Assembly: GCF_900172315.1 (NCBI RefSeq)
Contig: NZ_FWFV01000013.1
Span: 1 to 63,001, forward strand
DNA length: 63,001 nt
Direction of reading: 5' to 3'
DNA from: Palleronia marisminoris
GTDB taxonomy: Bacteria > Pseudomonadota > Alphaproteobacteria > Rhodobacterales > Rhodobacteraceae
Positions 1 through 63,001 of the stretch are shown in pieces (position 1 is the stretch's first letter; every line of letters begins with the position of its first letter). A program made the position numbers and the translations under genes. Below the pieces are notes generated by a model. That model was not told where the DNA came from. It made no database searches and saw only the letters and a program-made list of their open reading frames with translations.

Positions 1-325
1 CGTTCCGATGTCAACCAGTTGATTTCCGGTCTCTTTCGGTCGTCCCCTCCGCCCCGTCTGGCGTCCCGTAAGCGCCTCAGCGCCGCCGGTGAAGCGCTAT
101 CTACGGATCACAACTCACACCCGCAAGGGCTCTTCTTAGCAAAAATGAAAGTTTTTCGACGAAGACAGATCGTTGCTCAGGATGTGGTGCTTCGCGCCAT
201 TTTCAGCACAAGAACGTCGTCGCAGAAGCTTTGTTCGAACCATCTCGGTCGTGTCGCTCCACGACGGGTGCTTCAGGCGTCTCGGCCATACCGGGAATCG
301 CCCCGACTCATCGAGGTGGAAACGC
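1..325. other. Non-coding left edge, no gene supported
   Basis: Together with the terminator that follows, this stretch up to 408 carries no convincing gene. The long open frames that cross it on the plus strand run antisense into the histidine phosphatase gene, and their translations are Arg/Pro/His-rich with no recognisable domain, as expected for shadow frames in GC-rich DNA. It may hold the 5' region of a gene lying left of the window. No clear promoter was identified. Confidence 0.4.
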
Positions 326-350
326 AAAAGGCGGGGTTCCCCCCCGCCTT
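326..350 (-). terminator. Rho-independent terminator of the msrP-msrQ-phosphatase operon
   Basis: On the minus strand a perfect 9-bp GC-rich stem (plus-strand arms 328-336 and 342-350) with a 5-nt loop is followed by a short T run (the AAAA at 326-329 on the plus strand). It lies about 60 bp beyond the stop codon of the histidine phosphatase gene, in the right orientation to end that transcript. Confidence 0.75.
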
Positions 351-408
351 CTACATCCCGAACAACCGCTCCCATTCACATCCCGGCGCGTCCGGCCCCG
401 GCCGAATC

Positions 409-1203
409 CTATTCGTCACTGGACGAATCCTCATCCTCGTCAAACGGCGCATCATCGTTGGCGATGGCGAAGTGCCCCACATCCGGCTCGGCCGTCTTCA
501 AGCGGAGATAGCCGAGAACCCGGTTGTCTCGCTTTGGATCCACCACGAGGATCTCGCCCTCGTAAGCCGCAAACTCCGTCAGTTCCTGGATGTTGGTGAA
601 GTGCGAGATCACCAGCATCGGCCCTTTCCCGTCTCCACCATCCCACGTCGACACGAGCTCGCGCAGGTTCGTCACGTTCGGCGCGCCCTGCAGCGACAGC
701 AGAAGGTTCAGGTCCGCACTATCGGCCTTTGCGAAAGTCTCCCATATGCCGTCGTCGACCTGGTCGTACCCGGCCTGGAGCTGCTCGTAGGTCTGCTGGT
801 TTCGGCACCATTGGCTGACGACCACGCGCCCGAACGTGATATCGTTGAACGCCAGCAGCGCGCCGAGGTCCCGCATGTCCTTGGCCCCCTGATCGGACAG
901 GAGCCGCTGATTCTCGCAATCCGTCGGAGACACCTCCTTCTTGTCCAGTTTCGACCAGTCGGTCGGACCGTGGCGCATGAGGTAGACCACGTCGTCGCGC
1001 AGGAACATGTCGTCGAAGCTCTGGATCGGTTCGAATCGCAGGGCATTGTCGATCCGGCTCTTGTCGATGCCGCCGCCCGGCATCGGCACCGCCATCTCTC
1101 CAACGAACTGCGTGACCGGCTCGACGGCGTCAGGGCTTGGGGCGGGAACCGCCGCGCCGCCCGCAAAACTCAGAATCGCGGCGGCAAGCATTGCTCTATA
1201 CAT
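409..1203 (-). CDS. Periplasmic histidine phosphatase family protein
   Basis: 264 aa. A hydrophobic signal-like N-terminus (residues 1-20) suggests export. The histidine phosphatase signature RHG is at residues 77-79 (in YLMRHGPTDW), and a second catalytic-type His is at about 201 (VISHFTN), so the fold looks complete. The C-terminus is a run of Asp/Glu/Ser. The start ATG at 1203 lies 14 bp after the msrQ stop, so it is probably the third gene of the msrP-msrQ operon. The substrate is unknown; members of this superfamily act on phosphate monoesters. Linkage with methionine sulfoxide repair is unexplained. The fold call is firm, the function open. Confidence 0.8.
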   Translation of the reverse strand: MYRAMLAAAILSFAGGAAVPAPSPDAVEPVTQFVGEMAVPMPGGGIDKSRIDNALRFEPIQSFDDMFLRDDVVYLMRHGPTDWSKLDKKEVSPTDCENQRLLSDQGAKDMRDLGALLAFNDITFGRVVVSQWCRNQQTYEQLQAGYDQVDDGIWETFAKADSADLNLLLSLQGAPNVTNLRELVSTWDGGDGKGPMLVISHFTNIQELTEFAAYEGEILVVDPKRDNRVLGYLRLKTAEPDVGHFAIANDDAPFDEDEDSSSDE

Positions 1204-1217
1204 TCGGCATTTCCTTA

Positions 1218-1826
1218 TCAGCCGGCGAACTCGCGCCGGATCGATGGTATGCGGGTGGCCAGGAGCCCCAGCACGATCGCCAGATAGACGAGCGGCTCGA
1301 TCTCCCAGACCTTCTGCACCATCACGTAGTGGACCGCCCCCAACGCGCAAATCACGTATGTGAGCATATGGAGTCTGCGCCAGCGCATAGGGCCGAGGCG
1401 CCGGATCGAGAGATTGTTCGACGTAATCGCCACCGGCAGCAGCAGGACGAAGGCCGCCATGCCGATGGTGATGTAGGGGCGCTTCACGATGTCGGCCCAC
1501 ATCCGCGCAGGACTCTGCACATCCAGTACCGCCCAGGTCAGCAGGTGGCAGAGGACGTAGAAGAATGCGATCACTCCGATCGCCCGGCGGTGGGGCACCA
1601 GGTTTAGACCCGTCCACTTCCTGAACGGCGTGATCGCCAGAACGAGCACGAGCGCCTTCATCGCCAGATCGCCGAGCGCAAGCTCGAGCCCGTTGATTGG
1701 CTCGACGCCCAGCCCTCCGGTCAGCGCGAGGTAGAAGTACCACAGCGGCAAGAGGGCGCACGCAAAGTAGATCAACCAGCTTGGAACCTTCCGGATGGCC
1801 GCGTTCACCCGCTGGGTGCGGCTCAT
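1218..1826 (-). CDS. msrQ: MsrQ, haem-binding membrane subunit of periplasmic methionine sulfoxide reductase
   Basis: 202 aa, an integral membrane protein of the YedZ/ferric-reductase-like family with about six hydrophobic segments and conserved His residues for haem (for example in YVLCHLLTW and RRLHMLTYVICALGAVHY). MsrQ passes electrons from the quinone pool to MsrP, which repairs oxidised methionines in periplasmic proteins. Its ATG overlaps the msrP stop as TGATG, showing translational coupling. Length and gene order match the family. Confidence 0.93.
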   Translation of the reverse strand: MSRTQRVNAAIRKVPSWLIYFACALLPLWYFYLALTGGLGVEPINGLELALGDLAMKALVLVLAITPFRKWTGLNLVPHRRAIGVIAFFYVLCHLLTWAVLDVQSPARMWADIVKRPYITIGMAAFVLLLPVAITSNNLSIRRLGPMRWRRLHMLTYVICALGAVHYVMVQKVWEIEPLVYLAIVLGLLATRIPSIRREFAG

Positions 1827-2725
1827 CAATAGTTGGTCTCCAGGTCCATGCCTTCGTAGAGTGCGGCCACCTCGTCGTAGCCGTTGAACAACTGCGTATC
1901 GACCCGGCTCGAGAACAAGCCCCCGCCGATCCGCCGCTCGGTTGCCTGGCTCCAGCGGGGATGATCCACGTTCGGGTTCACATTGGCGTAGAACCCGTAT
2001 TCCTGGGGTCCGGACAGGTTCCATGTCGTCGGCGGCTGGCTGTCGGTCAACGTGATCCGCACGATCGACTTGATCGACTTGAAGCCGTATTTCCACGGCA
2101 CCACGAGGCGCATCGGCGCGCCGTTCTGGTTCGGCAGCGGCTTGTCGTAAAGACCCGTCGCCATGATCGTCAGCGGATGCATCGCCTCGTCCATGCGCAG
2201 CCCCTCGACGTAAGGCCAGTCGAGGATCGGGTAATTCTGCCCCGGCATTTCTTCAGGGCGCATCAAGGTCTGGAAGGCGACGTGCGTGGCATCCGGCTTC
2301 GGCCCGGCCATCGCGATGAGATCGGCCAATTCGAACCCCTGCCACGGAATCACCATCGACCACGCCTCGACGCAGCGAAGCCGGTAGATCCGCTCTTCGA
2401 TATCCATCTGGGACAGGATGTCCTCGAAGGCGTAGGAGCCGGGCTTGTCCACCATACCGTCGATCTCGACCGACCAGGGAGTGGTCGTCAGCTGCCCTGC
2501 ATTTTCCTTCGGATCGGTCTTGCCCGTGCCGAACTCGTAGAAGTTGTTGTACGAGGTGATCTCGTCCCAAGTGTTCGGGTCGAGCGCCTCGGCGCTTGCT
2601 TGCGCGGGCCACGCGGCACCAGCAGCAAGCGCGCCGCCCGACGCAAGAAGCGTCCGGCGGTTCATGAAAACGGGCTTGGGCGTCACATCGCGACGCGAAA
2701 GATCGTTCGTCCAGCGGCGGGCCAT
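1826..2725 (-). CDS. msrP: MsrP, molybdopterin-dependent periplasmic methionine sulfoxide reductase catalytic subunit
   Basis: 299 aa, sulfite-oxidase-fold molybdoenzyme (formerly YedY). A twin-arginine signal (RRTLLASGG, about residues 23-31) follows a short N-terminal extension, as is usual in this family. The Mo-ligand Cys is at about 118 (YRLRCVEAW). It reduces methionine sulfoxide in periplasmic proteins using electrons from MsrQ. The ATG at 2725 was chosen because AGGAG sits 5 nt upstream; a GTG at 2731 is the alternative. It is the first gene of the operon. moaD and moaE, needed for its cofactor, lie 8 kb away. Confidence 0.94.
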
Positions 2726-2859
2726 GGGCACTCCTATCGGGCTACGGTTCGCAGAAATAGCGCTCGGCGGGGCTATCGCAAATCACACTACGATGACCTT
2801 CTGGACGGCGACCAGCCGTCGCGGCATGGTCCGCACAACAATCCAGGGGTGCCCCTTTC

Positions 2860-3441
2860 ATGATCATTCTCTGCGCCGTTCTCGGCTATCTCGTGGGCTC
2901 GGTGCCCTTCGGCCTCGTCATCACGCGGGCTTTCGGGCTGGGAGATCTGCGGCAGATCGGGTCGGGAAACATCGGCGCGACGAACGTCTTGCGGACCGGC
3001 AGCAAACCGGCGGCGCTGCTCACCTTGATCTGTGACATCGGCAAGGGAGCGTTTGCGGTCGTCGTCGCCCGGTGGCTGATCGGCGACCTCGCGGCCCTCG
3101 CCGCGGGCGGAGGCGCCTTTATCGGGCACTGCTATCCGCTTTACCTCGGTTTCAAGGGCGGAAAAGGGGTCGCGACGTTCCTCGGCACGACGCTGGCCCT
3201 GACGTGGCCAGTGGGGCTATTGGTCTGCGCGACGTGGCTCGTGACGGCGGCGCTGACGCGCATCTCGTCGCTCTCGGCGCTGGTGGCGGCCGCCATGGCG
3301 CCGATCTGGGCGCTGTTCCTCGGACTTCCCTGGGCCGCGCTAACGATGGGGGTGATGGCGGTGTTCATCTTCCTGCGGCACCACGCAAACATCTCGCGGC
3401 TGCGCGCAGGAACGGAGCCGAAGATCGGCAAGAAGCCGTGA
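2860..3441 (+). CDS. plsY: PlsY, acyl-phosphate:glycerol-3-phosphate acyltransferase
   Basis: 193 aa, polytopic inner-membrane enzyme that acylates glycerol-3-phosphate with acyl-phosphate to make lysophosphatidate, the first step of phospholipid synthesis. Family motifs are clear: GSVPFG near residue 12, GSGNIGATN at about 38-46, and GGKGVAT at about 104. It is divergent from msrP, with about 135 bp between them that presumably holds both promoters. The next gene starts inside its stop codon. Confidence 0.96.
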   Translation: MIILCAVLGYLVGSVPFGLVITRAFGLGDLRQIGSGNIGATNVLRTGSKPAALLTLICDIGKGAFAVVVARWLIGDLAALAAGGGAFIGHCYPLYLGFKGGKGVATFLGTTLALTWPVGLLVCATWLVTAALTRISSLSALVAAAMAPIWALFLGLPWAALTMGVMAVFIFLRHHANISRLRAGTEPKIGKKP

Positions 3442-3701
3442 GAGACTTCCTCGCCGCCTTCGACCGGCTGCCGGTCGGGGCATTCACGGCGCAGTACGAC
3501 GGACGCAGCTATAGGGCGATGCGCGCACAGTTTGCCGATGGAAAAAGCGAGAAGCTGGTGGCCGAGGAAGCCGGTGGTCCGGATTACATCAGCCTCAATC
3601 TCTATCGCCTGAGCGATGGCAGGGCGCTTCTGAAACCCTGCGAGATGCCCGAGGCGAAGGTGCGTGCGTTCGTGCTCGGGCTTCGGATCGGCGAGCCGTA
3701 G
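3438..3701 (+). CDS. Small conserved-type hypothetical protein coupled to plsY
   Basis: 87 aa, read from a GTG that overlaps the plsY stop (GTGA). The frame has ordinary codon use and a globular composition (for example SYRAMRAQFADGKSEK and the C-terminal VLGLRIGEP), with no signal peptide, membrane segment or known motif. The overlap argues that it is translated after plsY. I do not recognise the family. The frame is open further upstream, but that part lies antisense-like inside plsY and is not credible. Confidence 0.65.
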   Translation: MRDFLAAFDRLPVGAFTAQYDGRSYRAMRAQFADGKSEKLVAEEAGGPDYISLNLYRLSDGRALLKPCEMPEAKVRAFVLGLRIGEP

Positions 3702-3722
3702 CCCACCGATCCTGCTGAGCGC

Positions 3723-3983
3723 TTACGGGCAGGCGGCGGTGTAACGCTGGCCCATCGAGTTCTCGTAGACGCAGTTGCCGTTGTTGTTGCGGCCGATGTA
3801 ATTGCCGGCCGCGGCACCGACGGCACCGCCGATCAGCGCGCCCGCAACGCGGTCATCGTCGCCCGAGACGGCGGCGCCAGTGGCAGCGCCCAGCGCGGCG
3901 CCGGTCAGCGCGCCCTGGTTGTTCGTGGTCTGGCAGCCGGCCATCAGCGCGACGACGGGCAGAGCAAGCAGGATCTTCTTCAT
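3723..3983 (-). CDS. Glycine-zipper outer-membrane-type lipoprotein
   Basis: 86 aa. The N-terminus is a lipoprotein signal with lipobox LMAGC (Cys at about 17), so the mature protein should be lipid-anchored. The body is a glycine-zipper repeat (GAALGAATGAAVSG, then GALIGGAVGAAAGNYIG) like the YMGG/2TM glycine-zipper families, which tend to form membrane-embedded oligomers. The C-terminal tail holds two Cys residues. It stands alone, with 114 bp of intergenic DNA before gshA. The exact role is unknown. Confidence 0.85.
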   Translation of the reverse strand: MKKILLALPVVALMAGCQTTNNQGALTGAALGAATGAAVSGDDDRVAGALIGGAVGAAAGNYIGRNNNGNCVYENSMGQRYTAACP

Positions 3984-4097
3984 CAGGTATCTCCCAGTTA
4001 AACCTGAAGCAGAACCTACGTCGACAATTCGGCGCGTCCAGCGTCTTCACTGTCGCAATTGGCTATTTTCCGCCGTCAATCCCTGTGATTGCGGGTT

Positions 4098-5468
4098 TCA
4101 GTACGAAAATTCGCCGAAAACCCGTGTCACATCTTCGTTCCAGTCGCCGTCGAAACGCGCCATCAAGTCGTCGGCCGGCACGCTCCCGCTTTCCACGCTT
4201 TCCTTCAGGGCGTTCAAGAAGTGCGACTCGTCGGGAATCATGCCGCCGGCACCCGGCTTCGCACGCGCCCGCAGCCCGGCATCCGCAATCTCGACGCAGG
4301 TCGCGGCGAGTTGCTGCATGTCGATCCCCTCGACCTTCGCCTGCAACCCGTGGACCGACGCTTCGACCCGCAGCGCCTCGCGCTGCTCGGCCGTCCAGTC
4401 CTTCACGACATCCCAAGCGGCATCCAGCGACGTCTGGTCGTAGCAGATCCCGACCCAGAACGCCGGCAGCGCGCAGAGCCTGCGCCACGGCCCGCCATCC
4501 GCGCCCCGCATCTCGAGGAACTTCTTGATCCGCGCCTCGGGAAAGATCGTGGTCAGGTGGTCGGCCCAGTCCGACAGGGTCGGCTTCTCGCCCGGCAGCG
4601 CCGGAAGCTCGCCCTTCATGAAGTCGCGGAAGGACTGGCCCAGCGCGTCGACATATTTCCCGTCGCGATAGACAAAGTACATCGGCACATCGAGCGCGTA
4701 GTCCACCCACCGCTCGAACCCGAAGCCGTCCTCGAACACGAAGGGCAGCATCCCTGTCCGGTCCGCATCCAGGTCGCGCCAAACGCGCGAGCGCCAGGAC
4801 TTGTGCCCGTTCGGCTTCCCTTCGAGGAACGGAGAGTTCGCGAAAAGCGCAGTCGCCACCGGCTGCAGCGCCAGCGCGACCCGCAGCTTCTGCACCATGT
4901 CGGACTCGGACGCGAAGTCGAGGTTCACCTGAACTGTACAGGTCCGACGCATCATCGTCAGGCCCATCGAGCCGACCTTCCGCATGTAGCCGTCCATCAG
5001 CTTGTAGCGGCCTTTGGGCATCAGGGGCATGTCGTCATGCGTCCAATGCGGCGCAGCGCCAAGCCCGATGAACCCCACGCCGATCCGGTCGGCCACGGCC
5101 TTCACCTGGGCCAGGTGGTCGTTCACCTCGTCGCAGGTCTCGTGGATGGTCTCGAGCGTCGCACCCGACAGCTCGAGCTGCCCGCCGGGTTCGAGCGAGA
5201 TGTTGGCGCCGTCCTTCTCGAGGCCGATCAGGTGCCCGCCCTCTTCGACGGGGGTCCAGTCGAACTGGTCCCGGAGGCCCGAGAGCATCGCGTGGATCGA
5301 GCGCTCTCCCTCGTACGGAAGCGGTTTCAACGTGTCCTTGCAGTAGCCGAACTTCTCGTGCTCGGTCCCGATGCGCCACTGATCCTTGGGCTTGCAGCCC
5401 GCGGCGAGGTACTCCGCCAGTTGCTCGTGGCTTTCGACGGGGCCGCCGCCGGACTGGGGAATCGACAT
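4098..5468 (-). CDS. gshA: Glutamate-cysteine ligase, plant/alphaproteobacterial type
   Basis: 456 aa, ATP-dependent ligase for the first step of glutathione synthesis (gamma-glutamylcysteine). It matches the plant-like GCL class used by alphaproteobacteria: GTEHEKFGY near residue 40, SLEPGGQLELSG near 96, TCTVQVNLD in the middle, and a closing RFDGDWNEDV segment. The ATG at 5468 follows a purine-rich GAGAGAAG; the open frame extends 26 codons upstream without a better start. It is downstream of rsmE and the membrane protein at 5524-6033 on the same strand, probably one transcript. Confidence 0.95.
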   Translation of the reverse strand: MSIPQSGGGPVESHEQLAEYLAAGCKPKDQWRIGTEHEKFGYCKDTLKPLPYEGERSIHAMLSGLRDQFDWTPVEEGGHLIGLEKDGANISLEPGGQLELSGATLETIHETCDEVNDHLAQVKAVADRIGVGFIGLGAAPHWTHDDMPLMPKGRYKLMDGYMRKVGSMGLTMMRRTCTVQVNLDFASESDMVQKLRVALALQPVATALFANSPFLEGKPNGHKSWRSRVWRDLDADRTGMLPFVFEDGFGFERWVDYALDVPMYFVYRDGKYVDALGQSFRDFMKGELPALPGEKPTLSDWADHLTTIFPEARIKKFLEMRGADGGPWRRLCALPAFWVGICYDQTSLDAAWDVVKDWTAEQREALRVEASVHGLQAKVEGIDMQQLAATCVEIADAGLRARAKPGAGGMIPDESHFLNALKESVESGSVPADDLMARFDGDWNEDVTRVFGEFSY

Positions 5469-5523
5469 TGCTTCTCTCTCGCCGTGCTGTCGCCGTTGGA
5501 CTTGGCCCCCGGCTATCTGGAAG

Positions 5524-6033
5524 TCAACTGAGCCGCTCAGGCGCACGCGTCCACAGCACCCGTGCGCCAGGTGAGGGGTCTCTCAGCGCCTCGACCGCGG
5601 CACCCTCATCGAACCCCGGAAGCGCGGAGAGCGCGTCGAACAAGGCCCCCGCCCCTTCGGCGTTCGCGGGAACGGCGATCCGACGCTCCTGCTCGTCGGC
5701 CAGGTGCCAGACCGGCGAGCCGCCGCCGCCGCGGTGAATCGCGACATTGGCCAGCGTGTCGGCCGAAACCGCGCCGCCGCCCGTCCCGGACAAGTAGGTG
5801 ATCTGCCGCTCGGTCACGTTCACCACGCCGGCTCCGCCGCCGTCGCGCGGGCGGCGCAGGCGCACCATCGCCTCACGCAGGATCGCCGCCCCGCCGATCG
5901 CGACGACCACACCGACCCAGCGCATCACGCCATAGGACCCGACCGCCCACCAAAGCCCGACCGAAACGGCCCCGAGCCCCACGGCGGCCTCGCGCCACCT
6001 GAGGATCTGAGCGAGCGCGTCGCCGCGGATCAT
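5524..6033 (-). CDS. Hypothetical membrane protein between rsmE and gshA
   Basis: 169 aa. There are two hydrophobic segments near the N-terminus (about residues 20-40 and 45-62), then a basic loop and a cytosolic domain of about 100 residues rich in Gly/Ala, with the stretch ERQITYLSGTGGG. It starts by ATGA overlap with the rsmE stop and ends 55 bp before gshA. I do not recognise a named family. The placement between rsmE and gshA suggests a housekeeping gene in this lineage rather than a recent arrival. Confidence 0.75.
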   Translation of the reverse strand: MIRGDALAQILRWREAAVGLGAVSVGLWWAVGSYGVMRWVGVVVAIGGAAILREAMVRLRRPRDGGGAGVVNVTERQITYLSGTGGGAVSADTLANVAIHRGGGGSPVWHLADEQERRIAVPANAEGAGALFDALSALPGFDEGAAVEALRDPSPGARVLWTRAPERLS

Positions 6034-6752
6034 GCCCAGTCTCCAAGCGCCTGCTGCCACAGCGTCAAGGCCGCCACCGTCGCGGTATCGGCACGCAGGA
6101 TCCGCGGCCCGAGGCTGACCGGATGAGCCACCTCAAGCCGCTGCAACCGGGCGCGTTCCTGCTCGGAAAACCCGCCCTCTGGCCCGATCAGGATCGCCCA
6201 GGGTCCAGGCGGCAGGTCGGAAAGCACATCCGCCACTCCGGCAAGACCCTCGTCGCAGAACAGGATGCGCCGCGTCTCGTCCCAGCCGTCCAGCAGGTCC
6301 GACAGCTTCACGGCATCGGCGACATCGGGAACGTAGTTGCCACCGCATTGCTCGGCCGCCTCGACGGCATGGGCCTGCAGCCGGTCCTGCCGGATACGCT
6401 CGGCATTGGTGAACTCGGTCACCACGGGGCAGATCCGCGCGGCACCCAACTCGACGGCCTTCTCGACGATGAAATCCGTCCGCTGCTTCTTGATCGGTGC
6501 GAACAGCAGCCAGACATCCGGTGCATCCCGCTGCGGCGCGATCTGCTCCACACAGGCAAGCACTCCGGCCTTCTTGCGCGCCTCGATCACCTCGGCGCGC
6601 CACGTCCCGTCGCGACCGTTGAACGCCTCGATCACCTCGCCCTCGCTCCGGCGCATGACCCCGAAGAGATAATGCGCCTGTGCCTGGTTCAGCGGGACGG
6701 TTTGCGCCGGACCAAGCGGATGCTCTACAAAGAGGCGGATCGTCGAGGGCAT
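6030..6752 (-). CDS. rsmE: RsmE, 16S rRNA (uracil(1498)-N(3))-methyltransferase
   Basis: 240 aa, SPOUT-class SAM-dependent methyltransferase of 16S rRNA U1498. Family signatures include the N-terminal MPSTIRLFVEHPL, KKQRTDFIVEKAVELG, AAEQCGGNYVP, and the knot loop LIGPEGGFSEQE followed by SLGPRILRADTATVAAL at the C-terminus. The start at 6752 gives the usual family length; 23 further upstream codons are open but Ala/Ser-rich and would overlap ubiA. It is divergent from ubiA with the two starts essentially touching. Confidence 0.95.
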   Translation of the reverse strand: MPSTIRLFVEHPLGPAQTVPLNQAQAHYLFGVMRRSEGEVIEAFNGRDGTWRAEVIEARKKAGVLACVEQIAPQRDAPDVWLLFAPIKKQRTDFIVEKAVELGAARICPVVTEFTNAERIRQDRLQAHAVEAAEQCGGNYVPDVADAVKLSDLLDGWDETRRILFCDEGLAGVADVLSDLPPGPWAILIGPEGGFSEQERARLQRLEVAHPVSLGPRILRADTATVAALTLWQQALGDWA

Positions 6753-6768
6753 GCAGAGGAGTCCAATC

Positions 6769-7725
6769 GTGGCGGAAGCAGAGGCGACGAAAGGCCAGGT
6801 AGCCGACGCCGTCAAGGGCAACTGGGTCGATCACCTCGCCCCGCCCGCGACACGACCCTACCTGCGCCTGTCGCGGGCTGATCGGCCCATCGGAACGTGG
6901 CTGCTGCTGTTGCCCTGCTGGTGGGGTCTGCTGCTCGCGGCCGCCGCCGACAGCCGGTTCGGACTGCAGGGGCTGTGGATCGCGGCTGGCTGCGCGCTTG
7001 GAGCGTTCCTCATGCGGGGGGCGGGCTGCACCTGGAACGACATCACCGACCGCGAGATCGACGCCAGCGTCGCGCGCACCCGGTCCCGCCCGATCCCCTC
7101 GGGCGCAGTCTCGCCCAAACAGGCCCTCGCCTGGCTGGTCGCGCAATCCCTGGTGGCTTTCTGCATCCTCCTGACCTTCAACCTGAACGCCATCCTGCTG
7201 GGCGTCCTGTCGCTGCTGCCCGTCGCGGTCTATCCCTTCGCCAAGCGCTTCACCTGGTGGCCGCAAGTCTTTCTGGGCCTCGCCTTCAACTGGGGCGCGC
7301 TTCTGGCGTGGACGGCGATGCATGGCGCGCTCGCGTGGCCGGCGGTGGTCCTCTACCTCGCCGGGATCGCATGGACGCTCTTCTACGACACGATCTATGC
7401 CTACCAGGACGCCGAGGACGACGTGCTGATCGGGGTAAAGTCCACCGCCCGCCTGTTCGGAGACCGCCCGAAGCCCTGGCTGCGCGGCTTTATGGTGGCG
7501 GCCTGCCTGCTGATGACCGTGGCGGTCGTGCTTGCGCTCGCCGACACGAACATCCTGACTCTCGTCCTGGCCCTCGGGGCGCCGTGGGCCATGGGCTGGC
7601 ACATGGCCTGGCAGCTTTCGCGGTTCGACCACGAAGACACGCAGACGTGTCTCAACCTCTTCCGCGCAAACCGCGATACGGGGCTTCTGGCTGCGCTGTT
7701 TCTCGCTCTTGCGATGCTCGCCTGA
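6769..7725 (+). CDS. ubiA: UbiA, 4-hydroxybenzoate octaprenyltransferase
   Basis: 318 aa, polytopic prenyltransferase joining a polyprenyl chain to 4-hydroxybenzoate in ubiquinone synthesis. The first aspartate-rich motif NDITDREID is at about 90-98; the second (YAYQDAEDD) is near 210. The GTG at 6769 is preferred because AGGAG lies 8 nt upstream; an ATG at 6751 would add six residues and sits on the rsmE start codon. About nine hydrophobic segments are visible. Quinone supply links it functionally to petABC and msrQ. Confidence 0.93.
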   Translation: MAEAEATKGQVADAVKGNWVDHLAPPATRPYLRLSRADRPIGTWLLLLPCWWGLLLAAAADSRFGLQGLWIAAGCALGAFLMRGAGCTWNDITDREIDASVARTRSRPIPSGAVSPKQALAWLVAQSLVAFCILLTFNLNAILLGVLSLLPVAVYPFAKRFTWWPQVFLGLAFNWGALLAWTAMHGALAWPAVVLYLAGIAWTLFYDTIYAYQDAEDDVLIGVKSTARLFGDRPKPWLRGFMVAACLLMTVAVVLALADTNILTLVLALGAPWAMGWHMAWQLSRFDHEDTQTCLNLFRANRDTGLLAALFLALAMLA

Positions 7726-7784
7726 TGGACGCGAAACAAGCCGCCGGATAGACGAACAGCACCGAAACGACGCCGAAGGCCCCC

Positions 7785-9680
7785 ATGCGCTCGAAACCTC
7801 TCTTGCCCGTCGCCGTGACCTTCACCCTCGCCGCCGCCCTCTGCATCGGGGCCGCAAGCCTGACGGTGACCCAGATCGAAGCACGGTCGGTTCGGGCCAT
7901 AGACGAGGCTCTGGGGGACGCCGGAATCGACTGGGCCACCGTCTCGGCCGACGGGCTGACGATCGACATGGCGGGCACCGCGCCCGACGAGGCTGCACGG
8001 TTCCGCGCCCTGAGCGTGGCGGGGCAGATCGTCGAAGGCACACGCGTGCAGGACCGGATGGATGTCGCACAACGCCAGCAGATCGCTGCGCCCCGATTTT
8101 CCATCGAGGTCCTGCGCGCCGAGGACGGGATCAGCCTGATCGGGCTCGTCCCGGCCGAGATGGATCGCCTCGCCTTCCTCGAAAGGATCGCCCGGCACGC
8201 CTTCAATACCCCGATCACCGACCTGCTTCAGACGGCAAGCTATCCCGCGCCCGAGGCGTGGGACGAAGCGCTCGACTTCGGTATCGAAGCGCTGGCCCGT
8301 TCCGAAAAGGCCAAGATTTCGATCGATGCGGATCAGGTCGAAGTCGTGACCATGGCCCAGGACGCCGAGGCGCGTCGCGCGCTCGAGGATACGCTGAACG
8401 ACCTCGCACCCGACGGCGTCGAGGTCGCGCTGAACATCACCGCACCGCGCCCGGTGATCGCGCCGTTCATCCTGCGGCTGACCCGGCAGGGCGAGACGAG
8501 CCGTTTCGACGCCTGTTCTGCGAGCACCGAAGAAGGGCGCGCGCGTATCCTCGACGCGGCCGAGCCGCTCGGGATCGACGGGGCGCGGTGCCAGATCGGT
8601 CTTGGTGTGCCCTCGCCCGAGTGGGCGGATGTGGCCACAGAAGCGATGCGGGCGATGCAGCGCGTGCCCGAGGGGACGCTCACGATCAGCGATCTTGCGA
8701 TACGCATCGACGCCGCCGCCGGCACCGAGGACTTCGGCCGGACCGTCGCCGCCCTGCGGGCAGGGTTGCCCCCGGAATTCTCGCTGACCGCCCTCGAAGC
8801 CGATGCCGAAGCGGTCGAGCCCGACGCAGGCCCGGCCGAGTTCACCGCCACGCGCAGCCCCGAAGGCGCCGTGCAACTGAGCGGTCGGGTAGGCGATGCG
8901 CTCGACCGGGCGACCGTGGCGAGCTACGGGCGCGCGCTGTTCGGCGGCGACCAGGTGAATGACGGCTTCGCACCCGAGGAAGAGGTGCCTGCGGGCTGGA
9001 CGCCGCGCCTGCTGGCCGGGCTCGACGCGCTGTCCGTCCTGAACAACGGCGCCATCCGCGTGACCGAGGAGTCGCTTAGCGTCACCGGGGTGAGCGGATC
9101 ACAGGACGGCTCGTCCCTGATCGCGGGGCGCCTGTCGAGCCGTCTCGGCGACGATGCGCGCTACGAGATCGAGGTGTCGTATGACGAGCGTCTGGACGCC
9201 TCGCTCGGGTTGCCGACGCCCGAGGAATGCGTCGCTGAAATCAACAACATCCTTCAGACGCGCCAGATCACCTTCGACCCCGGTTCGGCCACCATCGACC
9301 CGGCATCGCGCGACAGCGTGCGCGGCGTGGCCGAGATCCTCGGCAAATGCGAGAGCGTCCCGATGGAGGTCGGCGGCTATACCGACAGCCAGGGCCGTGA
9401 AGAGATGAACCGCCAACTCAGCCAGGAACGCGCCGAGGCCGTTCTGGCCGCCCTTCTGGCGCTGCGCGTGCCCGTCAGCACCCTCACCGCCATGGGCTAT
9501 GGCGAGGAAAGCCCGATCGCCGACAACGACACGCCCGAAGGGCGCGAGGCGAACCGACGTATTGAATTCAAGCTCCTGTCGGGCGAAGAAGAGGCGGCGA
9601 CGCCCGACGACGCATCCGCCGAGGATGCGGCCGAAGTCGTCGAGGACGAACAGGAAGACGAGGCCGGGACCGCCGAATGA
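7785..9680 (+). CDS. OmpA-family cell-envelope protein with large N-terminal region
   Basis: 631 aa. One N-terminal hydrophobic segment (about residues 8-28) acts as a signal or anchor. A long region of repeated, possibly BON-like alpha/beta segments follows, then an OmpA C-terminal peptidoglycan-binding domain at about 485-600 with the typical ITFDPGSATIDP, GYTDSQGREEMNRQLS and EANRRIEFKL. The tail is highly acidic (runs of Glu/Asp/Ala). Probably periplasmic and wall-attached. The next gene overlaps its stop by ATGA, suggesting a functional pair. Confidence 0.88.
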   Translation: MRSKPLLPVAVTFTLAAALCIGAASLTVTQIEARSVRAIDEALGDAGIDWATVSADGLTIDMAGTAPDEAARFRALSVAGQIVEGTRVQDRMDVAQRQQIAAPRFSIEVLRAEDGISLIGLVPAEMDRLAFLERIARHAFNTPITDLLQTASYPAPEAWDEALDFGIEALARSEKAKISIDADQVEVVTMAQDAEARRALEDTLNDLAPDGVEVALNITAPRPVIAPFILRLTRQGETSRFDACSASTEEGRARILDAAEPLGIDGARCQIGLGVPSPEWADVATEAMRAMQRVPEGTLTISDLAIRIDAAAGTEDFGRTVAALRAGLPPEFSLTALEADAEAVEPDAGPAEFTATRSPEGAVQLSGRVGDALDRATVASYGRALFGGDQVNDGFAPEEEVPAGWTPRLLAGLDALSVLNNGAIRVTEESLSVTGVSGSQDGSSLIAGRLSSRLGDDARYEIEVSYDERLDASLGLPTPEECVAEINNILQTRQITFDPGSATIDPASRDSVRGVAEILGKCESVPMEVGGYTDSQGREEMNRQLSQERAEAVLAALLALRVPVSTLTAMGYGEESPIADNDTPEGREANRRIEFKLLSGEEEAATPDDASAEDAAEVVEDEQEDEAGTAE

Positions 9681-10003
9681 ACCGCACCGAATTCGTCATC
9701 GCGACGGCCGTGATCCTGTTCGTCGCGTTCATGCTCGGGTGGTTTGCCAACTGGCTCGTCCATCGCCTCACGCGGGTCAGCCAGGCCGATCTGGGAGAGC
9801 TCGACCGGATGGCCCAGATGGTCCACGAGGCCGAAGAAAGCCGCGACCAGGCAATCGCCTACCTGCAAGAGCGCGAAGGCGAGATGATGCACCAGTTGCA
9901 TTCGGCCGAGGCCGAGCTGCGCGCCGCCATGGACGGGCTGCACCATGCCCGCGCCGAAGCCGAAGAGCTGCGCGACTACATCGAGCAGTCGAACGCGACC
10001 TGA
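9677..10003 (+). CDS. Small membrane-anchored coiled-coil protein
   Basis: 108 aa. One transmembrane helix (about residues 7-28) is followed by a strongly heptad-patterned charged helix to the C-terminus (for example HEAEESRDQAIAYLQEREGE), so a single-pass protein with a coiled coil. The ATG overlaps the OmpA-family gene stop (ATGA). No family is recognised. It may assemble with the OmpA-like protein, but that is inference from coupling only. Confidence 0.78.
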   Translation: MNRTEFVIATAVILFVAFMLGWFANWLVHRLTRVSQADLGELDRMAQMVHEAEESRDQAIAYLQEREGEMMHQLHSAEAELRAAMDGLHHARAEAEELRDYIEQSNAT

Positions 10004-10026
10004 GCTTCGGTCCCGAATTCCCCAAA

Positions 10027-10467
10027 CTACCAGCGGTCGAGGGCGTCCTCGTCCTCGGCCTTGGCCTCGACCCAGGCCTCGCCCGCGGACGTCACTTCCT
10101 TCTTCCAGAAGGGTGCGCGGGATTTGAGGTAATCCATCAGGAACTCGGCCGCCGCGAAGGCGTCGGCGCGATGCGGCGCGGCGGTGGCGACCATCATGAT
10201 GGGCGCGCCGGGCGCGAGGCGACCGTAGCGATGTATGACCAGCGCGTCTGACAGCGACCAGCGGCGGATGGCTTCGGATGCAATGCCCTCGATCGCCGTG
10301 GTCGTCATGCCGGGATAGTGCTCGATCTCGAGGTGGCTCAGATCGCCGGTATCGTCGCGGACGAGGCCCGAGAAGGTCACGACGGCGCCGGCATCGCGGC
10401 GCCCATGGGCGAACCCGGCCAGTTCGCCGCCCATGTCAAAGGGCTCTTCCTGGACCCGGACCTGCAT
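10027..10467 (-). CDS. moaE: MoaE, molybdopterin synthase catalytic subunit
   Basis: 146 aa. With MoaD it inserts sulfur into precursor Z (cPMP) to make molybdopterin. Family features are GAVVTFSGLVRD near residue 27, EHYPGMT near 50, HRYGRLAPGA near 80 and the catalytic Lys in APFWKKE near 118. Its start is coupled to the moaD stop (TGATG). The cofactor would serve MsrP, among other molybdoenzymes. Confidence 0.95.
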   Translation of the reverse strand: MQVRVQEEPFDMGGELAGFAHGRRDAGAVVTFSGLVRDDTGDLSHLEIEHYPGMTTTAIEGIASEAIRRWSLSDALVIHRYGRLAPGAPIMMVATAAPHRADAFAAAEFLMDYLKSRAPFWKKEVTSAGEAWVEAKAEDEDALDRW

Positions 10468-10718
10468 CAGCCGCCCGTCATCGGGGGAAAGAACGCGACC
10501 TCGCGGGCACCCGCCAGGGGCGCGTCGAAATCGGTCAACTGCTGGTCCACGGCCACGCGCAATGCGGTTGGATCGGCGAAGGCAGCCTCGTATCTTGCCT
10601 CGCGCGCCGTGAGTTCTGCGACGAGGTCGGCAACGGTTTCGGCCTGGGTCTCGACCCGCTCGCGCGGCAGGCCGATGCGTTCGCGGACCCACGCGAAGTA
10701 AAGGACATCGACGCTCAT
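10467..10718 (-). CDS. moaD: MoaD, molybdopterin synthase sulfur carrier subunit
   Basis: 83 aa, ubiquitin-like sulfur carrier. The C-terminus ends in Gly-Gly (PPMTGG), which is thiocarboxylated and donates sulfur inside MoaE. The ATG at 10718 overlaps the pgsA stop by ATGA; the extra upstream codons in this frame lie inside pgsA and are rejected. The order pgsA-moaD-moaE on one transcript is seen in related genomes, to my knowledge. Confidence 0.95.
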   Translation of the reverse strand: MSVDVLYFAWVRERIGLPRERVETQAETVADLVAELTAREARYEAAFADPTALRVAVDQQLTDFDAPLAGAREVAFFPPMTGG

Positions 10719-11380
10719 GCCGGATCCTTCAGGAAAGGCAGCGCCTTGCGGAAGTAGTCCCAGCCGGTGATCAGCGTCAGCGCCGCCGCGATCCAAAGAA
10801 GCGTCACGCCCAGCACTCCGGCGATGTCTCGCAGCTGGGCAAGCCAGAGCAGCCCGACCTCGTCCGCGATCTGGCCGTTCAGGATGCCTTGCGTGGTCGC
10901 CTCATCCATCCCGGCAGAGCGGTCGAGCATGTGGTAAAGGAAGATGTCGCGCGAAAAGAGCACCGCGATCGCGACCATCTGCGCCGTCGTCTTCCACTTG
11001 GCGAGCTTGGTCACCGACAGGAGCTTGGCCTGAGCCCCCAGGAATTCGCGCAGGCCCGAGACGAAGACCTCGCGGAAGACGATGAAGGTCGCGGGCAGCA
11101 CCAGCCAGGGCGACATCGACGAATATCCGACGATCACCAGCAGCGCGATGATGACCATGGCCTTGTCGGCGATAGGGTCGAGCATGGCGCCGAAGCGGCT
11201 TTCCTGTTTCCAGGATCGGGCGATGAAGCCGTCGATCCAGTCGGTCGCCGCCGCCGCCACGAAGAGCAGCAAGGCGAACCAGTCGGCCCAGGGCCGCGTG
11301 AAGTAAAGGAAAGCGACCGCGACGCCGGGGGCGGCGAGCAATCGCAGGACGGTCAGGATGTTGGGCAGGTTCCAGCGCAT
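10715..11380 (-). CDS. pgsA: PgsA, CDP-diacylglycerol-glycerol-3-phosphate 3-phosphatidyltransferase
   Basis: 221 aa, membrane enzyme making phosphatidylglycerophosphate. The CDP-alcohol phosphatidyltransferase signature is present: DWIDGFIAR, then GAMLDPIADK (D-G-x2-A-R-x8-G-x3-D-x3-D), at about residues 47-73. N-terminal MRWNLPNILTVLRL is typical. It is the first gene of pgsA-moaD-moaE. About 80 bp separate it from the end of tonB upstream, which reads the same way, so read-through from the tonB operon is possible. Confidence 0.95.
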   Translation of the reverse strand: MRWNLPNILTVLRLLAAPGVAVAFLYFTRPWADWFALLLFVAAAATDWIDGFIARSWKQESRFGAMLDPIADKAMVIIALLVIVGYSSMSPWLVLPATFIVFREVFVSGLREFLGAQAKLLSVTKLAKWKTTAQMVAIAVLFSRDIFLYHMLDRSAGMDEATTQGILNGQIADEVGLLWLAQLRDIAGVLGVTLLWIAAALTLITGWDYFRKALPFLKDPA

Positions 11381-11460
11381 GGACGTGACATAAGGCTCGG
11401 GCCGGGGCCGGAAAGCCCCGAAGTACCGGGATCACGGCCATGAGAGGGAACGCGGACCGC

Positions 11461-12504
11461 TCAGCGGCCCGCGATGGTGATGGAAAAACTGCGCTGCGCG
11501 CCCGGCGGAGGTGCCGGGAACGGGGCGGCCCGACGGACAAGTTGCACCGCCGCCCGGTCCAGCGCGGCAGAGCCCGAAGAGCGCGCGATGCCGACATTGG
11601 CCAGCCCGCCCGATCCGGCGACCGCGAAGGATATCACGGCACTGCCGGCCGCACGGACCGAGGGGCGCGGCACGCGAGACAGGCGGCTCATGACTTGCCC
11701 GGGATAGTTCGACGCGGCCGCGTTGCCGGCCTGGCTCGCCTGGCGCTGGCCGGTCGCGCCGCTGGCGTTGCCGCCGGTATCCTGCTGCGATCCGGCGCGT
11801 TCGGACCGATCGGAGTTGCCCTGCTGCGTCGCCGTCGGCTGGGCTTGCGCCTGCCGCGTGGGCGTCGGCTGTTGCCGCTGTGGCTCGGGCTGCGGGGGCG
11901 GGTCGGGGCGGCGGTGTCTAGCCTCGAACGCTTCGCTCCGGGTCGGAGGGCGTCGCGACGACACGACCACCCCGGGAGGAAGCTCTTCGCCCGTGATCGT
12001 CTCGGGCCGCGAAGGTTCGACCGGCTCGGGCGGGGCGGCCTGGACCGGCGCGACAGGGTCCGGAGCATCGGCAGTGACGACATCGGGCATCGCCGGAAGC
12101 GTCGGGTCGGCCGTTTGAACCGGGACCGCCTGCACAGGCGTCGGTGGTGTCGGCGCTTCCTGCGGCACGGCCTCGGTCGGCTCGGCGGGCTGGGCCGGCG
12201 TGGGATCGGTCGGTTGGGCATCGCTGGTCGGCTCGGGCGGCGTGGCTTCGACCGGCTCCGTCGGTTCGGCTGCCTCGGTCGGCTCGACCGGGTCCGCCGC
12301 CTGCACGGTCTCGGTCGGCTCGGCCACCTCGGTGCCCGCGGCGAGGTCGGCAAAGCTCGACCCCAGCTGCGAGGGCGCTGCCGAGCCTCCGCCGGCAATC
12401 TCGACCGGGGCGGACCTGACGCCCATCACGAGGCCTGCGGCCAATGCCATGACCGACAGGGCCGTCGCCGTGGTCTTGGCCCGGATCGAGGACGGGATCG
12501 TCAT
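11461..12504 (-). CDS. tonB: TonB-family energy-transducing protein
   Basis: 347 aa. A short cytoplasmic N-terminus and one membrane helix (about residues 12-30) are followed by a very long Pro/Glu/Thr/Ala-rich periplasmic spacer (about 60-230) and a C-terminal TonB/TolA-like domain from about 255 (SNYPGQVMSRLSRVP, then AVISFAVAGSGGLANVGIARSSGS). The spacer is unusually rich in repeated E-P-T units. It is last in an operon with a periplasmic protein, ExbB and two ExbD proteins, and starts by ATGA overlap with the second exbD. No TonB-dependent receptor is in the window. Confidence 0.88.
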   Translation of the reverse strand: MTIPSSIRAKTTATALSVMALAAGLVMGVRSAPVEIAGGGSAAPSQLGSSFADLAAGTEVAEPTETVQAADPVEPTEAAEPTEPVEATPPEPTSDAQPTDPTPAQPAEPTEAVPQEAPTPPTPVQAVPVQTADPTLPAMPDVVTADAPDPVAPVQAAPPEPVEPSRPETITGEELPPGVVVSSRRPPTRSEAFEARHRRPDPPPQPEPQRQQPTPTRQAQAQPTATQQGNSDRSERAGSQQDTGGNASGATGQRQASQAGNAAASNYPGQVMSRLSRVPRPSVRAAGSAVISFAVAGSGGLANVGIARSSGSAALDRAAVQLVRRAAPFPAPPPGAQRSFSITIAGR

Positions 12505-12887
12505 TCGAGGCCCCTCTCGGTCACGATGCGGATGCTTTCGGCGCCGGCGCCGCGCAGTTCGGCGGCAATCCCCACCAGCGTTCTGGCGTCCAATTCGCGA
12601 TCGGGAACGATGCGGATCGCCTCGCGCATTTCCTCGGGCAAGGTCCCGGCGAAGGCGGTGGCTGATTGAACCGGCTCGCCGTGAAATTCCATCGTGCCGT
12701 CGGCCCGAATGATGAGCGTGTCGGGCGGCGCCCGCCCCTCGAGCTCGGCGGTCCGCACGAGCGACAGGTCGCTCGCCAACGGCGGCGCGACCTGTCCGGC
12801 CACCAGGAAGAAGATGAGCATCAGGAACACGACGTTGATGAGCGCGATCGTGGGTTCCCCCCCCGATTTGCGAGGTTTGCGAGCCAT
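12501..12887 (-). CDS. Second ExbD-like protein, transmembrane Asp replaced by Asn
   Basis: 128 aa, ExbD/TolR topology: short basic N-terminus, one membrane helix (about residues 15-35) and a periplasmic domain. Where ExbD/TolR proteins have a proton-carrying Asp near the start of the helix, this one reads ALINVVFLMLIFFLV: the codon is AAC (Asn). The rest of the helix is well conserved. It is coupled to the upstream exbD (TGATG) and to tonB (ATGA). If it pairs with the Asp-bearing ExbD, the dimer would be asymmetric. A non-functional copy is the alternative, but intact coupling and frame argue for use. Confidence 0.85.
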   Translation of the reverse strand: MARKPRKSGGEPTIALINVVFLMLIFFLVAGQVAPPLASDLSLVRTAELEGRAPPDTLIIRADGTMEFHGEPVQSATAFAGTLPEEMREAIRIVPDRELDARTLVGIAAELRGAGAESIRIVTERGLE

Positions 12888-13273
12888 CAGCTTCCCCCGA
12901 GCACCTGGGGCGCCACGTTCGGCACCCCGCGCAGCACGCCCAGAAGGTCGGTCAGCCGTTGCGCCGTCACCCCCTCGGCCAGCGAGACGAGCAGGGTGCG
13001 CGGAGTCTCATCCTCACCGGCATTTGCCAAGGCGTCGCCGAGGCCGTCCAGCGCGTAGCTGTCGCCGTTCAGGCTGACGTCGTCCTCGGCCAGCCGCAGG
13101 AACAGGGGCGCGGCGTCGGACGCTGCCCCGGTGCCGGCGGCCGCCGCGGCCAGCTCGACCTCCGCAAAACGGGTGAAGGTCGAGGTCAGCATGAAGAACA
13201 ACAACAGCAGGAAGATCACGTCGATCAGCGACGTCAGCGACATGGCGCGCCGGCGGCGGCCCCGCCTAAGCAT
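12887..13273 (-). CDS. exbD: ExbD biopolymer transport protein with canonical Asp
   Basis: 128 aa. A strongly basic N-terminus (RRGRRRR) precedes a membrane helix that starts SLIDVIFLLLLFFML, with the conserved Asp at about residue 18; a periplasmic domain follows. It transmits proton-motive force with ExbB to TonB. The ATG at 13273 overlaps the exbB end by 8 bp; the longer open frame upstream is inside exbB and lacks support. It is the first of two tandem exbD genes. Confidence 0.92.
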   Translation of the reverse strand: MLRRGRRRRAMSLTSLIDVIFLLLLFFMLTSTFTRFAEVELAAAAAGTGAASDAAPLFLRLAEDDVSLNGDSYALDGLGDALANAGEDETPRTLLVSLAEGVTAQRLTDLLGVLRGVPNVAPQVLGGS

Positions 13274-13925
13274 GCGCAGGCGTGGCGGTGCCGACGCGGT
13301 CGCTCGACTGCCCGCCCATCGGCGCATGAATGGTGGAGATCGCCCGCTCGGCCAGCACGCGCTCGCCGTCGAGACGGCTTTCGAACATCGACAGGATGGC
13401 CGAAGTCGGCATGGCGACGGCCAGACCCACCGCGGTCGTCAGCAGGGCCACCCAGATGCCGCCCGCAAGGATCGACGGATCGACCTGCGCCCCGGCGTCC
13501 TGCAGGGCCTGGAAGGCCTCGATCATGCCCAGAACGGTGCCGAAGAGGCCAATGAGCGGCGCAAGCTGCGCGACCATGTCGAGGAATCGCAGGCCCCGTT
13601 CGAGCTTGGCGAAGCGCGACTCTGCCTCGGCGGTCAAACGCGCCAATGTCTCGGGGCCCGGAGGGGCCGACACCGCCATGTCCACGACGGGCGCCAGGTA
13701 CGAGCGCGAGCGGTCCAGCGAGCGGCGTGCCTCGGTCCGGTCACCCCGGTCCCATGCGGCGACGGCATCCCGAAGCGCACGGTGGCGGCCGACGCCAGCA
13801 GCGGTGAACTGCCAGAACTTGTAGAGCACCACGGCCAGCGTCACCACGGCGATCACCATCAGCAGCACGACGACCGGGCCGCCGATATCCGCGACCCGCG
13901 AGATCGGATCGAGCAACATGTTCAT
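13266..13925 (-). CDS. exbB: ExbB/MotA/TolQ-family proton channel protein
   Basis: 219 aa with three membrane helices (about residues 15-35, 110-135, 150-175). The second helix carries the conserved APLIGLFGTVLGMI. In the third helix the family usually reads G-x-x-E-A-L-x-x-T-A; here it is GIWVALLTTAVGL, with Val at the expected pore Glu (codon GTG). The channel Thr residues are kept. The start ATG (13925) overlaps the stop of the upstream periplasmic gene (ATGA); a second ATG lies two codons in. Confidence 0.9.
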   Translation of the reverse strand: MNMLLDPISRVADIGGPVVVLLMVIAVVTLAVVLYKFWQFTAAGVGRHRALRDAVAAWDRGDRTEARRSLDRSRSYLAPVVDMAVSAPPGPETLARLTAEAESRFAKLERGLRFLDMVAQLAPLIGLFGTVLGMIEAFQALQDAGAQVDPSILAGGIWVALLTTAVGLAVAMPTSAILSMFESRLDGERVLAERAISTIHAPMGGQSSDRVGTATPAHA

Positions 13926-14371
13926 CCCAGAACCTCGATATCCGTACGGCTGTCGAGGATCAGGCCCGTGGTGCAGGCGGCGTCGCCCAACTCGCCGGCT
14001 TCGCAGGTACTTGCGCCGTTGAAGAGGATGCGGCCGAACCCGTCGCAGGCTTTGCCCGGGATCGTGAACTGGCGAACGCGCGGCCGGCCTTCGGGCAATT
14101 CGCCGAAGTCGAACAACGTCAGGCGCTCGACCTGGCCGTCCGTGTCGAAAAGCACCGTCTCGAACACGGCCTTGGCGATCTCGGCGTCGTGGCCGTTCTC
14201 GATCAGGAAGCTCATGGTGCAGCCGCCGGATTCCGCGGTTGTGGCGGCGTTCAATTCGATGGACAGGCCCGCGGGGGTGGCGGCGTCAACCTCCTCAGCG
14301 TCGTCCTGTGCCTGCGCCTGAGCGCCAAATGCAACCGCGAGCGCGGCCGCCGTGACGGTGAGTTTGAACAT
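13922..14371 (-). CDS. Periplasmic protein leading the tonB-exbBD operon
   Basis: 149 aa with a Sec signal peptide (residues 1-20, ending AQAQAQ) and a mature domain with four Cys residues that could form disulfides (GGCTM, GKACDG, TCEAG, AACTT). No named family is recognised. The ATG is preceded by GGAAGAG. It is the first gene of the operon and overlaps exbB by ATGA, so it is made with the motor; a role as an accessory or ligand-binding partner is only inference. Confidence 0.78.
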   Translation of the reverse strand: MFKLTVTAAALAVAFGAQAQAQDDAEEVDAATPAGLSIELNAATTAESGGCTMSFLIENGHDAEIAKAVFETVLFDTDGQVERLTLFDFGELPEGRPRVRQFTIPGKACDGFGRILFNGASTCEAGELGDAACTTGLILDSRTDIEVLG

Positions 14372-14509
14372 GTCTCGACTCTTCCTAGTGCCCGGATGGT
14401 TCCCCCTCTTCCACCGAAACGCAGGGTAGTCAACAAATTCAGTCAGGAAATATGACAGGAGGCTGGCAAGGGGCCAGGAGCCCGTAAAGTGGACGCCCGG
14501 CGCGGTCGA

Positions 14510-15146
14510 TCACTCGGCGGCGAGGACGTCGGCAACGTTCAGCAGGTCGATGTAGGCGATCTTCTCGATTACACCGGCATCGTCCATCCGCTCGAGATTC
14601 ACGAGGTAGATGCGCTTGAATGGGGCCGGGTTGTCCGGGAATTTGGCCGTGCCCTGCCCGCCGTCACGCTCGATGATCAGCGCGCGTGCGCCTTCTATGA
14701 TGTTGAAGGCGCCGATGGCGTGAGAGGCATCCTCGATGCAGGTAGTAGCGCACCGTAACGGACCATTCTGCGGTGTTCGCTCGGTCGCGACGACTTGTTG
14801 GACGACGCCCTTGGCGCTCACCTGGATCAGGTAGGCCGAACTCGTCGCCGGGCCAACAGGTGACACCCACAGGCTGGATCAATTCGGTGTCGAAATCAGC
14901 GACGGTCAGGTAGCGGGTGTCCGTTGCCTCGTCGACGATCGGGAAGGGCACGACGCGGTTCGGGTCCGCCAGGAACGTCGTCTCGCGCTCGGCGACTGCG
15001 CCGCCCTCCCAGTCCAGCGTCAAATGGAACATCAGCAACGCGTCGCCCGAGTTGTTCTTGGCGCCGAAGCCGTTGTCGGTGAGGGCGAGGGAAGAGGAAG
15101 AGGTCAGCTGGGCGAAGTTTGGATGACGGTCGAACGAAAGCTCCCG
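14510..15146 (-). pseudogene. Decayed gene: N-terminus lost and one frameshift
   Basis: Protein-like sequence is spread over two frames. From about 15146 to about 14850 one frame reads ELSFDRHPNFAQLTSSSS and later FHLTLDWEGG and VVPFPIVDEATD. From about 14866 to 14510 a second frame reads SAYLIQVSAKGVVQQVV, then GPLRCATTCIED and RIYLVNLERMDD, ending in a stop. The first frame turns into Arg-rich nonsense past the switch. Upstream it begins right after a TAA with no ATG and no signal peptide. The family is unknown. A sequencing error could explain the frameshift but not the missing start. Confidence 0.6.
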
Positions 15147-15200
15147 TTAAGGCCGGGGTGATATGACGTGCGCCACGGTGATGGATGAGACTTTCAGCCC

Positions 15201-15860
15201 ATGACAGCAGCGGCGGCAATGCAGATGCCCACGACCGAAGATACCGGCACGATCGCGTGGTATGATCGCAACGCGGATCTCTATGCCGAGACACATGCTC
15301 GCGGCGGAGCGGACGCGGACCTCGCGGCGTTCATCGCGCTGATCACGCCCGAGCGCGGGCCGATCCTCGACTGGGGATCAGGTCCCGGCAATACTGCGGC
15401 CATTCTCGCGTCGAGGGGCTTCGTCGCCGACGCGACCGATGCATCGCCGCGCATGGCCGAGCTTGCAGCGGGGATGGGCATTCGTACCAGGCTCGAACCG
15501 TTCGACGCCCTCGCCCCGATCCCGAAATACCAGGGGGTCTGGTCCAATTTCGGCCTTCAGCATGTGCCGATAGAACACCTCCCCGACCTCGTGGGCCTTG
15601 CCAATGCGGCGCTCCTGCCGAACGGCGTTCTGCATCTGGGGCTGACCACGGGCCGCGAACGGATGGGTTTCGCCGAGGGAACATGGCGCGACGATGCCGG
15701 CGTGCTGTCGACTCATGTCGCGCCCGAAACCGCGGCTCGGATCGTCCAAAATGCGGGGCTGATCCTGCTGGCGCAGCGCGTCGGATCTTTCCGCATGATC
15801 GTCACCGGCGAGATGGCCTTCTTCACCATCATTCTTGCTCGCAAGCCGGCCGAAGGCTGA
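15201..15860 (+). CDS. Class I SAM-dependent methyltransferase, substrate unknown
   Basis: 219 aa. The SAM-binding motif I is LDWGSGPGNTAAIL at about 56-69, followed by an acidic post-I region (DATDASPRMAEL) and motif LQHVPIEHLPDLV typical of UbiE/small-molecule methyltransferases. Three in-frame ATGs (15201, 15219, 15225) compete and none has a strong ribosome site, so the first 8 residues are uncertain. It ends 10 bp from the uvrC stop, tail to tail, and lies beside the decayed gene. Confidence 0.82.
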   Translation: MTAAAAMQMPTTEDTGTIAWYDRNADLYAETHARGGADADLAAFIALITPERGPILDWGSGPGNTAAILASRGFVADATDASPRMAELAAGMGIRTRLEPFDALAPIPKYQGVWSNFGLQHVPIEHLPDLVGLANAALLPNGVLHLGLTTGRERMGFAEGTWRDDAGVLSTHVAPETAARIVQNAGLILLAQRVGSFRMIVTGEMAFFTIILARKPAEG

Positions 15861-15869
15861 ACCGAGACC

Positions 15870-17729
15870 CTAACCTCGCTCGTGGAAATGATCGTAGATC
15901 TTCTCGGCCAGCCCCGCGCTGATTCCGTCGACGGCCTTCAGGTCGGCCAGAGCCGCGCGTCCCACCGCCTTGGCCGACCCGAAATGGGACAGCAAGGCAC
16001 GCTTGCGGGTGGCGCCGACGCCCTCGATCTCGTCCAGCGGGTTCGCGCCCATGGACTTGGCGCGCTTGGCCCGGTGGGTGCCAATCGCAAACCGGTGCGC
16101 CTCGTCGCGCATCCGTTGAACGAAGTAGAGCACCGGGTCGTTGTGGCGCAGCGCGAAAGGGCGGTGGCCGGTCCGGTGGAACTCTTCCTTGCCCGCATCC
16201 CGGTCCAGGCCCTTGGCGACCCCGACCATGGCGATGTCCTCAACCCCCATCTCCTTCATGATCGACCGAACCGCGCTGACCTGCCCCGCGCCGCCGTCGA
16301 TCAGCAGAAGGTCGGGCCACATGCCCTTCTCGCGCTCGGGGTCTTCCTTCAGCAACCGCTTGAAGCGGCGCTTCAGCACCTCTTTCATCATGCCGAAATC
16401 GTCGCCGGGCGTCAGGTCGTCGCCGCGGATGTTGAACTTGCGGTACTGGCTTTTCAGGAAACCTTCGGACCCCGCCACGATCATCGCGCCGACAGCGTTC
16501 GTGCCCTGGATGTGGCTGTTGTCGTAAACCTCGATCCGCTCGGGGCGGCTGTCGAGGTCGAACGCCTCGGCCAGACCGTCGAGCAGCTTTCCTTGCGTCG
16601 CCGTCTCGCTCATCTTCCGCGCCAGCGACTCGCGGGCGTTGCGCAGGGCGCCTGCGACGAGGTCCTTCTTCTCGCCGCGCAGGGGGACGAGGATCTGCAC
16701 CTTTCGGCCCGCCTTTTGCGACAGGGCGCTCTCCATCAGCTCGGTCTCTTCGATGTCGTCCGAGAGAAGAAGCATCCGCGGCGGCTCCTTGTTCTCGTAG
16801 AACTGGCCGACGAAGCCGGCGAGAATTTCGGCCGGTTCGGCGCCCGAGCCGGTCTTGGGATAGTAGTCCCGGTTGCCCCAGTTCTGGTTCGCGCGGATGA
16901 AGAACACCTGCACGCAGGCCTGTCCTCCTTCCGCATGCAGCGCGATCACGTCGGCCTCGGACACGCCCGCAGGGTTGATGCCCTGGGTGCCCTGCACATG
17001 GGTCAGCGCCCGGATGCGGTCGCGCATGGCGGCGGCGCGCTCGAACTCCATCTCGGCGCTGGCCTTCTCCATCTCGGCGGCGAGCTGGCTTTGCACCTTG
17101 GTGGTGCGGCCCTGCAGGAAATCCTCGGCGTCCTTCACGCTTGAGGCGTAGTCGGCTTCCGAGATGTGGCCGACGCAGGGGCCCGAGCAGCGCTTGATCT
17201 GGTACAGCAGGCAGGGGCGCGTCCGCCCCTCAAACATGGAATCCGAGCAATTGCGCAGCAGGAATACCTTCTGCAGCTGGTTCAGTGTCCGGTTCACCGC
17301 CCCGGCGCTGGCGAAGGGGCCGTAATAGCTGCCCTTCTCCGACTTCGCGCCGCGATGCTTGCGGATCATCGGATAGGCGTGGTCCTTCGTCACCAGGATG
17401 TTCGGGAAGGACTTGTCGTCGCGAAGAAGCACGTTGTAGCGGGGCTTCAGCTGCTTGATCAGGTTCTGCTCGAGCAGCAGCGCCTCGGTCTCGGTCTTGG
17501 TCGTGAGGAACATCATCGACGCGGTTTCCGAGATCATCCGCGCGATCCGGGGCGAGTGCTGCGGCGACGGACGCGAGTAGTTCGACACGCGCGCCTTCAG
17601 GTTGCGCGCCTTGCCGACGTAAAGCACCTCCTGCATCTCGCCCAGCATCCGGTAGACGCCCGGCGAGCCGTCGAGCGTCTTGAGGTAGGACTGGATGCAG
17701 GCATGTCCGCGAAGGGGCGCGTCGCTCAT
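15870..17729 (-). CDS. uvrC: UvrC, excinuclease ABC subunit C
   Basis: 619 aa, nucleotide excision repair nuclease that makes both incisions with UvrA/UvrB. Domains in order: GIY-YIG nuclease at about 22-60 ([18 protein letters not shown]), Cys-rich region near 160-185 ([15 protein letters not shown]), UVR/UvrB-binding motif near 205-240, C-terminal RNase-H-like endonuclease with [15 protein letters not shown] and [10 protein letters not shown], and a tandem helix-hairpin-helix at about 560-615. The length is normal. It is preceded by a 274-bp AT-richer spacer. Confidence 0.97.
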
Positions 17730-17790
17730 CGGATCACATCACGTTGGGAAACAGGCGGAAAATATGGGGTGCGGGGGCCAGTGAAAACCC

Positions 17791-17823
17791 CTCCCCACAT
17801 TCTGGGGATAAGTCTGTGGGGAA
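17791..17823 (-). other. Cluster of DnaA-box-like sequences upstream of uvrC
   Basis: On the minus strand, 17823-17815 reads TTCCCCACA (7/9 to TTATCCACA), 17811-17803 reads TTATCCCCA (8/9), and the plus strand at 17791-17799 reads CTCCCCACA (6/9). The outer CCCCACA/TGTGGGG arms also form an inverted repeat. An AT-richer stretch (about 17830-17925) follows. The arrangement is reminiscent of DnaA boxes beside an unwinding element, but the count is small and it may simply be a regulatory site for uvrC. Confidence 0.35.
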
Positions 17824-17862
17824 CCACCGGGAAAATGGAAAATTTCATTGCGCCTCCGCCAT

Positions 17863-17947
17863 TTGGGCGGTTTGCCCAAAATTTGCGCATCCATTCAAAT
17901 CACTGATTTTACATCATTAATCAGAACCTGCGTCATGGAAGTGTCAA
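17863..17947 (-). promoter_or_regulatory. Possible uvrC promoter and leader with competing hairpins
   Basis: On the minus strand a perfect -35-like TTGACA lies at 17947-17942; no equally good -10 is seen at 17 nt. An inverted repeat CTGATT/AATCAG (17903-17908, 17919-17924, 10-nt spacer) follows, then two mutually exclusive hairpins that share the GCCC: TTTGGGC-GCCCAAA at about 17863-17881, and CCGCC-GGCGG just downstream. It could be an operator plus leader for uvrC. No T run follows, so no terminator is claimed. Confidence 0.3.
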
Positions 17948-18003
17948 ATTGCCCGCCTAGGCGACAGAATCATGACGGGCGTGGAGAAGTGACGCAGGGG
18001 CAG

Positions 18004-18780
18004 CTATTCTACGCCCAGAACATCGGGCGTTCTCCAGCCCAGGTGCTGGCCGCCATCCACGCAAAGCAGCTGTCCCGTGACCCCCGGCGCATCGAGGAAG
18101 TAGCTCAGCGCCGCGCAGATCTCGTCGGGGTTGGCGCCCCGCTTCAGAACCGTGTTCGCTCGCTGCCGAGTGAAGTGCTCGGCGGACTGACGGGTGCCCT
18201 GCAGCGTCGGCCCGGGACCGATGGCATTGACCCGGATGGCGGGGGCGAGGGCCTGAGCGGCGGTCTTCGTGAAGGCCCACAGCCCCATCTTGGCGATGGT
18301 ATAGGTCATGAACTCGGGCGTGAGCTTCTGGACCCGCTGATCCACCATGTTGACCACGAGCGCATGGGCCACGGGCTCGCCGGCCTCGTCCGTCCCGGCC
18401 TCGGGGGCTTGTTCGGCGAAGGCCTGCGTCAGCACGAAGGGCGCGCGAAGGTTCGAGCCGATGTGCCTGTCCCAGCTATCTTTCGTGGCGGAGCGAATCG
18501 TGTCGTATTCGAAGATCGACGCGTTGTTGATCAGGACCGTCAGCGGTCCGTCCAGCGCGTCGGCGGCCCGACCGATCAGTGCCGCGGTCGCAGCCTCGTC
18601 CAGCAGGTCGGCCTGGAGCGGGACTCCCCTGCGACCCACGGAGGCAAGGTCCGCGGCGACCGCCTCGGCCCCGTCGGCAGAGCTGTTGTAGTGTACCGCG
18701 ACGTCATGGCCGCGCGACCCCAGGTACAGTGCCATGGCGCGCCCCAGCCGCGCGCCGCCGCCAGTGACGAGAGCCCTCAT
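18004..18780 (-). CDS. SDR-family oxidoreductase, pteridine-reductase-like
   Basis: 258 aa Rossmann-fold short-chain dehydrogenase. The N-terminal cofactor motif is VTGGGARLGRAMA (residues 5-17), of the T-G-x3-R-x-G kind seen in pteridine reductases and FolM. There is an NNAS motif at about 85, a catalytic Tyr-x3-Lys (YTIAK) at about 157-161, and a C-terminal CVDGGQHLGW. A role in reducing a pterin such as dihydromonapterin is plausible, not shown. The ATG overlaps the stop of the antiporter gene (ATGA), so they are co-translated. Confidence 0.85.
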   Translation of the reverse strand: MRALVTGGGARLGRAMALYLGSRGHDVAVHYNSSADGAEAVAADLASVGRRGVPLQADLLDEAATAALIGRAADALDGPLTVLINNASIFEYDTIRSATKDSWDRHIGSNLRAPFVLTQAFAEQAPEAGTDEAGEPVAHALVVNMVDQRVQKLTPEFMTYTIAKMGLWAFTKTAAQALAPAIRVNAIGPGPTLQGTRQSAEHFTRQRANTVLKRGANPDEICAALSYFLDAPGVTGQLLCVDGGQHLGWRTPDVLGVE

Positions 18781-19712
18781 GGCGCAACCACCCACCACAT
18801 GTAGAAGGCGTAGAGCAGGCACAGCCCGGCGCCCACGAGGCGCCCCATCTTCAGTCTGGTGAAGATGAACGGCGCGAGCACGACCGACGCGCCCAGCATC
18901 ACCCACAGGTCGAGCCGCAGGAAGGACGGGCCGACCGGGATCTCTCCGAACAAGGCAGCGACGCCGATGATCGCCAGCAGGTTGAACAGGTTCGAACCCA
19001 GCACATTGCCTAGCGCCACGTCCGCCTGATCCTTGCGCGCGGCGGCCAGCGTGGTGGCAAGCTCGGGCAGGGACGTCCCCAGCGCCACCAGCGTCAGGCC
19101 GATCACCGCCTCGGAAATGCCCATGGCCATGGCGATCTCGCGCGCGCTGTCGATCAGGACGTGCGCGCCGATCGGCAGCCCGATGAGCCCTACGACCAGG
19201 AAGAACAGGATGCGCGGCCAGCCCAGGTTGGCATCGGCGCCCTCGAGATCCTCGGGACGGACGCGCGACCTCATGCCCTCGCGGAACTGGTCGGTCAGGA
19301 TGACCGCCAGCACCGCCAACAGGACCAGCCCGGTCATCCAGTTGAACGGAGCCGCGACCAGCGCCAGAACGATGAAGAGGACGGTGGCCGCCATCATCAC
19401 CAGGTAGCTTTTCTGGACCGAAACCTGCGACGTATCGAACATGTAGAACAGTGCCGGCAGGCCGAGGACCAGCAGCACGTTCGCGGTGTTGGACCCGACC
19501 ACGTTGCCCAGCGCGATTCCCGGCACGTCCGACAGCACCGCATCGACCGAGATCAGCATTTCGGGTGCCGAGGTCCCGAAGGCCACCACCGTCAGCGACA
19601 CGACGAAGGCAGGGATGCCGACGCGCAGCGACAGGTTGACCGCGCCTTTCACCAGCGCGTTGCCGGCGATCAGAAGGATCACCAGGCCGACAATGGCGAG
19701 CAGGAAGTTCAT
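18777..19712 (-). CDS. Calcium/sodium antiporter, CaCA family (YrbG-like)
   Basis: 311 aa with about ten membrane helices in two inverted halves. Each half carries the alpha-repeat cation site: SLTVVAFGTSAPEMLIS with GNVVGSNTANV in the first, and GLTLVALGTSLPELATT with GNVLGSNLFNL in the second. Such proteins exchange cytosolic Ca2+ for Na+ or H+. It is the middle gene of a minus-strand run that starts with sppA and the zinc-ribbon protein; the antiporter start follows the zinc-ribbon stop by 1 bp. Confidence 0.93.
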   Translation of the reverse strand: MNFLLAIVGLVILLIAGNALVKGAVNLSLRVGIPAFVVSLTVVAFGTSAPEMLISVDAVLSDVPGIALGNVVGSNTANVLLVLGLPALFYMFDTSQVSVQKSYLVMMAATVLFIVLALVAAPFNWMTGLVLLAVLAVILTDQFREGMRSRVRPEDLEGADANLGWPRILFFLVVGLIGLPIGAHVLIDSAREIAMAMGISEAVIGLTLVALGTSLPELATTLAAARKDQADVALGNVLGSNLFNLLAIIGVAALFGEIPVGPSFLRLDLWVMLGASVVLAPFIFTRLKMGRLVGAGLCLLYAFYMWWVVAP

Positions 19713-19713
19713 C

Positions 19714-19872
19714 TCAACCCTTCCCGCAGCTGCACGGCTTCGAGCCGATCCGGTAGCGGCCGCACCCGTCGCATTTCATCGAGCCGAGCTTCTTCTGCCC
19801 CGGGAAGCGCAGGCGTCCGAACATGGCCAGCACGACCATGCCGATCAGGAACAGCGTGACGATCTTGATCAT
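19714..19872 (-). CDS. 52-residue membrane protein with a zinc-ribbon tail
   Basis: A short gene easy to miss. The ATG at 19872 overlaps the stop of the S49 peptidase gene (TGATG) and the TGA at 19716-19714 lies 1 bp before the antiporter start. The product has one hydrophobic helix (about residues 2-20), a basic linker (PGQKKLGSMK) and a C-terminal CDGCGRYRIGSKPCSCGKG, giving CxxC...CxC, a probable zinc-binding site. Tight coupling on both sides is the main support. Function is unknown; it could help the peptidase in membrane quality control. Confidence 0.75.
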   Translation of the reverse strand: MIKIVTLFLIGMVVLAMFGRLRFPGQKKLGSMKCDGCGRYRIGSKPCSCGKG

Positions 19873-20669
19873 CACAGCCCGAACCGCGCCCAGGCCGCGT
19901 GATCCTCGACGCCCGCAACCGCCTCGGCGGCCATCGCGCGGCCGAACCGGCTGAGGAAGGGGCGCTTCTGCTTGTAGCTGGTGAAGCGGACGTCCTTGCC
20001 GAACCTCTCTTTCATCATCGGGACGAGGTGCCCGATCCCGTCCACCAGCCCCATGTCGGCCGCGCGCTTGCCGACCCAGAACTCGCCCGTGAACAGCCGC
20101 GGATCCTCGGCCAGCTTGGCGCCCCTGCGCCCACGGACCTGATCCTTGAAGTTGTCGTGGATCTGCGTCTGCAGCTCTTTGAGACGCTCGACATCCTCGT
20201 CCCTTTCGGGGCGGAAGGGGTCGAGCATGCTCTTGCTTTCGCCCGCCGTGTAGACGCGCCGCTCGATCCCGTAGCGGCCGATGAACTTGTCGAAGCCGAA
20301 CCCGGCCGAGATCACCCCGATGGAGCCGACGATCGAATTCGGGTCAGCGTAGATTTCGTCCGCCGCCGTGGCCAGCCAGTAGCCGCCAGAGGCCGCGACG
20401 TCCTCGACGAAGGCATAGACGGGGATGCCGCGCTCGTCGGCCAGGCGCCGGATGCGCGCGGCGATCAGCGAGGACTGCACCGGCGAGCCGCCGGGCGAGT
20501 TCAGCAGAAGCGCCACCGCGGCGGGCTTGCCGCGGCGGAACGCCTTCTCGATCATCGGCGCGAGGGTGATGTCGTTGAGCCGGGCGGGATTGCCGGAGGC
20601 GATGATCCCCTGAAGGCGGATCACCGCGATCAGGGGCTTGCGGGACATGAATGGCAGACGAAGTTGCAT
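19872..20669 (-). CDS. S49-family signal-peptide-peptidase-like membrane serine protease (SppA/SohB type)
   Basis: 265 aa, single-domain S49 peptidase. The Ser/Lys dyad is visible: Ser in VAASGGYW at about 94 and Lys in AGESKSML at about 146. LLLNSPGGSP near 55-64 and NSIVGSIGVI are family motifs. The hydrophobic N-terminus is weak, so it may be cytosolic-face or loosely attached. It probably degrades signal peptides or other membrane fragments. It leads a run with the zinc-ribbon protein, the CaCA antiporter and the SDR. Confidence 0.9.
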   Translation of the reverse strand: MQLRLPFMSRKPLIAVIRLQGIIASGNPARLNDITLAPMIEKAFRRGKPAAVALLLNSPGGSPVQSSLIAARIRRLADERGIPVYAFVEDVAASGGYWLATAADEIYADPNSIVGSIGVISAGFGFDKFIGRYGIERRVYTAGESKSMLDPFRPERDEDVERLKELQTQIHDNFKDQVRGRRGAKLAEDPRLFTGEFWVGKRAADMGLVDGIGHLVPMMKERFGKDVRFTSYKQKRPFLSRFGRAMAAEAVAGVEDHAAWARFGL

Positions 20670-20716
20670 GAGCCCCTATCTAGCGACGATCGCGCGAAAG
20701 ATAACCCGCAAGGCGG

Positions 20717-21478
20717 TCAGTCGCGGATCCGCCATCCGGTGCGGAAGATCCAGCCGATGAAGGCAAGGCAGGTGGCGGTAAACCCGATGATTGCGAGGAT
20801 CGACCAGCCCACCGACACGTCGGACATGCCGAAGAACGACCACCGGAACCCCGAGACGAGGTAGACCACCGGGTTGAACAGGCTGATCGTCTCCCACACG
20901 CCGGGCAGCATCGAGATGGAATAGAACGTGCCCCCGAGGAAGATCAGCGGCTGGACAAGCAGCAGCGGAACAAGCTGGAGCTGCTCGAAATTCGTGGCCC
21001 AGATGCCGACGATGAACCCCATCAGGCTGAAGGACAGGCAGGTCAGCACCAGGAACACCATCATCCAGACCGGATGCTGGATGTCGAGATCCACGAACAG
21101 GTACGCCGTCGCCAGGATGATCAGGCCGATCAACAGCGACTTGGTCGCCGCCGCAAAGACGTAGCCCGCCGTGATCTCGAGGAACGAAGCGGGCGCTGAC
21201 AGAAGCTCGTAGATCGAGCCAACGAATTTCGGGAAGTAGATGCCGAACGACGCGTTCGAGATCGACTGCGTGATGACTGTCAGCATGATGAGGCCCGGCA
21301 CGATGAACGCGCCGTAGCTGACGCCCTCGACCTCTTCGATCCGGCTGCCGATGGCGGCGCCGAACACGACGAAGTAAAGCGAGGTCGACAGCACGGGCGA
21401 CACCACCGTCTGCGTCATCGTGCGGAAGGCGCGCGACATCTCGTAGCGGTAGATGGCCCAGATCGCGTAAAGGTTCAC
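20717..21478 (-). CDS. ABC-2 type exporter permease
   Basis: 253 aa with six hydrophobic segments and ABC-2 permease features ([53 protein letters not shown]). The start is GTG, overlapping the stop of the ATPase gene (GTGA). With that ATPase it forms a two-gene exporter; the substrate is not evident (drug, lipid or polysaccharide). Confidence 0.9.
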
Positions 21479-22407
21479 GTCCGATCCTCCCCTGCCGTGA
21501 GATCGACGAAAATATCCTCGAGCGAGGATTGCTCGGTCCGCACGTCACGCACCTTGTAGCCGCGCTCGCGCAGGCCGGTCAGCAACCGGGTGATCCCCGT
21601 CCCGTCGCCCCCGGGGTCGTAGGTATAGGTCAGCTCGCGCCCCGCCTCGCCCAGCTCCAGCGGGGTGTCGTCCATCCCCTCCGGCAGGTGCGCCGCCGGC
21701 TCCGTCAGTTCGATGACCAGCCGCTTGCGCCCCAGCTCGCGCATCAGCGCCGCCTTGTCGCGCACCAGCTTGATCTCGCCGCCCGAGATGATGCCGATGC
21801 GATCGGCCATCGCCTCGGCCTCTTCGATGTAATGCGTCGTCAGAATGACGGTCACGCCATGCGCCCGCAGCTCGGCCACGGTGCTCCACATCTCCTTGCG
21901 CAGGCCCACATCAACGCCCGCGGTCGGCTCGTCGAGGAACAGCACCTTCGGCTCGTGACTCAGCGCCTTGGCGATCAGGACCCGCCGTTTCATGCCTCCC
22001 GACAGCGCCCGGATCTGCACGTCGCGCTTGTCCCACAGCGACAGCGAGCGCAGCACGCGTTCGATATGCTCGGCACCGCCACGCTTGCCGAAGAGGCCGC
22101 GCGTGAATCGCACCGTGTTCATCACCGTCTCGAAGGGCTGCAGGTTGATCTCCTGCGGGACGAGGCCGATCAGCGCGCGCGCCTTGCGGTAGTCGCGGAC
22201 ATTGTCGTGCCCGCCCACCACCACATGCCCCGCCGTGATCGAGGCCATGCCGCAGATGCACGAGATCAGCGTCGTCTTGCCCGCGCCGTTCGGCCCCAGC
22301 AGCGCGAGGATCTCGCCCTCTTCGATCTCGAGGTCCACGTCCTTGAGGGCATGGACGCCGCCCTCGTAGCGCTTGGACAGGTTCTTGACTGAGACGATGG
22401 CGGACAT
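21475..22407 (-). CDS. ABC exporter ATP-binding protein
   Basis: 310 aa. Walker A is GPNGAGKTT at about 39-47, the signature LSGGMKRR at about 140, Walker [10 protein letters not shown] shortly after, and the H-loop [11 protein letters not shown]-terminal extension (about 230-310) is typical of ABC-2 drug/daunorubicin-type ATPases. The ATG at 22407 has GGAGGG just upstream; the frame stays open far upstream, antisense to the flavoprotein gene, and that part is not real. Confidence 0.93.
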
Positions 22408-22506
22408 GGACCCTCCGGGTTTCGGAGGCGAACCTAGCAGGTGGTGCGCGAAGGGGAAGCCGCGAAGGCTTTGCGCTACCGCACAGGTGCAGGCTACACC
22501 GCGCGC

Positions 22507-23655
22507 ATGAAGATCGACGCACTCGTGGTGGGCGCAGGGCCCGCGGGCCTCGTGGCGGCCGAGGAACTGGGCCGCGCCGGCGCCCGCGTGCTGGTGGCCG
22601 AGCGCATGCCCTCGCCCGCGCGTAAGTTCCTGATGGCGGGCAAGTCGGGGCTGAACCTGACCAAGGACGAGGACCCCGCGCTGATCGCCGCCGCCTACGG
22701 GGCCGGTGCGGGGCCGGTGCCGCGGATCGTCGGCGCCTTCGGACCTGCAGAGATTCGCGCCTGGGCCGAGGGTCTGGGACAGCCGCTTTTCACCGGCTCG
22801 ACCGGTCGGGTGTTTCCGGTGGCGATGAAGGCCTCGCCCCTGCTGCGGGCGTGGCTGACCCGGCTCGACGGCTTCGGCGTGCAGCTTCGCACGCGTTGGC
22901 ACTGGACCGGCGACGGCTTCGACACACCCGAGGGGCCGGTCCGAGTCGACGCACGGGCGACGGTGCTCGCGATGGGTGGGGCAAGCTGGCGGCGGCTCGG
23001 CTCGGACGGCGCATGGGCCGTGCACCTCGCAGCCACGGGGCTGCCGGTCGCGCTGTTCCAGCCCGCCAATGCGGGGCTGTCGGTCGCGTGGTCCAATCAT
23101 ATGTCCCCGCTTTTCGGTGCGCCGGTGAAGAATGTCGCGCTTCTGACGGGCGATGTAGAGGCGCGCGGCGAGTTCGTGATCGCGCGCACCGGCCTCGAAG
23201 GGGGCGGCATCTATGCCGTCAGCCGGGCGGTGCGCGAGGGGGCTCCGCTGGCGCTGGACCTCAAGCCCGACCTGACCGAAGCCGAAATCCGCGCCCGCCT
23301 TGCCCGCGCGAAAGGCAGCCTCGGCAACCGCCTGCGCAAGCTGGGGCTCGACCCGGCGCAGCGGGCGTTGCTCATGGAATTCGCCCGCCCCCTGCCCGAC
23401 GACCTTGCCCCCCTGATCAAGCGCCTGCCGGTCCCGCATGAGGGCCTGCGCCCGCTCGACGAGGCGATCTCGACCGCCGGAGGGCTGATGTGGGACGCGC
23501 TGGACGTCGACCTGATGCTGAAGGACCGCCCCGGCACCTTCGCCTGCGGCGAGATGCTGGACTGGGAGGCACCCACGGGCGGCTACCTGCTGACCGCCTG
23601 CCTCGCCACCGGACGTCATGCCGGTCAGGCGGCCGCGCGCTTCCTCGGCCTCTGA
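22507..23655 (+). CDS. NAD(P)/FAD-dependent oxidoreductase, HI0933-like (PP_4765-type flavoprotein)
   Basis: 382 aa. The N-terminal FAD-binding motif is VVGAGPAGLVAAEELGRAGARVLVAE (residues 7-32, GxGxxG), followed by the family's KFLMAGKSGLNLT and, near the C-terminus, FACGEMLDWEAPTGGYLL. This matches uncharacterised flavoproteins of the HI0933/TIGR03862 kind; the reaction is unknown. The ATG at 22507 begins the Rossmann strand; 22 extra upstream codons are open but overlap the divergent promoter region of the exporter genes. Confidence 0.85.
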   Translation: MKIDALVVGAGPAGLVAAEELGRAGARVLVAERMPSPARKFLMAGKSGLNLTKDEDPALIAAAYGAGAGPVPRIVGAFGPAEIRAWAEGLGQPLFTGSTGRVFPVAMKASPLLRAWLTRLDGFGVQLRTRWHWTGDGFDTPEGPVRVDARATVLAMGGASWRRLGSDGAWAVHLAATGLPVALFQPANAGLSVAWSNHMSPLFGAPVKNVALLTGDVEARGEFVIARTGLEGGGIYAVSRAVREGAPLALDLKPDLTEAEIRARLARAKGSLGNRLRKLGLDPAQRALLMEFARPLPDDLAPLIKRLPVPHEGLRPLDEAISTAGGLMWDALDVDLMLKDRPGTFACGEMLDWEAPTGGYLLTACLATGRHAGQAAARFLGL

Positions 23656-23723
23656 CCGCCCTTCCCCCCGCGCTAACGCGACGCTATGCGAAGCGCGCCC
23701 AGACCTGACCCGGAGCCCGCGCC

Positions 23724-24593
23724 ATGCATGTCGCCACCCTGATCGCCGCCGACCGCCTCGACCCTGCGTTCGTCGATGCGCTGCGCAACGCCTGGGGCGG
23801 CGGTGACGCGGTCTGGCTCGACCCCGCCCGTGCCGCGGAGTTCCTGATGGAGACACCTCCCGCCAACCTCTGGGAGGTCTGGGACGAGGCGCAGAAGCTC
23901 GGCATCGACCTGGCGGTGCAGAAGGCCGACGGGCGTCGCAAGGACGTGCTGCTCGCCGACATGGACTCGACCATGATCCGGCAGGAATGCATCGACGAAC
24001 TGGCCGAGATCGCCGGCGTCGGCGCCCGCGTGAAGGAGATCACCGCCCGCGCGATGAACGGCGAGCTGGATTTCGAGGGCGCCCTGCGCGAGCGGGTCGG
24101 CCTGCTCGAGGGGCTCGAGGCTGCCGTGATCGACCAGGTATGGACCGAGCGCATCACCCTCACCCCCGGCGGGCGCGAACTGATCGCGACCATGCGCGCG
24201 AATGGCGGATACTGCGCGCTGGTGTCGGGCGGGTTCACCCAGTTCACGCAGCGCGTCGCCGCGGCGCTGAGCTTCGACGAGCACCGCGCAAACACGCTGA
24301 TCGACGTGGACGGACGGCTGACCGGTCAAGTCGCCGAGCCGATCCTGGGCCGCGAGGCCAAGATCGCCGCGTTGCGCGAGGTCTGCGCGGCGCGGGGCGT
24401 CGGCCTCCAGCGGGCGATGGCGGTGGGTGACGGAGCGAACGACCTCGGGATGCTGGGCCTCGCCGGGGCGGGCGTCGCGCTGCATGCCAAGCCGGTCGTC
24501 GCGGCCGAGGTCGACCTGCGGATCAACCACGGCGATCTCACCGCGCTCCTGTTCCTGCAGGGATACTCTCGCGACGAATTCGCGCCGGCCTAG
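23724..24593 (+). CDS. serB: SerB, phosphoserine phosphatase
   Basis: 289 aa HAD-family enzyme for the last step of serine synthesis. The catalytic motif I is LADMDSTMI with nucleophile Asp 79 and acid Asp 81; motif II is SGGFT near 170; motif III/IV is MAVGDGANDLGML near 232. The N-terminal 70 residues form the small domain common in bacterial SerB. It converges on the asparaginase gene, sharing 4 bp at the stops. Confidence 0.95.
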   Translation: MHVATLIAADRLDPAFVDALRNAWGGGDAVWLDPARAAEFLMETPPANLWEVWDEAQKLGIDLAVQKADGRRKDVLLADMDSTMIRQECIDELAEIAGVGARVKEITARAMNGELDFEGALRERVGLLEGLEAAVIDQVWTERITLTPGGRELIATMRANGGYCALVSGGFTQFTQRVAAALSFDEHRANTLIDVDGRLTGQVAEPILGREAKIAALREVCAARGVGLQRAMAVGDGANDLGMLGLAGAGVALHAKPVVAAEVDLRINHGDLTALLFLQGYSRDEFAPA

Positions 24594-25573
24594 ACAAACC
24601 CCGGCGATGTGCGCGTTACGCCCACCTGTACGCCGGCGCGGTTCAGGATCGGCGCATCGCGAACTACTCGAACCGCCCACGCGTCGCGCGGGAAGATGCC
24701 GAAGCGCGTCAGCAGCGCCGCCATCGCGGTGTCTGCGGCGCGCCCGGCCCCGTCCACGATCTTGAGCGCGATTCCGATCCTGCGCTCGGGCAGCATCGCG
24801 ACATAGACACCCTCGGCCCCCGGCTTGACCGCCACGCGACCGGGTGCTGCTTCCATGAAGCGCGAGGCGGTCTTGCCCTGCCCCGCCACGAGGAACGGAT
24901 GCGCCATCATCGACTGGCGCAGCGAATACATCGCGTTCCGGCGCGTGCTCTGCCCCTCTTCGGCGGCGGCGAAGGCGGCCATGGCGCGCGCCAGGCCCGT
25001 CACCGTCGTGGCGAAATTCGGAGCGGCGCAGCCGTCGATTCCATAGCCGGGACTGTTCATGCCGGTCAGCTCTTCGAAGGCGGTTCGCACCGCCTTCTGA
25101 ACGGAGCCGTCGGGATCCACATAGGCGCCCTTGGCCCGCAGGTGGCGGTGGAACTGCAGGAAGCCGACGTGCTTGCCCGAGCACTGGTTGTGGACCTGCT
25201 CGGGTTCCGAGCCCTCGCGTATGAGCGCCTCTTGCAGGTAACGGTCGCGGGGCCGTTCGCGCCCGCAGACCAGGTCATCGTCGCTCAGCCCCAGCTCGGC
25301 GAGCCAGCCGCGCACCGCGTTGACGTGGACGCTGGCGCCTTCGTGCGAGGCGCAGGCCAGAGCCATCCGCTCGGACGACAGCGGCACCCCGGCCTCGACC
25401 ATGGGCAGGGCCTGCAGCATCTTACAGGAAGAGCGCGGGTAGATCACCGCGTCGGGATCGCCCCAGGATTCGATCACACCGCCCGTGGCGTGGTAGGCCA
25501 CCGCGTGGCCCAGATGAACGGACTCCCTCAGGTCGCCACGCCAAAGCTCCACCATCGGGATCGGATCACTCAT
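24590..25573 (-). CDS. L-asparaginase, AnsA/L-asparaginase II family
   Basis: 327 aa, of the Rhizobium-type asparaginase family (Pfam Asparaginase_II), unrelated to the E. coli fold. Recognisable blocks include PRSSCKMLQALP near 47 (Ser/Lys pair), ASHEGASVHV near 75, QCSGKHVGFL near 130 and the Cys of GYGIDGCAAP near 180. It would hydrolyse asparagine to aspartate and ammonia. Probably cytosolic, as no signal peptide is seen. Monocistronic. Confidence 0.92.
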   Translation of the reverse strand: MSDPIPMVELWRGDLRESVHLGHAVAYHATGGVIESWGDPDAVIYPRSSCKMLQALPMVEAGVPLSSERMALACASHEGASVHVNAVRGWLAELGLSDDDLVCGRERPRDRYLQEALIREGSEPEQVHNQCSGKHVGFLQFHRHLRAKGAYVDPDGSVQKAVRTAFEELTGMNSPGYGIDGCAAPNFATTVTGLARAMAAFAAAEEGQSTRRNAMYSLRQSMMAHPFLVAGQGKTASRFMEAAPGRVAVKPGAEGVYVAMLPERRIGIALKIVDGAGRAADTAMAALLTRFGIFPRDAWAVRVVRDAPILNRAGVQVGVTRTSPGFV

Positions 25574-25745
25574 CTCACCTCCTGTTCACCATAAGGCGAT
25601 TTTCTGCCCAGAGGGCTTTTTCGCCCCGACACTTTACCCTTATGCTGCCACCGATTAACAGAAGGTGGAACCGTCTGGGTTGAGCCCCGAAAAGAGGGCA
25701 CGACGCGGCCGGCAGAGGCAGACACGAGCTGGAGGCTCAGAGAGT

Positions 25746-26273
25746 ATGAAAGCACTTCTCGGATCGCTCACGGGTCTGATGATGATTGGCGCGACGACAG
25801 TCGCGTCCGCCCAGGAGGAAAGCACCAGCCGCGTCGCGGTTGAGACCGCATGGAGCGTCTTCGTCGAGGACGACCCCAAGGAATGCTGGAGCGTGTCGAG
25901 CCCGACGGCCACGCGCAACACGCGCGGCGGAGAAGTCGTGGACGTGCGCCGCGGCGATATCCTGCTGTTCCTGACCTTCCGTCCGGGCGCGGACGTCGCG
26001 GGCGAAGTGTCCTTCACCGGCGGCTATCCTTTCGCCGAGGGCTCGACCGTGAACCTGGACATCGGCGGGACCGAGTTCGAATTGTTCACCGAGGGCGAGT
26101 GGGCCTGGCCCGCGTCCGAGGACGAGGACGAACAGGTCGTCGCGGCAATGAAGCGCGGCGCCGATGCGACGCTGACCGCCCGCTCGGCGCGCGGCACGCA
26201 GACGCAGGACACGTTCTCGCTCTACGGGTTCTCCGCCGCGCTCGACGAAGCGCAGGAGCGCTGCTCGGGCTGA
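25746..26273 (+). CDS. Invasion-associated locus B (IalB)-like periplasmic protein
   Basis: 175 aa with a Sec signal (residues 1-22, ending ASAQ). The mature part has [21 protein letters not shown] and a C-terminal Cys in the AQERCSG tail, a pattern shared by IalB-family proteins widespread in alphaproteobacteria. The role is envelope-associated but not defined, and the family name comes from Bartonella and does not imply virulence here. A good hairpin terminator follows. The ATG at 25746 is preceded by GGAGG about 17 nt upstream, which is distant. Confidence 0.82.
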
Positions 26274-26299
26274 GCCACGGACCGGACGAGACGAACAGG

Positions 26300-26321
26300 G
26301 CGGCCCGAGGGCCGCTCTTTT
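26300..26321 (+). terminator. Rho-independent terminator after the IalB-like gene
   Basis: A 6-bp perfect GC stem (GCGGCC 26300-26305, GGCCGC 26310-26315) with a CGAG loop is followed by TCTTTT, 27 bp after the stop codon. It reads in the plus direction and separates the IalB-like gene from rlmN. Confidence 0.75.
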
Positions 26322-26409
26322 CGTTTGCAGGTCGATCGGACCGGCAGGGGTTCACGAAAGCCCCGGCATCCCCTATATGCCGCCCATTCCGCAGTCCGAA
26401 AGTTCGCCC

Positions 26410-27594
26410 ATGTCCGCGCCCCAGACGCCGATCACGCAAGACGTGCTGACCCTTCCGCGCAAGGCCGCGCCGGAGGAAAAGACGAATCTCGTGGGTCTGA
26501 CCCGCAACCAGATGCGGGACGCGCTGATCGCCATCGGCACGTCCGAAAAGCAGGCGAAGATGCGGGTGGGCCAGGTCTGGGCGTGGATCTACCAGCGCGG
26601 CGTGCGTGATTTCGCCGAGATGACGAACCTCGCCAAGGGCTACCGCGCCCAGCTGGACGAGCATTTCGCCATCCGCGTCCCCGAAGTCGTCCGCAAGGAA
26701 GTCAGCACCGACGGCACCCGCAAGTACCTGCTGCGGATCAACGGCGGGCACGAGGTCGAGGCGGTCTATATCCCCGAGGAATCGCGCGGGACGCTTTGCA
26801 TTTCCAGCCAGGTCGGCTGCACGCTGACCTGTTCGTTCTGCCACACCGGCACGCAGCGGCTGGTGCGCAACCTGACCGCGGGCGAGATCGTCGGCCAGAT
26901 CATGGTGGCGCGCGATGATCTCGGCGAATGGCCCGAGCCCGGCCGCAACCCCCATGACGAGACGCGGCTTCTGTCGAACATCGTCCTGATGGGCATGGGC
27001 GAGCCGCTTTATAATTTCGACAACGTGCGCGACGGGATGAAGATCGCGATGGATGGCGAGGGGATCAGCCTGTCCCGCCGCCGCATCACCCTGTCCACGT
27101 CCGGCGTGGTCCCCATGATCGCCCGCACCGCCGAGGAGATCGGCTGCCTTCTGGCCGTGTCCTTCCATGCCACGACGGATGAGGTGCGCGACACACTCGT
27201 GCCGATCAACAAGCGCTGGAACATCGAGGCGCTGCTTGCCGAGCTCAGGGAATATCCCCGCCTATCAAATTCCGAGCGGATCACCTTCGAATATGTCATG
27301 CTCAAGGGCGTGAACGACAGCGACGAAGACGCGCACCGGCTGGTCGAGCTGATCCGCGGCATCCCGGCCAAGATCAACCTGATCCCGTTCAACCCGTGGC
27401 CCGGCTCGCCCTATGAGCGGTCGTCGAACAACCGCATCCGGGCCTTCGCGGACATCGTCTACAAGGCCGGCTATGCCTCGCCGATCCGCACGCCGCGGGG
27501 CGAGGACATCATGGCCGCCTGCGGTCAGTTGAAATCCGACACCGAGCGCGAGCGGAAGTCCAAGCGCCAGATCGAGACCGAAGCGCGGGCCTAG
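26410..27594 (+). CDS. rlmN: RlmN, dual-specificity rRNA/tRNA adenine-C2 methyltransferase
   Basis: 394 aa radical SAM enzyme that methylates A2503 of 23S rRNA and A37 of some tRNAs. The cluster-binding CxxxCxxC is CTLTCSFC (Cys 137, 141, 144); the second catalytic Cys is in [11 protein letters not shown] near the C-terminus. [12 protein letters not shown] and [13 protein letters not shown] are family motifs. The ATG at 26410 gives normal length; an ATG 11 codons upstream is possible. It converges on the LOG gene with a 4-bp overlap of stops. Confidence 0.95.
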
Positions 27595-28448
27595 TCCCGC
27601 TTCGGCTCCGGCCGGCCCGGGACGTCCTCGCGCGGCTCTTCGGGCAGTTCCCAGGTGTCGATGGCGTGGATCGCTTCCTCGGCCGTCTCGACGAACTGAA
27701 ACAGGCCCAGATCCACGTCGGCGATCGTGCCCGCCTCGGCCAGTGCGGCGAAGTTGACGACCTTCTCCCAGAACGCCCGACCGAAGAGCAGGACCGGGAT
27801 CCGCTCCATCCGGCCGGTCTGGATCAGGGTCAGCGCCTCGAACAGCTCGTCCATCGTGCCGAAGCCGCCCGGGAAGGCCACGATTGCGTTCGCCCGCATC
27901 AGGAAGTGCATCTTTCGGATCGCGAAGTAGTGGAAGTTGAAGCACAGGCCCGGCGTCACGTACTCGTTCGGCGCCTGCTCGTGCGGCAGCACGATGTTCA
28001 ACCCGATGGAATGACCGCCCGCATCGAACGCGCCGCGGTTGCCAGCCTCCATCACGCCCGGGCCGCCGCCGGTGACGATGACGTTCTCGCGCCCGTAGGT
28101 CTGCATCGAACGTTCGGTCATGATGCGCGCAAACGCCCGCGCCTCGTCGTAATAGCGCGAAAGTTCGGCCATCGCGTCGGACTTGGCGTCGGCGGGATGT
28201 TCGCGGATGCGGGCACCGCCGAACATCACGATGGTCGATTCGATGTTCTTCTCGGCCATCACCATCTCGGGCTTCAATAGCTCGAGTTGCAGGCGCACGG
28301 GGCGCAGTTCGGGGCGGCCAAGGAATTCGTCATCCGCGAAGGCAAGCTTGTAGGCCGGCGCGCGCGTCTGCGGCGTGTCAGGGACCTCCTCAGCCGTGCG
28401 CCGGTCGGTCGGCGCGTCGCGGAAGGGCGATGCGGTGTGGTCGGTCAT
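27591..28448 (-). CDS. LOG-family protein (cytokinin riboside 5'-monophosphate phosphoribohydrolase-like, TIGR00730)
   Basis: 285 aa. It has the Rossmann-type nucleotide-binding fold with the LOG motifs [14 protein letters not shown] and [12 protein letters not shown]. Enzymes of this group cleave nucleoside 5'-monophosphates; the long version here, with about 80 residues before the core, is the form common in proteobacteria and is usually annotated only as TIGR00730. The start at 28448 is tentative: GGAG is about 12 nt away, and ATGs at 28484 and further upstream are open. Divergent from dapD. Confidence 0.85.
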
Positions 28449-28537
28449 GATGTCAGGAAGCTCCGTCCATTGCAGGGCCGACATAGCCACCCTATAGCCT
28501 CGGGGCCAGACCAGCAGCCAGGAAAGGACCGCGCCCC

Positions 28538-29365
<828 letters not shown>

Positions 29366-29392
29366 AACACACGGGAAGTTCCGCGCGCGTGG

Positions 29393-29424
29393 CGGGATCG
29401 GGTGCATGGGCATGATCCCGTTCT
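29393..29424 (+). terminator. Hairpin downstream of dapD, weak terminator candidate
   Basis: Perfect 7-bp arms CGGGATC (29393-29399) and GATCCCG (29414-29420) enclose 14 nt that can themselves pair (TGC/GCA), followed by TTCT. It lies 28 bp after dapD. The T tract is short, so termination is uncertain. Confidence 0.45.
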
Positions 29425-29460
29425 GACCCAGAATGATTAAGGGGAAGCCAAGACGAACGT

Positions 29461-29485
29461 GGAACCACCTCCTCACTGCGCCGTT
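29461..29485 (+). promoter_or_regulatory. EcfG-type general stress response promoter
   Basis: GGAAC at 29461-29465 and CGTT at 29482-29485 are separated by exactly 16 nt, matching the alphaproteobacterial EcfG consensus GGAAC-N16/17-CGTT. It lies 33 bp upstream of the GlsB-like start codon in the right direction, followed by an AT-rich initiation region (CATAAAAACATA). This places the gene under the PhyR-NepR-EcfG cascade, by inference. Confidence 0.75.
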
Positions 29486-29518
29486 ACCATTGCATAAAAA
29501 CATATCGAGGGACACGAA

Positions 29519-29767
29519 ATGGGCTGGATTATCACGATTATTCTGGGCGGGCTGGCCGGCTGGATTGCCGAAAAGATCATGAATTCGGATCATGGCCTGC
29601 TGACCAACATCGTTCTGGGTATCGTCGGCGCCGCGGTGCTGAACTTCATCCTTGGGACGCTGCTGGGCCTTTACACGTCCGACAGCTGGATCGCCTACCT
29701 GATCGTCGCGATCATCGGCGCCTGCGGTCTGATCGCCATCTGGCGGGCGGTGCGCGGACGCGCCTGA
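29519..29767 (+). CDS. GlsB/YeaQ/YmgE-family stress-response membrane protein
   Basis: 82 aa with three hydrophobic segments and the family's Gly-rich pattern (IILGGLAGWIAEKIM near the start, IVLGIVGAAVLNFILG in the middle). Proteins of this transglycosylase-associated family are induced by general stress; their function is unclear. The EcfG-type promoter directly upstream fits that. Single gene, closed by a strong terminator. Confidence 0.92.
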   Translation: MGWIITIILGGLAGWIAEKIMNSDHGLLTNIVLGIVGAAVLNFILGTLLGLYTSDSWIAYLIVAIIGACGLIAIWRAVRGRA

Positions 29768-29795
29768 CTTCTGTTGACGAGTGTCGCCTTTCGCA

Positions 29796-29823
29796 AAGCC
29801 GGGACCTGTCGTCCCGGCTTTCG
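29796..29823 (+). terminator. Strong hairpin terminator after the GlsB-like gene
   Basis: A 10-bp perfect stem (AAGCCGGGAC 29796-29805, GTCCCGGCTT 29811-29820) with a 5-nt loop is followed by T/C. It is preceded by AAA and could work in both directions. It rules out a start for the next gene at the earlier ATG around 29781. Confidence 0.8.
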
Positions 29824-29852
29824 CATATCCCGCCCCGATGCTAGAGGGCCCC

Positions 29853-30176
29853 ATGGCTCGCGAACATCACGTCTATACCCTTCTCGTCCAGACCGGCCGC
29901 AGCCCTGACGACGGGCTGCCGGACGGCGCGACCGGCGCCGCCCTTCTGTGCTATGCCTGCGGCGTGGACGAGGCCGAGGCGGTGCGCGAAACCGTCGCCG
30001 TCCTCAAGCAGGCCGACCTGTCGCCCCTGGACGTGACCGGCTACGGCACACTTCAGGAACGGCTCGACGACGGGGAAGAGATCGACACGGAAGAACGTGC
30101 CCTGATGGACCGCGCCGCGGCCGAAAACGCCGTGATCGTCGCGCAGGCCACGCCCCTTTACGACGAGGACGACTGA
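29853..30176 (+). CDS. Hypothetical protein upstream of dapE
   Basis: 107 aa, soluble, acidic, ending YDEDD. The N-terminal half (HHVYTLLVQTGRSPDDG, then GAALLCYACGVDEAEAVRETV) looks like an alpha/beta fold with two Cys residues; no family is recognised. The ATG at 29853 has AGAGGG 5 nt upstream. It is 60 bp upstream of dapE on the same strand and may share its transcript. Confidence 0.72.
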   Translation: MAREHHVYTLLVQTGRSPDDGLPDGATGAALLCYACGVDEAEAVRETVAVLKQADLSPLDVTGYGTLQERLDDGEEIDTEERALMDRAAAENAVIVAQATPLYDEDD

Positions 30177-30236
30177 CCCGCCGCGTTGCCCCCGCCCCAT
30201 GCCGGGCGTAAGCATCCGCGCAACGAAGGAGGTGCC

Positions 30237-31367
30237 ATGTCCGTCGATCCCGTCGCCCTCACCCAAGACCTGATCCGCGAAGCGTCCGTCACGCCGGACT
30301 CGGCCGGTGCCGTGGCGCTGGTCCAGCGCGTGCTGGAACAAGCGGGTTTCGCCTGCACCCGCACCGATCGGAACGGCATCCCCAACCTCTATGCCCGCTT
30401 CGGCACAGCCAGCCCGGTGCTGGGCTTCAACGGCCATGTGGACGTGGTTCCGGTGGGCGATCCGGCCGACTGGACGGGCGACCCCTTCGGCGCCGAGATC
30501 CGGGACGGCACCCTGTACGGCCGGGGCGCGTGCGACATGAAATCCGGCGTCGCCGCCTATATCGCGGCGGCCGTCGAGGCCGCAGCCGCCTGCCCCGGCT
30601 CGCTGGTGCTGACGATCACCGGCGACGAGGAAGGCGACGGCGTGGACGGCACGGCGGCGATCCTCGACTGGATGGCTTCGAACGGCGAGCGGATGGACGC
30701 CTGCCTCGTGGGCGAGCCGACCTGCCCCGACCAGATGGGCGAGATGGTCAAGATCGGCCGCCGCGGCTCGATGACGGCTTGGGCCAAGGCGACGGGTCGG
30801 CAGGGGCATTCCGCCTATCCGCACCGGGCGCTGAACCCGATCCATGCGATGGTCGCCTACCTTGCCCGCCTGACCGGTAAGCCGCTGGACGGCGGCACCG
30901 CCCATTTCGACCCCTCGACCCTGCAAGTGACGGGGTTCGACACAGGCAACGCCGCGAACAACGTCATCCCCGCCACCACCCGCGCCATGGTGAACATCCG
31001 CTTCAACGACGACCACGGCAGCGCCGGCCTGTCCGACTGGCTGCGGGCCGAGGCTGCCACCGTCACGGCCGACACCGGCGTGACCTTCGACCTCGACATC
31101 AAGGTCTCGGGCGAAAGCTTCGTCACGCCCCCGGGCCCCCTGACCGACCTCGTGCAGCAGGCCGTCGCGGCCGAGACAGGCCGCACCCCCGTCCTGTCCA
31201 CCTCGGGCGGCACCTCGGACGCGCGGTTCATCAAGGACCACTGCCCGGTGATCGAGGTCGGCCTTGTCGGAAGCACGATGCACCAGGTGGACGAACGGGT
31301 GGAGGTCGCCCATATCCATCAACTGACCGCCATCTACCGGCGCATCATCGCGGGGTATTTCGCATGA
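30237..31367 (+). CDS. dapE: DapE, succinyl-diaminopimelate desuccinylase
   Basis: 376 aa, M20-family di-zinc hydrolase releasing LL-diaminopimelate. Metal and catalytic motifs: [10 protein letters not shown] near 65, [11 protein letters not shown] near 95 and GDEEGDG near 130; substrate motif SGGTSDARF near 322; final metal His in STMHQVDE near 347. An ideal AAGGAGG lies 5 nt before the ATG. The following GNAT gene overlaps its stop (ATGA). Confidence 0.96.
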
Positions 31368-31786
31368 GCCTTCTCGTTACCCGGACCGACGACATGGACG
31401 CCTGCCGCGCCCTGCGCCGCGCCGTGTTCATCGAGGAACAGAACGTCCCCGAGGATCTCGAATGGGACGGCCACGACGCCGAGGCGGTCCACATGCTCGC
31501 CCGGCTGGACGGGCAGGCGGTGGGCACGCTGCGCCTGTTCCTGACCCCGCCCACCGCCAAGATCGGGCGGGTCTGCGTGCTGCAACCCCTGCGCGGCACA
31601 GGGGTGGGCCGCGCGCTGATGCAGGCTGCGCTCGGCCTTCTGCGCGAGCAGCCGGGCATCGAAGAGGCGAAGCTGGGTGCGCAGATGCAGGTGCTGGACT
31701 TCTATCGCGGCCTTGGTTTCGATGCCCACGGCCCCATCTACGACGATGCCGGCATCCCGCACCGGGACATGACCCTCCGCCTGTGA
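31364..31786 (+). CDS. GNAT-family N-acetyltransferase
   Basis: 140 aa, single GNAT domain. N-terminal [17 protein letters not shown] resembles the ElaA/YjcF-type subgroup. The acetyl-CoA pyrophosphate loop is [11 protein letters not shown] near 80-90, and [14 protein letters not shown] is the usual C-terminal motif. Start overlaps the dapE stop (ATGA). Substrate unknown. Confidence 0.88.
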
Positions 31787-31831
31787 CGGCTTGCCTGTCG
31801 TCTGGCGCCAAGACCTGATAGGGGCCGCGAC

Positions 31832-34102
31832 ATGGCTGATCTTCCGACCAAGGCCGACATCCTGCAGTGGATCTCGGACAACCCGACCCTCACCGCCAAG
31901 CGCGACATCGCGCGGGCCTTCGGCATCAAGGGCCAGGCGCGCGTCGACCTCAAGCGGATGCTGAAAGAGCTCGAGGAAGAGGGTAACCTCGAAAAGCGCA
32001 AGAAGACCTATCGCGACCCCGAGACCCTGCCCCCCGTGTCCGTCTGCGAGATCGTCCGGCCCGATGCCGACGGAGACCTCTACGCCAAGCCGCTGGAATG
32101 GACCGGAGACGGCCGGGAACCACGCATCCTGATCGTCGAACGCCAATCCGACACGGCACTCGGCCCCGGCGACCGGGTGCTGCTGCGCTTGACGCAGGTG
32201 AAGGGCGAGGGTCACGCCTATGAAGGCCGCCTGATCCGCAAGCTGACCCGGACCGCCGCCCGGATGCTTGGCATCTTCCGCGCCGAGGCCGAGGGCGGGC
32301 GGATCGTGCCGGTCGACAAGGGGTCGGACAAGGAATGGCTGGTCCGCGCCGGCGATACCCACGGCGCCCGCGACGGCGAACTGGTCGAGGCCGAGCGTGC
32401 CGGCCCGAAGGATCGCATGGGTCTGCCCCGCGCCCGCATCCTCGACCGGCTGGGCGACCCGTCCGCGCCGCGCGCCGTCTCGCTGATCGCGATCGCGCAG
32501 CACGGCATCCCCGACCACTTCCCCGACGACGTGATCGCCGAAGCCGAAGCGGCCGAACCCGTGCCGCTTGGCGACCGCACCGACCTGCGCGACCTGCCCC
32601 TCATCACCATCGACCCCAGCGACGCGCGCGACCATGACGACGCGGTCTATGCCCATGCCGACGACGACCCCAAGAACCAGGGCGGCCACGTCCTGTGGGT
32701 CGCCATCGCCGACGTCGCCCACTACGTCCGCCCCGGCTCCGAACTGGACCGCGAGGCGCGCAAGCGCGGCAACTCCACCTATTTTCCCGACCGCGTGGTG
32801 CCGATGCTGCCCGAGGCGCTGTCGGGCGACCTCTGCTCGCTGCACGAAGGGGCGGAACGCGCCTGCCTTGCCGTGCGCATGGTGCTCGACCGCGAAGGCA
32901 CCAAGATCGGCCACCAGTTCCACCGCGGCCTGATGCGCTCGCCCGCCGCACTCTCCTACGAAGAGGCGCAGGCGGCCCACGACGGCCAACCCACCGACAA
33001 GACCGATGCGCTGGTCGAGCCGGTCATCACGCCGCTCTTCAACGCCTATCACGCGCTCCGCACCGCGCGGCACACCCGCCAGCCGCTGGAGCTTGACCTG
33101 CCCGAGCGCCGGATCGAGCTGTCGCCCGAGGGCCGCGTGACCTCCGTCGCCTTCCGCGATCGCCTCGACGCGCACCGCCTGATCGAAGAGTTCATGGTGC
33201 TGGCCAACGTCGCCGCCGCCGAGGAACTCGGCAAGCGCCGCACGGCGCTGCTCTACCGCGTCCACGAGGAACCCTCGCCCGACAAGCTCGAGGCGCTGCG
33301 CGAGGTCGCCGGGGCGTCGGGCTTCACGATGGCCAAGGGGCAGGTCCTGCAGACCCGCCACCTGAACCAGCTTCTCGCGCAGGCCCAGGGCACCGAGTTC
33401 GACGAGCTCATCAACATGTCCACCCTGCGCTCGATGACGCAGGCCTATTACAGCCCCGAGAATTTCGGCCATTTCGGCCTCGCGCTGAAGCACTACGCCC
33501 ACTTCACCTCGCCCATCCGCCGCTACGCCGACCTCGTCGTGCACCGCGCGCTGATCGCCGCACATGGCTGGGGCAAGGACGGGCTGACCCCGCACGACAT
33601 CGAAGAGCTGCCCCAGACGGGCGAGCACATCTCGGGGACCGAGCGCCGCTCGATGCTGGCCGAGCGCGACACGACCGACCGCTACCTTGCCGCCTTCCTG
33701 TCCGAGCGCGTCGGCTCCGAAATGACGGGCCGGATCTCGGGCGTGCAGAAGTTCGGCCTCTTCGTGAAGCTGGACGAGACGGGCGCGGACGGCCTCGTCC
33801 CGGTTCGCGGGATCGGCGACGAGTATTTCCACTTCGACGCCGACGCCCAGACGCTGATGGGGGACCGCACCGGCCTGACCCTGGGCCTCGGCCAGCGCGT
33901 CACGGTGCGCATCGCCGAGGCTGTTCCGGCCACCGGCGGCCTCGTCCTCGACCTGCTGGACGCCGAGGGCGCCACCCTCTCCGCCCCGTCTTCGCGTGCC
34001 CGCACCCGCCGCAGCGGCCCGCCGCCCAAGCGCGCCAAGGGAAAGGCGAAGGCCAAGAAGACCGTCCGCGAGCGCAAGGTGAAGCGCACCCGTCGGGGTT
34101 GA
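31832..34102 (+). CDS. rnr: RNase R, 3'-5' exoribonuclease
   Basis: 756 aa. An N-terminal winged-helix region (about 1-60) and cold-shock-like domains precede the RNB catalytic domain with ITIDPSDARDHDDAV near 255-270 (metal-binding Asp cluster), the motif HFTSPIRRYADLVVHR near 560, an S1 domain near 630-705 (GRISGVQKFGLFVKLDE) and a basic Lys/Arg-rich tail. It degrades structured RNA. pncA begins 50 bp beyond the stop. A long antisense open frame over this gene is an artefact of codon bias. Confidence 0.96.
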   Translation: MADLPTKADILQWISDNPTLTAKRDIARAFGIKGQARVDLKRMLKELEEEGNLEKRKKTYRDPETLPPVSVCEIVRPDADGDLYAKPLEWTGDGREPRILIVERQSDTALGPGDRVLLRLTQVKGEGHAYEGRLIRKLTRTAARMLGIFRAEAEGGRIVPVDKGSDKEWLVRAGDTHGARDGELVEAERAGPKDRMGLPRARILDRLGDPSAPRAVSLIAIAQHGIPDHFPDDVIAEAEAAEPVPLGDRTDLRDLPLITIDPSDARDHDDAVYAHADDDPKNQGGHVLWVAIADVAHYVRPGSELDREARKRGNSTYFPDRVVPMLPEALSGDLCSLHEGAERACLAVRMVLDREGTKIGHQFHRGLMRSPAALSYEEAQAAHDGQPTDKTDALVEPVITPLFNAYHALRTARHTRQPLELDLPERRIELSPEGRVTSVAFRDRLDAHRLIEEFMVLANVAAAEELGKRRTALLYRVHEEPSPDKLEALREVAGASGFTMAKGQVLQTRHLNQLLAQAQGTEFDELINMSTLRSMTQAYYSPENFGHFGLALKHYAHFTSPIRRYADLVVHRALIAAHGWGKDGLTPHDIEELPQTGEHISGTERRSMLAERDTTDRYLAAFLSERVGSEMTGRISGVQKFGLFVKLDETGADGLVPVRGIGDEYFHFDADAQTLMGDRTGLTLGLGQRVTVRIAEAVPATGGLVLDLLDAEGATLSAPSSRARTRRSGPPPKRAKGKAKAKKTVRERKVKRTRRG

Positions 34103-34152
34103 CGCCCCCGGCGCCGGGTGCAGGATCGCCCGGCACAAACCGGGAGAGCCCC

Positions 34153-34755
34153 ATGCACGACGCCACCCACGCGCTTCTCGTCATCGACATGCAGAATGAC
34201 TTCTGCCCGGGCGGCGCGCTGGCGGTCCCCGAGGGCGATACGCTGGTGCCGGGCATCAACGCCCTGATGGACGATTTCCGCGTCGTGATCCTTACCCAGG
34301 ACTGGCACCCGGCCGGCCATTCGTCCTTCGCGTCAACCCACGCCGACAAGGCTCCGATGGACACCGTCGAGATGCCGTACGGCACCCAGATCCTCTGGCC
34401 CGACCACTGCGTCCAAGGCACCCACGGCGCCGCCTTCGTCCCCGGCCTCAGGACCGACGCGGACCTGATCCTGCGCAAGGGCTTCAATCCCGCCATCGAC
34501 AGCTATTCCGCCTTCTTCGAGAACGACCAGACAACACCCACCGGCCTCGAAGGCTACCTGTGCACCCGCGGGATCGAGCGGCTGACCCTCGTCGGCCTCG
34601 CCCTCGACTTCTGCGTGAACTTTTCCGCCCTCGACGCGGCAAAGCTCGGCTTCGACGTCACCGTGCGCACCGACCTCAGCCGCGCCATCGACGCAAACGG
34701 GTCCAGAGACGCCGCCACCGAGGCGATGAGGCAGGCCGGCGTGGAGCTTTGCTGA
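34153..34755 (+). CDS. pncA: PncA, nicotinamidase
   Basis: 200 aa isochorismatase-fold hydrolase converting nicotinamide to nicotinate for NAD salvage. Active-site Asp in VIDMQNDFCPGGALAV (near 10-25), metal ligands in TQDWHPAGHSSFAS (near 55-68), Lys in LRKGFN (near 113) and nucleophile Cys in GLALDFCVNFSALDA (near 156). The ATG at 34153 has GGGAGAG upstream. EamA gene starts within its stop (TGATG). Confidence 0.94.
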   Translation: MHDATHALLVIDMQNDFCPGGALAVPEGDTLVPGINALMDDFRVVILTQDWHPAGHSSFASTHADKAPMDTVEMPYGTQILWPDHCVQGTHGAAFVPGLRTDADLILRKGFNPAIDSYSAFFENDQTTPTGLEGYLCTRGIERLTLVGLALDFCVNFSALDAAKLGFDVTVRTDLSRAIDANGSRDAATEAMRQAGVELC

Positions 34756-35648
34756 TGGACGCCCGCGCGCTGTTCCTCGGGATCGCCTTCGCGGTCATGT
34801 GGTCCTCGGCCTTCACCTCGGCCAAGATCGTCGTCGCCCACGCCCCGCCCCTGACGGCACTAGCGTTCCGCTTCGCCATCTCGGGCCTGATCGCCGTCGT
34901 CATCGCCCGCGCCTTGGGCCAGACGTGGCGCCTAACGCCCCCGCAATGGCGCGCGACGGTGGTGTTCGGCCTGTGCCAGAACGCGCTATACCTCGGCCTC
35001 AACTTCATCGCCATGCGCACGATCGACGCCGGGCTCGCCTCGATCATTGCGTCGACCATGCCGCTTCTGGTCGCCCTCGTCGGCTGGCTGGTGTTCCGCG
35101 AGCGTCTGCCCGCCATGGGCGTCACCGGCCTGCTAGCGGGGCTGGCGGGCGTCGCCCTCATCATGGGCAGCCGCATCTCGGGCGGCGTGGACATGGGCGG
35201 CCTCGCGCTGTGCATCGTTGCGGTGGTCGCGCTGACCGTGGCGACGCTCAGCGTGCGGGGCGCGTCCTCGGGTGGCAACCTGTTGATGGTCGTGGGCCTG
35301 CAGATGCTGGTCGGCTCGGCGATCCTGACCGTCGCCGCGCTGCTGTTCGAGGAGTGGCAGGTGGACTGGACGCCATCGCTGATCCTCGCATTCGCCTACA
35401 CGACCCTGGTGCCTGGCCTCGCCGCGACACTGACGTGGTTCGTGCTGGTCGGGCGAATCGGAGCAACGCGAGCCGCCAGCTTCCACTTCCTCAACCCGTT
35501 CCTCGGCGTCGCGCTGGCGGCCCTCGTGCTGGGCGAACAGCTCGGGCCGCTCGACCTTGCGGGCGTGGCGATCATCATGGCGGGGATTCTCGCGGTGCAG
35601 TTGACCAAGGCGCCCGCGCCCAGCGCACCGCGCCGGACGTCCGCCTAG
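34755..35648 (+). CDS. EamA/DMT-family transporter
   Basis: 297 aa with ten membrane helices in two EamA repeats (about 5-140 and 150-290). N-terminal FAVMWSSAFTSAKIVV, and near the C-terminus FHFLNPFLGVALAALVLGEQL, are typical drug/metabolite transporter motifs. Substrate unknown. Coupled to pncA by TGATG. Confidence 0.9.
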   Translation: MDARALFLGIAFAVMWSSAFTSAKIVVAHAPPLTALAFRFAISGLIAVVIARALGQTWRLTPPQWRATVVFGLCQNALYLGLNFIAMRTIDAGLASIIASTMPLLVALVGWLVFRERLPAMGVTGLLAGLAGVALIMGSRISGGVDMGGLALCIVAVVALTVATLSVRGASSGGNLLMVVGLQMLVGSAILTVAALLFEEWQVDWTPSLILAFAYTTLVPGLAATLTWFVLVGRIGATRAASFHFLNPFLGVALAALVLGEQLGPLDLAGVAIIMAGILAVQLTKAPAPSAPRRTSA

Positions 35649-35674
35649 AGTGATTCACCACGACTGAAAGGAAG

Positions 35675-35750
35675 TGGTGAGCCGACAGGGGCTCGAACCC
35701 TGGACCTACTGATTAAAAGTCAGTTGCTCTACCAACTGAGCTATCGGCTC
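35675..35750 (-). tRNA. tRNA-Lys(UUU)
   Basis: 76 nt including an encoded CCA. The acceptor stem is GAGCCGA/TCGGCTC with discriminator A. The D arm reads AGCTCAGTTGGTAGAGC, the anticodon arm ACTGA-CTTTTAA-TCAGT with anticodon TTT, and the T arm CCAGGGTTCGAGCCCCTGT-like. It is a single tRNA gene between the EamA gene and dapF, with no sign of an integrated element. Confidence 0.96.
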
Positions 35751-35830
35751 ACTGGCGGGCGAGATAACGGGGCCTCTCCGGGGCGTCAAGCGCAAAGCCC
35801 GCGCTTTTCTTCGCGTCGCCCTCTCCTTAT

Positions 35831-36676
35831 ATGGCGTCAGCCATGATCCAACGTCCCGCACCCCTGCCGTTCATGAAGATGCACGGCCTCGGCAACGACT
35901 TCGTCGTCCTCGACCTGCGCGAGGGCGAGGTCGTCGTGACGCCCGCGCTCGCCCGCGCCGTGGGCGACCGGCAGCGTGGCGTCGGGTTCGACCAGCTCGC
36001 CACGATCCATGCCGACGCGGAGGCCGACGCGTGCCTCGTGTTCTGGAATGCCGACGGCTCGAAGGCCGGGGCTTGCGGCAACGCGACCCGCTGCATCGCC
36101 CGCCACCTGATGGACGACACCGGTGCGACCAAGCTGCGCCTGCGGACCGAGCGTGGCCTACTGACCGTGCGCGACGCGGGCGAGGGGATGACGGCCGTGA
36201 ACATGGGCGACCCGATCCTCGACTGGCGCGAGATTCCCCTGTCGGAAGACGTGGACATCGACGCCTTGCCGATCGACGGGGCGCCGCTCGCCACCGGCAT
36301 GGGCAACCCGCATTGCACGTTCTTCGTGGATGACGTGAAGGGCGTGGATCTCGCCACCTTCGGCCCCGCGCACGAGCATCACCCCCTGTTCCCCCAGCGC
36401 ACCAACGTCCAGATCGCCCACGTCACCGGCCCTGACCGCCTGCGGATGCGGGTATGGGAGCGTGGCGCGGGAATCACGCTCGCCTCGGGCTCGTCCTCCT
36501 GCGCCGTCGCGGTCGCGGCCCATCGCCGGGGTCTCGTGGGGCGCAGCGTGACCATCGACCTCGACGGCGGGACGATCCACATCGACTGGCGCGACGACGG
36601 CGTCTGGATGACCGGCCCCACCGCCCATGTCTTCGATGGGGTCCTGACCCCCGACTGGCTGGAGGCCAATTCGTGA
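35831..36676 (+). CDS. dapF: DapF, diaminopimelate epimerase
   Basis: 281 aa, converts LL- to meso-diaminopimelate. The two catalytic Cys are visible: GACGNATRC near 78 and ASGSSSCAVAVAA near 220. N-terminal FMKMHGLGNDFVVLD and GMGNPHCTFFVDD are family motifs. A second in-frame ATG lies four codons in (35843) and is equally likely. The mtaB gene starts inside the stop. Confidence 0.95.
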   Translation: MASAMIQRPAPLPFMKMHGLGNDFVVLDLREGEVVVTPALARAVGDRQRGVGFDQLATIHADAEADACLVFWNADGSKAGACGNATRCIARHLMDDTGATKLRLRTERGLLTVRDAGEGMTAVNMGDPILDWREIPLSEDVDIDALPIDGAPLATGMGNPHCTFFVDDVKGVDLATFGPAHEHHPLFPQRTNVQIAHVTGPDRLRMRVWERGAGITLASGSSSCAVAVAAHRRGLVGRSVTIDLDGGTIHIDWRDDGVWMTGPTAHVFDGVLTPDWLEANS

Positions 36677-37929
36677 AGCCCCCCGTCTTTTCCAATCACG
36701 GCTGCCGCCTGAACATGTACGAGACCGAGGCGATGAAGGCGCTTGCGGCCGAACATGGCCTGTCGGACGCCGTGGTGGTCAACACCTGCGCCGTGACGGC
36801 CGAGGCCGTGCGCAAGGCAAAGAAAGACATCCGCCGCCTCGCCCGCGAAAACCCTGGCGCGGCCGTCATCGTCACCGGCTGCGCCGCCCAGACCGAGCCC
36901 GAGACCTTCGCGGCGATGCCCGAGGTCACGCGCGTCATCGGCAACACCGAAAAGATGCAGCCCGCCACATGGGCCGCCATGGCCCCCGATTTCACGGGGC
37001 AGACCGAGCGCGTGCAGGTCGACGACATCATGTCCGTGACCGAAACCGCCGGCCACCTGATCGACGGCTTCGGCACGCGCAGCCGCGCCTATGTGCAGGT
37101 CCAGAACGGCTGCGACCACCGCTGCACTTTCTGCATCATCCCCTTCGGCCGGGGCAATTCGCGGTCGGTCCCCGCGGGCGTCGTGGTCGAACAGATCCGC
37201 CGCCTGGCCGCGCAGGGCTACGAGGAAATCGTCCTGACCGGCGTCGACCTGACGTCGTGGGGCGCCGACCTGCCTGGCACGCCGCGCCTTGGCGACCTTG
37301 TGATGCGGATCCTCAAGCTGGTGCCCGAGCTTCCACGCCTTCGGATCAGCTCGATCGATTCGATCGAGGTCGACGAGAACCTGATGCGCGCCATCGCCGA
37401 GGAAGAGCGGCTGATGCCCCACCTGCACCTGTCGCTTCAGCATGGCTCGGACCTGATCCTCAAACGGATGAAGCGTCGCCACCTGCGCGGCGACGCGATC
37501 CGCTTCTGCGACGAAGCCCGCCGCCTGCGCCCCGAGATGACCTTCGGCGCCGACATCATCGCCGGTTTCCCGACCGAGACCGAGGATCATTTCGCCGACT
37601 CCCTCCGGCTGGTCGAGGAGTGCGGCCTGACATGGCTGCACGTCTTCCCGTACTCGGCCCGCCCCGGCACCCCAGCCGCCCGGATGCCGCAGCTCGGCGG
37701 CGGGCTGGTCAAGGAACGCGCCGCCCGGCTGCGCGCCCTTGGCGACAGGGCGGTTGCCGAGCACCTGTCCGCGCAGGTCGGCCGCACCCACCGCGTGCTG
37801 ATGGAAAGCCCCCGCATGGGCCGGACGGAGCAATTTGCCGAGGTCGCCTTCACCGCCGACCGCCCCGAGGGCCGCACCGTCGAGACCCGGATCGAGGGCG
37901 TCGCGGGCAACCAATTGACCGCCGCCTGA
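36673..37929 (+). CDS. mtaB: MtaB, tRNA t6A37 methylthiotransferase
   Basis: 418 aa radical SAM methylthiotransferase making ms2t6A37 in ANN-decoding tRNAs. The N-terminal MTTase domain has Cys 11, 39 and 70 (NHGCRLN, NTCAVT, TGCAAQ); the radical SAM cluster is CDHRCTFC (Cys 147, 151, 154); a C-terminal region ends in a TRAM-like segment. The start is GTG overlapping the dapF stop, with GGAG 8 nt upstream. tRNA-Lys(UUU), a known substrate type, lies 1 kb away. Confidence 0.92.
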   Translation: MKPPVFSNHGCRLNMYETEAMKALAAEHGLSDAVVVNTCAVTAEAVRKAKKDIRRLARENPGAAVIVTGCAAQTEPETFAAMPEVTRVIGNTEKMQPATWAAMAPDFTGQTERVQVDDIMSVTETAGHLIDGFGTRSRAYVQVQNGCDHRCTFCIIPFGRGNSRSVPAGVVVEQIRRLAAQGYEEIVLTGVDLTSWGADLPGTPRLGDLVMRILKLVPELPRLRISSIDSIEVDENLMRAIAEEERLMPHLHLSLQHGSDLILKRMKRRHLRGDAIRFCDEARRLRPEMTFGADIIAGFPTETEDHFADSLRLVEECGLTWLHVFPYSARPGTPAARMPQLGGGLVKERAARLRALGDRAVAEHLSAQVGRTHRVLMESPRMGRTEQFAEVAFTADRPEGRTVETRIEGVAGNQLTAA

Positions 37930-37975
37930 CCCGGAAGGTGCTCGCCTCTGGCTCGGTTCGGGATATGATCCGGCC

Positions 37976-38584
37976 ATGATGGAACTGTATCACTCCCCCG
38001 CGTCGCCCTTCGTCCGAAAGGTCATGGTCGTCCTGCACGAGACCGACCAGCTGTCGGACGTCGCGCTCCGCGCGTCCTCCCAGACGCCCCTGCGCCCGGA
38101 TCCGGCCAATCAGAACCCGCTTGGCAAGGTTCCCTGTCTGGCTCGACCCGACGGCCCGGCGCTGTACGACAGCCGGGTGATCTGCCGCTATTTGAACGAC
38201 CGCGCGGGGGCGGGTCTTTATCCGCAGGCACGGATCTGGGATGTGCTGACGCTGGAAGCGACGGCGGACGGGATCATGGATGCGGCCGTGCTCATGGTCT
38301 ACGAGGGCCGCGTCCGGTCCGAGGCGATGCAGTCCGCCGAATACGTGGATGCGCAATGGGCCAAGATCACCCGTGCCCTGGACGCGCTCGAGAATCGATG
38401 GCTCAGCCACCTCTCCGGGCCGCTCCACATAGGCCAGATCGCCGTTGTCTGCGCATTGGGCTATCTCGACTTGCGCCACGCCGCCCGGTCCTGGCGCGAG
38501 GGGCGCCCCGGCTTGACCGCATTCGACGCGCGCATGGCCGAGCGACCGTCCTTCGCCGCAACGGCGCCCGCCGAGAACCGGTAG
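37976..38584 (+). CDS. Glutathione S-transferase family protein
   Basis: 202 aa. The N-terminal thioredoxin-like domain reads LYHSPASPFVRKVMVVLHE (active-site Ser in SPFVRK) and NPLGKVPCL (cis-Pro), with DSRVICRYLN at the glutathione-binding end; the C-terminal half is all-helical. Two adjacent ATGs (37976, 37979) are possible. Monocistronic; substrate unknown. Confidence 0.9.
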   Translation: MMELYHSPASPFVRKVMVVLHETDQLSDVALRASSQTPLRPDPANQNPLGKVPCLARPDGPALYDSRVICRYLNDRAGAGLYPQARIWDVLTLEATADGIMDAAVLMVYEGRVRSEAMQSAEYVDAQWAKITRALDALENRWLSHLSGPLHIGQIAVVCALGYLDLRHAARSWREGRPGLTAFDARMAERPSFAATAPAENR

Positions 38585-38892
38585 CAGGCCCCTAGAGGGA
38601 CTGTCTCCATCCCGGTCGATCCGACGCGTCCGGATCGCTGCCGGCTGTTGCCGTCGACACGCCGCGCTTCCTGCGGACCAATGGAGGACAAGCCGCGCCC
38701 CTGTGTCGCATTTATTGCAATCGGCCCGAAACCTGCGGTATTCGCCCTATCCACGGACGGCCTGCGCGGCTTTGCGCGCTGGACCGCGAGGGAATCAGAC
38801 GCTAGACAGCGCTGCAACGCGCCGGACCAGGTTCAGGCGGATTTCCCGTGTCTGCTCCCAATCCGACGGCCGCTAGAAGGAGAGACGACCCC
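38585..38892. other. Non-coding region upstream of petABC
   Basis: About 300 bp with no supported gene; the one open frame crossing it is Arg/Pro-rich and runs out of frame into petA. It should hold the petABC promoter, but no clear -35/-10 or Fnr/RegA-type site was recognised. An inverted repeat CGATCCG-N7-CGGATCG at 38617-38637 lies just after the GST gene without a T run. AAGGAGA at its right end is the petA ribosome site. Confidence 0.5.
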
Positions 38893-39471
38893 GTGTCCCA
38901 CGCAGACGATCACGGCACCACACGCCGCGACTTTCTCTACTATGCCACCGCAGGTGTCGGCGCCGTCGTCGCGGGCGCTGCAGTGTGGCCTCTTGTGAAC
39001 CAGATGAACCCGGCCGCCAACGTGCAGGCCCTTTCCTCGATCCGCGTGGATGTGAGCGGGGTCGAACCCGGCACCCAGCTGACGGTCCAGTGGCTCGGAA
39101 AGCCCGTCTTCATCCGCCGCCGCACCGAGGAAGAGATCGCGGAAGCCAACGCGGTCGATCTCGCGGATTTGCCGGACCCCATCGCGCGGAACGCAAATAT
39201 CGAGGGCGACGCCCCGGCGACAGACCCCAACCGGGCCCTGTCCCAGGGCGAGGGTGGCAACGCCGAGGAATGGCTGGTGATGATGGGCGTCTGCACCCAC
39301 CTGGGCTGCGTGCCGCTGGGTGACGGCGCCGGCGAATTCGGCGGCTGGTTCTGCCCCTGCCACGGGTCGCACTACGACACGGCCGGCCGCATCCGCCGCG
39401 GTCCCGCGCCGACCAACCTGCCGGTTCCCGTCGCGGCCTTCGCCGACGAAACCACGATCGTTCTGGGATAA
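38893..39471 (+). CDS. petA: Rieske iron-sulfur subunit of cytochrome bc1
   Basis: 192 aa. N-terminal twin-Arg-like TTRRDFLYY precedes the membrane anchor (about 18-36). The 2Fe-2S ligands are in CTHLGC (Cys 134, His 136) and CPCHGSH (Cys 154, His 157), with the disulfide Cys 139 and 156. The GTG at 38893 is chosen because AAGGAGA lies 9 nt upstream; an upstream ATG lacks one. First gene of petABC. Confidence 0.95.
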
Positions 39472-39484
39472 GGAGAACCTGAGC

Positions 39485-40828
39485 ATGGCCGGAATCCCAC
39501 ACGACCATTACGAACCGAATACCGGGGCCGAGCGCTGGCTGCACCGGCGCTTGCCGATCGTGGGTCTTCTCTACGACACGATCATGATCCCGACGCCCAA
39601 GAACCTCAACTGGATGTGGATCTGGGGCATCGTCCTGGTCTTCACCCTGGTCCTTCAGATCGCCACCGGCGTCGTCCTGGTGATGCACTACATCCCGTCG
39701 ACGGACACCGCCTTCGCCTCTGTCGAGCACATCATGCGCGACGTGAACGGCGGCTTCATGCTGCGCTACCTGCACATGAACGGCGCGTCGCTGTTCTTCG
39801 TCGCCGTCTACATGCACATCTTCCGCAACCTCTATTACGGTACCTACAAGGAGCCGCGCGAGGTCACGTGGATCATCGGCATCCTGATGTACATCCTGAT
39901 GATGGGCACCGCCTTCATGGGCTACGTCCTTCCCTGGGGCCAGATGTCCTTCTGGGGCGCCACGGTGATCACGGGCCTGTTCGGCGCGATCCCCTTCATC
40001 GGCGAATCGATCCAGACCTGGCTCCTGGGCGGACCGGCCGTCGGTGAATACACGCTGACGCGCTTCTTCTCGCTGCACTACCTGCTGCCGATGATCCTGG
40101 TCGGCCTGACCGCCGTCCACATCTGGGCCTTCCACACCACCGGCAACAGCAACCCGACCGGGGTCGAGGTGCGCCGCACGTCGAAGGCGGACGCACAGAA
40201 GGACACGCTGCCCTTCTGGCCCTACTATGTCATGAAGGACGTCTTCGCGCTGGCGGTGATCCTCGTGGTGTTCTTCGCCATCGTGGGCTTCATGCCGAAC
40301 TACCTCGGCCATCCCGACAACTACATGGAGGCGAACCCGCTGGTGACCCCGGCGCACATCGTCCCCGAGTGGTACTTCCTGCCCTTCTACGCGATCCTGC
40401 GCGCCTTCACGAGCGACGTCTGGATCGTGATGCTCGCAAGCTGGATCACCGGCGGCATCATCGACGCCAAGTTCTTCGGCGTGCTGGCGATGTTCGGCGC
40501 CATCGCGGTCATGGCGCTTGCGCCCTGGCTCGACACGTCGAGCGTCCGCTCGGGCCGGTACCGCCCGATGTTCAAGTGGTGGTATGCCCTCTTCATCGTG
40601 AACTTCTTCGTCCTGATGTGGGTCGGGGCGATGCCGGCGGAAGAGCCCTACTCGACGATCTCGCTGATCGCGTCTGCCTACTGGTTCGGCTACTTCCTGG
40701 TGATCCTGCCGCTTCTGGGCATCTTCGAAAAGCCGATCCCGCAGCCCGCGACGATCGAGGAAGACCACGCGAGCCACTACGCCCCGGCCACGGGCGGAAC
40801 GACCACCATCGTGAACCCGGCCGAGTGA
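39485..40828 (+). CDS. petB: Cytochrome b subunit of cytochrome bc1
   Basis: 447 aa, about eight membrane helices carrying haems bL and bH. The four His ligands are in the second and fourth helices ([22 protein letters not shown]-type, and [20 protein letters not shown]-type segments). The Qo-site motif PEWY appears as [12 protein letters not shown] near 292. AAGGAG lies before the ATG, 13 bp after petA. Oxidises ubiquinol and reduces cytochrome c1. Confidence 0.96.
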
Positions 40829-40839
40829 GAATGAGGACA

Positions 40840-41655
40840 ATGATGATCAAGCAACTCACCCTCTCGCTCGCCGTTGCGCTTGGCCTTGCCGGCGCAGCCC
40901 ACGCCGCGGGCAGCGAGGACAGCCACGTCACCGACTACGCGTTCCCGTTCGAGGGTCCGTTCGGCACCTACGACCAGTTCCAGCTGCAGCGCGGCCTGCA
41001 GGTCTACACGCAGGTCTGCTCGGCCTGCCACGGCCTGCAATATGTCGCGTTCCGCTCGCTCGGCGCCGAGGACGGCCCCGGCCTGCCCGAGGATCAGGTT
41101 CGCGCCTATGCGGCACAGTTCGAAGTCTGGGACGAGGCTCTTCTGGATGGCGAGGGCGACTTCCGCCCGGCCATCCCGACCGACCATTTTCCGGAATCAG
41201 CCCTCTCGAACGCGCCGGACCTGTCCCTGATGGGGAAAGCCCGCGCGGGGTTCCACGGGCCCTATGGACTCGGGATCAACCAGCTCGTGAAGGGCATGGG
41301 GGGGGCGGAATACCTCACCTCGCTGCTGATGGGCTATACCGGCGAGACGATGACGCAGGCCGGCGCCACCCTCTACGAGAACGAGACCTTCCCCGGCGGT
41401 TGGATCGCGATGCCGCAGCCGCTCTACGGCGATGACGTCGTCTACGAGGATGGCACCGAAGCGACGCTCGAGCAGGTGTCGAAGGATGTATCGGCCTTCA
41501 TGATGTGGACCGCCGAGCCCAAGCTGGCGGCCCGCAAGCGCGCCGGTCTGACCGGCGTGGTGATCCTGAGCGTTCTGGCGGTGCTTCTTTACCTGACCAA
41601 CAAGCGGATCTGGGCGCCCCACAAGCGCAAGATCAAGGACGAGCCGGCCGCCTGA
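40840..41655 (+). CDS. petC: Cytochrome c1 subunit of cytochrome bc1
   Basis: About 271 aa. A Sec signal (ending AGAAHA) is followed by the haem-c site CSACH near 60 and a single C-terminal anchor helix (about 240-260), then a basic tail. Three in-frame starts (40831, 40840, 40843) exist; GAGG just upstream favours the last two. Last gene of petABC, followed by a strong terminator. Confidence 0.94.
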
Positions 41656-41679
41656 TCGGCCCACAAATCCGGACAGAAG

Positions 41680-41708
41680 GGGCGTGCGGTCATCCGCGCG
41701 CCCTTTTT
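41680..41708 (+). terminator. Rho-independent terminator of petABC
   Basis: A 10-bp stem (GGGCGTGCGG 41680-41689, CCGCGCGCCC 41694-41703, with one G-T pair) and a 4-nt loop is followed by TTTTT. It lies 25 bp after petC and also separates it from thiQ, which ends on the other strand at 41722. Confidence 0.88.
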
Positions 41709-41721
41709 CCTTGGCCGGATC

Positions 41722-42417
41722 TCAACTGCCCAGGTAGTCCCGCAAGGCCGGCGGCGGATCGCGCAGCAGCTCGTCCGTTGCCATCGGGGCGGCCGCGCGT
41801 CCATCGGCCACGAGAATCGTCTCGCCCCCGATCCGTCGCGCATCTCCGGGATCATGCGTGACCATCAGCATCGTGCGCCCCCGCTCGCGCGCCAGATCCC
41901 CCACAAGCGCCTGCATCTCGCCCCGCATCGCCGGCCCGAGCGCGGCGAAAGGTTCGTCCAGCAGCAGAAGCGGCCTCTCCTGCAGAAGCGCCCGGGCGAA
42001 GGCGACCCGACTCTGCTGCCCGCCGGACAGGCTTCCGGGCTTGCGGTCTTCGAATCCGTCGAGGCCCACGGCGACAAGCGCCTCGTCCACGCGCTCCCGC
42101 TCATCCCGGCTCAGGCGGCCCGAGGGACGGATCCCGAGGGCGACGTTCTCGGCCGCGCTCATGTGGGGAAACAGGTTGTTGTCCTGGAAGATCGTCGCGA
42201 CCGGCCGCTTGCCGGGGGCGAAGGTGTCGATCCGCTCCCCCTCCCACAGGATCCGCCCCTCGTCCGCGTCGAAGAAGCCGCCGATCACCGAAAGAAGCGT
42301 CGATTTGCCGGCCCCGGACGGCCCCATCACCGCGACCTGCGCGCCGGCCGGGACCACCAGATCGGCGCGAAGGACGAATTCGCCCTGGCGGATGACCAGC
42401 CCCTCAAGCGTCAGCAT
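41722..42417 (-). CDS. thiQ: ThiQ, thiamine ABC transporter ATP-binding protein
   Basis: 231 aa. Walker A GPSGAGKST near 33-41, Q-loop FQDNNLFPHMS near 77, signature LSGGQQSRVAFARAL near 128 and Walker B LLLLDEPFAALG near 150. It powers uptake of thiamine/TPP with ThiP and ThiB. The ATG at 42417 overlaps thiP by 14 bp. Third gene of a riboswitch-controlled operon. Confidence 0.94.
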   Translation of the reverse strand: MLTLEGLVIRQGEFVLRADLVVPAGAQVAVMGPSGAGKSTLLSVIGGFFDADEGRILWEGERIDTFAPGKRPVATIFQDNNLFPHMSAAENVALGIRPSGRLSRDERERVDEALVAVGLDGFEDRKPGSLSGGQQSRVAFARALLQERPLLLLDEPFAALGPAMRGEMQALVGDLARERGRTMLMVTHDPGDARRIGGETILVADGRAAAPMATDELLRDPPPALRDYLGS

Positions 42418-43948
42418 CGACACGGCCCCCACGGTCGCAAATCCAGAACGCGGCGAGGCTTAGCGCCAGCAGCAGAACCGCCGCCCCCGCCGCATCGTCC
42501 ATCCGGTAAGCCCCCATCAACCGATAAAGCTGCAAGGGCAAGGTGGCGCTTTCGGTGTCGGCGAACAGCGCAATCACCCCCAGGTCGCCCATCGACAGCG
42601 CCGCCGCCAGACCCGCGGAAAATCCCAACGGCCGCCGCAACCGCGGCCACAGCACCCGGCGCGCCCACACGGCATCCCCCATCCCAAGCGACGCTGCGAG
42701 AGGCGCATATTCCTCCTCGACCCGCTGAACGGCGGGGACGAGGGCGCGCAGCGCGAAGGGCAGCGCCATGACCGTGTTCACCAGCGCTGTGACCGGCAAG
42801 GCCAGCGTGTCAGGTCGCGCGAACGGATAAGTCACGATGAACAGCCCCGTTCCCAGCACCAACGGAGAGGCGGCAAGCCCCAACATCCCGGCCAGCTCGA
42901 TGCTCCGCCCCCGGCGGACCCGCGCCGCAGCAACCGCGATGGCAAGCGCCGTGCCGGTGCATGTAGTGGCGGAAACGGCCGCCACCCATATCGAATGTCC
43001 CGCTGCGACCCAGACCGAGCCCGGAAGCCCGATCATCGCCGGAAGGCCCCGCAGCAGCAGCGCCAGCAGCGGCGTCAGCAGGAACGCCGAGGCGAGCGCG
43101 ATCCACACCGCATCCCCCCATGCCGGCCCCAGGTCCCAGCGTCGCACCACCCGATCGAGGCCGCGCCCCATCGCTTCGGGCACCGCGACCCACAGCGCGA
43201 GCGCCCCGAACCCCGCGGTCACCGCAAGCTGCAGCAGGGCCAACAGCGCCGCGCGCCCAAGCTCGAAATCGAAGCGGAACGCCTGGTAGATCGCCAGCTC
43301 GATCGTCGTGGCCCGCGGACCGCCGCCCAACGTCAGCGCCACGGCGAAGCTGGTGGTGCAGATCATGAAGACCACCAGCGCGGCACCCGGCACGACAGCC
43401 CGCAGCATAGGCCATTCGATATGGCGCGCGATGTCGCCCCGCGCCATGCCAAGCGACGCGGCAAGGCGGAACCGCTCGGCCGGGATCGCCTGCCAGCCTT
43501 GCAGGATCAGCCGCGTCGCCAGTGGCAGGTTGAAGAACACATGCGCCAGGATCACCCCGTGCGCGCCGTAGATCGACAGGGGCGGCAAGCCGAGCGCGGC
43601 TCCGGCGTCGTTCACCCAGCCCGCGCGGCCGAAGACCATCAGAAGGCCAAGGATCGCGACGATCACCGGCAGGATGAAGGGCGCGCCCAGAAGCGTGACC
43701 AGAAGCCCCCTCCCCGGGAATTGCCGCCGCGCGAGCGCCCGTGCCACCGGCACCGCGAGGCCCACCGACAGCGCGGCCGACACCACCGCCTGCCACAGCG
43801 TGAATCGCACCGCAGCCCAGTCGCCGGGGCTCAGCGCCCCCCCCTCGGCGCGGCTCAGAACCGCGACGAGCGAGCCGGCGACGAGGGCCGCCACCAGGCT
43901 GGCAGCGGCCGCTCCGGCAAAGATCAGCGGCTGAGGGCGGCGCGCCAT
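42404..43948 (-). CDS. thiP: ThiP, thiamine ABC transporter permease
   Basis: 514 aa with two fused permease halves, about twelve membrane helices. The EAA-like loops occur in each half: RFRLAASLGMARGDIARHIEWP near 165, and EYAPLAASLGMGDAVWARRVLWP near 420. The start at 43948 (ARRPQPL) overlaps thiB by 25 bp; the frame is open for hundreds of codons upstream, antisense-like through thiB, which is not real. Confidence 0.92.
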   Translation of the reverse strand: MARRPQPLIFAGAAAASLVAALVAGSLVAVLSRAEGGALSPGDWAAVRFTLWQAVVSAALSVGLAVPVARALARRQFPGRGLLVTLLGAPFILPVIVAILGLLMVFGRAGWVNDAGAALGLPPLSIYGAHGVILAHVFFNLPLATRLILQGWQAIPAERFRLAASLGMARGDIARHIEWPMLRAVVPGAALVVFMICTTSFAVALTLGGGPRATTIELAIYQAFRFDFELGRAALLALLQLAVTAGFGALALWVAVPEAMGRGLDRVVRRWDLGPAWGDAVWIALASAFLLTPLLALLLRGLPAMIGLPGSVWVAAGHSIWVAAVSATTCTGTALAIAVAAARVRRGRSIELAGMLGLAASPLVLGTGLFIVTYPFARPDTLALPVTALVNTVMALPFALRALVPAVQRVEEEYAPLAASLGMGDAVWARRVLWPRLRRPLGFSAGLAAALSMGDLGVIALFADTESATLPLQLYRLMGAYRMDDAAGAAVLLLALSLAAFWICDRGGRVDADA

Positions 43949-44904
43949 TCGTCCAGCGCGGCGTCGATGGTCTCGGGCGTTTCGTCTATGGGAGTCAGCA
44001 GGGCGTTGGCGGGCCGGATCAGGGCGTCGAAGCCGTCGGGCAGGCCGCCCTCGGGCGTCTTGGCCGGATACATCCAGTTCGTCGTCGGCAGCACCGACTG
44101 CGCCGCGTCCGTCGCCAGGAACGACAGGAAGTCGCGCGCCAACTCGATCTGATTCGATCCCTCGACCGCGCCCGCGACCTCGATCTGCAGATAGTGGCCT
44201 TCCTCGAAGGGCGCGGCGGCGAAGCCGTCGTCCCCCTCGCCGATCAAGTGATAGGCGGGCGAGGTCGTGTAGCTGAGGACCATCTCGGCCTCGCCCTCGA
44301 GGAACAGGTTGTAGGCCTCGGACCAACCCGGCGTGACGGTGACGATGTTGTCCGACAGGCTCTCCCAGATCGCGGGGGCCTCGTCGCCGTATGCCGCCTT
44401 CACCCACAGCAGCAGGCCCAGCCCGGGGGTCGAGCTGCGCGGGTCCTGGATGATGATGGAAACGTCGCTCTCGCCCAGTTCGCGAAAGTTCGACGGGGCG
44501 TCGAAGCCCTTGCGGTGGACGAAGGCGAAGTAGCCCCAGTCGAAGGGAACGAAGATCTCGCTGTCCCACTCGATGGGCAGGTCCCAGTCCACGCCCTCGA
44601 CCCCCGAGGGCGCGAAGAGGCTCGTCTCGCGCGCCTCGGCCATCAGGTTGGTGTCGAGGCCCACGACCACGTCCGCATCGGTCCGCGCCCCTTCGAGCCG
44701 AAGGCGCGACAGCAGCGCCGCGCCGTCGCCCGCTGCGGTGAATTGCAGATCGCAGCTGCAGGTCGCCTCGAACGCCTCCTCGATGGCGGGGCCGGGGCCC
44801 CATTCGGACACGAAGCTGTCGTAGGTGTAGACGTCGAGAACGGGAGTTTCCTGCGCCAGGACGGGACTGGCGGCGAGGAGAAGGGCAGGTATCGCGAAAC
44901 GCAT
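43924..44904 (-). CDS. thiB: ThiB, thiamine-binding periplasmic protein
   Basis: 326 aa, signal peptide residues 1-17 (ending VLAQ), then a class of periplasmic binding protein with VLDVYTYDSFVSEWGPGP near 22-39, DVVVGLDTNLM near 77 and FDWGYFAFVH near 118, all typical of ThiB. It captures thiamine and its phosphates. First gene after the TPP riboswitch. Confidence 0.95.
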   Translation of the reverse strand: MRFAIPALLLAASPVLAQETPVLDVYTYDSFVSEWGPGPAIEEAFEATCSCDLQFTAAGDGAALLSRLRLEGARTDADVVVGLDTNLMAEARETSLFAPSGVEGVDWDLPIEWDSEIFVPFDWGYFAFVHRKGFDAPSNFRELGESDVSIIIQDPRSSTPGLGLLLWVKAAYGDEAPAIWESLSDNIVTVTPGWSEAYNLFLEGEAEMVLSYTTSPAYHLIGEGDDGFAAAPFEEGHYLQIEVAGAVEGSNQIELARDFLSFLATDAAQSVLPTTNWMYPAKTPEGGLPDGFDALIRPANALLTPIDETPETIDAALDEWRAALSR

Positions 44905-44944
44905 GTCGCCTCCTTTTCGCCGGTGGGGAAAGGGGCTTGCGCCG

Positions 44945-45037
44945 ACCTACCTTCCCTCCGCCGGTGCTAGCCGGATCAGGTTTTGCGGGTTCGCGGAAGG
45001 TCCGCATCTCAGCCCGTCGAACGAGCACCCCGAGGTA
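44945..45037 (-). promoter_or_regulatory. TPP riboswitch (THI box) upstream of thiBPQ
   Basis: On the minus strand the sequence shows the ordered THI-box elements: GGGGTGC, then GGCTGAGATG, ACCCGC, ACCTGATCCGG (here AACCTGATCCGGCTAG) and the closing CCGGCGGAGGGA. It lies 41 bp before the thiB start. Binding of thiamine pyrophosphate should shut off the transporter operon, probably at the ribosome site, since no T-run terminator is seen after it. Confidence 0.95.
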
Positions 45038-45085
45038 GGGCAAGAGCTATGTCGCAACCGCACCCGTTGCAAGAGTGTGGCCGGA

Positions 45086-45823
45086 CTAGGCGTGCAGCCA
45101 CTCCAGCGCAGCGGCCACCTCATGCACCTCGATCCGTGGGGGCAGCGCGGGTCGATCGATCATCACGACCGGCAGCCCCATGACGCGCGCAGCATCGATC
45201 TTGGCGCGAGCGCCATTGCCGCCCGCGTTCTTCGAGACGATCAGGTCGATCGCGTGCCTCTCGATCAGGGCGCGGTCGTCCTGCAGCGTGAACGGCCCAC
45301 GAGAGACCTCGACATGCGCGTCCGGGACCGGCAGCGGCCCATCGGGCGGATCGACGAGGCGCAGCAGGTAGAAGTGCTGTGGGTGGTGCGCGAAGAGGCC
45401 CAGATGCATCCGCCCGATCGCCAGCATGACCCGCCGTCGTGGACCGTCGAGCGCACGCACTGCGCCAACAAGATCGGGCACACGCACCCAACTGTCCCCC
45501 GGCTGCGGGTCCCAGGCCGGCCGCGTCAGGGCCAGCAACGGCACCCCGGCCTCGGCCGCGGCGGCGACGGCATGGATGCTCATCTGCGCGGCGAAGGGGT
45601 GAGTCGCGTCGATCAGGTGGGTGATCCGGTTCTCGCGCAGGTACGCCACCAGTCCCGGGATCCCGCCGAACCCCCCGACCCGCTGCGGCAGGGGCTGGCG
45701 CACCGGCCGCTCGACCCGCCCCGCGAACGAGATCGTGCCGGCGACCCCCGCATCGGTCATGGCGCGACATAAGGCGGTCGCCTCGGTCGTGCCGCCGAGG
45801 ATCAGGACGTTGGGCGCTTCCAT
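45086..45823 (-). CDS. cobK: CobK, precorrin-6A reductase
   Basis: 245 aa. N-terminal VLILGGTTEATALCRAM (residues 6-22), THLIDATHPFAAQMS near 65 and DLIVSKNAGGNGARAKIDAARV near 200 identify CobK/CbiJ. It reduces precorrin-6A to 6B with NADPH. It is divergent from cobL with a 99-bp gap, in which I could not find a cobalamin riboswitch. The ATG at 45823 begins the Rossmann strand. Confidence 0.93.
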   Translation of the reverse strand: MEAPNVLILGGTTEATALCRAMTDAGVAGTISFAGRVERPVRQPLPQRVGGFGGIPGLVAYLRENRITHLIDATHPFAAQMSIHAVAAAAEAGVPLLALTRPAWDPQPGDSWVRVPDLVGAVRALDGPRRRVMLAIGRMHLGLFAHHPQHFYLLRLVDPPDGPLPVPDAHVEVSRGPFTLQDDRALIERHAIDLIVSKNAGGNGARAKIDAARVMGLPVVMIDRPALPPRIEVHEVAAALEWLHA

Positions 45824-45922
45824 GACCCCATCAATGCCCCTCGCCGAGGCTCGGGGCAACAGCCCCTTGCCGCGCCGCGCCCCCCGTGCCACCCCTCCGT
45901 CCACGCAAAGAGCGGAGAGCGC

Positions 45923-47098
45923 ATGACCGGCCCCTGGCTCAGCATCATCGGCGTCGGAGAGGACGGGCCGGACGGCCTGACCCCCGCCGCGCGCGCCGCT
46001 TTAAATGCTGCCGAGGTGGTCATGGGCCCGCCCCGCCACCTGTCGCTGGTGCCGACCGGGGGCGAGCGGGTCCAGTGGCCCGTCCCCTTCGCCGATGGCC
46101 TGCCCCTGCTGATGGAGCGGCGCGGGCGCCCCGTCGCCGTGCTGGCCTCGGGTGATCCGTTCTGGTTCGGTGCGGGCTCGGTTCTGGTGCGTGATCTGGA
46201 GCGGTCGGAATGGCACGCCTTCCCCGGCGCGTCCGTGTTCTCGCTGGCCGCCAATCGCCTTGGCTGGCCGCTGGAGCGGACCGTGTGCCTCGGTCTACAC
46301 GCCGCGCCCCTGACGCGCCTGCGCCCGCACCTCGCCCCCGGCACCCGGATCATCGCGACCCTGCGCGACGGCGCCGCGGTGGCCGAACTGGGCGCGTGGC
46401 TGTCGGGCATCGGGTTCGGCGCCTCGCAGATGACGGTCCTCGAGGCGCTCGGTGGCCCGCGCGAGCGGATCACCACCGCCCGCGCCGATGCGCTGACAGC
46501 CGATCACGCTCATCCCGTTGCGGTCGCCATCGAGCCTGCCGGTCCTGCCCTGCCCCTGTCGGCGGGCCGCCCGGACGAAACGTTCGACAACGATGGCCAG
46601 ATCACCAAGCGTCCGATCCGCGCGCTGACCCTGTCGGCCCTCGCCCCCCGCGCGGGCGAGCACCTGTGGGACATCGGCAGCGGCAGCGGCTCGATCGCGA
46701 TAGAGTGGCTCATGGCGCATCCCGCCTGCACCGCCACCGCAATCGAGCGTCGCCCCGACCGCGCCGCCCGCATCCGCGCGAACGCCGATGCGCTGGGGCA
46801 GGACCGGCTGCGCGTGGTCGAGGGCGCCGCGCCCTACGCGCTCGACGGCCTCGCCCCGCCCGACGCGATCTTCGTCGGCGGCGGGCTGACCGAGGCGCTG
46901 CTGGGCCGGCTGACCAGACTCGGTGCCCGCCTCGTGGTCAACGCCGTCACCTTGGAAAGCGAGGCTTTGGTCCTCGCCGCCGAGGCCCGGCTTGGCGGAG
47001 AACTCCTGCGGGTCCAGACCGCCCGCCCGACCTCCATCGGCGGCTTCCGCGGCTGGGACAACGCCTTCCCCCTCCTGCAATGGAGCTGGTCGCCATGA
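45923..47098 (+). CDS. cobL: CobL, precorrin-6Y C5,15-methyltransferase (decarboxylating)
   Basis: 391 aa fusion of CbiE and CbiT. The N-terminal tetrapyrrole methylase (about 1-200) has VLASGDPFWFGAG; the C-terminal class I methyltransferase (about 215-391) has LWDIGSGSGSIAIEW. It methylates C5 and C15 and decarboxylates. First gene of a plus-strand cobL-cobE-cobM-cobB run with overlapping starts and stops. Confidence 0.95.
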   Translation: MTGPWLSIIGVGEDGPDGLTPAARAALNAAEVVMGPPRHLSLVPTGGERVQWPVPFADGLPLLMERRGRPVAVLASGDPFWFGAGSVLVRDLERSEWHAFPGASVFSLAANRLGWPLERTVCLGLHAAPLTRLRPHLAPGTRIIATLRDGAAVAELGAWLSGIGFGASQMTVLEALGGPRERITTARADALTADHAHPVAVAIEPAGPALPLSAGRPDETFDNDGQITKRPIRALTLSALAPRAGEHLWDIGSGSGSIAIEWLMAHPACTATAIERRPDRAARIRANADALGQDRLRVVEGAAPYALDGLAPPDAIFVGGGLTEALLGRLTRLGARLVVNAVTLESEALVLAAEARLGGELLRVQTARPTSIGGFRGWDNAFPLLQWSWSP

Positions 47099-47457
47099 TC
47101 GTCGCCGGCTTCGGCTTCCGCCGCGCGGCGACCGTTGAGAGCCTTGCCGATGCGCTTGCCGCCACCGATGGGACCCCAGACGCGCTGGCCACCGCCGCCG
47201 ACAAGGCCCAGGCGCTCGCGCCGCTGGCCAAGCGGCTCGGCCTGCCGGTCCATGCCGTCCCGCCGGACGCGCTGACCGCGGCGCGAACGCAGACCGACAG
47301 CGCCGCCTCGCGCACCCATCGCAACACCGGCAGCGTGGCCGAAGCCGCGGCCCTCGCCGCCGCCGGGCCGGGCGCGCGCCTTCTGTCACCGCGCGTCGTC
47401 TCGGCCGACCGCATGGCTACCTGCGCGCTCGCCGCCAGCTCGGGAGAGACCTCATGA
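47095..47457 (+). CDS. cobE: CobE/CbiG C-terminal-like cobalamin biosynthesis protein
   Basis: 120 aa. N-terminal [19 protein letters not shown] and the C-terminal [14 protein letters not shown] are typical of the CbiG C-terminal domain, known as CobE in aerobic pathways. Its role is poorly defined; it is required in some bacteria. The start overlaps the cobL stop by ATGA; an earlier in-frame ATG (47080) is inside cobL. Confidence 0.88.
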
Positions 47458-48248
47458 CCGTCCACTTCATCGGCGCCGGCCCCGGCGCACCGGACCTTCT
47501 GACCCTGCGTGGCCGCGACCTGATCGCCGCCTGCCCCGTCTGCCTCTATGCTGGCTCGCTGGTCCCCGAGGCGGTGTTGGAGCATTGTCCCGCAGGCGCG
47601 CAGATCGTGAACACCGCGCCGATGGACCTCGATGCGATCATGGCCGAGATCGCCCGCGCCCATGAGGCTGGCCACGACGTCGCCCGCCTCCATTCCGGCG
47701 ACCTGTCGGTCTGGTCGGCCATGGGCGAGCAGATCCGGCGCCTCGACGCCTTGGGCATCCCCTACACCGTCACCCCCGGCGTGCCGTCGTTCGCCGCTGC
47801 CGCCGCGGCGCTCGGGTCGGAACTGACGCTGCCCGGCGTCGCGCAATCGGTCGTCCTGACCCGCACGCCCGGCCGCGCCTCCTCGATGCCCGAGGGCGAG
47901 ACGCTGACCAACTTCGCCGCCACCGGCGCGACGCTGGCGATCCACCTGTCGGTCCAGAACCTCGCCACCGTGGTCAGCGACCTGACCCCCGCCTACGGCG
48001 CCGACTGCCCCGTGGCCGTCGTCTTCCGGGCAAGCTGGCCGGACGAGCGCATCCACAGCGCCACCCTCTCCACCGTCGAGGCGACCCTGCCAGAAGGCAT
48101 CACCCGCACCGCCCTGATCCTCGTCGGCCATGCCCTTGGTGCGACCAAATTCACCGAAAGCCGCCTCTACGCCGCGGGCTACGACCGCCGCTACCGCCCC
48201 CAATCCGCCGATTCCCCCTGGAGCGATTGGCAACCCGCCGACGACTGA
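47454..48248 (+). CDS. cobM: CobM, precorrin-4 C11-methyltransferase
   Basis: 264 aa tetrapyrrole methylase. The N-terminal [16 protein letters not shown], the [10 protein letters not shown] that follows, and [15 protein letters not shown] near 80 are the family motifs. The C-terminal [12 protein letters not shown] is typical. ATGA overlap with cobE. Transfers a methyl group to C11 of precorrin-4. Confidence 0.95.
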
Positions 48249-48269
48249 CCCCCCTTGAAAGGGCACGCC

Positions 48270-49577
48270 ATGACGCTTCCCCCCGGCCTCTTCGTCTCGG
48301 CCCCGGCCTCGGGCACCGGCAAGACGACCGTGATGCTGGGCCTCCTGCGCGCCCTCGCCGATCGGGGCCTCGCCGTGCAGCCCTTCAAGTCCGGCCCGGA
48401 CTATATCGACCCCGCCTTCCACTTCGCCGCCAGCGGCCGGCCATCCTTCAACCTCGACAGCTGGGCGATGGACGAGGGGCTGCTCGGCGCGCTGGCCGCC
48501 CGCGCCGGCGACGCGGATATCTGCGTGGGCGAGGGGTCGATGGGCCTCTATGACGGGGTCGCCACGCGGGGCCGCGCGGGGTTCGGCACCTCGGCCGAGA
48601 CGGCGCAGCGGATGGGCTGGCCGGTGATCCTGGTGCTCGACGTGGGCGGGCAGGCGCAATCGGCGGCGGCCACCGCGCTTGGCTTCGCCACCTACGCGCC
48701 CGACCTGCCCTTCGCGGGCGTCATCCTGAACCGCGTCGCCTCGCCCCGGCACGAGCGGCTGACCCGGCTGGGGATGGAGCGCGCCGGCCTGACCGTGCTC
48801 GGTGCGCTGCCCCGGCGCGGAGACCTTGCCCTGCCCGAACGCCACCTTGGCCTGATTCAGGCGGTCGAGCACCCGGACCTCGACGCCGCCATCGCCGGAT
48901 ACGCCGCCTTCCTGACCGAGAATATCGACCTCGACACCGTCATCGCCGCCGCCCGCGCAGGCATCGCGCTGCAGCCCGGCCCGCTGCCGAAACCGCCCGC
49001 CCAGCGCATCGCGCTTGCGCAGGATGCGGCGTTCTCGTTCACCTATCCGCATCTTCTGGAGGGGTGGCGGCAGGCGGGGGCCGAGATCCTGCCCTTCTCG
49101 CCCCTCGCCGACGATCCCGTTCCCGACGCCGACCTCGTCTGGCTACCCGGCGGCTACCCAGAGCTTCACGCCGGCCGCATCGCCGCCGCCGCCACCTTCC
49201 GGCGCACCCTTCGTGCCCACGCCGAGCAGAAGCCCGTGCACGGCGAATGCGGCGGCTACATGGCGCTCGGCACCGCGCTGATCGACAAAGGGGGGGAGCG
49301 GCACGAGATGGCGGGCCTGCTGGGCCTCGTCACCTCGTACGAGACGAGGAAGTTCCATCTCGGCTACCGCCGCGCGACGCTGACCGAGGCCATGCCCGGC
49401 CACGCGCCCGGCGCCGTGCTGCGCGGTCACGAGTTCCACTATTCCACCGTTCTGGACCAGCCCGACGCGCCGCTTGCGCAGGTCGCCGACGCGGACGGGA
49501 ACGCGGTGCCCGAAACGGGTGCCCGCCGCGGCAACGTGACGGGCACCTTCTTCCACATGATCTCAGCGGAAGACTGA
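48270..49577 (+). CDS. cobB: CobB, hydrogenobyrinate/cobyrinate a,c-diamide synthase
   Basis: 435 aa, glutamine-dependent amidase. P-loop SAPASGTGKTTVMLGLL near 10-26 and a C-terminal glutamine amidotransferase domain (about 245-435) with WLPGGYPELHAG and nucleophile Cys in HGECGGYMALG near 328. It amidates the a and c side chains. The ATG at 48270 is 21 bp after cobM; the frame is open five codons earlier. Confidence 0.95.
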   Translation: MTLPPGLFVSAPASGTGKTTVMLGLLRALADRGLAVQPFKSGPDYIDPAFHFAASGRPSFNLDSWAMDEGLLGALAARAGDADICVGEGSMGLYDGVATRGRAGFGTSAETAQRMGWPVILVLDVGGQAQSAAATALGFATYAPDLPFAGVILNRVASPRHERLTRLGMERAGLTVLGALPRRGDLALPERHLGLIQAVEHPDLDAAIAGYAAFLTENIDLDTVIAAARAGIALQPGPLPKPPAQRIALAQDAAFSFTYPHLLEGWRQAGAEILPFSPLADDPVPDADLVWLPGGYPELHAGRIAAAATFRRTLRAHAEQKPVHGECGGYMALGTALIDKGGERHEMAGLLGLVTSYETRKFHLGYRRATLTEAMPGHAPGAVLRGHEFHYSTVLDQPDAPLAQVADADGNAVPETGARRGNVTGTFFHMISAED

Positions 49578-49679
49578 CAGGCTGGGAATTCGCAGCTTGG
49601 GATAGGAATGGCGGATGATCCACGCCCCGGCGCCGAGGCTGGCGAGGACGATGGCAGCGGTGACGATATCGACGAACAT
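49563..49679 (-). CDS. Possible 38-residue single-pass membrane protein
   Basis: A short open frame on the opposite strand, overlapping the end of cobB by 15 bp. It encodes one hydrophobic helix (IVTAAIVLASLGAGAWII, about residues 5-22) and a basic tail (RHSYPKLRIPSLSVFR). The hydrophobic-then-basic design is protein-like, but there is no clear ribosome site and no known family. Could equally be chance. Confidence 0.3.
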   Translation of the reverse strand: MFVDIVTAAIVLASLGAGAWIIRHSYPKLRIPSLSVFR

Positions 49680-49835
49680 GAGGGGGACTCTCGTTAAGCG
49701 GCTTGTCCGACGCATATCCGGACGGCACCCGGACGCGCGTCGACCAACGGCAATCCGCGCCCTGTTTGCGACTGCAATGCCGTCGCCCGCACGGAAAAAC
49801 TTTCCCTCGCGGGCCCACGCGCCTAAAGCGCCCTC

Positions 49836-50555
49836 ATGACCGGTTTCGTCAGCTTCGTCGGCTCGGGCCCCGGCGACCCAGAGCTTCTGACCCTCAAGGC
49901 CGTCGACCGCCTGAAGCGGGCCGATGCGGTGCTGTTCGACGACCTGTCCTCGGGGCCGATCCTGTCCCACGCGCGCGCCGGGGCCGACCTTGTCGCCGTC
50001 GGCAAGCGCGCCGGGCGCCCGTCGCCCCGGCAGGACCACGTCAGCCGACTGCTGGTGGACTACGCCACCGAGGGCGGGCGCATCGTGCGCCTGAAATCCG
50101 GCGACCCAGGTGTGTTCGGGCGGCTGGAAGAGGAGCTTCTGGCGCTGAAGGCCGCCGGCATCCCTTACGAGATCGTGCCGGGCATCCCCTCGGCCATCGC
50201 GGCGGCGGCGGCGGCGGGCATCCCCCTGACGCGGCGGCTGACCGCACGCCGGGTGCAGTTCGTCACCGGCCACGACGCGAGCGGCGCGCTGCCCGGCGAC
50301 CTCGACCTCGACGCGCTGGCCGATCCTACCGCCTCGACCGTGGTGTTCATGGGCAAGCGCACGTTCCCTGCGCTGGCCGAGGCGCTGATCGCGCGCGGCC
50401 TGCCCCCGACGCAGCCCGCCATCCTGGCCGAGGCCGTCTCGACCTCCGATCAGATCATCACGCGCGCCACGGTGGCGGACCTGGCCGAGCGCCTTGCCGC
50501 CGAACGGTCCGAGCATGCCGCGCTGATCCTCTACGGTCCGCTGGCCGATGGTTGA
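49836..50555 (+). CDS. cobA: CobA, uroporphyrinogen-III C-methyltransferase
   Basis: 239 aa SUMT. N-terminal FVGSGPGDPELLTLKAVDRL, the VGKRAGRPS that follows (G-K-R motif), IVRLKSGDPGVFGRLEEE near 83 and VPGIPSAIAAAAAAGIPLT near 113 are diagnostic. It makes precorrin-2, the entry to cobalamin and sirohaem. Starts a second plus-strand run, cobA-cobF-DUF1636; a 258-bp spacer follows cobB. Confidence 0.93.
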   Translation: MTGFVSFVGSGPGDPELLTLKAVDRLKRADAVLFDDLSSGPILSHARAGADLVAVGKRAGRPSPRQDHVSRLLVDYATEGGRIVRLKSGDPGVFGRLEEELLALKAAGIPYEIVPGIPSAIAAAAAAGIPLTRRLTARRVQFVTGHDASGALPGDLDLDALADPTASTVVFMGKRTFPALAEALIARGLPPTQPAILAEAVSTSDQIITRATVADLAERLAAERSEHAALILYGPLADG

Positions 50556-51267
50556 GATCACGCTGGTCGGCATCGGCACCGGCAACCCCGAACATGTCAC
50601 CCTTGAAGGCCGCCGCGCGATCGCCGAGGCCGAGTTGATCCTTATCCCGCGCAAGGCCGCGAAGGATGACCTCGCCCATCTGCGCGAGCGAATCGTGGCT
50701 GACGCCGGCAGTCGCGCGCGGATCGTCCATTTCGACTATCCCACCCGCGACCAAAGCCTGCCCTACCAGCAGCGCGTCCGCGCCTGGCACGACGAGATCG
50801 CGGAGCGCTGGTGTGAGGCGATCGGCGACGCACCGACCGTGACACTTCTGGTCTGGGGCGATCCTGGCCTCTACGATTCGACCCTGCGGATCGCCCAGCG
50901 CCTGCCGGGCGCGCGCGCGCGCGTCATCCCCGGCATCACGGCGCTGCAGGCGCTGACGGCCGCCCACGCGATCCCGTTCAACACGGTCAACGGCCCCGTC
51001 ACCGTGACCACCGGCCGCCGCCTGCGAGACAGCGGCTGGCCCGAGGGGGCCGAGACGGTCGTCGTGATGCTGGACGGCGAATGCAGCTTTCAGGCGCTGC
51101 CCGGTGACCTCCATATCTGGTGGGGCGCCTACCTCGGGATGGCCGAGCAGATCATCGACCGCGGCCCCCTGGCCGAGGCCACCTACCGCATCGTCTCCGC
51201 TCGCGCCGCGGCGCGCGAGAGGCACGGCTGGATCATGGACACCTACCTGCTGCGGCAGCCGGATTGA
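50548..51267 (+). CDS. cobF: CobF, precorrin-6A synthase (deacetylating)
   Basis: 239 aa tetrapyrrole methylase of the aerobic pathway. N-terminal LVGIGTGNPEHVTLEG, then LIPRKAAKDDLAHLR, LLVWGDPGLYDSTLRIA near 107 and VIPGITALQALTAAHAIPFN near 128. Its presence marks the oxygen-dependent route. Overlaps cobA by 8 bp. Confidence 0.94.
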   Translation: MVEITLVGIGTGNPEHVTLEGRRAIAEAELILIPRKAAKDDLAHLRERIVADAGSRARIVHFDYPTRDQSLPYQQRVRAWHDEIAERWCEAIGDAPTVTLLVWGDPGLYDSTLRIAQRLPGARARVIPGITALQALTAAHAIPFNTVNGPVTVTTGRRLRDSGWPEGAETVVVMLDGECSFQALPGDLHIWWGAYLGMAEQIIDRGPLAEATYRIVSARAAARERHGWIMDTYLLRQPD

Positions 51268-51575
51268 CCGCGATCCTCCACCTTTGCGCGACCTGCCGCC
51301 CGGGCGTCGAGACCGGGCCCCTGCGCGACGCCCTGCCCGAAGGCGTCGAGCTGCGGCTCCATGAATGCCTGAACGCCTGCGGAAAGCCGGTGGCGCTATC
51401 GGTGCAGGGGCGAGGGACCGGCTACCTCTTCGCCGGGGTCGACCCTGTCGAGGATGCGGCCGACATCGCCGCGACGGCACGCACCTACATGGCAGCGCCG
51501 GGTGGCGCGATCGAGGATGCCCGCCCCTGCGGACGCCTGCGCTTCTGCCTGATTGGGCGCCTGCCCGCGATCTGA
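51264..51575 (+). CDS. DUF1636 metal-binding protein
   Basis: 103 aa from a TTG that overlaps the cobF stop (TTGA). Four conserved-type Cys residues are arranged as thioredoxin-like 2Fe-2S ligands: LCATCRPGVE near 8-11 and HECLNACGKP near 35-39. This matches the DUF1636 family, often found beside cobalamin genes. The start codon is uncertain because TTG starts are rare, but no ATG or GTG precedes the first Cys. Role unknown. Confidence 0.78.
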   Translation: MTAILHLCATCRPGVETGPLRDALPEGVELRLHECLNACGKPVALSVQGRGTGYLFAGVDPVEDAADIAATARTYMAAPGGAIEDARPCGRLRFCLIGRLPAI

Positions 51576-51641
51576 CCGCGTTAGCGCTTCGGCCCAAGCG
51601 CCCTAGGTCAACGCTCCGGAACGGTCGCGAAGGAGCCAAGC

Positions 51642-53042
51642 ATGACCACCCACAGCTGCGACGTCGCCGTGATCGGCGCCGGAACCGCGGGAATCTCGGC
51701 CGAGCGGGCTGCGCGCGAAGCCGGCGCGACGACCCGGCTGATCGACCCCTACTTCGACGGCACCATGTGCGCGAATCGTGGCTGCATGCCCTCGAAACTG
51801 CTGCTCGCCGCCGCTCATGCCGCCCACAGGGCGCGGGATGCGGGCACGTTCGGCATCCGCACCGGCGAGGTGTCGGTGGATGGCCCCGCCGTGATGGACC
51901 GGGTCCGCCGGTTCCGCGACGACTTCGCCGCCTCCACCCGGAAGGTGTTCGACGAGCTGCCCGCCGACACCTGCATCAAGGCGCGCGCCCGTTTCACCGG
52001 CCCCACAACGCTGTCCCTCGACAACGGCGACACCGTCGAAGCGCGGGCCGTCGTGATTGCAGCCGGCTCGTCGCCGATGATCCCCCCGCCGCTGGAGGGG
52101 CTGGGAGACCTCGCCCTGACGAACCAGTCCATCTTCGAGCTTCAGGACCTGCCGAAGACACTGGCGGTGATCGGCGGCGGCGCCATCGGGCTGGAGATGG
52201 CGCAGGGCTTCGCACGGCTGGGGGTCGAGGTGACGCTGCTCGACCGGGAGCGTACCTTGGGCGGCACCGAGGATCCCGAGGTTCAGAAGGCCGTCCATCA
52301 GGCAATGGCCGAAGAGATGGCGCTGCATCTGGGGGTTTCGGTCGAGGCAGAGCGGCAGGGCGACGCGGTGCATCTGTCGTGGGACGGCGGCGCGGGCACG
52401 TTCGACCGTGTGCTCGTCGCCACCGGGCGCCCTCCGAACCTCGACGGGCTAGGACTCGACGCGACGGGGCTGGACTGCGACGACAAGGGCTTGCCGGTCT
52501 TCGACCCCGGCACCCTGCAATGCGGCGACGCCCCGATCTTCATCGCGGGCGACGCGAATGCCGACAGGCCGGTCCTGCACGAGGCGTCGGAAGAGGGCGC
52601 ACTGGCGGGACGCAACGCCGTCGCCTTCCCCGCCGTGACGGCCGTCAAGCGCGTGCCGCGTTTCCAGGTGACCTTCACCGATCCCGCGATCGTCCAGATC
52701 GGCGACGGACCGTCCGACGCGGGCGTGTCCGGCACCGCCCGGTTCGAGAATCAGGGTCGCGCGAAGGTTGAAAACCGGAATCGCGGGGTCGTGCGCCTCT
52801 TCGCTTCACCGGGCGATGGCTACCTGGTGGGCGCCGAGATGTTCGCGCCGGGGGCCGAGCACATGGCGCATTTCTTCATGCTGGCGATCCTGAACCGGCT
52901 GACCGCCTCCTCGGTTGCCGAGGTGCCGCTCTATCATCCCACGCTCGAAGAGGGGCTGAGCGGCGCGCTCGGCCAGATCTGCAGCGATACGGCGCTGACG
53001 ACGGCGGGCCGCTGGCAAACTGCGCCGAAGCCGGGCGGATGA
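51642..53042 (+). CDS. Pyridine nucleotide-disulfide oxidoreductase, dihydrolipoyl-dehydrogenase-like
   Basis: 466 aa class I flavin disulfide reductase. FAD motif VIGAGTAGISAERAA near 10-24, redox disulfide in CANRGCMPSK (Cys 43 and 48), NAD(P) motif VIGGGAIGLEMAQGF near 178-192, and the C-terminal base His in PLYHPTLEEG near 432. It resembles the CARVGCMPSK branch of lipoamide-dehydrogenase-like enzymes whose substrate is uncertain, rather than the Lpd of the 2-oxoacid dehydrogenase complexes. It stands 66 bp after the DUF1636 gene. Confidence 0.88.
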   Translation: MTTHSCDVAVIGAGTAGISAERAAREAGATTRLIDPYFDGTMCANRGCMPSKLLLAAAHAAHRARDAGTFGIRTGEVSVDGPAVMDRVRRFRDDFAASTRKVFDELPADTCIKARARFTGPTTLSLDNGDTVEARAVVIAAGSSPMIPPPLEGLGDLALTNQSIFELQDLPKTLAVIGGGAIGLEMAQGFARLGVEVTLLDRERTLGGTEDPEVQKAVHQAMAEEMALHLGVSVEAERQGDAVHLSWDGGAGTFDRVLVATGRPPNLDGLGLDATGLDCDDKGLPVFDPGTLQCGDAPIFIAGDANADRPVLHEASEEGALAGRNAVAFPAVTAVKRVPRFQVTFTDPAIVQIGDGPSDAGVSGTARFENQGRAKVENRNRGVVRLFASPGDGYLVGAEMFAPGAEHMAHFFMLAILNRLTASSVAEVPLYHPTLEEGLSGALGQICSDTALTTAGRWQTAPKPGG

Positions 53043-53115
53043 TCGCCATGGGGTGTTGAGAAACGGTTACGATGCGGTGATACCGGCGTCACGCATGTGA
53101 CCTGGAGTGACCCTC

Positions 53116-54333
53116 ATGAAGATCGCGATCCTCGGCGGAGACGGTTTCGTCGGCTGGCCCACGACGCTGCACCTTTCCGATCTCGGCCACGAGGTCCACA
53201 TCGTCGACAACCTGTCCCGGCGCTGGATCGACACCGAGCTTGGCGTGCAGTCACTGACCCCGATGGACTCGATTCAGGAGCGTTGCCGGATCTGGCACGA
53301 GGTCAGCGGCCGCCGCATCCAGTTCCACCTGATCGACCTCGCCAAGGAATACGAGCGTCTCAAGGTCTGGTTGGCCGAGGTGAAGCCCGACGCGATCATC
53401 CACTTCGCCGAACAGCGCGCCGCGCCCTATTCGATGAAGACCGACCGCCACAAGGTCTACACAGTCAACAACAACGTCAGCGCGACGCACAACGTGCTGG
53501 CTGCGATGGTCGAAACCGGGATCGACGCGCATCTGGTCCACCTCGGGACCATGGGCGTCTACGGCTATTCTTCGGTCGGCGCGCCCATCCCCGAGGGTTA
53601 TCTGGACGTCGAGATCGACACGCCCAGCGGGAAGAAAGAGCAGGAGATCCTGTATCCGACCAAGCCCGGCTCGGTCTATCACATGACCAAGTCGCTCGAT
53701 CAGATCCTGTTTCAGTTCTACGCGCAGAACGACGGCTTGCGGATCACCGACCTGCACCAGGGCATCGTCTGGGGCACCCATACCGACCAGACCCGCAAGC
53801 ACGAGCAGCTTGTGAACCGCTTCGACTATGATGGCGATTACGGCACGGTGCTGAACCGTTTCCTGATCCAGGCCGCGATCGGCTATCCGCTGACCGTCCA
53901 TGGCACCGGTGGCCAGACCCGCGCCTTCATCCACATCCGCGACTCGGTCCGCTGCATCGAGCTTGCCCTTGGTGACGCGCCGAAAGCGGGCGAGCGGGTG
54001 CGCATCTTCAACCAGATGACCGAGACGCACCGCGTCCGCGACCTGGCCGAGATGATCGCGAAGATGACGGGCGCCAAGATCGCCAACCTGCCGAACCCCC
54101 GCAAGGAAGCGCCCGAGAACGACCTGATCGTGAAGAACGACCAGTTCCTGGCACTCGGCCTCGACCCGACGACGCTCGAGGAAGGACTGCTGGACGAGGT
54201 GGTCGAGGTCGCTCGCAAATACGCCTATCGCATCGACCGCAGCCGCGTGCCGGCCGTCTCGGGCTGGACCAAGGATCTGGGCGCCAAGGTCGAGCGGGAC
54301 CCCGAAGGCAAGGCGCTGAAGTCCGTCTCGTGA
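53116..54333 (+). CDS. sqdB: SqdB, UDP-sulfoquinovose synthase
   Basis: 405 aa SDR-type enzyme making UDP-sulfoquinovose from UDP-glucose and sulfite. The sequence is unmistakable: KIAILGGDGFVGWPTTLHLS at the start, HFAEQRAAPYSMK near 98, catalytic YHMTKSLDQ near 190, DLHQGIVWGTHTDQTRK near 215 and GTGGQTRAFIHIRDSVRCIEL near 262. The ATG at 53116 follows GGAG by 8 nt; a GTG three codons earlier is the alternative. First gene of sqdBDC. Confidence 0.95.
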   Translation: MKIAILGGDGFVGWPTTLHLSDLGHEVHIVDNLSRRWIDTELGVQSLTPMDSIQERCRIWHEVSGRRIQFHLIDLAKEYERLKVWLAEVKPDAIIHFAEQRAAPYSMKTDRHKVYTVNNNVSATHNVLAAMVETGIDAHLVHLGTMGVYGYSSVGAPIPEGYLDVEIDTPSGKKEQEILYPTKPGSVYHMTKSLDQILFQFYAQNDGLRITDLHQGIVWGTHTDQTRKHEQLVNRFDYDGDYGTVLNRFLIQAAIGYPLTVHGTGGQTRAFIHIRDSVRCIELALGDAPKAGERVRIFNQMTETHRVRDLAEMIAKMTGAKIANLPNPRKEAPENDLIVKNDQFLALGLDPTTLEEGLLDEVVEVARKYAYRIDRSRVPAVSGWTKDLGAKVERDPEGKALKSVS

Positions 54334-55124
54334 GGCGGGCCTATGTCACCCTCGTCACCAACGCGGATTTCGCGATGGGGGCGAGGGCGCTTCTGAACTC
54401 GCTGGCGCTGACCGGCACCACGGCGGACCGCGTGGTGATGCATACCGGCGGCGTGCCGACCGTCGCGCTTGCACCGCTGACAGCCGCTGGTGCGCGACTG
54501 GTGCCGGTGGAGCTTCTGCCGACCTCGGACGCCTTCAACGCGGCCCACCAGCGCGAGGCGTTGCACGGCGCCGCCCCCTTCACCAAGGGCGAGAAGCCGG
54601 CCTTCCACACGCCGCTCGACAACTTTGCGAAGCTTCGGCTCTGGCAGCTCGACTACGACCGGGTGGTGTTCCTGGACGCCGACACGTTGGTCCTGCGCAA
54701 CATCGACAAGCTGTTCGACTACCCCGAACTCTGCGCGGCCCCGAACGTCTACGAGGGGCTCGGCGACTTCCACCGGATGAACTCGGGCGTGTTCACCGCG
54801 CGCCCCGATCCGGCGACATTTCAGGCGATGCTGAAACACCTCGACCAGCCGGGCGCCTTCTGGCGGCGCACCGATCAGACCTTCCTGCAGGAGTGGTTCC
54901 CCGACTGGCACGGCCTGCCGGTGACCTGCAACATGCTGCAATATGTCTGGTTCAACCTGCCCGCGCTCTGGGATTGGAAGGCGATCCGCGTCCTTCATTT
55001 CCAGTACGAGAAGCCCTGGCAGGACCACGACAAGGCCGACCGGCTGCGCCCGTTGATCGACCTGTGGCACAGCTATGCGGCGGGTGAGGCGCCGGACTTG
55101 TCGCGGATGCCGGCGCCCGAATGA
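54330..55124 (+). CDS. sqdD: SqdD, glycogenin-like glycosyltransferase of sulfolipid synthesis
   Basis: 264 aa GT8-type transferase. The metal-binding DxD is in VFLDADTLVLRN near 112-120, and the N-terminal YVTLVTNADFAMGARALLNSL is typical of the glycogenin-like fold. In Rhodobacter sphaeroides the protein in this position is SqdD, needed for sulfoquinovosyldiacylglycerol. The GTG start overlaps the sqdB stop (GTGA). Confidence 0.88.
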   Translation: MRRAYVTLVTNADFAMGARALLNSLALTGTTADRVVMHTGGVPTVALAPLTAAGARLVPVELLPTSDAFNAAHQREALHGAAPFTKGEKPAFHTPLDNFAKLRLWQLDYDRVVFLDADTLVLRNIDKLFDYPELCAAPNVYEGLGDFHRMNSGVFTARPDPATFQAMLKHLDQPGAFWRRTDQTFLQEWFPDWHGLPVTCNMLQYVWFNLPALWDWKAIRVLHFQYEKPWQDHDKADRLRPLIDLWHSYAAGEAPDLSRMPAPE

Positions 55125-55957
55125 GGATCGCGATCACCGGGGCGAGCGGCCTGGTGGGCTGGCCGGTGGCACAATGGCTCGCCGCCCGTGGCCATACGAT
55201 CACGACAATTGGCCGAAGGCAGGTTCCGGGGCTGGCGCATCGGGACTGGCATCTCGGGCAAGTGCCGGACCTCTCGGGCCAGGACGCGCTGGTCCACGCC
55301 GCCTTCACCCATGTCCCGGGCCGCTACCGGGGCGGCGAAGGAGACGATCCCGAAGGCTTCACCCGCGCCAACCTCGGCGGGACGCTTTCGCTGATGGATG
55401 CAGCCGAAGCGGCGCGGCTGCGCATCGTGTTCCTTTCCAGCCGCGCCGTGTATGGCGCCTACCCGCCCGGCACCCGGCTGACCGAGGAACTGCCGCCGCG
55501 GCCCGACACGCTCTACGGTGAGGTCAAGCTGGCGGCCGAGCGCGCGCTCGGCCGGCGCGGGACGAGCCTGCGTGCGACCGGCATCTACGGCCCTCTGGTG
55601 CCGGGGCGCGGGCACAAATGGGCCGACCTCTTCGCGCGCTTCGCCGCCGGAGATCGCCCAGCCCCCCGGATCGGCACCGAGCTTCACGTCGACGACCTGG
55701 CCGACGCCATCGAGCGTGTCTTGGCCGTCGACACGCCGCCTCCGGTTGTGAACGTGTCGGACATCGTGCTGGACCGGCGCGATCTTCTCGAGCGCTATGC
55801 CCGGATCGCAGGGATCCCGGACCCGCTGCCCCACCGGGGGGATCCCGATGGGGTGAGCGAGATGGACACGGCCCGCCTTCGCGACCTCGGCTGGCGGCCG
55901 CGCGGGGTGGATGGCCTCGATACGGTTCTGGAGGCCATCGTCGCGGCGCGCGATTAG
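55121..55957 (+). CDS. sqdC: SqdC-like NAD-dependent epimerase/reductase
   Basis: 278 aa Rossmann-fold SDR. N-terminal ITGASGLVGWPVAQWLAARGH (residues 4-24), LSSRAVYGAYPPG near 105 and TLYGEVKLAAERAL (Tyr-x3-Lys) near 127. The place after sqdB-sqdD matches sqdC of R. sphaeroides, a small reductase whose loss causes sulfoquinovosyl-dihydroxyacetone accumulation. Assigned mainly on position, so less sure than sqdB. ATGA overlap with sqdD; stop overlaps the RTX gene tail to tail. Confidence 0.75.
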   Translation: MRIAITGASGLVGWPVAQWLAARGHTITTIGRRQVPGLAHRDWHLGQVPDLSGQDALVHAAFTHVPGRYRGGEGDDPEGFTRANLGGTLSLMDAAEAARLRIVFLSSRAVYGAYPPGTRLTEELPPRPDTLYGEVKLAAERALGRRGTSLRATGIYGPLVPGRGHKWADLFARFAAGDRPAPRIGTELHVDDLADAIERVLAVDTPPPVVNVSDIVLDRRDLLERYARIAGIPDPLPHRGDPDGVSEMDTARLRDLGWRPRGVDGLDTVLEAIVAARD

Positions 55958-56895
55958 GCCGCCGTCAGTCCGGAGCGTATGATCACGAAAGCGTCGTCCG
56001 AGATACCGGACCCGGCCCCCTCGAACACCAGGGTCTGTCCGGTTTTCAGGGTGATCGTCGTGCCGGCGTCGGTCGTCACGCGCGAGGCGACGTAATCGGC
56101 GAAATTCGCCGAACCGTCCTCGGCCCCCGGGACGTGCACTTCGACCAGATCCTCGCCGGGTGTGAAATCCTCGAACACGATGCTGGCGGACGTGCCCTCG
56201 CCAGCGTTCACCGAGACCACATCGGCCCCCCCGCCCAGGCGGACGATGTCGCCGGCGCCGGCAAGGACCAGATCGTCCCCGTCCCCCGCGTCGATGTGAT
56301 CAGGCGCGCCATCATCCTCGGCCGAAAAGCCGCCCATGTCGTGGATCGTGCCATCCTCGCCCCCGATGATCGTGTCGGCGCCGTCCCCGCCTTCGATTCT
56401 ATCCTCCCCCGCTCCCCCGACAAGGAAATCATTGCCCGCCGAGCCGCGCAGCGTGTCGGCGCCATCCTCGCCGCGGCCCTCCAGGACAGGATCGTCCGAG
56501 CCGCCCTCCGAGAAGTCGAGAAGGTCGTCCCCCGCCCCGCCCCGCGCAGCCAGAACGCCCTCGCGCCCGTGGATGACGTCGTCGCCCCCCTGGCCGTGGA
56601 TGATGTCGCCAGCGCCTGCTTCGATGGTGTCGTCCCCCGCGCCCGCGGCCACCATATCCCGCCCCTCGGTATTCTTGACGACGACCCCGCCACCCGCGGA
56701 ATGTCCACCGGAGGCGATCGGATCGCCTGAGTCCTGCGGGTGGCCATCATCCGCCTCAATCGGGACGACCTCTCCGTCGGTGATGTCGCCGTCTTCAGTC
56801 GAGCTGCTGTCGTCAGACTCCGCTTCGTCGTCGTCCCCCCCGGCAAAGGTCGACAGCGAGAGCATCCCGCCGAGCAAGACCAGAAATCCAAACAT
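55954..56895 (-). CDS. Membrane-anchored RTX-type calcium-binding protein
   Basis: 313 aa. One N-terminal hydrophobic segment (about 2-18) is followed by an acidic Asp/Glu/Ser linker (20-60). RTX nonapeptide-like repeats then run at about 85-215 (AGAGDDTIEAGAGD, GGAGDDLLDFSEG, GGDGADTIIGGED), before a C-terminal domain (FEDFTPGEDLVEVHVPG) common after RTX repeats in Rhodobacteraceae. It probably faces the outside or periplasm and folds on Ca2+. Divergent from the RTX glycoside hydrolase. Confidence 0.85.
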   Translation of the reverse strand: MFGFLVLLGGMLSLSTFAGGDDDEAESDDSSSTEDGDITDGEVVPIEADDGHPQDSGDPIASGGHSAGGGVVVKNTEGRDMVAAGAGDDTIEAGAGDIIHGQGGDDVIHGREGVLAARGGAGDDLLDFSEGGSDDPVLEGRGEDGADTLRGSAGNDFLVGGAGEDRIEGGDGADTIIGGEDGTIHDMGGFSAEDDGAPDHIDAGDGDDLVLAGAGDIVRLGGGADVVSVNAGEGTSASIVFEDFTPGEDLVEVHVPGAEDGSANFADYVASRVTTDAGTTITLKTGQTLVFEGAGSGISDDAFVIIRSGLTAA

Positions 56896-57126
56896 TCGCC
56901 GCCCCCACGCATTGTGTCGGGAAGTTCACCCGACATTCGCCCGGATTTGAGGCAGCAAACGTGGCGGTCGCAGGCCGGATGCCGAGCATCCTCGACAAAT
57001 TATTCGCAGGACTACCGGAGAAAATTGGCGCCTATTCTAGGCGTTTGCCACCATCCCGCCATCACTGCTGTCCCCGAAAGGCCGGATGTGCCGCCACTCT
57101 GCATCCATCGCAGCAAGGGGCGCGAG

Positions 57127-59112
57127 ATGGGCGAGGTCGGGACCGAATATTTCTTCAACCCTGTGTCGGACAAGATGTTCGGCGCGAACATTCTCTTTCA
57201 CCGGGACCGCATCGCGGATGGCACCTTCGACGAGGTGGCCGAGAAGGCGAACGTCTCCGCCGTGCGGTATCCGGGCGGAACCGTGTCCGAGAAGTACTTC
57301 GATCTCCGCGATCCCGACCGACCGACAGCCCTCGACCCGGTCACCGGGGCAGTGGTCGATCTTCTTCCGCTGAGCGACTTCATGAACTGGGCCGGCGCCT
57401 CGGACCTTGGCGTCAGCATCGTCATTCCGACCGGCTATCTCACCGTCGGGCCTGTGGGCGAGCAGCAGCCCCACGCGGACGCCTACGACATCGTCCATGA
57501 CTTCGTCGCAGATCTGCTTAGCGGAAAATGGGGCGACGCGCAGGTCGACAGCCTCGAAATCGGGAACGAGTACTGGCTCGGGGCGGAACAGGATCACGTC
57601 GAATACGCGCGGATCGCCGATATCGTCGCCCGGGCGGCGCAGGACGCCATCGACGATCATGCCGCCACGGCCGGCCCGGATTGGGTCGAACCGGATATCG
57701 GAATCCAGGTCGGGCAGTACGGGAAATTCGCCACCGATCCCGGCTGGCTGCAGAACGACTACATCATGGACAGCCTGTCCGACGCGGCAGCCGACGCCCT
57801 CGATTCGGTGATCGTCCACTACTACACGCGCGGGACGTTCGCCGATCTGGACAGCTTCGAGTACTATTTCGATCGGCTCGACGCCTGGGCGGCCGATCCG
57901 CGCTACGCCGATCTCGAATACCACGTGACCGAGTGGAACACCGATCACCTGCTGTCGGCCGAGACGGGGTTGCGACAGGCCTCGACCCTCGTATGGATGA
58001 TGTCCGAGATGGTTGCACAGGACGTGACCAGCGCCTTCATCTGGCCCTTGCAGCAGAATACTCCGAACGACCTCGGCGGCCAGGCAGGAGTCGAGGATCT
58101 GACCGTCGCCGGCGAGACGTTCCGCCTGATGGCCGAGCTGCTCGGCGGGGCGATCCTCGTGTCCCGGTCGAGCTTCGATGGCGGAGTGGCGCATGTCTAC
58201 GCGACCGACAACGGCTTCGTCGTCGCGGCGTCGGCGTTGGGACAGGGCATGCTGAGCCTCGACCTCGGCCAATGGGGGACGGTCGAGGGTGCGATCGTCC
58301 ACGAGATCGACGCGACCGGCGACCGCCTCGGCCCCCGCGCCGTGGCGGATGTCGAAAGCTACGGACTTGCCGGTGATCTGCTGACATTCGGCGACTACCA
58401 GACCGTCTTCGTCGAGGTTCAGGGGGCGCTCGACTTCCATCGCCCCGTGGCCACGTCCACAAAATCACTGACCGAGGGCGACGACCATCACGTGGGAACC
58501 GCGTCGGCCGGGACGGCGGTGATCCTCGGCGGCTCGGGCCGCGATACGCTCGAGGGCGGGGCGGACGCGGATCGGTTCGATGGCGGGGGCGGGGCGGACC
58601 TGATCCTGGGCAATGACGGCAACGATTTCCTGCTTGGCGGGCGCGACGACGACACTTTGCATGGCGGTGCCGGGGCCGATGTCCTGTCGGGGGATGACGG
58701 CAAGGACGTGCTTCACGGCGGGATGGGGAACGACACGCTGTCGGGCGGCGCGTGGAACGACACGCTCTACGGGGGCGACGGAAACGACGTCATGTACGGG
58801 GATGGCGGGCTCGATTTTCTGGACGGACAGGAAGGGGACGACCGGATGTTCGGCGGAGACTGGCACGACACGCTGATCGGGGGGGCGGGCAACGATGTTC
58901 TGCATGGTGGTCGCGGTGACGATTCGCTCGTCGGCGGAACGGGCGACGACCTGATCTTCGCCGATGAAGGTGCCGACACGATCGAAGGGGGTGACGGGGC
59001 GGATACGATCTATGGCTCGCAGCAGGCGAACGTGATCATGGGCGGCGCCGGGAACGACGTGATCTTCGCCGACGAGTCGATGGCCGGCATCCTCGATCTT
59101 CTCGACTGGTAG
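57127..59112 (+). CDS. RTX-tailed glycoside hydrolase, probably type-I secreted
   Basis: 661 aa. The N-terminal half (about 1-380) looks like a clan GH-A (TIM-barrel) hydrolase: acid/base Glu 148 in LEIGNEYWLG and likely nucleophile Glu 269 in YHVTEWN. About 20 RTX nonapeptides run from about 469 to 648 (GGAGNDVLHGG, GGDGADTIYG and similar), ending 13 residues before the C-terminus (DLLDW). There is no signal peptide, as expected for type I secretion. The ATG at 57127 has AAGGGG upstream. The glycan specificity is unknown; arabinofuranosidase-like (GH39/51/79-type) is a guess. Confidence 0.82.
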   Translation: MGEVGTEYFFNPVSDKMFGANILFHRDRIADGTFDEVAEKANVSAVRYPGGTVSEKYFDLRDPDRPTALDPVTGAVVDLLPLSDFMNWAGASDLGVSIVIPTGYLTVGPVGEQQPHADAYDIVHDFVADLLSGKWGDAQVDSLEIGNEYWLGAEQDHVEYARIADIVARAAQDAIDDHAATAGPDWVEPDIGIQVGQYGKFATDPGWLQNDYIMDSLSDAAADALDSVIVHYYTRGTFADLDSFEYYFDRLDAWAADPRYADLEYHVTEWNTDHLLSAETGLRQASTLVWMMSEMVAQDVTSAFIWPLQQNTPNDLGGQAGVEDLTVAGETFRLMAELLGGAILVSRSSFDGGVAHVYATDNGFVVAASALGQGMLSLDLGQWGTVEGAIVHEIDATGDRLGPRAVADVESYGLAGDLLTFGDYQTVFVEVQGALDFHRPVATSTKSLTEGDDHHVGTASAGTAVILGGSGRDTLEGGADADRFDGGGGADLILGNDGNDFLLGGRDDDTLHGGAGADVLSGDDGKDVLHGGMGNDTLSGGAWNDTLYGGDGNDVMYGDGGLDFLDGQEGDDRMFGGDWHDTLIGGAGNDVLHGGRGDDSLVGGTGDDLIFADEGADTIEGGDGADTIYGSQQANVIMGGAGNDVIFADESMAGILDLLDW

Positions 59113-59116
59113 GCGA

Positions 59117-59935
59117 TCACCGCCCCTTCATCAGGTCGTCGATGGCGCGGAGAGTTCCGATCAGGTCCTCCATCTGGTCTACCGGGATCATGTTCGGCCC
59201 GTCCGACGGCGCGTTGTCGGGATCCTCGTGCGTCTCGATGAACAGGGCCGAGACGCCGACGGCGCAGGCCGCCCGGGCAAGGAGGGGGGCGAACTCGCGC
59301 TGGCCGCCGCTGGTGGTGCCCTGCCCGCCGGGCTGTTGGACGGAATGGGTCGCGTCGAAGACCACCGGGTAGCCCGTCTGCGCCATGATCGGCAGGCCGC
59401 GGAAGTCGCTGACCAGGGTGTTGTAGCCGAACGAGGTGCCCCGATCGCAGAGCAGGATGCGCTCGTTCCCGGTCGAGGCGATCTTGGCGGCCACGTTGGC
59501 CATGTCCCACGGCGCCAGGAACTGGCCCTTCTTGACGTTGATCGCCGCGCCCGTCTCGCCCGCCGCCAGCAGCAGGTCGGTCTGCCGGCAGAGGAAGGCG
59601 GGGATCTGGATCACGTCGCAAGCCTCGGCCGCCGGGGCGCAATGGTCCGGCAGGTGGACGTCGGTCAGGGTGGGGCAGCCGAACTCGTCGCGGATCTTCG
59701 ACAGGATCGACAGGCCTTCCTCCATCCCAAGGCCGCGGGCCGTCGACAGCGACGAACGGTTCGCCTTGTCGTAGCTGGCCTTGAAGATGAAGCGCGTGCC
59801 GGTCGGCGCGCAGGCCTGCGCGATGCGCTCGGCCATCATGCGCGCGTGGTCGAGGCTTTCCAGTTGGCACGGGCCGGAGATCAGGGCGATGGCGGCGTCG
59901 CCGCCGATCTCGATGTCGCGGATGGTCACGGTCAT
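59117..59935 (-). CDS. kdsA: KdsA, 3-deoxy-8-phosphooctulonate synthase
   Basis: 272 aa. Condenses arabinose-5-phosphate with PEP to Kdo-8-phosphate. Motifs are ISGPCQLES near 19, FKASYDKANRSS near 51-62, VKKGQFLAPWDM near 135 and QREFAPLLARAACAVG near 212. It is third of kpsF-kdsB-kdsA and converges on the RTX hydrolase, with 4 bp between stops. Confidence 0.96.
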   Translation of the reverse strand: MTVTIRDIEIGGDAAIALISGPCQLESLDHARMMAERIAQACAPTGTRFIFKASYDKANRSSLSTARGLGMEEGLSILSKIRDEFGCPTLTDVHLPDHCAPAAEACDVIQIPAFLCRQTDLLLAAGETGAAINVKKGQFLAPWDMANVAAKIASTGNERILLCDRGTSFGYNTLVSDFRGLPIMAQTGYPVVFDATHSVQQPGGQGTTSGGQREFAPLLARAACAVGVSALFIETHEDPDNAPSDGPNMIPVDQMEDLIGTLRAIDDLMKGR

Positions 59936-59951
59936 GGGGCTGGCCTTCGGG

Positions 59952-60731
59952 TCAGAGAACGGATTCGATGCGGGCGACGTCGCCGGGGTTGTTCAGCTCC
60001 CAGAAGACGCGGCCGCGAGCGTCGACCTCGACGCAGGTGACGGGCCAGCCGTTTTCCAGGAACCGGAGTTGCTCCAGCCCCTCGAGCCGCTCCAACGTGC
60101 CCTCGGGCAGGGTTCCGTAGGCGGAGAGAGCGTCGCGCGTGTAGGCGTAGACGCCGACATGGTGAAAGACCGGGATGTTGTCGGGGTCGATCTTCGCCGG
60201 GTCGAGCCACGGGATGACCTCCTTCGAGAAGTAAAGCGCGCTGCGATCGGTCCCGAAGACGGCGGTGGTTCCGCCGACGCGGCCGGCCTTCCGGTCCTCG
60301 ACGAAATGGCCGTAGGTCACGGCGTCGCAGCGCAGGACGGGCGTGGCGACACGGGCCCTCCCCCGCGCCATCTCGTCGATCAGCGCCTCGATGAACCACG
60401 GCGGCGTCAGAGGAGCGTCGCCTTGCAGGTTCACGATCACGTCGGCGTCCAGCCCCGCCGCCTCGACCGCCGCCGCGCAGCGTTCGGTCCCGTTGCGGCA
60501 GGTTTCGGGCGTCATTACGACCTCGGCCCCGAACCTCTCGGCCGCCGTGCGGATGCGGTCGTCGTCAGACGCCACGAGGACAGGGTGGTCGCCCGCAACC
60601 GCCTGCGCGGCCTCCCACGTCAGCTGGATCAGGCTCTTGCGGCTGCCGTCGGGCAGGGTCAGCTCGGCCAGCGGCTTACCCGGGTAGCGGGTCGAGGCAT
60701 AGCGGGCGGGGATCACGATGGCGGTCTTCAT
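59952..60731 (-). CDS. kdsB: KdsB, 3-deoxy-manno-octulosonate cytidylyltransferase
   Basis: 259 aa, activates Kdo as CMP-Kdo. Motifs are IVIPARYASTRYPGKPLAEL (residues 5-24), VASDDDRI near 55, NGTERCAAAVE near 78 and NLQGDAPL near 99. The ATG at 60731 lies 1 bp after the kpsF stop; the upstream open codons belong to kpsF. Confidence 0.96.
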   Translation of the reverse strand: MKTAIVIPARYASTRYPGKPLAELTLPDGSRKSLIQLTWEAAQAVAGDHPVLVASDDDRIRTAAERFGAEVVMTPETCRNGTERCAAAVEAAGLDADVIVNLQGDAPLTPPWFIEALIDEMARGRARVATPVLRCDAVTYGHFVEDRKAGRVGGTTAVFGTDRSALYFSKEVIPWLDPAKIDPDNIPVFHHVGVYAYTRDALSAYGTLPEGTLERLEGLEQLRFLENGWPVTCVEVDARGRVFWELNNPGDVARIESVL

Positions 60732-60732
60732 T

Positions 60733-61731
60733 TCAGGCAACTCCGGCGCGCAGAAGGTCGTGGATATGCAGCACCCCGACGGGGCGGGCATCCTCGCCCA
60801 GAACGACGAGGACCGAGATCTTGCGCGCCTGCAACACCGCCATCGCCTCGGCGGCGAGCATGTCCGGCGCGATCGTCACGGGGTCGGGGTTGGCCACGTC
60901 GCCGGCGGTGCGGTTCATCAGGTCCGCCATGTTGCGCCGGAGGTCTCCATCCGTGACGACGCCGACCAGCCGCCCGTCGAGCCCGACCACGGCGGCGACC
61001 CCGTAGCCCTTGGACGTCATCTCGATCAGCGTCTCGCCCATTGGCGTGTCGGCTGTCACGCGCGGTAGTTTGTTCCCCGTGGCCATCAGGCTTTCGACCC
61101 GGGCGAGCTGTGCGCCCAGCTTACCGCCGGGGTGGAATACGCCGAAGCGTTCCGCGGTGAAGCCGCGAAGCTCCATCAGGGCGATTGCAAGCGCGTCGCC
61201 CAAAGCCATCGTCGCGGTGGTCGAGGTCGTGGGGGCAAGGCCCATCGGGCAGGCCTCGGCCGCGGCGGGCAGCAAGAGGCCATGCGTCGCGGCCCGCATC
61301 AGCGTCGATCCCGCCCGCCCCGAGATCGCGACGATCGGCAAGCCGAAGCGCCGGCAGTAGGCCATCAGGTCGCCGAGCTCGGCCGTTTCGCCCGAGTTCG
61401 AGATCATCACGCACAGATCGCCCGAGCCGATCATGCCGAGATCGCCGTGGCTCGCCTCGGTCGGGTGGATGAAATGCGCGGGCGTGCCGGTCGAGGACAG
61501 CGTCGCCGCGATCTTGCGCCCGACATGGCCGGACTTGCCCACGCCCGCGACGATGACCCGTCCCGCAACCGCATGGATCGCCCGCACCGCACCGGCGAAC
61601 CCGTCGGGCAAATGCGCCGCCATGAGGGCAAGCGCCTCGGACTCGGTGGTCAGCACGCGCCGCGCCGCGTCGAGGATCTGCGCGTCGCTCACCTGGGTGC
61701 CGTCGGGCGCGGCGCTAGAGAGTTGGGCCAT
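60733..61731 (-). CDS. kdsD: KpsF/KdsD-type arabinose-5-phosphate isomerase
   Basis: 332 aa. SIS domain with GVGKSGHVGRKIAATLSSTG near 63-82 and SNSGETAELGDL near 110; tandem CBS domains near 210-325 (VTDGDLRRN in between). It makes arabinose-5-phosphate, the first step to Kdo. First gene of the Kdo run; overlapping frames in other directions are shadows. Confidence 0.94.
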   Translation of the reverse strand: MAQLSSAAPDGTQVSDAQILDAARRVLTTESEALALMAAHLPDGFAGAVRAIHAVAGRVIVAGVGKSGHVGRKIAATLSSTGTPAHFIHPTEASHGDLGMIGSGDLCVMISNSGETAELGDLMAYCRRFGLPIVAISGRAGSTLMRAATHGLLLPAAAEACPMGLAPTTSTTATMALGDALAIALMELRGFTAERFGVFHPGGKLGAQLARVESLMATGNKLPRVTADTPMGETLIEMTSKGYGVAAVVGLDGRLVGVVTDGDLRRNMADLMNRTAGDVANPDPVTIAPDMLAAEAMAVLQARKISVLVVLGEDARPVGVLHIHDLLRAGVA

Positions 61732-61799
61732 GCGTCATACATTCTTCGTGCCGGGGTCTTTCGGATATGCGACTTGGCGCGCCGCGGGAAGGGAGCGGC

Positions 61800-62771
61800 T
61801 CAGTGCCCCGTGGTTCGCGCATAAAGCGTCGAGCGGCTGCCGAAAAGCGCACCGATCCGCCCCGCCATCCAGCCGGTGGTCCGCGCAAGGTCCAGCATCG
61901 TGCGCCCGTTCGTCGGGATCAGCAGCACCGCCAGAACCGCCGCGCTGAGCGCCTTGAGCGGAACCGACACGAGGACCGACCAGCGCGTCGCACCGGACAT
62001 GTCGATCTTGCGCCGGAAATTGGTGTTGGACTGATCTCGGCCGCGGGCGAACTGGTAGGCGAAGGTCAGGCGCTCGGGCGGGACGATCTCGTAGACATGG
62101 GCGTCTGCGATCCAGGCGGTCGGCAGCCCCGCCTTCTTCACCTCGGCCGAAAGTTTCGCGTCGGTCCCGCCGGTAAACCGCATCGCCTCGTCGAACCAGA
62201 TGTCGTGGTCGCGGAAGATGCGGGTCTCGGCCAGCCAGTTATTCGTCACGATGGTCACTCCCGGCGTGCCCTTGAGCCCCGCGCGGCGGGTCGCGCGGGC
62301 TTCCTTGCGGGCATAGCGGCGGCGGATGCAGTCGTGCATCCGCTTCTGCGTCCAGCTCAGCCCCTCCTGCGGGGGGTGGATGCCCAGCGGCGCGCCGATC
62401 AGCGCGGCGCCGCTCAGCCGGTAGCCCGCAACCAGGTGGGCCAGCCAGTCGTCGGCCACGACCTCGTCATCGTCCACGAAGGCCAGCAGCTCATGCCCGG
62501 CGGCGAGCGCCTCCTTCGCGGCGCGGTTGCGGCCGAAGGGGATGCCGGGCTCGGTCTCGAGCACGTAGTCCAGCGCGCCCCCCGGCAGGCGCCCTTCTCG
62601 CGCTTCGACGACGCCGCGACTGTTGGGCGCATCGTCGTTCTCGACCACCAGGAACCGCACCTCGCAATCGGGCGGGATCTGCAGCTTTGCGAAACTGTCG
62701 ATGAGGTCGGCCAACATCCGCGGCCTCTGCCGGGTCAGCACTGCCACCGTGATCGTCAGAAGCGCGCTCAT
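61800..62771 (-). CDS. Family 2 glycosyltransferase
   Basis: 323 aa GT-A transferase. The nucleotide-sugar motif begins ITVAVLTRQRPRMLADLIDS (residues 7-26); the DxD-like site is AFVDDDEVVADDW near 97; and FTGGTDAKLSAEVKKAG near 200 is the usual acceptor-side region. A hydrophobic helix lies near 265-285. Probably builds a surface glycan with the Kdo genes and the ABC exporter beside it. Confidence 0.85.
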   Translation of the reverse strand: MSALLTITVAVLTRQRPRMLADLIDSFAKLQIPPDCEVRFLVVENDDAPNSRGVVEAREGRLPGGALDYVLETEPGIPFGRNRAAKEALAAGHELLAFVDDDEVVADDWLAHLVAGYRLSGAALIGAPLGIHPPQEGLSWTQKRMHDCIRRRYARKEARATRRAGLKGTPGVTIVTNNWLAETRIFRDHDIWFDEAMRFTGGTDAKLSAEVKKAGLPTAWIADAHVYEIVPPERLTFAYQFARGRDQSNTNFRRKIDMSGATRWSVLVSVPLKALSAAVLAVLLIPTNGRTMLDLARTTGWMAGRIGALFGSRSTLYARTTGH

Positions 62772-62849
62772 GTGCGACCTCCATTGTTCATCTCCGGGGC
62801 CTCGTTGGACCGTTCCACTCGTCCCGTGCCCGGCACGCCGCTGGCGCGG

Positions 62850-63001
62850 TCATTCGGCGGCCGCATCGCGAAATCCCTCGAACTGCTGTTCATAGAGCGT
62901 CCGGAACGGACCCTGGTGGCCCAGAAGCTCGTGCACCGGGCCGCTTTCGATCACCTTGCCGTCCTCGATCACATGGATCTGGTCGGCCTCGAGGATGGTC
63001 G
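62850..63001 (-). CDS. C-terminal end of an ABC exporter ATPase (MsbA-like), cut by the window edge
   Basis: The last 49 codons of a gene that continues beyond the window. The visible piece reads TILEADQIHVIEDGKVIESG, PVHELLGHQGPFRTLYEQ and a short tail ending AAAE before the stop. This is the usual end of a type I ABC half-transporter (H-loop downstream strand, then the alpha-helical C-terminus), as in lipid or polysaccharide exporters. It lies 78 bp upstream of the glycosyltransferase on the same strand. Confidence 0.8.
   Translation of the reverse strand, partial: TILEADQIHVIEDGKVIESGPVHELLGHQGPFRTLYEQQFEGFRDAAAE

What the first reader, a model, noticed from the sequence alone, without database searches (positions are those of the whole stretch)
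12501..12887. Second ExbD has Asn in place of the proton-carrying transmembrane Asp
The two tandem exbD genes differ at the key residue: the first reads SLIDVIFLLLLFFML, the second ALINVVFLMLIFFLV (AAC codon, read from the sequence). In ExbD/TolR the Asp is needed for proton-driven rotation inside the ExbB pentamer, and ExbD works as a dimer. A paired Asp/Asn heterodimer would give a motor with one proton site. The Asn gene is intact and translationally coupled on both sides.
Basis: partly seen in the sequence, partly recalled or inferred. Interest (0 to 1): 0.7.

Follow-up and report, generated by a model that had tools for sequence, protein, structure and literature searches.

The report
Ton motor with an Asp/Asn pair
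In this bacterium and many relatives, the proton-driven motor for iron and heme uptake has genes for two paired parts, one of which lacks the residue that normally carries the proton, which could offer a natural test of how such motors work.

Summary
The second exbD (12501-12887, minus strand) has Asn (AAC, 12836-12834) where E. coli ExbD has Asp25. Of 191 distinct tandem ExbD pairs typed, 174 have Asp first and Asn second, 17 have two Asp, and none is reversed or has two Asn. In a less biased set (every tandem pair in the ExbD list of 60 relatives), 27 of 35 are Asp-Asn, 7 Asp-Asp, 1 decayed. In the window's family, tandem ExbD genes and TonB-dependent receptors occur together or are absent together in 35 of 36 genomes. 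The window's genome has no ExbD-family gene besides this pair and a TolR-like one. The five genes H-exbB-exbD-exbD-tonB overlap end to end; relatives often have heme-uptake genes nearby. ExbB keeps both proton-channel threonines. Best reading: an Asp/Asn ExbD heterodimer with one proton site per motor instead of two. The heterodimer and the proton count are inferred, not shown. Published rotary models alternate between two Asp, so this system could test them. The window's TonB also lacks a His that is essential in E. coli. New variant of a known kind.

The parts
12501..12887 (-). ExbD2, the Asn-type ExbD (128 aa); Asn18 codon AAC at 12836-12834, predicted TM helix residues 13-33
   Evidence: PF02472 39.1 bits; aligns with E. 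coli ExbD residue 25; predicted helix plus ExbD periplasmic fold
12887..13273 (-). ExbD1, the Asp-type ExbD; likely start at the ATG at 13273 that overlaps the exbB stop (longest ORF runs to 13327); Asp codon GAC at 13222-13220
   Evidence: (PF02472 51.0 bits); the start is inferred
13266..13925 (-). ExbB (219 aa): keeps the Thr148 and Thr181 equivalents; Glu176 equivalent is Val, residue before it is Trp; Ser34 equivalent is Ala (placed by eye)
   Evidence: PF01618; alignment to solved ExbB/TolQ
11461..12504 (-). TonB-like protein (347 aa) with TonB C-terminal domain; membrane helix lacks the His of the Ser-x3-His motif
   Evidence: PF13103, PF03544; TIGR01352
13922..14371 (-). H: 149-aa protein with a signal-like N-terminus, first of the five overlapping genes, four invariant Cys, predicted all-beta fold, no Pfam match

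Best explanation
The five coupled genes make a TonB motor whose ExbB pentamer holds one Asp-ExbD (ExbD1) and one Asn-ExbD (ExbD2) as an obligate heterodimer. Only ExbD1 can take up and release a proton at the threonine ring. ExbD2's Asn stays neutral and mimics a protonated Asp. Each ExbB5-D1-D2 motor therefore has one proton site, and either takes one proton per 72-degree step (5 per turn instead of 10) or rocks between two states. The unequal periplasmic domains would bind the single TonB strand in one fixed orientation, and TonB pulls open heme or siderophore receptors. Shown: the Asp-Asn pairing and its order, conservation, gene coupling, retained Thr ring, and co-occurrence with receptors. 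Inferred: the heterodimer, one proton site, the stepping and the fixed TonB polarity.
For: 174 Asp-Asn pairs, 17 Asp-Asp, 0 Asn-Asp, 0 Asn-Asn. Asn is one of two invariant positions in the ExbD2 TM region. First and second copies fall mostly on two sides of a tree built without the key column. ExbB Thr148 and Thr181 equivalents are kept in 171 of 171 Asp-Asn cassettes with a found ExbB. Receptors and tandem ExbD go together in 35 of 36 family genomes, 14 of 14 in the genus. Of 80 flanked Asp-Asn loci, 45 have a receptor and 41 an hmuT-like gene in the held flanks, up to 6 kb. In Ruegeria TM1040 a cluster with the same gene list (exbB, exbD1, a second exbD, tonB, a hypothetical protein) is cotranscribed, up about 41- to 201-fold under iron stress, and serves its single receptor, needed for growth on heme (PMC5225302, passages). 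D22N in C. jejuni MotB is called protonation-mimetic (PMC9389320, passages). An ExbD homodimer captures one TonB D-box (PMC10907165, abstract passages).
Against: No complex was modelled or purified; heterodimer formation is untested. E. coli ExbD D25N is described as inactive (PMC11658791, passage), although there both copies carry the change. Five Asp second copies nest in the Asn group (L181, L214, L032, L041, L042), so Asn is not needed by every such motor. I did not see the TM1040 ExbD sequences. 80 of the 240 loci typed came from a scan whose pattern required Asn.
Confidence: 0.6

Rival explanations
1. ExbD2 does not enter the working pore. ExbD1 homodimers are the motor and ExbD2 is a regulator, brake or periplasmic adaptor that titrates ExbD1 or presents TonB.
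For: E. coli D25N is described as inactive, so an Asn subunit could act as a brake. ExbD2 keeps a periplasmic ExbD fold in the model.
Against: In the 22-row ExbD2 alignment all seven invariant residues, Asn included, lie in the TM (its rows were picked among loci with an Asn motif). Asn and only Asn in 174 of 174 Asp-Asn pairs is hard to explain if the residue never meets the pore.
Confidence: 0.17
2. The heterodimer forms, but the motor still has two proton sites: an acidic residue in ExbD2 or elsewhere replaces the missing Asp.
For: ExbD2 has Glu or Asp seven residues before the Asn in 153 of 174 sequences, where ExbD1 mostly has Leu or Ile.
Against: Seven residues is about two helix turns towards the cytoplasm, away from the Thr ring (inference), and 21 of 174 lack it. 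ExbB's own Glu176 equivalent is kept in only 41 of 171.
Confidence: 0.12
3. ExbD1 and ExbD2 form separate homodimeric stators, one proton-driven and one passive (for example a docking or anchoring unit).
For: The ExbD periplasmic domain forms homodimers (PMC10771500, passages), and the Ton and Tol motors described in PMC12905483 (passages) hold two copies of one ExbD or TolR.
Against: An ExbB gene was found beside 171 of 172 Asp-Asn pairs, the genes overlap in the window and the order is invariant.
Confidence: 0.07
4. The Asn copy is a decaying duplicate or a chance mutation.
For: One genus member (G011) has stop codons in the pair and in its receptor gene.
Against: Asp-Asn pairs occur in 34 family codes of the sampled genomes, with both Asn codons in use. 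In G011 the receptor is decayed too.
Confidence: 0.02

Closest known systems
ExbB5-ExbD2-TonB of E. coli and Serratia (Ton motor)
   Same: ExbB and ExbD homology, Thr148/Thr181 ring, ExbD periplasmic fold, TonB C-terminal domain, link to TonB-dependent receptors.
   Different: Two ExbD genes; the second lacks the Asp; the ExbB Glu176 equivalent is mostly lost; ExbB has a Trp before it; the window's TonB lacks the motif His.
Roseobacter heme cluster hmuRSTUV-exbB-exbD1-exbD1a-tonB-hyp (Ruegeria TM1040, PMC5225302)
   Same: Same gene list; a Phaeobacter plasmid (L242) and a Rhodovulum plasmid (L243) have such a cluster with an Asp-Asn pair.
   Different: In the passages I read, the paper calls the second gene a duplicate of exbD1 and says nothing of its TM residue. 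I called no hmu gene beside the window's cassette; its flanks were looked at only as an ORF list.
Asp-Asp tandem ExbD1/ExbD2 of sphingomonads (Sphingobium SYK-6 tonB1 operon, PMC8599685)
   Same: Two ExbD genes with one ExbB and one TonB in an operon.
   Different: Asp25 is stated to be kept in both (passage). Tandems that I take to be of this type (L035-L037) read Asp-Asp and lie outside the Asn group.
MotAB, TolQR and other 5:2 ion motors
   Same: A pentamer around a dimer; an essential Asp on the central helix of MotB, ExbD and TolR (PMC9389320, PMC12905483, passages).
   Different: There the central dimer has two Asp; here one of two genes encodes Asn.
TolQ-like motors with paired vWA proteins that carry a pore helix (PMC12204202, passages)
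   Same: Central partners are encoded mostly as heterologous pairs.
   Different: Described as a conserved pair of Asp, one per monomer; no Asn partner is mentioned in the passages I read.

Membership tests
ExbD/TolR superfamily (PF02472) | Match over the Pfam curated cut-off | tested here: met
   39.1 bits for ExbD2 and 51.0 for ExbD1, cut-off 25.4
ExbD/TolR superfamily (PF02472) | N-terminal TM helix and ExbD-type periplasmic domain | tested here: met
   Model with helix 13-33 and periplasmic match to ExbD 8vgc, 8p9r, 8pek
Proton-carrying ExbD (TIGR02803) or TolR (TIGR02801) | Conserved TM Asp (E. coli ExbD Asp25) | tested here: not met
   Asn in ExbD2; met in ExbD1
Proton-carrying ExbD (TIGR02803) or TolR (TIGR02801) | Equivalog score over the NCBIfam cut-off | tested here: not met
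   ExbD2 12.0 and 13.6 bits, ExbD1 26.7 and 18.8 bits, cut-offs 152.95 and 127.3
ExbB/TolQ (Ton motor pentamer) | MotA_ExbB domain and Thr148/Thr181 ring | tested here: met
   99 bits over 22.9; both Thr kept in the alignments
ExbB/TolQ (Ton motor pentamer) | Glu176 | tested here: not met
   Val in the window; 41 of 171 Asp-Asn cassettes keep Glu; called essential with unclear function in PMC8599685 (passage)
TonB energy transducer | TonB C-terminal domain | tested here: met
   PF13103, PF03544 and TIGR01352 over their cut-offs
TonB energy transducer | Ser-x3-His in the membrane helix | tested here: not met
   Leu at the His position in the window TonB (read by eye against relatives)
5:2 motor with heterodimeric ExbD | One ExbD1 and one ExbD2 in one ExbB pentamer | not testable with these tools
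   Structure prediction here takes single chains only

The most novel reading that the evidence does not exclude
A widespread class of alphaproteobacterial Ton motors runs on an obligate Asp/Asn ExbD heterodimer, with one protonatable site per ExbB pentamer. Alternation between two Asp would then not be required for a 5:2-type motor to do work, and such motors either take 5 protons per turn or rock rather than rotate.
Probability: 0.5. Interest if true: 0.88.

Novelty: new variant of a known kind. Interest (0 to 1): 0.72.

Why it matters
[quoted passage not shown] A natural motor with one Asp would test that directly. In E. coli a single exbD gene supplies both copies, so a D25N mutation removes both sites at once; here the two copies have genes of their own and can be labelled and mutated one by one. 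My literature searches (open-licence papers only, seen as listings and abstract starts) showed no paper that reports the Asn copy; this does not prove that none exists.

Tried and rejected
Chance mutation: rejected by conservation.

Loss of ExbB Glu176 as the partner change of the Asn: rejected as a strict rule. 41 of 171 Asp-Asn cassettes keep Glu, and Asp-Asp cassettes vary too. A Trp just before it marks the class: 170 of 171 Asp-Asn, and 5 of 17 Asp-Asp, which are the 5 that nest in the Asn group.

Natural Asp-Asn fusion protein in L145: rejected. The single open frame is best read as a one-base frameshift near the end of ExbD1 in a draft genome, since another frame, read by eye, gives an ordinary end and a stop.

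TonB His with ExbB Ser34 as proof of coevolution: the two agree in 158 of 165 rows (143 both present, 15 both absent), but the tree-corrected test has no power: 5 independent pairs, in which the second trait differs in about one. The uncorrected Fisher p of 2e-13 counts relatives and should not be used. Dropped before the 165: L027, L143, L212 (misaligned ExbB or wrong downstream ORF). At least two of the 7 mismatches (L095, L164) look like His miscalls at segment edges.

Iron-box TGA-N9-TCA upstream of H: 16 of 93 loci, shuffled mean 6.1, maximum 12 (mononucleotide shuffles only); none in 230 bases upstream in the window. Left open. The likeness to a known iron box is recalled.

Fold of H: best PDB matches are weak (IrmA, TM 0.48-0.50, E about 1e-3). 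No function assigned.

Full report
What is there. The minus strand of 11461-14371 carries five genes in one direction: H (149 aa), exbB, exbD1, exbD2 and tonB. All four junctions overlap. Pfam finds ExbD in both exbD products, MotA_ExbB in ExbB and TonB C-terminal domains in the last. The second ExbD reads ALINVVFLMLIFFLV; its Asn falls on E. coli ExbD residue 25 in a profile alignment. The model of ExbD2 (mean pLDDT 81) has a helix at 13-33 and a periplasmic part that matches solved ExbD domains. The window is one whole contig of a 3.75 Mb genome with three ExbD-family matches: this pair and one on another contig with a TolR-like motif and Asp. Contig lengths shared between (for example 735893, Palleronia abyssalis, a genus mate) suggest a Rhodobacteraceae close to Palleronia; this is inferred.

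Is it more than chance. With three plasmid loci added there were 189 distinct pairs: 172 Asp-Asn, 17 Asp-Asp, none Asn-Asp or Asn-Asn. Two more plasmid loci (L244, L245) made 174 Asp-Asn and 17 Asp-Asp. Asn is in 174 of 174 of the former by definition of the class; the point is that no residue but Asn or Asp occurs in 191. Codons are AAC 114 and AAT 58 (of 172), so the Asn has been kept through synonymous change. Not counted: pairs with an unreadable key residue (L011; L152 and L191, one genome) and L145. Sampling: 77 of the 172 came from a scan whose DNA pattern required Asn; without them the count is 95 Asp-Asn and 17 Asp-Asp. The other loci came from searches with Asn-type sequences or from the Pfam list, and the class and phylum lists were cut off, so these shares are not population shares. 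The least biased set is every tandem pair in the complete Pfam ExbD list (E up to 0.001) for 60 relatives: 35 pairs, 27 Asp-Asn, 7 Asp-Asp, 1 decayed (G011, Asn readable, first copy not), none reversed. One of the 27 (G022) has its second gene split between frames. Against strict universality, 3 family genomes have an extra Asp-Asp pair (L041, L032, L042).

How widely. Asp-Asn pairs occur in 34 family codes of the sampled genomes, three of them outside the class (f203, f211, f218), and in named Rhodobacterales and Hyphomicrobiales. 27 plasmid records carry a relative at E up to 1e-5. I read five plasmid loci from that search and its wider repeat: all five are Asp-Asn, one of them (L244) beside a siderophore receptor and one (L245) beside type VI secretion genes.

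History. On a FastTree with the key column left out, built from 84 of the 189 pairs (representatives) and 22 single ExbD, 62 of 67 Asn copies and 5 Asp second copies fall on one side, first copies and other ExbD on the other; five Asn copies (L028, L031, L154, L160, L179) fall outside. The Asn label needs 6 changes, against a shuffled mean of 55.2. The tree has 127 columns, and 85 of 185 inner branches are unresolved. It fits an old pair of paralogues with perhaps three later returns from Asn to Asp; that polarity is inferred.

Does the cassette work as a Ton motor. In the window's genus 8 of 14 genomes have a receptor plug domain, and these 8 are the ones with a tandem pair. In the family 35 of 36 agree; the exception is G020, with tandem pairs but no plug match. 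In G011 both the pair and the receptor have stop codons. Of the 18 receptor-bearing family genomes, 15 have only Asp-Asn pairs, G011 has the decayed pair, and G018 and G026 add an Asp-Asp pair; each has just one further ExbD-family gene, which I read only in G000. Of 80 loci with flanks, 45 have a receptor and 41 an hmuT-like gene in the held flanks. Phaeobacter and Rhodovulum plasmids show receptor and hmu genes with H, exbB, exbD, exbD, tonB. The same ten-gene list in Ruegeria TM1040 is cotranscribed in two divergent operons and iron-regulated, and its only receptor is needed for growth on heme (PMC5225302, passages). I did not see TM1040's own ExbD sequences.

Partners. An ExbB was found for 171 of 172 Asp-Asn cassettes. 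It keeps both proton-channel Thr in all 171, has Trp before the Glu176 site in 170, and keeps that Glu in 41; the window has Val. PMC8599685 calls Glu176 essential but of unclear function in E. coli. The TonB of the window and close relatives lacks the Ser-x3-His histidine, described as essential (PMC12215075) and its H20A mutant as inactive (PMC11658791). Most genomes without it also lack the ExbB Ser that touches it in E. coli; agreement is 158 of 165, with too few independent events to test. The numbering in ExbB TM1 (Ser34) is by eye.

Mechanism. PMC12905483 (passage) states that in most structures the two Asp point in opposite directions, one at a Thr and one at the cytoplasmic cavity. 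PMC12215075 (passage) states that the rotary models alternate between the two. An Asp/Asn pair would fix this asymmetry by sequence. Asn as a protonation mimic is the reading given for MotB D22N (PMC9389320). An ExbD dimer takes one TonB D-box (PMC10907165), so a heterodimer could also fix TonB's orientation. These steps are inference. Rivals are a regulatory ExbD2, a second site elsewhere, or separate homodimers.

Verdict. Observation confirmed; interpretation plausible, its central assumption untested. ExbD2 belongs to the ExbD/TolR superfamily by homology but does not meet the defining residue of a proton-carrying ExbD. New variant of a known kind. Papers were seen as passages, abstract starts or listings, none whole.

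Noticed in passing
window 11461-12504 (minus): The TonB of the window lacks the membrane-helix His that is essential in E. coli TonB; close relatives share the loss, and their ExbB has lost the Ser that contacts it in E. coli.
   Followed up: partly
window 13922-14371 (minus): H: a protein with four invariant Cys and a predicted all-beta fold (pLDDT 90.8), no Pfam match in 45 members; found in 103 of 172 distinct Asp-Asn loci and 3 of 17 Asp-Asp loci (short flanks make this a lower bound).
   Followed up: partly
window 13266-13925 (minus): ExbB of Asp-Asn cassettes has a Trp before the Glu176 site and has mostly lost that Glu (Val in the window).
   Followed up: partly
L245 6368-10399: A Sagittula plasmid carries an H-like gene, ExbB and an Asp-Asn ExbD pair followed by a large protein, beside type VI secretion genes (tagF, tssM), so the pair may serve something other than TonB receptors.
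   Followed up: no
L032, L041, L042: A second, Asp-Asp tandem cassette in three genomes of the window's family, also with H, nests in the Asn group on the tree; function unknown.
   Followed up: no
L181 and L228: Cassettes whose second ExbD are sisters on the tree, Asp in one and Asn in the other, a natural comparison.
   Followed up: no
G020 (L014, L032): Two tandem ExbD cassettes but no TonB-dependent receptor plug domain found at E up to 0.001.
   Followed up: no
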